NCBI GenBank assembly: GCA_021848095.1
Contig: JAJZMZ010000031.1
Location: forward strand, 1 to 35,190
Source: Microcaldota archaeon
GTDB taxonomy: Archaea; Micrarchaeota; Micrarchaeia; Micrarchaeales; CABMGC01
Length of the DNA stretch: 35,190 nt
Direction of reading: 5' to 3'
Shown here: positions 1 through 35,190 of the stretch, piece by piece
Numbering within the stretch: the stretch's first letter is position 1
Layout of the letters: each line of letters begins with the position of its first letter
Program-made: the position numbers and the translations under genes
Notes under the pieces: generated by a model
Databases searched by the model: none
The model's input: the letters and a program-made list of their open reading frames with translations, nothing else
What the model was told of the DNA's origin: nothing

Positions 1-549
1 AGAATTTGTAAGTTTACTGCATTGTGAAACATACGTTGAGTTTAAAGGTAAGCCAAATCTATCGCATAATGTAGAGTACTTTTCAGTAGAAGGTTGTAAG
101 AGTAGCATGTGTTTTTCTCCGGTTACAACTGTAGATGTATCTGCTAAAGTAGTATGTATCTTTAATTCAGGATATTTTACTCTTAAGAACTCAGTACCTA
201 GCCTTTGTAATAAGTTTATTACATCTTGTGATGAAGTTAAAGATTTTGAATCACAGATATTTGATCTTATTGTAGATATTAGATTATACTCTATTTCTCG
301 TGTTGAACTTTCGCCTTTTGTAAGTAAAGAATAGGTGAATTTACAAGCACCACAATCAGTATGTGGCATGAAGGTAATTTCTTTTATTGGATATTTAGAG
401 ATAACTTCTTCAAGCGTAGAAGTTGCACCATAAGGATTACCTCCTGCATTTCTTATAAAAATGCTTCTGCCATCATTCAAAGAATCTGCTATTACATTCA
501 TTCTTGCGTCCATACACATTAGGAATACTTTATTGGGTTGGGTTTCCAT
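1..549 (-). CDS. beta-carbonic-anhydrase-like protein (C-terminus truncated by window edge)
   Basis: Minus-strand frame open from ATG at 549 to position 1, absent from the ORF track because incomplete. Hand translation METQPNKVFLMCMDARMNVIADSLNDGRSIFIRNAGGNPYGATSTLEEVISKYPIKEITFMPHTDCGACK has the CxDxR, RNAGG and HTDCG motifs of the beta-CA fold. Confidence 0.8.
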   Translation of the reverse strand, partial: METQPNKVFLMCMDARMNVIADSLNDGRSIFIRNAGGNPYGATSTLEEVISKYPIKEITFMPHTDCGACKFTYSLLTKGESSTREIEYNLISTIRSNICDSKSLTSSQDVINLLQRLGTEFLRVKYPELKIHTTLADTSTVVTGEKHMLLLQPSTEKYSTLCDRFGLPLNSTYVSQCSKLTNS

Positions 550-745
550 TTAAATTACCTTTTAAAAAATATGAAAAATGATGATTTATTTTTTTAAGAA
601 GTAGAACTTTTAATTGAAGTATATATTTCGTAGATAAAAATCGCAGATAAGTTGTTTTATAGTGTTTAGAGGGTTTGCTTTTCATTTATTTTACGCCTTA
701 GCGAATGAGTATGAAATAATTATTATATAGTACAGATATTTAAAG

Positions 746-2521
746 TTATTTATTTATTGAGATACCAAAATCATCCTTTAATCTTTTACTACTTACCTTT
801 GTAGGCGAACCGTCTATTAATGAATCAAACTTTTTATTCTTAGGGAATAGTATAAATTCACGTATATTCTCTGAGTTCGATAATAAAGCTACAAGTCTAT
901 CTAAACCTAGTGCAATTCCACCATGTATTGGTGCACCATACTCTAATGCTTCTATTAAAAAGCCAAATGTTTCATCAATTGTTTTATTAGACATGCCCAT
1001 CATCTTTAAGCTATTCTTTTGGACAATAGGATCTCTTATTCTAATAGAGCCGCTGGCTATCTCAACGCCATTTAAAACTAAATCATATTGACGTGCAACT
1101 ACTTTCTCTGGAGCTGTATCTAAATACTTTAATGTTTCTTCTTTTGGAGATGAAAATGGATTATGTGCCGGTTTTAACTTGCCAGTCACCTCGTCTTTTT
1201 CAAACATTGGAAACTCATCGATCCATAAAAAGCTGTATTCTTCAGAGTACTTGCCTATTTTATCGCCAAATATCTTTCTTATTTTGCCCATCGCATTCAG
1301 AAGAAGTTTTTCTGATACATCTGAAAACACAAGAACCATGTCTCCTTCTTTTGCGTTAACCTTTTCTTTTATTTTTTCTGCCATACTTCCTAAAGATGTA
1401 ATTATACTTTCAGGCTCTGAGGATAATTTATTTGACTTTACAAAAAGCCACGTCATCCCTCCAAGACCAAACTCCTTTGCAATTTCTATTAACTTAAGCA
1501 TGTAATTTTTATCTATTTTTGATTTTTCAGAGTTGAAATCAGCATTGAAAACCATAGCCTTTACTTTTCCATTCATTGCTATTACTCTTTTCAACATATT
1601 GTAATTACTAAGTTTAACTTCTTCTGTTATGTCGACTATCTTTGAATCAAATCTTAAATCAGGTTTGTCTGAACCATATTGTTCAATAGCATCTTTATAC
1701 AGCATATGTTTGAAGTTAGATTTAATTTTTTTATTTAGTACCTCTTTAAAAACACTAATTAGTAAGTCTTCAATTAAAGATTGAATATACTTTTCATCCT
1801 TAAATGATAACTCAAGATCTATTTGTGTAAACTCTGGTTGCCTATCTTCTCTAGGATCTTCGTCTCTGTAACAACGCGCTACTTGGAAGTATCTTTCTAG
1901 CCCAGAGATCATGCACAATTGTTTGTAAATTTGAGGAGATTGTGGCAATGAGTAGAAAGTTTCTGCATTTGTTCTAGATGGAACTAAAAATGTTCTAGAA
2001 CCAGTCTCATAAGTGTCTTTAACTAACGTTGGGGTTTCTAGCTCTAAAAATTCTCTTGACCATAAGAATTTTCTTATAGTTTTAGTTAGTTTATCTCTAA
2101 ATTCTATATTTTTTATCATATCTCTTCTTCTTAAGTCCAAATATCTGTACCTTAAACGTAACTCTTCATTTGCTAAGAACTTTTTCTTTTCATCTATTAA
2201 TTCAAATGGAGGAACCTTTGATTTGTTTAATATTTCTAAAGATGTCACAAAGATTTCTATTTTACCAGAAGGACTGTCTTTATCTATTGTTTCTTCTTCT
2301 CTAGGACGTATCTTTCCTGTAATGTATAAAACATATTCTTTGCCTATGCTTGATGCTTTCTTTAGTACCTCTCCTTCGAATACAAGTTGTATGTAACCAT
2401 GTCTATCTGCAAGATCTATAAATAACTTACCACCGTGATCACGAATGTATCTTGCCCAACCATAAAGAGATACTTCTTTGTTTATGTCTTTTTCGTTAAA
2501 TGAACCACAGTTAAACTCCAT
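746..2521 (-). CDS. aspS: aspartyl-tRNA synthetase, bacterial type (with GAD insertion)
   Basis: 591 aa; N-terminus GWARYIRDHGGKLFIDLADRHGYIQLVF, FRDEDPREDRQPEFTQIDLE-type motif 2, FLWIDEFPMF and GIALGLDRL motif 3. Length and central insertion match bacterial AspRS, not the ~430-aa archaeal form. Confidence 0.95.
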   Translation of the reverse strand: MEFNCGSFNEKDINKEVSLYGWARYIRDHGGKLFIDLADRHGYIQLVFEGEVLKKASSIGKEYVLYITGKIRPREEETIDKDSPSGKIEIFVTSLEILNKSKVPPFELIDEKKKFLANEELRLRYRYLDLRRRDMIKNIEFRDKLTKTIRKFLWSREFLELETPTLVKDTYETGSRTFLVPSRTNAETFYSLPQSPQIYKQLCMISGLERYFQVARCYRDEDPREDRQPEFTQIDLELSFKDEKYIQSLIEDLLISVFKEVLNKKIKSNFKHMLYKDAIEQYGSDKPDLRFDSKIVDITEEVKLSNYNMLKRVIAMNGKVKAMVFNADFNSEKSKIDKNYMLKLIEIAKEFGLGGMTWLFVKSNKLSSEPESIITSLGSMAEKIKEKVNAKEGDMVLVFSDVSEKLLLNAMGKIRKIFGDKIGKYSEEYSFLWIDEFPMFEKDEVTGKLKPAHNPFSSPKEETLKYLDTAPEKVVARQYDLVLNGVEIASGSIRIRDPIVQKNSLKMMGMSNKTIDETFGFLIEALEYGAPIHGGIALGLDRLVALLSNSENIREFILFPKNKKFDSLIDGSPTKVSSKRLKDDFGISINK

Positions 2522-2523
2522 TG

Positions 2524-3819
2524 TTACACCTTAAACTCATTTGAAAGAATATACTCTAATCTTTCTGAGATAATCCGTGGATTTGTTTTAAATTTTTTAA
2601 GAACCATACCTATTACCGAATTCATAGCTTTTTTATTAGTTTTGTAGTCTTCTAAAAGTTGTTTGTTTTTATTAATTATAGAACGTATTTCAGAGTCTAT
2701 TTCATCAGTATTTACTACGTTGTTATTTATATTTATTTCCTTTCCTTTCTCCAGTGCAGAGATAACTTCTCCGTCGAGATAAGAGCCCTTTTCAATTAAT
2801 TTTATTGCTTTTTCTATAAATTTTTCTTTTAACTCAGATTTGCCATATCGTTTAAATGACAATATTGCGTTTAGTATTGATTTCATTTCATACTTTCCAG
2901 CAAAACTTTGAATAATTTTTAACGACGTTTTGTCAAATGAGATTATCTCTAATAATTGAGATTCATTTACATGATATTTTTTAGAGTACTCTTTAGCAAT
3001 TTCGCTTACATAAACTGGTTCTTTAGGTTTGATGCTTTGCAAAGAATAAGTGGTTAAATCAGGTTCAAAAATAAATCCATATTCTTCATCGCTCTCTTTT
3101 TCTCTAGAGGAAATAGTAGATAATTTAGCTTCAGAATAAGAACGTGTTTCTTGAGATATTTTCTGTTTTTCTTTTATAAGTTTTTCTTGTCTCTGTATTT
3201 CATACTTTGCAGCATCGATTAGATTCTTTAATCCAGTTACATTTTTAATTTCTACTCTAGAGTCTGACAATGAAATATTAAGATCTGCCTTTATATCTTG
3301 ATCAACATCAACCCCTAAGTAATAAAGAATACTTTTTAACTCGTTCATAAATACTCTTAACTCGTCTTCTGATGTTATATCAGGTTCCGTAACTATTTCC
3401 ACTAATGGTTGTCCAGATCTATTGTAATCAATTAAAGTATAGTTATCTTCTCGTAATATTTTTGCTGGATCCTCTTCCAATTGTATTCTTCTTATTCCAA
3501 TAACTTTATTATTTATTTTTAAAGTTCCTGAGTGACCAACGGGCATGTCCTTTTGAGTTATCTGAAAAGATTTAGGAAGATCCGGATAAAAATAAACCTT
3601 TCTTACGAAAGATGTTTCTTTTTCTATTGTACAGTTTAAAGCATTTGAGATATCTACTGAAAGTTCTAATGCTTTTTTATTTAACATAGGCTTTGCTCCA
3701 GGTAACCCAGTACATATAGGACATATTGCAGTATTTGGCTCTGTTGCATATGCCTTACATCTACAGAATAACTTAGTCTTTGTTGGAAGACCTACATGAA
3801 CTTCTAAACCAATTTTCAT
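2524..3819 (-). CDS. gatB: Asp/Glu-tRNA amidotransferase subunit B
   Basis: MKIGLEVHVGLPTKTKLFCRC...CPICTGLPGAKPMLNKKAL...DYNRSGQPLVEIVTEPD; no GatE-specific AspRS-like insertion. Confidence 0.95.
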   Translation of the reverse strand: MKIGLEVHVGLPTKTKLFCRCKAYATEPNTAICPICTGLPGAKPMLNKKALELSVDISNALNCTIEKETSFVRKVYFYPDLPKSFQITQKDMPVGHSGTLKINNKVIGIRRIQLEEDPAKILREDNYTLIDYNRSGQPLVEIVTEPDITSEDELRVFMNELKSILYYLGVDVDQDIKADLNISLSDSRVEIKNVTGLKNLIDAAKYEIQRQEKLIKEKQKISQETRSYSEAKLSTISSREKESDEEYGFIFEPDLTTYSLQSIKPKEPVYVSEIAKEYSKKYHVNESQLLEIISFDKTSLKIIQSFAGKYEMKSILNAILSFKRYGKSELKEKFIEKAIKLIEKGSYLDGEVISALEKGKEININNNVVNTDEIDSEIRSIINKNKQLLEDYKTNKKAMNSVIGMVLKKFKTNPRIISERLEYILSNEFKV

Positions 3820-3828
3820 AAATCATAC

Positions 3829-5181
3829 CTAAAGCGAACCCAGGTTATACTTGAAGTTATACTTAAAATTATTTTCCCATTCAAAAACAATATCTATTAT
3901 TGCATAATCATTCCAGTGTTTTGTTATTAACTGAGCGCCAAGAGGCATGCCATTCAAGTATTTATATGGAAATGCTATGTGTGGAAAACCACATAAGTTT
4001 GGAGGTATAGTGAGTATATCTGTTTTGTATACTTCTAATGGTGAAAATTTATTTATCTCGTCAAACTTGGGAGTTTTTATAGGCATTACAGGAGATAAAA
4101 TAAATCCTTCATTTAATACTTTACTTAACTCATTTATCAATAATGTTCTTGTTTTCAATGCTTTTGAATAATACATATCCTTAACACTTGCACTTCTTAC
4201 AAATGTTCCTAGAACGAGTCTTCTTTTTGCTTCTTTTCCAAAGTTTGATCTTGATGTTGTAAAGAACTCATTATACTTTTCAGAGATGTTTTCATTTTTA
4301 AATCCATATTTAAATCCAGTATATTTTGCTAAGTTAGTTGATGCTTCTGCCATTGCAATTATATAATAAGAAGCTATTGCTTTTTCTATAAATGGAAGTG
4401 ATTTATGTTTTATTTTGTAGCCCATTTTAGAAAAGTTATCTACCAATTCTAAGAATGATTTTTCTATTTCAGGATTTATTCCTTTTATTAATTCATCAAT
4501 TAATATTATTGTTTTATTATTTTCATTATTGCATTTTACATCGACACATGTTGTATCGTATGAGTCTTTTCCTTTTATTATGTCATACATAAAACGTATA
4601 TCATTTGAGTTTCTTGCCATTATTCCGATTTTATCCAATGAGTTCGAGTAATCTATAAGGCCATATCTTGAGACTGAACCATAAGTAGGAGTAAAACCAA
4701 CTACTCCACAAAATGCAGAAGGAGTTGATATAGAACCGCCAGTAGATTCTGCTATTGATATATGGTACTTTAAAATAGAAGTAGCTATTGCCGAACCACT
4801 ACTTGATCCTCCAGAAACGTACGATGTATTGAATGGGTTTTTTGGACATTTTTCAGAGTTTACTCCGAAACTTCCAAAGCCAAACTCATCCATATTTGTT
4901 TTTCCTAAAAATGAAAAGTTATTTTTTCCTCTTATCTTTGAAACTACAGTTGCATCGAATGGTGGAATATAACTTTTAAGTATTTTAGATGATGCAGTAG
5001 TTTCCATGTCTTTTATACATAAATTATCCTTAACAGAGATAGGGAATTTATTAATTTTTGATGATTCAGATATTACATTGAATGCATTTAACTCTTCATT
5101 AAGTTTTGAAAGCTCTTCTGATAATTTGATGAAATAATCAGTAGGTTTATCTTTTTTTGAGAATTCTTCGTAAGAGTTCAT
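3829..5181 (-). CDS. gatA: Asp/Glu-tRNA amidotransferase subunit A (amidase family)
   Basis: Amidase signature SGGSSSGSA, SVKDNLCIKDMETTASS, GSISTPSAFCGVVGFTPTYGSVSRYGLI. Confidence 0.95.
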   Translation of the reverse strand: MNSYEEFSKKDKPTDYFIKLSEELSKLNEELNAFNVISESSKINKFPISVKDNLCIKDMETTASSKILKSYIPPFDATVVSKIRGKNNFSFLGKTNMDEFGFGSFGVNSEKCPKNPFNTSYVSGGSSSGSAIATSILKYHISIAESTGGSISTPSAFCGVVGFTPTYGSVSRYGLIDYSNSLDKIGIMARNSNDIRFMYDIIKGKDSYDTTCVDVKCNNENNKTIILIDELIKGINPEIEKSFLELVDNFSKMGYKIKHKSLPFIEKAIASYYIIAMAEASTNLAKYTGFKYGFKNENISEKYNEFFTTSRSNFGKEAKRRLVLGTFVRSASVKDMYYSKALKTRTLLINELSKVLNEGFILSPVMPIKTPKFDEINKFSPLEVYKTDILTIPPNLCGFPHIAFPYKYLNGMPLGAQLITKHWNDYAIIDIVFEWENNFKYNFKYNLGSL

Positions 5182-5450
5182 AAATCAGGCCCCACTACAT
5201 AAAAACGATATGTTTTTGAATTTTTTAATATTCCCTCAGTGTTGTTAAACTCTTGTATTGTGTCATCAGATGTTTTTTCAGGTATTTTTATTGGATGAAA
5301 CGCCTCTACTACTTTAGATGTATCTACTTCATCTAGTATCTTGAAGTACTCTAATATTTCATCTACATCTTTTTTAATAGATTGATACTCTGATTTATCT
5401 AAATGTATTCTGCATATTTTTAACAATCTATCAAATTCAGCATTGTCCAT
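5178..5450 (-). CDS. gatC: Asp/Glu-tRNA amidotransferase subunit C
   Basis: MDNAEFDRLLKICRIHLDKSEYQSIKKDVDEILEYFKILDEVDTSKVVEAFHPIKI is GatC-like; 4-bp overlap with gatA. ATG at 5450 preferred over the upstream GTG at 5462. Confidence 0.9.
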   Translation of the reverse strand: MDNAEFDRLLKICRIHLDKSEYQSIKKDVDEILEYFKILDEVDTSKVVEAFHPIKIPEKTSDDTIQEFNNTEGILKNSKTYRFYVVGPDL

Positions 5451-5534
5451 CAAATAACACACAGAAAAATAATTTAAAATTAGATTAATTTATACTTTTT
5501 GTATTAATTCACTTATATGCGTATTATATTAATA

Positions 5535-6707
5535 TTATCCTGTTTTTAGTCGTCTAGGATCCCTATTAGTTCTGCTATTTCTATATATTGATTTAAGTGG
5601 GTTTACGATTCCAGAATCAGTAGAGCTAGAACTTCCTTCAATAGTACTAGCATTAACTGAAGATTTCCTAGTATAGATTTGTTCTAATGCTAATTTAATA
5701 TTTCTATCAAATAACTCCTCGAACTTCTTTAATTTATCGCTAGACTTAGTTTTTTGAACACGTAAAACACCTAAGGAGCTTGCCATGTTACCATAATCGA
5801 ATGAGTATAAGCCTATTCCAGGAGTTATTCCTAGCTCTTGAGCTTCTTTGTTTATTTCATAATTGCCATGCCCTATATGTACAGAAGGTACTTGAGAAGA
5901 TAGCACCACAGGTATCTGTCTTTCTATCAATTGATTAATACTGCCCTTATAATGCCTAGGCACTCCAGCTGAACCGTAGCTTAATAAAATTACTCCGTTG
6001 TGTTTTTTTTCTATTTCTTTTACAGATAGTTGTTGAAAGCTAGGAGAAAGAGTTACAGTCAATATAGTAGAATCTAAATTAGCATTAAGTAGTGGTGGAA
6101 GTAGTGTTTTAGTCTCTGAGATAGGTGCAGTATAAGTTATTTTATCATTTTTTAATGTTGCTACATTTCCAACTGCACTTTTGAATGTTAAACCGACATT
6201 AGTAGTTGTTTCATATGCCCATTGTCCAGGAATAAGATTCCCATGGAAAAAGACAAACACCCCACTTAGCTGCGATTTAGCAAATTCTATAGCTCCTGCA
6301 AGGTTTCTAATTGCATCAGTATTTTCAGCATTAAATGTTTTCATTGAGCCAGTAAGTATTATAGGGAGATCTGGAGACTCCAGTATTATAGATAATAATG
6401 AAGAGGTGAATTGCAGTGTGTCAGTACCATGAGTTATTACAATTCCGTCGTATTTTTTATCTAATGAGAAAACTTCGTTAGCAAGTAATGCTTGATCGTG
6501 CAATGTTATATTAGTGCTATCTTTGTTTAGTATTGGGATAACCCTAACCTCTGTTTTTCCATCTTTTGAGACTAAAGTATCTTTATTAAATGAAAGTTTT
6601 TCTAAAAGATTTTTTATTACACCATCAACAGGTTTGACCCCTTCGTCAGAGTTTAAACTAGAAATAGTGCCCCCAGTAGTCAATATTGCAATCTTCTTCC
6701 TATTCAT
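5535..6707 (-). CDS. type I L-asparaginase / GatD-family protein
   Basis: IAILTTGGTISS, VITHGTDTLQFT and ILTGSMK motifs. Lacks the extra N-terminal domain typical of GatD, so L-asparaginase is preferred. Ser-rich C-terminal tail. Confidence 0.85.
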   Translation of the reverse strand: MNRKKIAILTTGGTISSLNSDEGVKPVDGVIKNLLEKLSFNKDTLVSKDGKTEVRVIPILNKDSTNITLHDQALLANEVFSLDKKYDGIVITHGTDTLQFTSSLLSIILESPDLPIILTGSMKTFNAENTDAIRNLAGAIEFAKSQLSGVFVFFHGNLIPGQWAYETTTNVGLTFKSAVGNVATLKNDKITYTAPISETKTLLPPLLNANLDSTILTVTLSPSFQQLSVKEIEKKHNGVILLSYGSAGVPRHYKGSINQLIERQIPVVLSSQVPSVHIGHGNYEINKEAQELGITPGIGLYSFDYGNMASSLGVLRVQKTKSSDKLKKFEELFDRNIKLALEQIYTRKSSVNASTIEGSSSSTDSGIVNPLKSIYRNSRTNRDPRRLKTG

Positions 6708-6788
6708 AGGTATGTCACTTGGGTCAATATAATTAGTAACTTTACATTATTATAGTTTTTTGTCTAAGAATTTGTTAGTTCAATATGA

Positions 6789-7379
6789 TTACAAGGATAA
6801 AGATTTGTGACGTTTATCTGAAAAAAATAACAGTTCAGTTCCTACCCTTTCTATTTGCATCCTTGCAACATCTTGTTTTTTCCTAAAATCAGGAAGAATT
6901 GAGTTAGCAAATCTTAATGGAACGGTAGAATCATAAATCTCAAGCATTAATTTATAGTATTTTTCAGTTTTTTGTGAATTACCATTTCTTAAAGAATCAA
7001 AACCTTGTCTTTTTAACTCGCCAACCGAGTCTAAAAGCCCAAGAAGATAACTACCTTCATCTACCGCTACCTCAGATAAAAGAGGTAATCTATTTTCAGT
7101 AACCATTACATACAAGGAATAAGCTTCAACATACTCTTGATGTGCTTGTTGTGAGTTATACTCAAAACCATTTTCTATGGAGTTTAATTTTTTGTTTAAA
7201 GAACTCAATAAAGTAAGTGATTTTTTTGCAGTCTTCAAGTCCTCAGCATGTATTTGAGTTATTATCTTTCCCGAAAGTCTTACTATATCTCTAGATAATG
7301 TAAGGACTTTGTCTTTTTGTTTATGTAAAAGTAACAATTTTTTCTCTATGCTTTTTATATTTTTTATCATTTTAATCAA
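6789..7379 (-). CDS. translin-family RNA/ssDNA-binding protein (archaeal)
   Basis: Helical protein with IVRLSGKIITQIH, QEYVEAYSLY and VDEGSYLLGLLDSVGELKRQGFDSLRNG, resembling the translin pattern. Confidence 0.75.
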   Translation of the reverse strand: MIKMIKNIKSIEKKLLLLHKQKDKVLTLSRDIVRLSGKIITQIHAEDLKTAKKSLTLLSSLNKKLNSIENGFEYNSQQAHQEYVEAYSLYVMVTENRLPLLSEVAVDEGSYLLGLLDSVGELKRQGFDSLRNGNSQKTEKYYKLMLEIYDSTVPLRFANSILPDFRKKQDVARMQIERVGTELLFFSDKRHKSLSL

Positions 7380-8299
7380 CTACTTTCAAGAGAGTTTCTC
7401 CCGTGCCAATAAAGATATTGTTGTGCGTAACCAGCAAGATCTCCCCATTTAGAGTATGCGAAGTTATGTATATAATTAACATCTTTCTTTTTACCTTTTA
7501 AGTATCTATTTTCTACAACTCTTTTTATCCATACATCTATAGGAAATGATTCACGGTGTTTATATCCAAACAAAAGTATACAATCAGCAACCTTATCTCC
7601 AACACCATCAAGTTTAAGTAACTCTTCTTTTGCTTCTTTATATTCTAATCTATCTAAATGTTCAAATGAAAAACCATTTTTAACTGTTGTTGAAACACTT
7701 TTTATATACTTAGCTCTAAATCCTGTTCCGCAAGACATTAACTCAGAAATTGAAGCTCTTGAGATTCTTTCGGGGGTAGGAAAAAGCATTATTTTTTTAC
7801 CGTCAATATAATAAGATTCTCCAAATTTATTGATTAGATTTTTCATTATTAATCTTATTCGTTTTATATTATTAAACTGTGAAACGAGAAAACAAAGTGT
7901 TGTTTCCCAAGGAGGATTTTGAGTTACCCTCATGCCGTAAAATCTTTGAATAGCTTCTTCCATAAATGGATCTGTTTTTATTTTACCGTAGATTTTGTCC
8001 ATATCATCAGTTATACTCAAACGTTTTGTTATCTCTTTTTTTGCAGAGTTAGAAGAATAATCTCCGAAGTAATCTAATCTTAATATACCATCTAAAGAAT
8101 TTTTACTAACTAATATAACACCTTTTTCAGTAGTGTAGCGAAGTATGTCCCAGTTGTTCTTACGTATAAAATCTGAATAAAAAGTAAGTGGCTGTCCGCT
8201 CTCTATAGTATCTTTTATATTAAGGTCAAGTGCATCTATTTTTATAGGCTTTCTTAATGATTCAAATGTTCCATCTAAATATATTAAAACACCATCAAA
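7376..8299 (-). CDS. 8-oxoguanine DNA glycosylase (HhH-GPD); 5' end unresolved
   Basis: C-terminal HhH-GPD: LLKLDGVGDKVADCILLFGYKHRESFPIDVWIKRVVENRYL. The frame stays open upstream to 8299 and encodes an OGG N-domain-like segment (DLNIKDTIESGQPLTFYSDF), but only the TTG at 8020 is a canonical start. Confidence 0.85.
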   Translation of the reverse strand, partial: FDGVLIYLDGTFESLRKPIKIDALDLNIKDTIESGQPLTFYSDFIRKNNWDILRYTTEKGVILVSKNSLDGILRLDYFGDYSSNSAKKEITKRLSITDDMDKIYGKIKTDPFMEEAIQRFYGMRVTQNPPWETTLCFLVSQFNNIKRIRLIMKNLINKFGESYYIDGKKIMLFPTPERISRASISELMSCGTGFRAKYIKSVSTTVKNGFSFEHLDRLEYKEAKEELLKLDGVGDKVADCILLFGYKHRESFPIDVWIKRVVENRYLKGKKKDVNYIHNFAYSKWGDLAGYAQQYLYWHGRNSLESS

Positions 8300-9773
8300 T
8301 TATTTCAGAGATATCTTTTCTTATCTGTTCAGTGCTGTCTCTACTTCTTATTGTTACAGAGTTATCTTTTAATGTATCGTAATCACAGGTTATAGCAAAT
8401 GGTACCCCTATTTCGTCTGCTCTGGCGTATCTTTTTCCGATACTTCCTGATTTTGCTATATATGCAGGAATTTTATTTTTCTTAAGTATTGATAATACAT
8501 CATTAGCTTTCTTTTCTAAGTCTACATCATTTTGAAGAGGGAAAACTGCGTATTTGTAAGGAACTATATCCTCAGATAGCTTCAACCATTCCCAACCACG
8601 TTCTTTTCCTTCTTGAACTGTGTTATCCAGTATTGAAAACAATAAACGGTCAAGACCAATACTTGCTTCTACAACATGTGGTATTATTTTTTTACCATTA
8701 TTTAAAACAGTTATTTCTTTTCCAGATAACTTAGAGTGTTGTGATAAATCATAATTTGTTCTATATGCTATTCCAGAAACTTCTAAGCTTCCGTAAGAAG
8801 TTTTAATTTCTAAATCGACATTACCGTTTGAGTAATGAGGAAGTTCTTCCTTTTGAAGTTGTCTAAATACATAAATTTCTTTATTATCCAAACCTAATCG
8901 TTCTAACATTTTTAACTCTGAATAAATACACATTGCAAATAATTTATTTGGAATATATTTTTTACTTAATAACTCACGTAATGAAAACATACCTTCTTCG
9001 CCATTATGTGGAGCAAAGTTTACTTTTGAGTCTAAAAATGGTTCTATTTCTAAAGAATTAAAGGTATCTTGAGGGTCTTCAGGATCAAAAAAAACCTCGG
9101 TTTCCATTTGAGTAAACTCTCTTACTCTGACTAGTTGTTGTCTAGGAGATATTTCATTTCTATATGCTTTACCGACTTGTGCAATTGCAGTTGGAAGTTT
9201 TAAGCTATAGATTTTAAATAAATCTTTAAAGTCTACAAATATACCTTGTGCAGTTTCAGGTCTTAAGTATCCTACATTTTCTTTTTCTTGGCCTATTTGT
9301 AGTTTGAACATTAAATGAAAATCATCTATCGTAGAAAGTTCTCCTTTGCACTTTTCACATACTATCCCATGTTCTAAAATTTTTCTTTCCATGCCTTTTT
9401 TATCTAATTTTTTAAGTTCAATTAATGATGCGCTATCCTTTTTTGATTCGTAAAACTCTTCTAAAAGTTTATCTACACGATAAGATGTGCCACATTTCTT
9501 ACACTTTGATACAGGATCTGTAAATGTAGCCACATGTCCACTAGCTATCAATACCTTTTCTGGAACTATTGTTGTTGTATCTATCTCAAGAGCACCTAGC
9601 CAGTCTATGAATGTTTCTCTCCATACATTTTCTACATTTCTTTTTATTCTCAGACCTATAGGACCATAATCATAAAATCCACCGACTCCGGAGTAAATAT
9701 CGAAAGCTTGATAATATAAACCACGTCTTTCTACTATTGAGTAAGCTTTGCTTTCTTTTTCTGTTTTTTGCAT
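8295..9773 (-). CDS. glyS: glycyl-tRNA synthetase (archaeal/eukaryal class II)
   Basis: VERRGLYYQAFDIYSGVGGFYDYGPIGLRIKRNVENVWR, YLRPETAQGIFVDFKDLF, VVEASIGLDRLLFSIL. Confidence 0.95.
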   Translation of the reverse strand: MQKTEKESKAYSIVERRGLYYQAFDIYSGVGGFYDYGPIGLRIKRNVENVWRETFIDWLGALEIDTTTIVPEKVLIASGHVATFTDPVSKCKKCGTSYRVDKLLEEFYESKKDSASLIELKKLDKKGMERKILEHGIVCEKCKGELSTIDDFHLMFKLQIGQEKENVGYLRPETAQGIFVDFKDLFKIYSLKLPTAIAQVGKAYRNEISPRQQLVRVREFTQMETEVFFDPEDPQDTFNSLEIEPFLDSKVNFAPHNGEEGMFSLRELLSKKYIPNKLFAMCIYSELKMLERLGLDNKEIYVFRQLQKEELPHYSNGNVDLEIKTSYGSLEVSGIAYRTNYDLSQHSKLSGKEITVLNNGKKIIPHVVEASIGLDRLLFSILDNTVQEGKERGWEWLKLSEDIVPYKYAVFPLQNDVDLEKKANDVLSILKKNKIPAYIAKSGSIGKRYARADEIGVPFAITCDYDTLKDNSVTIRSRDSTEQIRKDISEII

Positions 9774-10029
9774 ATAATCAACATTAATTTGATAACTATT
9801 ACTTTAATTATAAATTACAAAAATATAAATTGTTTGTTTTTGCCCTATTTATTAATAGGCATAAAAAAGTAAAAATACATGTTTTTTCTTGTATTCTTGC
9901 ATATATACTTTCTTATTCGTAAAACGTGTTTGGTTTGTCGAGGTGATTGAATGTAAATGTCATGTTCCTATTATTAAATATAACGATAGATATTTAATCA
10001 TAAAGAAATAGAATATAATTGGTGTAACT

Positions 10030-10941
10030 GTGCCTAGTGATAATAAATTTAAAAAGTTCAAGTCAAATAATAGAAGAGATAATAACTTCAAAGGTAGCTT
10101 TAAAGGCAAGGACAACTACAAAAATAAACCACGATATGACAATCAGTCAAATAGAGATGATAGAAGAAGCAGATTCATGAGAAAGGCAAGAGGAGAAGTG
10201 ATGATGGCTTATAAAGCAACTGCAATTGATCACTCGATAATAGAAGCAATTAAGTCATACAATGAACTTGAAAAAATAAGAAATATAGTTTATGAAAGAT
10301 TAGAAGAGTGGTACGGAGCTTATTTTCCAAACTTAAAGTTAAACAATCATGAAACGTATGCAAAGATAATAACAAAGATCAATAATAAAGACATAGAGAT
10401 GGAAAACTTAAAGGGAATAGTTGGAGAAGAACACGAAAAGATATTAAGATTAATAAAATCGTCCGAAGGATTTCCAGAGATAGATACAGAAGAGTATAAA
10501 GCAATGAGTGCTTTAGCAGAACAGGAGTTGGCGATAATTAAATTACAAGAAGAGCTAGGTAGCTTCTTAGAAGTACAAACTAAAAAATTGATGCCAAATA
10601 TAGTTTATTTAATAGATTACAAGATAGCTGCAGAGATGTTAAGCATGGCGGGATCTTTGGAGCATTTAGCTATAATGCCAGCTAGTACAATACAATTATT
10701 AGGAGCTGAAAAGGCTCTTTTCAAGCACGTAAAGTTTGGATCACGTCCACCTAAATACGGATACTTATTTAAATTGCCAGAGTTTGCAATGCTCGATAAG
10801 AAAGAAAAAGGACGTATGGCAAGAGCATATGCAACAAAGATAAGTATAGCTGCAAGAGCGGATTATTATACAAAAAGATTTATTGCAGATAAATTAAAGG
10901 AGTCATTGAACGTATCGAAAAAGAAAACTAATGAGAATTGA
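10030..10941 (+). CDS. Nop5/Nop56-58-like box C/D sRNP core protein, N-terminal domain apparently missing
   Basis: IDHSIIEAIKSYNELEKIRNIVYERLEEWYGAYFPNLK (coiled coil) and GSLEHLAIMPASTIQLLGAEKALFKHVKFGSRPPKYGYLFK (NOP domain). First ~55 residues are a basic N/R/K-rich tail. GTG start. Confidence 0.92.
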   Translation: MPSDNKFKKFKSNNRRDNNFKGSFKGKDNYKNKPRYDNQSNRDDRRSRFMRKARGEVMMAYKATAIDHSIIEAIKSYNELEKIRNIVYERLEEWYGAYFPNLKLNNHETYAKIITKINNKDIEMENLKGIVGEEHEKILRLIKSSEGFPEIDTEEYKAMSALAEQELAIIKLQEELGSFLEVQTKKLMPNIVYLIDYKIAAEMLSMAGSLEHLAIMPASTIQLLGAEKALFKHVKFGSRPPKYGYLFKLPEFAMLDKKEKGRMARAYATKISIAARADYYTKRFIADKLKESLNVSKKKTNEN

Positions 10942-11992
10942 AGCTCTTTGATAATCTTTTTAGTGCCAAATATTTTTCTGATTTTTCTAGTTTTGCAGAG
11001 TCAATAGCATTCTCAAGTACCTGTATAACTGAATCGTAAGTTTTTGTATTTACAGGAAAAGGAATTCCATCCTTACCGCCTAAATTATAGGAGTACATAA
11101 CAGGATCCTTATAAGATAAATCTTTATCAAATATTAAACTAGAGACAAATGCTAATGAACGTAGTGTCGATCTACCCATACCTTTTACCAATAACAACTC
11201 CTCATATGTATTAGGAGTTATTTCATTTGCACGTTGTATCGCTTCTAAACCACGTTTACTTATATCTAAATTAGAAATAATATCATGTCTTTGTGGATAT
11301 TTAGTTAATGATAAATCCTTCGAGTAATATGGAAACTCATTTACTATATCAATACTACTTTTTTTAGCCCAGTTGTTTCCAGAGTTAGTTAAGTCTAATG
11401 TAATTTTACGTAAATCAGAGGTTATCGAAGAATGAGGCTCATTTGTTATATCCGATTTATCAGTTTTATCTGAACTCCACTGAAAACGTATTGCTTTTTT
11501 ATTTTTTGAGTCTAAGGCTTGCTGAACAACTGACCATTTTTTATTTTTAGAAAATATAAAAGTATGATGATATATTCCAACATTGTCATAAACTAAAGCA
11601 GAGTCTACCTTTGCAGATAATCTGCTATACTTTTTGAACTCATCTTCGCACGATGATATAGATAATAACTCGGTGCCTTTTTCAATTTCTTCAGGAGTTT
11701 TAAGACCTACTTTGCCTTTTCCACCTGCAATGAATACCTCACCAGTATCATTTAAACCTTCTTTTAATGCACCCATAGTTACAGTAGTAGTTCCACTGCT
11801 GTGCCAATCATAACCTATTACACACGCAAGAGCTTGAAGCCATGTCGAAGATGAAAGTCTTGAGATAAACTCATCTGGGCCAAACTCATCTATTATGACT
11901 ATTCCTATCTCTCTACTGAGCTTAACCATTCTATTGAATAGCCATTTAGGAGCTTTGCCTCCATGTAAAGGTAGCTCTGTGTATTGGTGCAT
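10928..11992 (-). CDS. DUF763-family protein
   Basis: ELPLHGGKAPKWLFNRMVKLSREIGIVIIDEFGPDEFISRLSSSTWLQALACVIGYDWHSSGTTT, as recalled for DUF763. Confidence 0.85.
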   Translation of the reverse strand: MHQYTELPLHGGKAPKWLFNRMVKLSREIGIVIIDEFGPDEFISRLSSSTWLQALACVIGYDWHSSGTTTVTMGALKEGLNDTGEVFIAGGKGKVGLKTPEEIEKGTELLSISSCEDEFKKYSRLSAKVDSALVYDNVGIYHHTFIFSKNKKWSVVQQALDSKNKKAIRFQWSSDKTDKSDITNEPHSSITSDLRKITLDLTNSGNNWAKKSSIDIVNEFPYYSKDLSLTKYPQRHDIISNLDISKRGLEAIQRANEITPNTYEELLLVKGMGRSTLRSLAFVSSLIFDKDLSYKDPVMYSYNLGGKDGIPFPVNTKTYDSVIQVLENAIDSAKLEKSEKYLALKRLSKSFNSH

Positions 11993-12046
11993 GATTAAGT
12001 TTTTGATTAAAAAAATAAATAGAGTAATTTTTTATTGTTTATTTGA

Positions 12047-12553
12047 TTACCATGGCACGTCTTTTAACTTTGCCTTATGTGCAATTAAGTTAGTTCCTTT
12101 ATGCAATACACCAGTTAGAATAAAAATGAATATTATCCCAAAAATAGATGGCATATTACCAAATGGAACTGCAAATATTAATGCAACTATTAAAAAAAGA
12201 TATTGATCCATGAGAAAAATGTCTTTGCCTTCTTTATGACCAAGTTGTCGTTTTATGAAACTGCCCAACATATCTCCAAAAAGAGTTCCAAAACTTAAAG
12301 CTATTCCGATTATTAACATGTAAGGAAATGCTAAGGACTCTAATGCTCCGATTATTATTCCTGAAAGTATACCGAATACAAAACCACGTATTGTTTTATG
12401 TTTGCCGAATATTGGTTTACCTCTAAAAGTTTTTCCAAAGTCTATCGGTTTACCTCCGCCAAATATAACTGGAGCACCATTAGCAACATAAGCAGGAAAT
12501 ATGTAGATTATTGGAAAAATTATTATTGTATATATAAGTTGATATAAATTCAA
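12047..12553 (-). CDS. carS: CDP-archaeol synthase (DUF46/CarS)
   Basis: IFPAYVANGAPVIFGGGKPIDFGKTFRGKPIFGKHKTIRGFVFGILSG; multiple TM segments. Confidence 0.9.
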   Translation of the reverse strand: MNLYQLIYTIIIFPIIYIFPAYVANGAPVIFGGGKPIDFGKTFRGKPIFGKHKTIRGFVFGILSGIIIGALESLAFPYMLIIGIALSFGTLFGDMLGSFIKRQLGHKEGKDIFLMDQYLFLIVALIFAVPFGNMPSIFGIIFIFILTGVLHKGTNLIAHKAKLKDVPW

Positions 12554-12557
12554 AAAC

Positions 12558-15263
12558 TCACTTTGTAATTATTCCTTCAGCATTTTCTTTTGAACCGCCG
12601 CCTTTGAATGACGAACCTAATGTTTTCTTAGCAAACTCCAATGCAGAAGTTGAAGAGTCTTTACCAGATATACATACAACTTCATTCTTTTCATTTTTTG
12701 CAAGTATTGTCAATAAAGGTTTTTGTAAAATTACAAATGAAAGTGCCTTTCTTAATATCTCCCTTGATTCTGTTCTATCAATGACTACTGAACTTTGTGA
12801 ATCAGATATTTCAGATAGAAGTTGTTTAGATATCACAATAGCAAGTTCTTCGTCTTTTGCCTTTGTTGATTTTAATAACTCAGAGTAATCATTTTGAAGC
12901 TTCTCTATTTTTTTATGAAGTGCCAACGCATCAGAGTTTAAAAGAGTTGCAGAGTTATTAAGTTCATTGTGTTCTTTTTGAATATATTCTAATGCTGCAG
13001 GACCTGCAACAAACTCTATTCTGTCAACACCATCATGAATTCTTGAGGTGTTAATTATTTTTATCATGCCTAAAGAACTCTCGGTAGAAACTACATGTAA
13101 ACCTCCGCATGCTTCAGCATCAATTAATTTTCCTTTCCTATCTTTAATTGTTATAATACGCATTACTTTTGCAGGTACACCGTGACCTTGATAAATTGAA
13201 AAACCATAGCTCTGTTCTGCTTCTGCCCTTGTCATTTCATTTATTTCTACTGAAATTCCATTAAATAGAATGTTATTTGCAAAGTCTTCAATTTTTTTAA
13301 CTTCGGCCTCAGTTAGCTTTTCATAATGTGCGATGTCAATGTGTGCTTTTTCTTCTTCTTTTTTAGCTCCTTCTTGCCAAGCATGTTTTCCTAAAATACT
13401 TCTTGCAGCTGCACTTATTATGTGAGTAGCTGTATGATGTGCCATAAGTTTTCTTCTTCTTTCGAGGTTAACTTTACAATTTACAGTTTTATTTTTTGCA
13501 ATACTTTTTTCTGGTTGTTCTTTTAATACATGAAGAATTACATTCCCGATTTTCTGGACATCTATGACTTCATTCTCATTAATAAAACCATGATCTGCAG
13601 CTTGACCACCTCCTTCTGGATAAAATGGTGTTTTATCTAGTACAACAAATTTCTTATCTACAAAAAGAACCTTTGATTCTGATTCTGTTTTAAAGTTATA
13701 GTATAGTTGTTGTGTTTTTTCAATATCAGTTGGAAGTTCTAAAATTAATTTATGTGATTTTTCTTTTCCAGTAAAATCTCCCTTTATTATATCCTCATAT
13801 GCACTTCCAGGTAACTCAATTTTTTTGTTTTCTGCTTTTGCAATGGTGTTAATCAACTCAGGTGTTATCCCATTACTTTCATATAATGTTCTAAGTTCTT
13901 GTTTAGTTATTGCGGATTTTTTAGAAAGTATATTTGTAATTATTTTTCCTGCATTTGAAATAGATGTATGATAACGTTTTGCTTCTACATCTATCAATTT
14001 ATTTAGAATTTCTAAATTGTCTTCAAGTTCAGGGTATAACTCTTTTAACTCTTTTGCCTGCATCTTTGCAACTTCTTCTATTGTAATGTTCATTTCATAT
14101 TCTTGTATGAATGATAAAGCTCTTCGTAAAATTACTCTTAAATTGTAACCGCCACCTATGTTTGAAGGTAATGCTCCGTCAGAAACACCAAATAATAATG
14201 TTCTTGTGTGATCCAATATTGCATAAAATGCTTGCATTGGTTTTATTTTTTTATCGTACGTTTCGTAGGTTATATCTGCTTTTTTGAGAATTGATGCTTC
14301 TAATTTTTTATATTCTGATGTTTCAGTAACGTCTAACTCGCTAGAGTATCTTGCAAACTTCTTGAAAGAGCTCCTATCCAACTCAAATGGAAGATCTTTC
14401 TTTACTTTTTGTATTACATCGTGAAAAACTGCTTCGTAAATATTATCAAAGCCTGTGTAAAACCAAAGAATTCTTTCAAAGCCCCAACCAACATCGACGA
14501 CCTTTGCGTTTAACTCGTGTATTTTTCCATTTACACTTTCAAATTGAGTAAATACATTATTTACTAATTCTAAACCATTTGAAAAACCTTCAAGGCAAGG
14601 ACCAAATTCTGAAAAATCTCCCATTGCCCATACGTCTTCATTGTAAACTAATTGATCTTTTTTAACGTTAAGTATATCAGTAAGAAATTTGTAATCCAGC
14701 TCCATCGTTGTGTCTCTCCAGTAACCTTCTTTTGGATAATTAAAGGCATGTTGTCCTGCCATCATAAAACTTGTAAGGTGTCTTCCGGTTACACCTACAT
14801 TTTCAATATCTCCAAAACGCAAACATATCTGAGGTACTATCAAAGGGTTTGAGTTGTATTCAAAATGCATTGCTCCGTTTTCTATTCTTTGAAAGTCTTG
14901 TATACTGGCTATTGTAAAGTAAAGGTCTTGTCTCCATCTACTTACAACTGGATATTTGTTAATTTCAGTATGCTTATTTTCTTTAAAAAACTTAGAAAAT
15001 TTTTTCCACATCTCCACATAGGATATTGGGGTTGGCTTATCTTTAAAAAATGAGTACTCAGTATGCTCTGGATCTTCACATGTATCTCTTTTTACAACAC
15101 TCCAGAAGTTTTTCCCGCAAATTTTACAGGTATATCTTTCAAAGCCTTCTTTTTCGAATATCTTTGTAGAGTAATAAGCTTTAGGATTTTTTGAAAATTC
15201 TTTTCTTAGCTCTTTTTTATCAAGTTTTATTCCTTCAAGCACATGAACACCAATAAATGTCAA
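12558..15263 (-). CDS. alaS: alanyl-tRNA synthetase (archaeal type)
   Basis: 901 aa with N-terminal C-x2-C zinc-like motif, AlaRS catalytic core, HHTATHIISAAARSILG editing motif, CGGLHV, and C-terminal GGGSKENAEGI. Confidence 0.96.
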   Translation of the reverse strand: MTFIGVHVLEGIKLDKKELRKEFSKNPKAYYSTKIFEKEGFERYTCKICGKNFWSVVKRDTCEDPEHTEYSFFKDKPTPISYVEMWKKFSKFFKENKHTEINKYPVVSRWRQDLYFTIASIQDFQRIENGAMHFEYNSNPLIVPQICLRFGDIENVGVTGRHLTSFMMAGQHAFNYPKEGYWRDTTMELDYKFLTDILNVKKDQLVYNEDVWAMGDFSEFGPCLEGFSNGLELVNNVFTQFESVNGKIHELNAKVVDVGWGFERILWFYTGFDNIYEAVFHDVIQKVKKDLPFELDRSSFKKFARYSSELDVTETSEYKKLEASILKKADITYETYDKKIKPMQAFYAILDHTRTLLFGVSDGALPSNIGGGYNLRVILRRALSFIQEYEMNITIEEVAKMQAKELKELYPELEDNLEILNKLIDVEAKRYHTSISNAGKIITNILSKKSAITKQELRTLYESNGITPELINTIAKAENKKIELPGSAYEDIIKGDFTGKEKSHKLILELPTDIEKTQQLYYNFKTESESKVLFVDKKFVVLDKTPFYPEGGGQAADHGFINENEVIDVQKIGNVILHVLKEQPEKSIAKNKTVNCKVNLERRRKLMAHHTATHIISAAARSILGKHAWQEGAKKEEEKAHIDIAHYEKLTEAEVKKIEDFANNILFNGISVEINEMTRAEAEQSYGFSIYQGHGVPAKVMRIITIKDRKGKLIDAEACGGLHVVSTESSLGMIKIINTSRIHDGVDRIEFVAGPAALEYIQKEHNELNNSATLLNSDALALHKKIEKLQNDYSELLKSTKAKDEELAIVISKQLLSEISDSQSSVVIDRTESREILRKALSFVILQKPLLTILAKNEKNEVVCISGKDSSTSALEFAKKTLGSSFKGGGSKENAEGIITK

Positions 15264-15297
15264 TATTAAAGATTAAATCTATAAAATAGTATGTATT

Positions 15298-16224
15298 TTA
15301 AGTTTTTGTAGGTTCTTTCCACCAAGTAGTACATTGTTTTCCAAAAAAGTTACACATTTTACAACGCCAAGAGTTTTCTTCAGATACAGGTCTTGCTTCT
15401 CTATCTCCAGACCAATAAGCCATTATATCAGTTAAATTTTTTGAAAGTTCTTCTTTTGAGTACTTTATTGGTGACTCAGATATTAATTCCCTAGTTGTTC
15501 TGTCAATATAACGTAATTGGATTGTATCGTTCAATGGAGGTAAAATTTTATATGATTCAAACATAAGTTTATGAATAGAGATTAATGATTGGTTTTCTTT
15601 TTTTATGCCTATTGAGTCTAATCCTTTTACAAAGTCAGGAGAAAGACTCATTTTTTGCAAAGAATAAACATTTGAAAAGTTCTCAAAGGTATAATTATTA
15701 TCTTTTATATCAGATAAAAGAAGTTGATAGATAGATGATTGAAGCTTGTCTGATTCATATCTTAAACTAACGACATCGTTGTTGCCTCCTTTTATTGTTT
15801 TGTCTTCTGCTATAGTGATTTTCCCGTTTGTTAAACGTAGCTCATCTATTTGACCGGATATTTTAAAACCGTTTATAGAGCCATAAATTTTTAACTCTCT
15901 ACAATACCCATTTTTGAAGATATTGCTAATGCTAGTATAGGTTTCATATGCCCACTTGTAAAGTCTATCGGCATAAGTTACTGGTTCTATTGGTAGGGCT
16001 TTAAAAACTGGCGCTTGTATTAAAGCATGAGTTGCTGCACCTTTATTCATGGCTAGTGTGCTATAACCTCCAGTGATTATGAACAACTCCATTTGCTTTT
16101 CGCACCATAGCTGACTAGCAATATCTTTTACAGAGATACTTGTCTTCTTAAGACGTGCTAGTGCGCTCACTTTCTTATTTAAATCCATTATTAAACACTT
16201 TTCAGACCGCCTACCTATCTTCAT
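15298..16224 (-). CDS. EXO5/Dem1-like PD-(D/E)XK nuclease with putative 4Fe-4S cluster
   Basis: SVKDIASQLWCEKQMELFI, ISGQIDELRL...IAEDKTIKG...KLQSSIYQLLL, and C-terminal SWRCKMCNFFGKQC: one N-terminal Cys plus C-x2-C-x6-C as in EXO5/Cas4-type nucleases. Start may be internal at MDLNKK. Confidence 0.78.
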   Translation of the reverse strand: MKIGRRSEKCLIMDLNKKVSALARLKKTSISVKDIASQLWCEKQMELFIITGGYSTLAMNKGAATHALIQAPVFKALPIEPVTYADRLYKWAYETYTSISNIFKNGYCRELKIYGSINGFKISGQIDELRLTNGKITIAEDKTIKGGNNDVVSLRYESDKLQSSIYQLLLSDIKDNNYTFENFSNVYSLQKMSLSPDFVKGLDSIGIKKENQSLISIHKLMFESYKILPPLNDTIQLRYIDRTTRELISESPIKYSKEELSKNLTDIMAYWSGDREARPVSEENSWRCKMCNFFGKQCTTWWKEPTKT

Positions 16225-16294
16225 AGCAATAAAGCTCCGCGATCACCAGATCTCATCATATACATTTTTATTATTTAATAACATTAATAACACT

Positions 16295-16939
16295 ATGTTT
16301 AAACTTCAGGATAAAAAACTATTCATCTTTGATTGGGACGGTACATTAAGCACATCAACCTTAATTGTCGCTGGTTCAAGAATATTTAGAAAAAGTTATA
16401 ATATAAAAAATATTGAAAAGAATTTTAAATATTACGAAGGAATAGGTAAACGTACAATGTCTTTAGAGTTAAAAGAAGATACAAACAAAGCATTTGCACG
16501 AATTTACGATGTATATGCCAAATTTCATATGCCAAAAGCAAAGAAAGGATCTGAAGAGTTACTTAAATTATTGAATAAAACTTCTAAAAAAGTTACATTG
16601 TTTAGCGACTCAAGAAGTTATAGATTAATGAGTGAAATAAGGCACTTGAATATGGTAAAGTACTTTGATTTTATACTGAGTGCGACTAGTATTGGAGCGT
16701 ATAAACCAGATCCTACTGGAATTTTATTTATCATAGACAAATATAAAATTAGAAAAGATGATGTCGTTTACATAGGAGATACTGTTTCTGACATAATGGC
16801 AGCTAAATTTGCAGGAGTAAGTTCATGCATAGTAGGAGATGGATTAGAACCATATGAAAGGGTAAAAGATGCAAAACCAACATTTTTGTTCAGAAGTACT
16901 GAAGAGATGTATGAAAAGTTGTTACCTAAGAGTAATTAA
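16295..16939 (+). CDS. HAD-superfamily hydrolase (phosphoglycolate-phosphatase-like)
   Basis: FIFDWDGTLSTS, LFSDSRSYR, and GAYKPDPTG...VVYIGDTVSDIMAAKFAG. Confidence 0.85.
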   Translation: MFKLQDKKLFIFDWDGTLSTSTLIVAGSRIFRKSYNIKNIEKNFKYYEGIGKRTMSLELKEDTNKAFARIYDVYAKFHMPKAKKGSEELLKLLNKTSKKVTLFSDSRSYRLMSEIRHLNMVKYFDFILSATSIGAYKPDPTGILFIIDKYKIRKDDVVYIGDTVSDIMAAKFAGVSSCIVGDGLEPYERVKDAKPTFLFRSTEEMYEKLLPKSN

Positions 16940-17561
16940 ATTGATTTCTAACCTTAGATCTTTTAATAGCTAATAACTCATTATGTGGTATTGTGATTGG
17001 AGTTCCAACATCTACATTTAATGTTCTGAATAACTGAAGTTGTTTTTCAGACATCTTAGTGCCTCCTTCAATTTTAATATTTCCTAAACCGGAGTTTGTT
17101 AAAATTTCGTCAGCAAATTTTATACCAGAAATGTCCATATGTCCAAATGTTAACCCATTTCCTTTAACTGTGCAAAGCTCAATCTCAAGTCCAGATATAT
17201 TTGAGTGTTGTAAATCAAGACCATTTATGTTTGTACAGTACATTCTACCACCATTGATAGTTAAAACACACGCTTCTACATTTTCAAGATATGAGAATAG
17301 AAAATTTGGATCTTCGAATGTAGAACCTGATAGATTAGAATTACGTATTCTCACATTATTAAAAATAATATTATCAAATACTGTATTCATACATTTAATT
17401 TTTTCTAAAACTATTGGCTTTGATATTGCATTTTCATCACAAATTTCAAACCTTCCACCTCTAACTAATAAATTGCTGAAATCTCTTTTCCCATTTTTAT
17501 ATAACTCTAAGAACTCATTTGCAGAGGTTCCAGTTTTAACTCTATTTGTATATGACCCCAA
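16926..17561 (-). CDS. pentapeptide-repeat-like beta-helical protein
   Basis: Degenerate repeated units: NTVFDNIIFNNVRIRNSNLSGSTFED... MYCTNINGLDLQHSNISGLEIE. Confidence 0.55.
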   Translation of the reverse strand: MGSYTNRVKTGTSANEFLELYKNGKRDFSNLLVRGGRFEICDENAISKPIVLEKIKCMNTVFDNIIFNNVRIRNSNLSGSTFEDPNFLFSYLENVEACVLTINGGRMYCTNINGLDLQHSNISGLEIELCTVKGNGLTFGHMDISGIKFADEILTNSGLGNIKIEGGTKMSEKQLQLFRTLNVDVGTPITIPHNELLAIKRSKVRNQFNYS

Positions 17562-17717
17562 TTTTCCACCAATATATGTTGAAATGTTTATTTATTTAAG
17601 CTTTTTCTTCAACTATGGTTTACGTTTAAACAAAACCCTAAAAAAGATAACTTTATAAATGAATAAGAGCAAAATATTAGCTATGTAGAAAGCATAAGCT
17701 ACTACAGAGGAAACAAA

Positions 17718-18011
17718 ATGTCAGAAGAATTTGAAGGAAATGAAGAAAGAAGAGATATGCCAAGAGGAGAAGGTAGAGACAGACAGAGAGGAGGAAGATC
17801 AGGTATGAAACCTAATTACTTCCTACCTAAGCCAGTTAAGGTCGGTGATGAAATCGAATTAACCATAGAAGCAACAGCTTCAAAAGGTGACGGAATAGCG
17901 AAAAAAGACGGTTATGTAGTTTTTGTAAAAGACGCAAAACAAGGACAAACTGTCAAAGTAAAAATAAGTGAAGTTAGAGCAAGATTTGCAATTGGAGAAA
18001 TAATCGCGTAA
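17718..18011 (+). CDS. TRAM-domain small RNA-binding protein
   Basis: KPVKVGDEIELTIEATASKGDGIAKKDGYVVFVKDAKQGQTVKVKISEVRARFAIGEII; RG/RD-rich N-terminus; GAGG Shine-Dalgarno-like element upstream. Confidence 0.92.
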   Translation: MSEEFEGNEERRDMPRGEGRDRQRGGRSGMKPNYFLPKPVKVGDEIELTIEATASKGDGIAKKDGYVVFVKDAKQGQTVKVKISEVRARFAIGEIIA

Positions 18012-18157
18012 TGAAATTTTAATAATAACGCTAAAATAGTTTATTAGTTTTTTATTTCTATTTTTTATTCATATTTTTGTCGTGTGAAAACCGACATAAA
18101 ACCTACCGCTCTGAAAAATAATATATATTTATTTTTTCATAGTATCTTTGTGTTAAA

Positions 18158-19057
18158 ATGGGAAAAACATTTGAAACGAAGAAAAGAATTTTAGATCTAC
18201 TAAAAAAGAAAAATATGACAGTTACTGAAATTTCTGAGCAACTTAATTTATCTCATGCTACTGTCAGTCAACATATGTCAGAGCTACAAAAAGCTGGAGC
18301 TATTGAAAAGATAGACAATGAGCATTATAAAAAAATGACCTACTATAAAGTAAGTGAAAATCAAAATGGATTTTTAATGAAGTATGCTCTTGGAATTATA
18401 GGGATAATACTGGTTTTAGGAGTAGTGATTTATTTAAGTGGAGTTTATACAAATACTCCAATTATTAATACATCTGGACAAAATCCACACAATACTTCTT
18501 CTAACTTAACTTCAAAAAATACAAATACAACATTAAAGAATGCAAGTATTATAAGTAATGAAACTCCAATTTCAGTATCTGGTTCAAGTGCTGCGATTGC
18601 ATGTCCAATGTTATTTTATGAATTAACAGGAAATGTAAAAAATAGTGGCAATTATACAGTAAATGGTACACAGAGTACTTACAAAGATTTTGTATTGGGT
18701 AAAAATACTACAACAATATTCAATATAGAAGAAAACTTTAGCAATGTGTTTAATGAAAGTGATTCCTCACTTTATAATAGACAACATTACGTACATATGA
18801 ATCAAATAAACAATGTTTTCAACTCTTCGGAGATTGTAGGAATTTATGGAAAATTCTCCGATACAAATTACACCGTAAAAAACAATGAAAGAATAAACTT
18901 TAATTTAACTGTACAAGTAGGAGAAAACGCAACTGAAAACACATACATGGTTCATATAGACGGGCCTTGCGGAGGAGGAGTAAAACCATTCTTAATAACA
19001 GTAGGAAATAAACCATACACAGGAAATGTAACGGCTACTGCAATGCCATACGCTTAA
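18158..19057 (+). CDS. membrane-anchored ArsR-like winged-helix regulator with extracellular domain
   Basis: N-terminal KRILDLLKKKNMTVTEISEQLNLSHATVSQHMSELQKAGAIEK (wHTH), one TM (YALGIIGIILVLGVVIYLSGV), then an Asn/Thr/Ser-rich ectodomain with Cys in AIACPM and GPCGGG. Confidence 0.75.
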   Translation: MGKTFETKKRILDLLKKKNMTVTEISEQLNLSHATVSQHMSELQKAGAIEKIDNEHYKKMTYYKVSENQNGFLMKYALGIIGIILVLGVVIYLSGVYTNTPIINTSGQNPHNTSSNLTSKNTNTTLKNASIISNETPISVSGSSAAIACPMLFYELTGNVKNSGNYTVNGTQSTYKDFVLGKNTTTIFNIEENFSNVFNESDSSLYNRQHYVHMNQINNVFNSSEIVGIYGKFSDTNYTVKNNERINFNLTVQVGENATENTYMVHIDGPCGGGVKPFLITVGNKPYTGNVTATAMPYA

Positions 19058-19065
19058 ATATAAAG

Positions 19066-19138
19066 TGCGAGCGCCGGGATTTGGACCCGGGTTCTTGCCT
19101 TGGCAAGGCAAAGTCCTACCAGGCTAGACTACGCTCGC
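19066..19138 (-). tRNA. tRNA-Gly (anticodon GCC)
   Basis: Minus-strand GCGAGCG-TA-GTCT-AGCCTGGTA-GGAC-T-TTGCC-TTGCCAA-GGCAA-GAAC-CCGGG-TCCAAAT-CCCGG-CGCTCGC-A: all four stems pair; no encoded CCA. Confidence 0.95.
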
Positions 19139-19236
19139 ACAAAATTAAGCAGATATTGTTTGTATTAAAAAAATATAAACCTTTGTAAAAAAGAAAACAA
19201 TTTAAAAGTTAATATTCATGAATAATAGATGATAAG

Positions 19237-19938
19237 ATGAAAACAGAACATATTACTACATTAATAGCTATAATAGCGATATTAGTTTTGGGATTAGCAT
19301 TATGGATTTCAATACTTTACCCTAGTGGAGGTATTGCCCAGAAAATGCAAGGAAGTACAATAAAGGTAACAGCTACAGGAAGTGTTTCACAGTATCCCGC
19401 AGTAGGAGTAATCTATGCTACAATAAATGGTAGTGGAAAAACTACAGCAATAGCAAATGATAATCTTTCACTAGCTTATGCAAATCTTAATTCCAGTGTC
19501 TTCCAATATATAGGTAAAAACTCTAGTAATATACAAACACAATATTATTACACATCTAAGGTATACAATGAAAGTAGATATCAAGCTATTGAGAATGTAA
19601 AAATTACATTGAGTTCTTCTAAAAATATATCAGATGTATTGAACATATTAGCCAGTATAAATAATGTTCAGGTTACACAAGCAAGTGCAAAGCTTTCTGA
19701 TTCGCAGATTCAAAGTATGAGAAGCTCAGCACTTAGTTTAGCTTTAGAAAATGCAACACAACAAGCAGAAACATTATCAAATAATGCAACGTTAGTTGTT
19801 CAAAACATTACAGTAGGCCAAGCAGTAATGCCTGTTTTCCCAACTGTTTCATTAAGCACAGCAAAGAGTTACCCGACAGTATTTTCATATGGAAATCAAG
19901 GCTTAACTGAAACTGTAACTGTTATTTTTGCACATTGA
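19237..19938 (+). CDS. SIMPL-domain (DUF541) secreted or membrane protein
   Basis: N-terminal TM helix, then IKVTATGSVSQYPAVGVIYATINGSGKTTAIANDNLSLAYANL...YYTSKVYNESRYQAIENVKITL. Confidence 0.8.
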   Translation: MKTEHITTLIAIIAILVLGLALWISILYPSGGIAQKMQGSTIKVTATGSVSQYPAVGVIYATINGSGKTTAIANDNLSLAYANLNSSVFQYIGKNSSNIQTQYYYTSKVYNESRYQAIENVKITLSSSKNISDVLNILASINNVQVTQASAKLSDSQIQSMRSSALSLALENATQQAETLSNNATLVVQNITVGQAVMPVFPTVSLSTAKSYPTVFSYGNQGLTETVTVIFAH

Positions 19939-20063
19939 ATATAAAAATAATATTAAGTATTTAAAAAGTACAAATGAGAATAATAGTTAATACAAACAAA
20001 ACAATAGAAATACTTTTATATCTTTCAAGCAATAAATATACACATTAAATTAAGTATTATACG

Positions 20064-20600
20064 GTGTTTTATATGAAATTAAGACCAGCAAGAACAATGA
20101 GATCCTTAAATAGTCAAGCATGGAGTAGATACTCAGTTAAAAAACCTAGAAAGAATTATGTTAAGGCATTGCCACACACAAGTCTTTTAGTTTTTAGAAT
20201 GGGAGATGAAAGTAAGCAGTATGATTTAGTTTTAACATTAAATGCTGATCAATACATACAATTAAGATCAAATGCATTAGAATCAGCAAGATTAGTTGCA
20301 AACAAGCATCTTGAAAGAAAGTTACAAGGACAGTACTTCTTTAGAATTGTAACATACCCACATATGGTAATACGTGAAAAGAAAAGAGCTACAGGTGCAG
20401 GAGCAGACAGATTATCACAAGGTATGTCTATGTCTTTCGGAAGACCAGTTTCAGTAGCTGCAAGAATAGGAAAAGGAAAACCGGTTCTTGAGGTAAGAAT
20501 AACAACAAACAACAGAGCAGTAGCAAAAGAGGCATTAAAAAGAGCAGCTGCTAAGCTTTCAGGTTCTTACACAATACAAACAAGACCTTTCAGCAAGTAA
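20064..20600 (+). CDS. rpl10e: ribosomal protein L10e (uL16)
   Basis: LRPARTMRSLNSQAWSRYSVKKPRKNYVKALPHTSLLVFRMG...HMVIREKKRATGAGADRLSQGMSMSFGRP. Confidence 0.96.
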   Translation: MFYMKLRPARTMRSLNSQAWSRYSVKKPRKNYVKALPHTSLLVFRMGDESKQYDLVLTLNADQYIQLRSNALESARLVANKHLERKLQGQYFFRIVTYPHMVIREKKRATGAGADRLSQGMSMSFGRPVSVAARIGKGKPVLEVRITTNNRAVAKEALKRAAAKLSGSYTIQTRPFSK

Positions 20601-20634
20601 TTGCTGAATACTTTTTTTAAAAATTAATTGTTTT

Positions 20635-21195
20635 TCAGATCTTTGTTTTTTTAGAATCTTGCTTTTTATTTATAGTATCTAACTTATCCATGTTCTTTGC
20701 TACTTCATAAATCATTAATCTAAGCCAAGGAGTAAAGTTTTCTGGTGAGTTCTTAATCTCTTTTTGCAGCTCAGGAATAGAGATCCATTTCCAATCACAA
20801 GCTTCTTCTTTATTTAAAGAAGGTTTTCCAGTAAACTTACCAAAAACTATGTGATCATACTCATTTTCAGTTAAGCCTTTTTCAACATAAGCTTGATATG
20901 GAAAGTTAAAAACTTCGTGAAGATCACAATCAAATCCCATTTCTTCTTTTAAACGTCGATGTGCCGCATCTAATGTAGACTCTCCGACTCTTTGATGACT
21001 ACAGCATGCATTTGTCCATTTTCCAGGAGTATGATACTTTGTAAGTGCTCTTCTTTGAAGCATCGTTTCATTATTATCGTTAAAAACAAATACTGAAAAT
21101 GCTCTGTGCCACTTTCCCCCATTTTGATGCGCAGCTAACTTCTCCATTGTTCCGATTTGATTATCGTCTTTATCTACAAGTATTACTTCTTCCAT
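20635..21195 (-). CDS. idi: isopentenyl-diphosphate isomerase, type I (Nudix)
   Basis: VDKDDNQIGTMEKLAAH...HRAFSVFVFNDNNETMLQRRALTKYHTPGKWTNACCSHQRVGES...AHRRLKEEMGF. Confidence 0.92.
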   Translation of the reverse strand: MEEVILVDKDDNQIGTMEKLAAHQNGGKWHRAFSVFVFNDNNETMLQRRALTKYHTPGKWTNACCSHQRVGESTLDAAHRRLKEEMGFDCDLHEVFNFPYQAYVEKGLTENEYDHIVFGKFTGKPSLNKEEACDWKWISIPELQKEIKNSPENFTPWLRLMIYEVAKNMDKLDTINKKQDSKKTKI

Positions 21196-21311
21196 TTTAG
21201 TACCTATTAATTTTTAATAATTCTATTCCAATATAAATATATATCTGTAATTATAAACCTTTATGTAGATAAGGCATTAAACGAATAATGCCAAAAGTTT
21301 GTGAGTTATTT

Positions 21312-22256
21312 ATGAAGATACTTTTACAGTTCCCAGAAGGACTTAAACAAAAGGCACTTGAGCATGCAACAAAGTTAGAGAGCGAAGGACATGAAGTATT
21401 TATCTCAGCTTCACCTACATTTGGAGCATGTGACCTTGCTATAGATGAAGCAAAGAATATAGGTGCAGAAAAATTAATTCATTTTGGACATGCAGAGTTC
21501 CATAAAGTAGACTTTAATGTAGAGTATATTGATTATAGATATGACGCTCCAATGGACAAGTTACCTGAATCATTGAAGTTTTTGGAAAACTTTAAAACAA
21601 TAGGTTTAATGACTACAATTCAACATATACATCAATTAGAAAGCGTTAAAAAGTTCTATGAAGATCATGGAAAAAAAGTAGTAATAGGGAAACCTTATGG
21701 TTTTGCAAAGAAAACAGGTCAGGTACTAGGATGTGACATTGGAAGCGCAGCCAGTATAGATAGAGAGGTTGAAGCGCTAGTTTACTTCGGTGGAGGCTTA
21801 TTCCACCCATTAGGAGCTTTATTGCACACTAAGAAACCATTCCTACTTGTAGAGCCATTTAACAACACCATAGAGTTCATAGATCGATACAGAGATATTT
21901 ACGCTAGAAAAAGCAGGGGAAAGATAATCGCTTCGCTAGACGTAAAGAAAGTAGGTATTCTAGTCAGCACTAAGAACGGACAGCACAATATGAACTTAGC
22001 AAAAGTGCTAAAAAACAAGCTAGAAAAAGAAGGCATAACCGCAGGAATACTAGTATCAAACAACTTTGACTTTGAGTCTATAAACAACATGATGGAGTTC
22101 GATGCTTTCGTAAACACAGCTTGCCCTAGAATAGCAATAGATGATATAGACAGGACCATAAAGCCACTTCTAAGCGCTAATGAGATAATGGAGGTATTAA
22201 AGCTAAGAAACGAAAGAAAGGCACTCAGAGAAGTAGCTTCAAACAGCAATCAATAA
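21312..22256 (+). CDS. dph2: diphthamide biosynthesis protein Dph2
   Basis: MKILLQFPEGLKQKALEHATKLESEGHEVFISASPTFGACDLAIDEAKNIGAEKLIHFGHAEF; start moved from 21288 to the internal ATG. Confidence 0.9.
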   Translation: MKILLQFPEGLKQKALEHATKLESEGHEVFISASPTFGACDLAIDEAKNIGAEKLIHFGHAEFHKVDFNVEYIDYRYDAPMDKLPESLKFLENFKTIGLMTTIQHIHQLESVKKFYEDHGKKVVIGKPYGFAKKTGQVLGCDIGSAASIDREVEALVYFGGGLFHPLGALLHTKKPFLLVEPFNNTIEFIDRYRDIYARKSRGKIIASLDVKKVGILVSTKNGQHNMNLAKVLKNKLEKEGITAGILVSNNFDFESINNMMEFDAFVNTACPRIAIDDIDRTIKPLLSANEIMEVLKLRNERKALREVASNSNQ

Positions 22257-22898
22257 TTAAACAGATTGTGCCTTAAACTTAGCTATTTCTGAAACATAAG
22301 TTGTGTTACTACCTTTTAAACGAAATAGAGCCCATATATTTCCAGCTATATTAACTCCTTTTGGTAACTTGGGTTTTATTGCAGGTACAGTTACTGTTAT
22401 CTGTTCACTGTTTGATACATTTACTACATTTACAGATTCTGAAAGATTAACTATTCCTTCTTTAGGTGTTGGTGCTGTTGTTGAGTTAAGAAGAAATATT
22501 TGAGCTGAAGCCCAGTTTGCATACTGAGTTTCACTAAATGTAAAGGTAAGATTTCCAGTAGTACTTGATAAGAATAAATTTGAACAGGTAAAACCACCAA
22601 ACGCGGTGCAGTTTGAAAATATATTGTTTGTTGTAGTACTTTCTTGACAATTTCCAGGAGTAATGAGGGTTTGTGATTGTGAACATGAAACTGTTGTGTA
22701 ATATCCAGTAGTAACAACAGTTGTGACTACCAAAGAACTTGAGTTTCCTTTAATAGCAGTTAAGTTTGAAGAAGTATTAGAACTTTGTAAAGTAGTGGTT
22801 GTAACAGTTAACTTTGACAATGTATCTTGTATATAAAAGTACATTATTACTACAAAAAGAAGAAGAATAAAGTATGTGATTATAGCTTTCTTGTTCAT
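22257..22898 (-). CDS. single-TM, Ser/Thr-rich secreted protein
   Basis: N-terminal TM (AIITYFILLLFVVIMYFYI), Ser/Thr/Asn-rich ectodomain with CTAFGGFTCSN resembling the CxxxxGFxCSNP motif of the neighbouring pilin-like proteins. Confidence 0.6.
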   Translation of the reverse strand: MNKKAIITYFILLLFVVIMYFYIQDTLSKLTVTTTTLQSSNTSSNLTAIKGNSSSLVVTTVVTTGYYTTVSCSQSQTLITPGNCQESTTTNNIFSNCTAFGGFTCSNLFLSSTTGNLTFTFSETQYANWASAQIFLLNSTTAPTPKEGIVNLSESVNVVNVSNSEQITVTVPAIKPKLPKGVNIAGNIWALFRLKGSNTTYVSEIAKFKAQSV

Positions 22899-22950
22899 TT
22901 AATCAGTATAAAGTATCAATTAAGATATATAAAAATAACTATTTAACGAG

Positions 22951-23050
22951 TTAATTATAAAAAAAGAAAATGTGGGCTAAATGCCCAAAAAAGTTAAACT
23001 AAAAGGCGAACTGATTACCTTGCCGTTCCTGTAAATGTTCCTACTTCTGC
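22951..23050. repeat. direct repeat copy 1 (3' end and terminator region of 23015-23704)
   Basis: ttaattataaaaaaagaaaatgtgggctaaatgcccaaaaaagttaaactaaaaggcgaactga...cctgtaaatgttcctacttctgc, near-identical to 23748-23846. Confidence 0.9.
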
Positions 23051-23704
23051 GTAATTTAATTGCCCACCTGGTGTTTTTGAATATGAAATCCATATTTGAC
23101 CTGAAATTCCACTTCCTATAGGAGCCTTGACGTTATTATACCATGCAGGTAAATTAATGGTAGATATTGAACCAGCGTACATAGTACCAATTATAATTGA
23201 TTGAGGTGCAGAAGTAGGGAATGGAGTTTGACCAGAATATGTTTCTAATTCAGTTGAGTTAAGGAATACTGCAGTTGCATTATAATAAGTAGAACCAGTT
23301 CCCAATGTTACAGATATTGTTGCACCATTAAATGTTGGATTACTACAAATAAAACCTGATTGTGCCACGCATGTTGTTGGAAGTGATGAACCTCCAAAAA
23401 CACCGAGATAGAAAAGTCCTGCTAAAATAAAGAAGATTGCTCCAACAACTATTACAATTGCCAAAACTATTAAAATAATTATAAGTAAACTTTTTTTACC
23501 CGAATCATTTGGTTTTTTATTCGAGTCAGCTTCTTCTGTTTTAATATCATCATTAGTTGTAGATTTATTATTATTATTGGTAGAAGAACCAGTATTTTTT
23601 TTAATGTTATTAAGTTTATTATTTATATCATTATCATTATTCCATTTAGAAGAGTTTGTGCTTTGGCCAGCAGAATCATCGTAATACGAAGACATTGTCA
23701 ACAA
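23015..23704 (-). CDS. chimeric pilin-ectodomain protein with cytoplasmic Asn/Lys-rich tail
   Basis: ~70 aa low-complexity hydrophilic N-terminus, long TM, then LGVFGGSSLPTTCVAQSGFICSNPTFNG... homologous to the ectodomain of 23811-24320. Confidence 0.7.
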   Translation of the reverse strand: MLTMSSYYDDSAGQSTNSSKWNNDNDINNKLNNIKKNTGSSTNNNNKSTTNDDIKTEEADSNKKPNDSGKKSLLIIILIVLAIVIVVGAIFFILAGLFYLGVFGGSSLPTTCVAQSGFICSNPTFNGATISVTLGTGSTYYNATAVFLNSTELETYSGQTPFPTSAPQSIIIGTMYAGSISTINLPAWYNNVKAPIGSGISGQIWISYSKTPGGQLNYAEVGTFTGTAR

Positions 23705-23747
23705 ATAATTACCAAAATATTTATTAAAACATTTTTTATAAAATTAA

Positions 23748-23846
23748 TTAATTATAAAAAAGAAAATGTGGGCTAAATGCCCAAAAAAGTTAAACTAAAA
23801 GGCGAACTGACTAAGTTGCCTTTCCTGTAAATGTTCCTACTTCTGC
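23748..23846. repeat. direct repeat copy 2 (3' end and terminator region of 23811-24320)
   Basis: ttaattataaaaaagaaaatgtgggctaaatgcccaaaaaagttaaactaaaaggcgaactga...cctgtaaatgttcctacttctgc. Confidence 0.9.
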
Positions 23847-24320
23847 AAAGTTTGTTGATCCTCCGGATGTTGTTTCGTATGAAATCCAGATTTGACCAGA
23901 TATCCCTGTTCCTAGTGTTGCCTTTGCTGAGCTTGAGGTCCATGCTTGTACCTTAGCTGAGTAAGTTGATCCTGCAGGCATAGTTGCTGCTACAATATTT
24001 TGTGTAAGTGCTGAAGGGAATGATGATGAAGCTGCTGAAAATGTTGCTAATTCACTAGAGTTAAGAAATACTGCATTTACATTATAATAAGTAGAACCAG
24101 AGTTTTGTCCTATTGTAAAAGCTATGTTTCCACCGTCGTATGTTGGATTACTACAAATAAAACCAGATTGTGCTACACATGTTGTTGGAAGTGTTGAACC
24201 CCCGAATATTCCAAGTTCGAAAAGCGCTACTAAGACTATAGCTATGATCAATATGGCCCAACCATATGTCATAAGATACTCCATAGCGCTTTGTCCTTTA
24301 AATGATTTCATATCTATCAC
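23811..24320 (-). CDS. archaeal class III signal-peptide pilin-like protein
   Basis: MKSFKGQSAMEYLMTYGWAILIIAIVLVALFELGIFGG: QSAMEYLMTYGWA class III signal peptide and hydrophobic segment. Confidence 0.85.
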   Translation of the reverse strand: MIDMKSFKGQSAMEYLMTYGWAILIIAIVLVALFELGIFGGSTLPTTCVAQSGFICSNPTYDGGNIAFTIGQNSGSTYYNVNAVFLNSSELATFSAASSSFPSALTQNIVAATMPAGSTYSAKVQAWTSSSAKATLGTGISGQIWISYETTSGGSTNFAEVGTFTGKAT

Positions 24321-24407
24321 TTTAAATACATTGAAAATATAACGATAGCAACATATTTAAATATTCCTTTTTAAATTGACGCTTTAATACAACCATTAAT
24401 TACCAAC

Positions 24408-25955
24408 TCAAAGAATAAATAACCATGGCAATGCCAAGATTACAAATATCACTATAGTAATTATTGAAAGGTACTTCAATCGTTTTTCATTCTTAATTAT
24501 ATTTTTATAAACTCTCCAACCGTCAAATGAAGGCAATGGGAGTAAGTTTACAGTTGCTACTAAAAAGTTAAGTGTTAATGATAAAACTATGAACTGGTAT
24601 AAGAATGCTAAAATTGATGCCGATATGCCTTTACTTTGTACATATGATTGAGTTATTAGAACTCCTATCTTACCTGTTGAGTTTGCATGTAGCGTGTAAG
24701 TTGCATTATTTGAACCTACGGTAACAATGCCATTCGGTTTATCTTTTGAAGCTACGTGAATTAGAGTTGACATGTTATTAATTGGAATATTATTCCATGA
24801 AGTTATTATTGTTCCAGGAACTATTACATTGTAAGCAGATGAGTTTGGAACCACTTGGTAAATGTAAATGCTGTTTGTGTAAATATGAGAGACTACAAAT
24901 AATAGAAAAACAATTGTCAAAACAAAAAAGACAAATGTGAGAAAGAAGTTTGCTGAAACCCCAGCTATGAAAATATTATTCTGCTTATAAGTTTCAGATG
25001 AAGTTACCTTCTTTTCATCAGGTTCTACAAAAGCTCCCATTGGAAGAACTCCGAATAATACAAGTCCTACTCTTTTTATTGATATCTTATATATTTTTGA
25101 TAATATCCCATGAGAGAACTCATGTACTACTAAAATCACAGCTAATGAAAGTATTCCTGCAAATAAAGGTATATCTATTCCAGGTATTATTGGTGCTAAT
25201 GCAGGTATTGATGTTGATAATGGAGTATAATTAGGATTTGATGCGGCTATTGATGAAGCTACAGTAAATACATTAAGTAATGTTGAACCTGAAGCTATTA
25301 TAAGTTCTGAAAATAAAAATAATGAAAACCCTCCGATAAGTGTAATTATAAGAAGTATTAAACCAGTACTGCTTAGAGTAAAAGAACTGAGAAGAGTTTG
25401 AGATGAAGTTATATTTAATGAAGGCAGGTTAGGAAGCGAGATAAACTGTAAAGACAATAAAAAGTATGGAAGTACTACAAATATTAATACAAATATTGAA
25501 AGCAAACCAATAACTAATGCCTTCTTGGATATTTTATTTTTGAAGATAAAGTAAGATAATATTCCAAAAGAGAGAACTAATCCCCACTCAGATAAAAATA
25601 TCCAGAAACCTTTTCTCCAGTTAGATAAACGTTCTATTGTTTTTATACCTCTAGTTCCACTTAATAAATATATCCCATGATCTCCATCAAAAGCATTTAA
25701 TCTAGTTATTGCAACTCCTGAAATAAATAAGGTTAAAAGTGCAAGGGCTAATCTAACAGGTATCGAGTAATTTATAATATAGAAAATATATAGTAAAAGA
25801 AATGATACTACAAAAATACCAGTTGTTATTGCAGCTCTTTTATTTTTTGAGTACTTTGGTTTTCTTTTTTGAGTATTAGTATTTTGTGAGGATTTACTTC
25901 TGTTTTTAAGCTTTTTAACATCAGAGTTAGAACTCTGAAGATTATTTTTTACCAT
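24408..25955 (-). CDS. site-2 protease-type membrane metalloprotease (M50)
   Basis: VVHEFSHGILSKIY (HExxH), NLLPLPSFDGWRV second metal motif, many TM helices, PDZ-like insert. Confidence 0.88.
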   Translation of the reverse strand: MVKNNLQSSNSDVKKLKNRSKSSQNTNTQKRKPKYSKNKRAAITTGIFVVSFLLLYIFYIINYSIPVRLALALLTLFISGVAITRLNAFDGDHGIYLLSGTRGIKTIERLSNWRKGFWIFLSEWGLVLSFGILSYFIFKNKISKKALVIGLLSIFVLIFVVLPYFLLSLQFISLPNLPSLNITSSQTLLSSFTLSSTGLILLIITLIGGFSLFLFSELIIASGSTLLNVFTVASSIAASNPNYTPLSTSIPALAPIIPGIDIPLFAGILSLAVILVVHEFSHGILSKIYKISIKRVGLVLFGVLPMGAFVEPDEKKVTSSETYKQNNIFIAGVSANFFLTFVFFVLTIVFLLFVVSHIYTNSIYIYQVVPNSSAYNVIVPGTIITSWNNIPINNMSTLIHVASKDKPNGIVTVGSNNATYTLHANSTGKIGVLITQSYVQSKGISASILAFLYQFIVLSLTLNFLVATVNLLPLPSFDGWRVYKNIIKNEKRLKYLSIITIVIFVILALPWLFIL

Positions 25956-26016
25956 GAATATGTTTCACTACAAATATATTTATAGATTAACTGCTGATTA
26001 TACAATAGGTCTTAAA

Positions 26017-26475
26017 ATGTACGATTGCGAGATTTGTGGTAAAAAAACTGAGTCTTTGTATATAATAGATGTCGAAGGAGCAGAGTTAACTACATGCAAA
26101 ATATGTGCAGAAGGAAAAAATGTCATAGAAGTTATGGATGAACACACTACACATAAAGAACATCAAAAGAAAAAGCATGAAGAAGTGAAGGCAGAAACAA
26201 CAGAAGTAATAGACAATTATGGAGAAGTTATCAGAACTGCTAGAGAAAAGATAGGTGTTCCTGTAAAGGTTCTTGCTGAAATGATTAATGAAAAAGAAAG
26301 TATGTTGAATAGAATAGAACATCAAAAGTTATTACCTAGCGACAAAGTAATAGAAAAACTTGAAAAAAATCTTGGAATAAAGTTAAAAACAAGTGTTGTT
26401 GAAAAATCAAATAAAGGAAGTAAAGATCCAGACTCAACAATAACATTAGGAGACGCTGCTGGTTTTAAGAAGTAA
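26017..26475 (+). CDS. multiprotein bridging factor 1 (zinc ribbon plus HTH)
   Basis: MYDCEICGKKTESLYIIDVEGAELTTCKICAEGKNV, then YGEVIRTAREKIGVPVKVLAEMINEKESMLNRIEHQKLLPSDKVIEKLEKNLGIKL; ORF-track start at 25954 is too early. Confidence 0.92.
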   Translation: MYDCEICGKKTESLYIIDVEGAELTTCKICAEGKNVIEVMDEHTTHKEHQKKKHEEVKAETTEVIDNYGEVIRTAREKIGVPVKVLAEMINEKESMLNRIEHQKLLPSDKVIEKLEKNLGIKLKTSVVEKSNKGSKDPDSTITLGDAAGFKK

Positions 26476-26486
26476 GTGGTGAGTCA

Positions 26487-27545
26487 GTAGCAGTTGATAT
26501 TGGAAAACTTATAAGCGAAATAAAAACACCTATTGCACTAGATGAACTTTCTGGAAAAGTAGTTGCGATAGATGCTTATAATACAATATATCAATTTTTA
26601 TCGATAATAAGACAGCCAGACGGAACTCCATTAATGGACTCAAAGAATAGAGTAACTAGTCATTTGTCCGGATTATTTTATAGAACATTAAATTTAATTG
26701 AAAATAATATACAGCCTGTTTATGTTTTTGATGGTATTCCTTCTATACTAAAGCAAAGAACTATCTCAGCTAGAATTAAAAAAAGAGAGGAAGCTTTAGA
26801 AGCGTGGAACAAAGCTAAGGAAGAAGGCATGATCGATAACGCAAGAGCTTATGCCGTTGCTAGCACTAGGATAAATAAAGAGATTGTAGAGTCATCTAAG
26901 GAGTTACTAGGATACATGGGAATACCCTTCATACAAGCTCCCGGAGAAGGTGAAGCTCAAAGCGCTGTCATGACAAAAACTGGTGTCGCTTATGTATCAG
27001 CTTCTCAAGATTATGACTCATTTCTTTTTGGAGCTGTTAATGTAATAAGAAACCTTACAATCAGTGGTAGAAGAAAGCTTCCTAGAAAAAATGTTTTTAT
27101 AAATGTAGAGCCGGAGTTATCTCGTACTGAAGATCTACTCAAAAAACTAGAGATAAATCAACTTCAATTAATAATGTTGGGTGCTTTAGTAGGAACTGAT
27201 TTTAATACAGGAATAGAAAAGGTTGGACCTAAAACTGCACTCAAGTTAGTTAAAGAAAATCCTACTCCACAAAAAATAGAAAGTATAGTAAAGGAAAAAT
27301 ACAAAATAGAGTTTGATGTTCCTTTAGAAGAGATAATAAATGTTTTCAAAAAACCAGATGTTAAAGAAATAACTCAAAATGAGTTTGATGAGTTAGTTAA
27401 AAAAGCAAAACCACAAGAAGAAAAACTTTTGAAGTTTCTTTCTGATGAGCATGAATTTTCACAAGAAAGAATATCTTCTGGAATAAAAAAACTTTTAGAA
27501 AGTAGAAATTTAGGAAATCAAAAAGGTATAAATAGTTGGTTGTAG
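26487..27545 (+). CDS. fen: flap endonuclease 1; start codon unresolved
   Basis: Open frame from after a stop at 26466 encodes VAVDIGKLISEIKTPIALDELSGKVVAIDAYNTIYQFLSIIRQPDGTPLMDSKNRVTSHLSGLFYRTLNLIENNIQPVYVFDG; the first canonical start is only the ATG at 26634, after the catalytic N-terminal segment. Confidence 0.93.
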   Translation, partial: VAVDIGKLISEIKTPIALDELSGKVVAIDAYNTIYQFLSIIRQPDGTPLMDSKNRVTSHLSGLFYRTLNLIENNIQPVYVFDGIPSILKQRTISARIKKREEALEAWNKAKEEGMIDNARAYAVASTRINKEIVESSKELLGYMGIPFIQAPGEGEAQSAVMTKTGVAYVSASQDYDSFLFGAVNVIRNLTISGRRKLPRKNVFINVEPELSRTEDLLKKLEINQLQLIMLGALVGTDFNTGIEKVGPKTALKLVKENPTPQKIESIVKEKYKIEFDVPLEEIINVFKKPDVKEITQNEFDELVKKAKPQEEKLLKFLSDEHEFSQERISSGIKKLLESRNLGNQKGINSWL

Positions 27546-27563
27546 AAACAAATATTGATTCAT

Positions 27564-27683
27564 ATGCAAAAAACTGTTAAGAAAAAAACAAGAAAAGTTG
27601 GCAAAAAATATAGAAAAACAAACTCTATTTCAAAGTTAAAGAAAAGAAGTAGAAAACTTATGAAGAAGACAAGGGCAAGGTAA
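27564..27683 (+). CDS. 39-aa very basic protein (unannotated small ORF)
   Basis: MQKTVKKKTRKVGKKYRKTNSISKLKKRSRKLMKKTRAR*: 20 K/R of 39, no acidic residues; 18 nt after the fen stop; overlaps the 3' end of the convergent 27658-28197 ORF. Confidence 0.5.
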   Translation: MQKTVKKKTRKVGKKYRKTNSISKLKKRSRKLMKKTRAR

Positions 27684-28197
27684 TATCCCTATAGATCTTA
27701 TCATTGAACTCATAAGCTATTGTTTCTGTTTTTATATTTTCTATTAAATACTTAAAAAATAACTCTTTATTTTTGAATGTTTTTGGTTCTGTTTCGTGTT
27801 TAAACATTAGTACCTCATTTTCATGTTCATAATAAACAACAATTGTATTCTTTCCTTCTGCGTTTAATATGAAAATTTTGCTTAGAACACATCCCAATGC
27901 TATTAGTGAGCTACATAATAAACTGTAATAATCTAATTCATCTCCAACCTCATTTTTGAGAGTTTCAGAAGGAGTTTGCCAGAATTGTATTGGCAGTGAA
28001 ATAACTTTTATCTGTTTTTCTAATTTATTAAATAAATTAAAAGATGCCGCTTTAAGATTTTTTTGAGAGAAGTTTTCAACTGAAGATTTAATCTCAGAGG
28101 ATAAAGATATTATTTCGTCTAAATCTGGATTTATCAACTTAGGCAAATCAGGGAGATATAAACTTTCTTCTTGTTCAATATGCTCTTTGTAACGCAT
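27658..28197 (-). CDS. transglutaminase-like fold protein, catalytic Cys possibly lost
   Basis: IQFWQTPSETLKNEVGDELDYYSLLCSSLIALGCVLSKIFIL resembles the transglutaminase core GDCxDxAxLLxSLLxxxG, with E where Cys is expected. Confidence 0.4.
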   Translation of the reverse strand: MRYKEHIEQEESLYLPDLPKLINPDLDEIISLSSEIKSSVENFSQKNLKAASFNLFNKLEKQIKVISLPIQFWQTPSETLKNEVGDELDYYSLLCSSLIALGCVLSKIFILNAEGKNTIVVYYEHENEVLMFKHETEPKTFKNKELFFKYLIENIKTETIAYEFNDKIYRDITLPLSSS

Positions 28198-28253
28198 AAT
28201 GATAGTTAAGTAAAGAGCGTTATACCGTTTAATAAGCTCTTTATCTTCTAAAA

Positions 28254-28685
28254 CTAACCTAAAACCACCATCGTTTTAGTGTTTACTATACCTGTTTTAG
28301 AATGTATATAATCTTGTAAAATTTCCTTGAAGTGTTGTGTGTTTTTAGCTATTACTTTTACTATAAGATCAGCATCGCTTGTTATCATGAAACCGTCTCT
28401 AACATAAACTATTTCCAATAATTCTTTGAGTAGCATATCTTGTGATTTTTTAATATCTCTTAAAATGTTTATATCGACATTTATTAAGACAAATGCGGTT
28501 ATAGAAAAACCTGCTTTTTTCCAGTCTATTTCTCCTTTGTAATGTTTAATTATTTTGTCTTTTTCTAATTTTTTAATTCTAAAATGTATAGTAGAAACAG
28601 GCGTATTTAATTTCTTCGCTAATGTAGTGTATTTTATAATACCAGAATCGATGTTTGTTATGATTTCTTCATCAAATTCGTCCAT
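28254..28685 (-). CDS. Lrp/AsnC-family transcriptional regulator
   Basis: N-terminal HTH (YTTLAKKLNTPVSTIHFRIKKLEKDKIIKHYKGEID) plus RAM-like domain. Confidence 0.88.
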   Translation of the reverse strand: MDEFDEEIITNIDSGIIKYTTLAKKLNTPVSTIHFRIKKLEKDKIIKHYKGEIDWKKAGFSITAFVLINVDINILRDIKKSQDMLLKELLEIVYVRDGFMITSDADLIVKVIAKNTQHFKEILQDYIHSKTGIVNTKTMVVLG

Positions 28686-28790
28686 GATTGATTTGTAATA
28701 ACAATAAATATATGTCTTGCGTAATAAAATTATATTAAGGAATTTAAAAATATGTTTTTTAAAAGATATATTAAATTTAAACCTTTATAA

Positions 28791-28810
28791 CGACAGAATA
28801 TTTTTTGTCG
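28791..28810. promoter_or_regulatory. inverted repeat, possible operator
   Basis: CGACA-GAATATTTTT-TGTCG, perfect 5-bp arms, between divergent Lrp and RAM genes. Confidence 0.35.
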
Positions 28811-28898
28811 ATATAGTAATTATTTTCTATTGTAAAAAATACAACATAGTATATATATTAATACTTTAATTTTATAATTATTACAAAAAAATAAGAAA

Positions 28899-28916
28899 AA
28901 AGTATATAAATAACCT
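28899..28916 (+). promoter_or_regulatory. archaeal TATA-type promoter
   Basis: aagtatataaataacc, a strong TATA match preceded by an A-rich BRE-like stretch, upstream of the GC-rich hairpin region. Confidence 0.6.
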
Positions 28917-28929
28917 AATATAATAGTAT

Positions 28930-29063
28930 ATCAATTATTTCTAGCCTTTATGGTAAGAGAAATGATTTAGGGGGTTGGGTCGCCCAAAAGGTGGGGTACC
29001 TTTTGGGCATTATATTTAAGGTGGTTGTTTTTGCTTAATCAGCTGAAGCAGCTACGTTAATAC
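28930..29063 (+). ncRNA. candidate structured leader RNA or small ncRNA
   Basis: GC-rich island in AT-rich flanks. TTGGG-TCG-CCCAA (28975-28987), overlapping 11-bp stem GCCCAAAAGGT-GGGGT-ACCTTTTGGGC (28982-29008), AGCTG-AAG-CAGCT (29041-29053), ACGT-TAAT-ACGT (29054-29065). Confidence 0.5.
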
Positions 29064-29348
29064 GTGGGGAAGATGAATAGAAACAATGGGAAAAAGAATA
29101 GAATTAGCAGATGTAATGGGTATTCTTTATTTTTTATAGAACCAAAAACTTTTGGTAATACTGATTATATAGCTAATGAGTTGATAACTTTAAACTCTGT
29201 GAAAGAAGTTGCAGTGACAAGTGGAAAATATGGATTTCTTGTGAAGTGTGAACCATACCACAAAAAAGAAAAAGAAATAATGCAACATATTAAAAAGAAG
29301 ATAGGAAGTGTTTCGAAGTTAGAATGTCACTACTCATATACAAGATAA
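29064..29348 (+). CDS. stand-alone RAM (Lrp/AsnC effector-domain) protein
   Basis: GYSLFFIEPKTFGNTDYIANELITLNSVKEVAVTSGKYGFLVKCEPYHKKEKEIMQHIKKKIGSV; no HTH. Start could be GTG 29064 or a downstream ATG. Confidence 0.65.
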   Translation: MGKMNRNNGKKNRISRCNGYSLFFIEPKTFGNTDYIANELITLNSVKEVAVTSGKYGFLVKCEPYHKKEKEIMQHIKKKIGSVSKLECHYSYTR

Positions 29349-29351
29349 TAT

Positions 29352-29987
29352 TTACTTTAATTTAGAGATTAACTGAGAGTAGTTAGAGGTTTTCTTTCCA
29401 TATTTAGTTAATCTTCTTTTTTTGTTTGTTATTATCCTTTGCATTAATCGTATTTCGCCTGTTCTTAAGAACTTAAAGATACCTTTGTTCTTTTTATTTA
29501 ACTCACGTGCAATTTGATTAAGTGCTTTTTCTTCTTTACTCATTCTACTACTATAAGAACCAACTTTCTTTTCTATTCCTGAGATTAATGACTCATGATA
29601 CTTTTTAATTGAACGAAGATCTCTAGCCTTTGCAGTTAGACCGATTAAAATTATATCGGTTATTTCCGGAGTAAAAATATTTTGATAACCCACTGCTAGC
29701 TTCTCAATAAATGCAAGATAACTTTTTAACTCAGGAGTTGTCATATGTTTTGCATTAGAAATTACATTTTGCATGCATATTGCTTCGTAATCTAAATTTT
29801 TTAAAAGAACCTCCATTTTTGCTACATGCTCGTCTAATAATTGCAATGACACTGCAGACTTTGGATCTGCAGTTTCTAGTAATTTACCTCGCCAAGTTTC
29901 TTTTATAATACGCCTTAATGCAACGCCTTCGAACGTTGTTTGAGGAGTTTCTTGACGAACATTATCTTTTGTTTGAATATTTACCAT
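29352..29987 (-). CDS. hypothetical helical basic protein
   Basis: 211-aa complete ORF in the gene-dense strand next to gltX; no family recognised. Confidence 0.55.
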   Translation of the reverse strand: MVNIQTKDNVRQETPQTTFEGVALRRIIKETWRGKLLETADPKSAVSLQLLDEHVAKMEVLLKNLDYEAICMQNVISNAKHMTTPELKSYLAFIEKLAVGYQNIFTPEITDIILIGLTAKARDLRSIKKYHESLISGIEKKVGSYSSRMSKEEKALNQIARELNKKNKGIFKFLRTGEIRLMQRIITNKKRRLTKYGKKTSNYSQLISKLK

Positions 29988-30000
29988 TTATACAACACTT

Positions 30001-31725
30001 TCATAAAGATATGAAATTTGGAACTTCGCCTTTTTTGTCTAGTTTGAAAAATCCTGTTCTTTCAAACTGAACTACTTCTCCTTCAGATAACGACTCAGCA
30101 TAACTCTCTACATAACCTTCTTTTATGAGCATGCTTTCGTTATTGAATTGGTCGCCATTAAGCAAATTTCTTACCTCGTACAACTTACATTGCAAGAGAT
30201 TGCCGTCATTTACCCACTGTAATTTAGGACCTGTAGATGTTTTTTCGATGTACTTTGCGGTTATTACATCTTTATCTATGCTTTCAATAGATACATCAAA
30301 TAAATCCTTAAATCTCAAATCTCCTTTTACAATTAAATTATTTGCGTCATATGTATTTATAAAGAATATGTTACTTAGCGTGTAGTTTCTGTAACCTAAA
30401 TCAGTAGTAGGATGTAACTTCAACTTTACAGATTTTTTATTTTCAGGAATTCCTTTTACCTCAACTTTCAGAGGAGAACCTATATAAAAAAGTCTTTTTG
30501 AGTGTGAATCTAAAAGTTTTTTATTTTCATTTAATAACATACTTATGTCTACTTTGCTTTCACTTTTGTTCATTCCAAATCTAAGTGAGAACTCCTTTAT
30601 TGCAAGAGGTTTTACTCCTCTTCGACGTAAACCAGAAATAGTTACTAACCTGGGATCATCATAACCCCACAAATATCCTTGTTTAACAAGTTCATTTATT
30701 TTTCTTTTTGAGGTTAAGTTATCTTTTATCTCTAATCTGCCAACAGTATGTATTCTCGGTTTTCTTAAATTTAATAAATCTAAAATATAAAAATAAAGTT
30801 CATCCATTAACTCAAATTCCTTACTTCTAATAACATCAGTAACTCCTTTTATAGAGTCAATTATTGGAGTATTTATTGCATAGGTTGGCCAAACTGTATA
30901 CTTGTTCCCTTGACGATAATGATTTGCAACCTTTATTCTGAAAAGAGTTGGATCTCTCATCACAGTATTCTGCGCTTTTAAATCATAATTTAGTCGTATT
31001 ATTATATCGTCATTAGTTGTTCCTTTTAACATCTCTCTCCATAAATCCATATTTTCATGAACAGCCTGTTTTTTGTGTTTACATGGAACTCCATCGAATC
31101 TACTTTTTTTAACATCTTCTGGAGAACAGATACAAGCATAAGCTTTTCCCAATGAAATAAGTTTCTCTGCATTAGAGTAAATTAACTCTATGTTATCACT
31201 TGCATAATACTCTAATTCGTACTTTATTCCCAACCATGAAAGATCATTTTTAATTGCATCAACATACTCTTGTTTTTCTTTTTCCGGATTTGTATCATCA
31301 AAATAAAGAGCAAGTTTGCCCCCATAAACATCTGCAAACTCACGTTCTGTGAATGCAACCTTCGCATGACCTATCTGCATATAACCATTAGGCTCTGGAG
31401 GAAATCTTGTAATGAACTTTCCAACCTCTGCACCTTCTATAGTAAAATTATGTTTTGAGCTCTTCTCTGCTTTTACCTGCGCTTCCTTTTTGAACTCTTC
31501 TAAAAATTCAGAAGCTTCTTTTTCTAATTGTTGTTTTGACAACATATTTACATCAGATACTTCCTTATCTAGATATTGAGAAAGAGTTTTCATATCTGAT
31601 TTTAACTCTGGAAATTTAGAGAAAACTTTGCTTATTACATTTTCTTTTTTTGCTTTACCATAATCTAAAGCATTTTTAAGAATTAATTTGTGTATCTCTT
31701 TTTTTTGTATTTCATTCAACATCAT
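30001..31725 (-). CDS. gltX: glutamyl-tRNA synthetase, archaeal type
   Basis: GKFITRFPPEPNGYMQIGHAKVAFTEREFADVYGGKLALYFDDTNPEKEKQEYVDAIKNDLSWLGI; archaeal N-terminal extension. Confidence 0.94.
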   Translation of the reverse strand: MMLNEIQKKEIHKLILKNALDYGKAKKENVISKVFSKFPELKSDMKTLSQYLDKEVSDVNMLSKQQLEKEASEFLEEFKKEAQVKAEKSSKHNFTIEGAEVGKFITRFPPEPNGYMQIGHAKVAFTEREFADVYGGKLALYFDDTNPEKEKQEYVDAIKNDLSWLGIKYELEYYASDNIELIYSNAEKLISLGKAYACICSPEDVKKSRFDGVPCKHKKQAVHENMDLWREMLKGTTNDDIIIRLNYDLKAQNTVMRDPTLFRIKVANHYRQGNKYTVWPTYAINTPIIDSIKGVTDVIRSKEFELMDELYFYILDLLNLRKPRIHTVGRLEIKDNLTSKRKINELVKQGYLWGYDDPRLVTISGLRRRGVKPLAIKEFSLRFGMNKSESKVDISMLLNENKKLLDSHSKRLFYIGSPLKVEVKGIPENKKSVKLKLHPTTDLGYRNYTLSNIFFINTYDANNLIVKGDLRFKDLFDVSIESIDKDVITAKYIEKTSTGPKLQWVNDGNLLQCKLYEVRNLLNGDQFNNESMLIKEGYVESYAESLSEGEVVQFERTGFFKLDKKGEVPNFISL

Positions 31726-32378
31726 GAACCACTTTTTGTAATGCTGGTTTGATAAACTGTACCGTTTTTATAAACAAGAACAGATACATCAACTGGAACG
31801 AGAACTGAGTTACTAGGTATTGATACATTTAAGTAAATTGTTCTTGTTGCATTTGGAAGTAATATTGGAAATACTTGAGGTTTATTTCCTGCTGTTGAGC
31901 TTAATGTAAAGTTAACATATGTTGGCATGGATAACCGAGCTCCGGCATTCATACCGATACAATTTATTTCATTAGAAGGCAGTGTTGCTTTTAAGTTGTC
32001 ATATAGAGTAATTGGAGTGTAAGAACCTAAATCTATTGAAAATACATTTTGTGTTGAATAGAATGTCGATACAGAGTTATTTCCTTCTAACTTAGTCAAT
32101 GTAGTACTAACGTTTGTAGAGGTAAAATTATAAGTAGGATTTTTACACGTAAGAAATAAGTTTGCAACTCCTGTATAATTTTCTATTACTGCATTTGTGT
32201 AACTATTCAAATAAATAGTTTGAGCCACAGGACCTGTTGTTGCCGTATTTTGATTTGATGAAGTACTAGGGTTTGTTTGCAATGATGATAACACAGCGTA
32301 TGAGGATATGAAAATAGCTCCTATAAAAAGGGAAAATATAACTTCAATCTTTTTTTTATTATCCATAGTATCACACAA
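31722..32378 (-). CDS. single-TM secreted/anchored protein, Ser/Thr/Asn-rich
   Basis: MDNKKKIEVIFSLFIGAIFISSYAVLSS signal anchor; ectodomain LFLTCKNPTYNFTST resembles the CSNPT motif of the pilin cluster. Confidence 0.6.
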   Translation of the reverse strand: MCDTMDNKKKIEVIFSLFIGAIFISSYAVLSSLQTNPSTSSNQNTATTGPVAQTIYLNSYTNAVIENYTGVANLFLTCKNPTYNFTSTNVSTTLTKLEGNNSVSTFYSTQNVFSIDLGSYTPITLYDNLKATLPSNEINCIGMNAGARLSMPTYVNFTLSSTAGNKPQVFPILLPNATRTIYLNVSIPSNSVLVPVDVSVLVYKNGTVYQTSITKSGS

Positions 32379-32483
32379 ACATTTTAATAATAAAGCTATA
32401 TAATATATAGGCTAAATTAAAAGGCTTTCTGGAACAAGGATGTTTTTGATTGCGCTTTGAATTTGAAAAATTAAGGAGATTTT

Positions 32484-33173
32484 ATGGCTTTGAAAGAAGG
32501 AGATTTTGTAGAGATAGAGTACAGTATTTGGAGAGGTTCAGATAATAGTTTAGTTTTAACAACTGAAAAAAAACTAGCTGAAGAAAACAAGATATATGAT
32601 AAAGAGTTCGTATACAAACCAAGATTAGTCATAATTGGAAAAGATAATATGATAAAAGGAGTTGTAGATGCACTTAAAGGTATGAATGTTGGAGAAAACA
32701 AAAAACTTGAGATAACTCCAGAAAATGCTTTTGGAAATCGTATTCAAGAGTTAGTACGTGTTTTACCAGTATCTGATTTTAGAAAAAGAGATATGGATCC
32801 CTATCCTGGAATGCAGATAGAGATTGATGGTGCAGTAGCAACCGTAATGAGTGTAAACTCAGGAAGAGTAATGGTAGATGCAAATCACCCATTAGCAGGA
32901 GAAAAGATAACTTGTGAGTTAAAGGTATTGAAAAAATTAGAAAACATTGATGAAAAAGCAAAGAGCATACTTAATCAATATGGCTTAACACATGAAAAAC
33001 TACAAACAACAAATAAAGAGTTAACAATAAGTTTCGGAAGTACTGTAAAGAAAGATGGAAAGTACTTTGTAGATAAATCATCAGCAGTAGATGCAATAAT
33101 TGCAAACTTACCTGAAGTAGAAAAAGTAATAATACAAGAAGAATACAAAAAAGACTCTGAAAAGAAGGAGTAG
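32484..33173 (+). CDS. FKBP-type peptidyl-prolyl isomerase (SlyD-like)
   Basis: EGDFVEIEYSIW...GMNVGENKKLEITPENAFGNR...MDPYPGMQIEIDGAVATVMSVNSGRVMVDANHPLAGEKITCELKV. Confidence 0.92.
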   Translation: MALKEGDFVEIEYSIWRGSDNSLVLTTEKKLAEENKIYDKEFVYKPRLVIIGKDNMIKGVVDALKGMNVGENKKLEITPENAFGNRIQELVRVLPVSDFRKRDMDPYPGMQIEIDGAVATVMSVNSGRVMVDANHPLAGEKITCELKVLKKLENIDEKAKSILNQYGLTHEKLQTTNKELTISFGSTVKKDGKYFVDKSSAVDAIIANLPEVEKVIIQEEYKKDSEKKE

Positions 33174-33185
33174 TTAAATCGTTGT

Positions 33186-33218
33186 ATTTTTTTCTTTTTT
33201 CTTTTATTTTTATATTTG
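33186..33218 (+). terminator. T-rich terminator after FKBP gene
   Basis: attttttttcttttttcttttatttttata just downstream of the stop codon at 33173. Confidence 0.55.
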
Positions 33219-33282
33219 TTCTAATTCTCTTATTAAAAAAATAGAGTATTAAAAATAGAATTTTAAATAATAAAAATAGTAA

Positions 33283-33471
33283 TTACTCGTTTATGTTTAA
33301 TGCATAAGTTCCGTTTACCGTAAAGCCTAATTTTTTAGCTATATCTGACTTTTCAACATTTAGAATAACCACATAGCCACTCCATTTTGTAGTCATATTA
33401 CTTTGACCACAAATAGGACATTTTTCTCCTTGAGAGATTATTACTTTACAGTTACGGCATGCTTTTTCCAT
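33283..33471 (-). CDS. spt4: transcription elongation factor Spt4 (RpoE'')
   Basis: MEKACRNCKVIISQGEKCPICGQSNMTTKWSGYVVILNVEKSDIAKKLGF; zinc-binding Cys pairs. Confidence 0.93.
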   Translation of the reverse strand: MEKACRNCKVIISQGEKCPICGQSNMTTKWSGYVVILNVEKSDIAKKLGFTVNGTYALNINE

Positions 33472-33476
33472 TTAGT

Positions 33477-34070
33477 TCACTTCTTTCCTGGACGTGGTTT
33501 TGAGTACTTCTTTATTTGTTTCTTATCTTTTGTTTGAGGCTCTTTTAACCACTCAAATTTTCCTAAACCATCAGGTCTCATCGTTAAGGCTATTTTTGTA
33601 TCTTTAATATTATTTTTAAGACTAATTGTTGATACTTTTGCATATACAACATCGCCCTTCTTTAAGTTTTTTCCAGATGTTCTTGATACAAATGCGCTTG
33701 ATTTTCTATCGTAATTTATGAAATCATTTGTTATTTGTGACATATGTACTAAACCATCAATCGGACCTAATCTTACAAAACAACCGAAGTCTACTAATTC
33801 GGATACCTCCCCAGTAACTACTTCTCCGACATCTAAATTAAATGTAAGTAAATTAAATCGTACATTGTGATGTGTAGAGGGATCTCCTGGAAGAATAAAA
33901 CCGTCGCTTATATCTTTAACATCAAATAAAGCTAGTATTATGCCCAACTCTTTGTCTATAGTTCTTTCATATTTTGATCTTAATATTTGAGTTGCAGTAG
34001 TTTGTATATCCTCCCCAAAATTGCTAGGAGGTATGCTTATGGTATCTTTTATAGTATGTATGTAATACAA
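33477..34070 (-). CDS. rpoE1: RNA polymerase subunit E' (Rpo7/Rpb7)
   Basis: MYYIHTIKDTISIPPSNFGEDIQTTATQILRSKYERTIDKELGIILALFDVKDISDGFILPGDPSTHHNVRFNLLTFNLDVGEVVTGEVSELVDFGCFVRLGPIDGLVHMSQI. Confidence 0.95.
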   Translation of the reverse strand: MYYIHTIKDTISIPPSNFGEDIQTTATQILRSKYERTIDKELGIILALFDVKDISDGFILPGDPSTHHNVRFNLLTFNLDVGEVVTGEVSELVDFGCFVRLGPIDGLVHMSQITNDFINYDRKSSAFVSRTSGKNLKKGDVVYAKVSTISLKNNIKDTKIALTMRPDGLGKFEWLKEPQTKDKKQIKKYSKPRPGKK

Positions 34071-34132
34071 AATCTCACCTAAGGGTTAAAAATTATATTA
34101 ATATTTAAGAGTAAATTAATTTAAGCTTATCG

Positions 34133-34543
34133 TTATCTTAGTTTCCCAGAGTTAGTTATGCTAATTACAGCAACTCCCATTGATTTTAGCTTTTTCCTTA
34201 ATTTTATATCATTTGTGCATATTATATACTTCCCAGAGCTTGATTCTGAAAGTATCCATGAATCGACATATGTATTTGAATCAACAACAGTTATGTTTCT
34301 ATTTTTATTTTTAATAGTATTCAATGCGATGTTTGCTTGAAGCTTTAATTTTTTTGAAGAATTAGAGAACTTCTTTAACTCGCGAACAACTCCTTTTGAT
34401 ATTAATAATTTTAAGTGAGAGTAATCATCATTCTCTAGCAATACATCAAAAATATTTTTATTGTATTTTAAGCCGAATAGTATTGAACTTGTATCTATAA
34501 TGAGTTCTTTGCTTTCCATGCAAAAATATTTATAACAAACCAT
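34133..34543 (-). CDS. PIN-domain protein (Fcf1-like)
   Basis: LIIDTSSILFGLKY...VVRELKKFS...YVDSWILSESSSGKYIICTNDIKLRKKLKSMGVAVISI; next to rpoE1-spt4 as in many archaea. Confidence 0.85.
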   Translation of the reverse strand: MVCYKYFCMESKELIIDTSSILFGLKYNKNIFDVLLENDDYSHLKLLISKGVVRELKKFSNSSKKLKLQANIALNTIKNKNRNITVVDSNTYVDSWILSESSSGKYIICTNDIKLRKKLKSMGVAVISITNSGKLR

Positions 34544-34571
34544 AATAAAATACTATCTAAGGGCTTGTTTT

Positions 34572-34976
34572 ATGGATTTAGATATGTATGCAGAAGGTCT
34601 TTTACAAAGTTATGAACACCCCACTAATAAAGGTAGTATTGAAAAGCCTGAAATTGAAAAGCATGAAGAAAACATTTCTTGCGGAGATAAAATAACTGTT
34701 TACTTAAAAATTGAAGATAATAAAATCAAGGATATAAAGTTTGATGGAACTGGCTGTGTTATATCTATGGGTTCTGCAGAGATACTTTTAAATGAACTTA
34801 AAGGCAAAAGTATCGATGATCTAGAAAACTTTAAAAAAGAAAATCTCCTTGAAACAATAGGAATTGATCCAGGGCCAGTAAGAATGCACTGCGCTACTCT
34901 TTCTTTAAGAGCAATTAAAAAAGGTATCTTTGAGTACCTTAAAAAAGAACCAGACCAATCTACAAAAGAGCTGTAG
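34572..34976 (+). CDS. IscU/SufU-like Fe-S scaffold protein
   Basis: SCGDKITVYLKIEDNKIKDIKFDGTGCVISMGSAEILLNELKGKSIDD...MHCATLSLRAIKKG; three conserved Cys. Confidence 0.9.
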   Translation: MDLDMYAEGLLQSYEHPTNKGSIEKPEIEKHEENISCGDKITVYLKIEDNKIKDIKFDGTGCVISMGSAEILLNELKGKSIDDLENFKKENLLETIGIDPGPVRMHCATLSLRAIKKGIFEYLKKEPDQSTKEL

Positions 34977-35190
34977 ATATACTTATTTTTATATCAGATA
35001 AAATATTTCATCACTTATCAGAAATACCTCGTATCATCACAGATAAGGTTCGTATTCTAAAGATAAATAACTTTCCCTTAGAAAAAGTGGGAAAACCGCT
35101 AATAGTGGAACACTTTAGAAAGCTTATTATATCTTAATTTGGGATAAAATAATGGGATATTGGGATGGATGCTGGGTTTAAACTCAGGTC

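Follow-up and report, generated by a model that had tools for sequence, protein, structure and literature searches.

A chimeric protein with a pilin head and a different N-terminus encoded beside a class III pilin gene in a Micrarchaeota genome

The gene P0001 encodes a chimeric protein, in which homology to the adjacent pilin P0002 breaks at the end of the membrane helix. The architecture and origin of P0001 are well supported. Specifically, duplication appears to have placed the 3' half of the neighbouring major-pilin gene (helix end, ectodomain and 3' flank) downstream of another N-terminus, made up of a hydrophilic tail and an ordinary membrane helix. The protein would span the membrane, its tail facing the cytoplasm and its pilin head exposed outside, and would stay there, outside the filament, where retained head-to-head contacts could let it anchor or cap the filament base. 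We infer membrane retention, pilus docking and anchoring. By analogy, and with a probability of about 0.48, we propose that P0001 is a membrane-tethered, non-polymerising pilin head acting as a static anchor or base partner of the pilus.

The window, the whole stretch of DNA analysed here, is an entire contig (C13, 35,190 bases, 31% GC) of a Micrarchaeota MAG with a genome of 811 kb and 91% completeness. The neighbours of P0001 in the window are pilin paralogs, an M50 protease gene and housekeeping genes; no pilus-assembly genes were found in its neighbourhood. A type IV pilus is plausible, as genes for two secretion ATPases, a two-domain T2SSF protein and an A24 peptidase homolog lie elsewhere in the genome. 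The type IV pilus platform protein (TadC/PilC), encoded elsewhere in the genome, belongs to a family distinct from P0001. A separate plus-strand gene of the window (18158-19057), kept in genomes G001 and G002 beside a SIMPL-domain gene, combines an ArsR-type HTH, a membrane helix and an extracellular domain, and is a candidate one-piece membrane regulator.

Table 1. Coordinates and composition of P0001, its neighbours and anchored pilin heads in relatives
Feature	Position	Strand	Remarks
P0001, chimeric pilin-head membrane protein	23015..23695	-	226 aa from ATG 23695
P0001 hydrophilic tail, residues 1-66	23498..23695	-	predicted disordered (AlphaFold2 pLDDT 50-60) and cytoplasmic; KK directly before helix
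P0001 membrane helix, residues 69-96	23408..23491	-	unrelated to pilin H-domain except last residues
P0001 all-beta pilin-type ectodomain, residues 101-226	23018..23395	-	invariant Cys109/Cys117, Gly199, Tyr205
DNA homologous to P0002 gene (helix end L91, whole ectodomain, 3' flank)	22951..23425	-	partner 23748-24233
P0001 3' flank, GGGC-ATTTA-GCCC hairpin and T-run	22951..23014	-	98% identical to P0002 flank 23744-23810
P0002, class III (EppA-type, KG|QSAMEY) pilin	23811..24311	-	adjoins M50 protease gene, kept in relatives
P0003, second non-class-III ectodomain paralog	22257..22898	-	MNKKA, helix, Ser/Thr linker, ectodomain
Single tail or helix plus head			P0001, L052, L070, L102, L113, L051, two in L117
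Helix, ~300 aa domain, head			L053, L071, L077, L216
Multi-span plus head	1483-2577 (in L050)		L050
Multi-span plus head	305-1432 (in L104)		L104
Multi-span plus head	1483-2514 (in L249)		L249 (A_DKE, cultured)

Architecture of P0001 and its relation to the adjacent pilin

The three minus-strand genes at 22257-24320 encode one ectodomain behind three different N-termini. The N-terminus of P0002, MKSFKG|QSAMEYLMTYGWA, carries an EppA-type class III signal, and P0002 is the probable stand-alone major pilin. Its named relatives are almost all from Micrarchaeota, including the cultured Micrarchaeum A_DKE. The pilin helix QSAMEYLMTYGWAIL is near-invariant among class III members, and is absent from P0001: all 13 aligned members agree at every residue of Q7-A19, and across 46 members the identity over this stretch is still at least 90%. 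Among class III proteins, L246 (A_DKE, an open frame of 5127 aa), L005 and L007 are very large multidomain proteins that begin with a class III signal and a pilin head, and L059, like some others here, has a leader of ~40 aa.

The ectodomains of P0001 and P0002 share 53% identity over 164 aa (E 2e-49, single comparison), well above what chance would give, which bears out the sequence-only reading that they are paralogous; ectodomains that do not align would have spoken against it. The ectodomain profile and the fold match likewise place P0001 with the class III pilin ectodomains. At the DNA level the two genes are 75% identical over 491 columns (blastn), and the similarity begins at 23425, at residue L91, three quarters of the way through the membrane helix. 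Past the stop codons, the 3' flanks are 98% identical over 63 nt and a terminator-like hairpin lies behind both; no further copy of this flank at such identity was found anywhere in the genome, and the flank of the pilin gene in G002, the closest relative, retains the hairpin alone. The synonymous distance of the ectodomains is 0.66 between P0001 and P0002 vs 0.79 between P0002 and the G002 pilin, indicating that the P0001 copy is about as old as the split from G002, or younger. These comparisons suggest that the 3' ends of P0001 and P0002 were probably exchanged recently. The ectodomain dN/dS is 0.41 for P0001 against P0002 and 0.34 for P0001 against the G002 pilin, the invariant Cys, Gly and Tyr residues are retained, and the ectodomain of P0001 thus appears to be under constraint. 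No gene was found at the P0001 site in relatives: G001, G002, G003, G005 and G006 have the pilin directly beside the P0003-type gene. A search of G002 found no copy of P0001.

AlphaFold2 modelling of P0001 (57 homologs) gives a disordered tail (residues 1-66, pLDDT 50-60), a helix at residues 69-96 and an all-beta ectodomain with pLDDT mostly >90 and two weaker loops. The best PDB fold match, and the only one with E <0.001, is 8fk7 (E 5e-4), a type IV pilus of the archaeon Pyrobaculum. The TM-scores of the fold matches are low, probably reflecting differing orientations of helix and head. Fold matches of the P0002 model are weak (E 0.015-0.08), with 8fk7 and archaellum FlaF/FlaG among them; the FlaF/FlaG matches (4p94, 5tuh and 5tug, E 0.04-0.08) appear only with the pilin model.

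The reading frame of P0001 is intact and free of stop codons. The open frame proposed earlier (23015-23704) is confirmed, and its TTG start at 23704, which would add three residues, is possible but less likely than the ATG at 23695. Only one in-frame start codon lies between this ATG and the ectodomain, a TTG at codon 78 within the membrane helix, so no re-annotated start yields a class III signal; a downstream start with such a signal would have counted against the chimera. By sequence and by a start-codon scan P0001 lacks the class III signal, namely a short leader with G/A/S at -1 and, in the EppA type, Gln at +1 and Glu at +5. The conserved N-terminal H-domain helix, which packs the filament core, is also missing, as the match to the pilin runs only from L91. 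With the break at the helix end and both the motif and the pilin helix absent, the proposal that a tail before the TM helix has replaced the class III signal holds. A Pfam scan returned no class III signal family for P0001, but gave no hit for the pilin P0002 either. PF04021 missed all pilins of this genome, and its silence is therefore without meaning.

EppA-type peptidases require Gln at +1, and a broader prepilin cleavage rule calls for G/A/S at -1 and a charged residue at -2 (PMC4371748). KKS|LLI, at P0001 residues 67-69, nominally satisfies the broader rule. P0001 is nonetheless likely to escape processing by prepilin peptidase, and it is predicted to be membrane-tethered. The earlier suggestion of an unprocessed, tethered subunit therefore stands by prediction as to tethering and by absence of the EppA-type motif as to processing, qualified by the nominal fit of KKS|LLI to the loose rule.

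The tail is about 66-69 residues long. Over 68 residues including KK it consists of 24% Asn, 15% Lys, 16% Ser and 12% Asp, with a net charge of 0, and from its basic residues it is predicted to lie on the cytoplasmic side. The equivalent tail of L052, a relative with 50-55% GC, has 7% Asn and 7% Lys. The Asn/Lys richness noticed earlier is thus correct as composition, but because of this comparison it is probably no feature in itself and accompanies the 31% GC genome. A search of the own genome for a tail donor returned weak low-complexity matches alone. Pfam matches of P0001 (Orf78, EssA and others) all fall below the cut-offs, lie on the tail and helix, and were discarded as composition matches. 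The G002 anchor protein L053 starts with ...SYYDDE, which resembles MSSYYDDS of P0001 and is a lead only. A motif YD[DNSLVEQ] occurs near the N-terminus in the tails of P0001, L052, L053, L071, L214 and L284. It is present in 6 of 14 such tails against a shuffle mean of 0.75, with none of 1000 shuffles reaching 6, but it was picked after sight of the sequences and is hence left out of the evidence. At L064 (751-2731, G000:C3), an A24 peptidase homolog adjoins a gene for a 342-aa protein with an Asn-rich tail, a helix and an extracellular part, which contains NYDDKN.

Pilin heads on other anchors in relatives

In relatives, the ectodomain is joined to four or more kinds of N-terminus that are not class III, the P0003 kind included. 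Neither this recurrence nor the third paralog, P0003, was part of the sequence-only reading. Loci were picked by similarity to the window's proteins, so the shares of N-terminus kinds are no census: a class III signal is present in 164 of the 191 distinct ectodomain proteins, another 24 are signal-less in the sense of having no EppA-type motif, and the sequences of 3 are truncated at the 5' end. Five of the 24 were set aside by judgement (L068, L096, L097 and L148 as fragments or truncations, L180 as a class III variant) and 19 remain, which fall into the three anchored kinds of Table 1 and the P0003 type.

The P0003 ectodomain matches the profile at E 4e-19, with the profile including one P0003-type relative. 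This type is present in all seven genus genomes searched (7/7) and adjoins the pilin wherever a contig shows both. A loose PibD-like rule might allow cleavage of L051 at MNKG|LQYF and of the P0003 type at MNKKA|I. The search for the P0001 architecture in relatives, proposed earlier, found its form of tail, TM helix and ectodomain in G005 (L052), G006 (L070) and G022 (L102). A scan of contigs with P0001 alone gave no confirmed relative because the tail patterns are not conserved, and the pilin alignment as query succeeded. The multi-span part of L050 is weakly Yip1-like, below the cut-off. At L117 (143-1166, G059), two adjacent overlapping genes each encode a signal-less helix with a pilin head.

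On an ectodomain tree of 75 sequences and only 133 columns, whose bootstrap had not settled, the N-terminus changes 10 times by parsimony, and starred branches force at least 5 of these changes. AU tests reject a single origin as one clade for all signal-less forms (p=2e-5), for the anchored forms of the genus (p=2e-62) and for the three forms with a single tail/helix (p=0.03). The tree and these tests thus reject the idea of the swapped proteins as one old family. The N-terminus swap thus seems to have arisen independently several times in relatives, and gene conversion would produce the same tree picture as fresh capture.

Some heads are closest to the local pilin. The G022 anchored head nests among G022's own pilins (100/99), and the head of L077, a long anchor of G003, is sister to G003's own pilin (100/100). 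L077 and its sister anchor L216 in G003 share a large domain at 69% identity and differ in their heads. The L077 ectodomain contains ...SLFELGAFN, left over from the end of the pilin helix (LFELGVFN), and L077 appears to have acquired a copy of the G003 pilin head including the helix end. L214 (G005, 358 aa) has the same tail, helix and ~300 aa domain as these two G003 proteins but no head. To judge from their sequences, L214 and the G003 sister pair look like the unfused and the freshly swapped states.

These observations raise a wider and more tentative possibility, to which we lean less than to the anchor proposal for P0001. The Micrarchaeota pilin head may be a cassette, with recombination repeatedly copying a genome's own pilin head onto permanent anchors, so that stator-like or anchor proteins would be re-invented per lineage. 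The anchors would be of three sorts (tail and helix, helix and large domain, multi-span), and filament and membrane would, if this is true, bear matching heads.

Possible roles of P0001

P0001 lacks the class III motif (Gln at +1, Glu at +5) and the near-invariant pilin helix, and should for these reasons stay in the membrane and not enter the filament. A Haloferax pilin with a foreign helix forms no pili (PMC4371748), and P0001 accordingly would most likely remain in the membrane as a fixed head. The role of anchor or base partner is favoured by the precedent of ArlF/ArlG, archaellin duplicates without signal peptide that anchor the archaellum (PMC8978795, PMC8667602). Against this role, P0001 is missing at the same site in the relatives examined and from G002, and hence appears not to be an essential conserved part. 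The nominal fit of KKS|LLI to the loose rule, a neighbourhood free of pilus-assembly genes, the archaellum membership of ArlF/ArlG and a PDB-chain sequence search with no significant match likewise weigh against it. The main rival, which we consider somewhat unlikely, is a membrane-displayed adhesin: the same binding head would be borne on pilus and membrane, and P0001 would bind the surface of a nearby host or neighbour, with no need of contact with the pilus. In Haloferax, membrane-associated pilins promote a degree of adhesion even when pili are absent (PMC4371748), the hosts with which Micrarchaeota live in contact are Thermoplasmatales (PMC8975820, PMC5498576), and the presence of the head on a ~300 aa extracellular domain and on multi-span Yip1-like proteins fits a general display domain. 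However, Haloferax cells with the foreign-helix PilA1 failed to adhere (PMC4371748), and the P0001 head lies near the membrane on a very short stalk, beneath any S-layer.

Much less probable is that P0001 is kept as a donor copy, recombination with which diversifies the expressed pilin. The 98% identity of the flanks over 63 nt despite an ectodomain dS of 0.66 suggests recent exchange, and in G003 one of two sister anchors bears a pilin-copied ectodomain. However, P0001 has a full frame, its own anchor, an upstream region and constraint, while a silent donor needs neither anchor nor tail; the locus holds only one such copy; and selection on the terminator could account for the flank identity, although the G002 flank retains the hairpin alone. 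Marginally less probable still, P0001 might be an atypical minor pilin whose leader is very long; the A24 peptidase would cut it at KKS|LLI, and the product would join the pilus. This site fits the broad rule (PMC4371748), and the ~40 aa leaders of some class III proteins here, such as L059, offer a parallel. Against this, the Gln at +1 required by EppA-type enzymes and the Glu at +5 are missing from P0001, the motif is not retained in L052 (KKTR|IPLW) or L102 (NNR|WLII), and an unrelated helix stands in place of the near-invariant pilin helix, a foreign helix having abolished pili in Haloferax (PMC4371748). That P0001 is an assembly chimera or annotation artefact is largely refuted and very improbable. 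The window is one whole MAG contig with two similar genes in tandem, but the frame is intact, the copies are 25% apart in DNA and the architecture recurs in other genomes.

If P0001 is indeed a fixed membrane head, its kind would be a candidate class of surface proteins for DPANN archaea, whose attachment machinery is poorly known.

Comparison with archaellum stators and pilins

ArlF/ArlG (FlaF/FlaG) resemble P0001 as filament-subunit duplicates with a beta-sandwich fold, an N-terminal membrane helix and no class III signal (PMC8978795, PMC8667602), and P0001 itself combines a filament-subunit fold, such a helix and the lack of that signal. No homology to ArlF/ArlG was detected, the best hit of a PDB-chain profile search being at E 0.27 and Pfam giving none, and no arl operon with ArlI/ArlJ lies among the window neighbours of P0001. 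ArlF/ArlG are ancient, lie in the arl operon, have helices 15-20 residues shorter and divergent heads, and are parts of the archaellum rather than of type IV pili. P0001, in contrast, is a recent copy located next to a type IV pilin; its tail is long, and its form seems to have arisen independently in several lineages. The archaellum stator is believed to stem from duplication of a subunit and loss of the processing signal, too long ago to dissect, whereas the kind of change in P0001 would be recent, would have happened several times, and comes with DNA breakpoints, the ancestor-like L214 and matched pilin partners. The route from filament subunit to fixed component of the membrane is thus open to direct test here.

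Class III (EppA-type) stand-alone major pilins share the ectodomain family of P0001, but P0001 has no KG|QxSxEY, no pilin helix, and 69 residues ahead of the hydrophobic stretch. PilA1Hybrid of Haloferax volcanii resembles P0001 in joining a pilin head to a hydrophobic domain of foreign origin (PMC4371748). It is man-made and had only its H-domain replaced as described, whereas P0001 is natural and also without a recognised cleavage motif.
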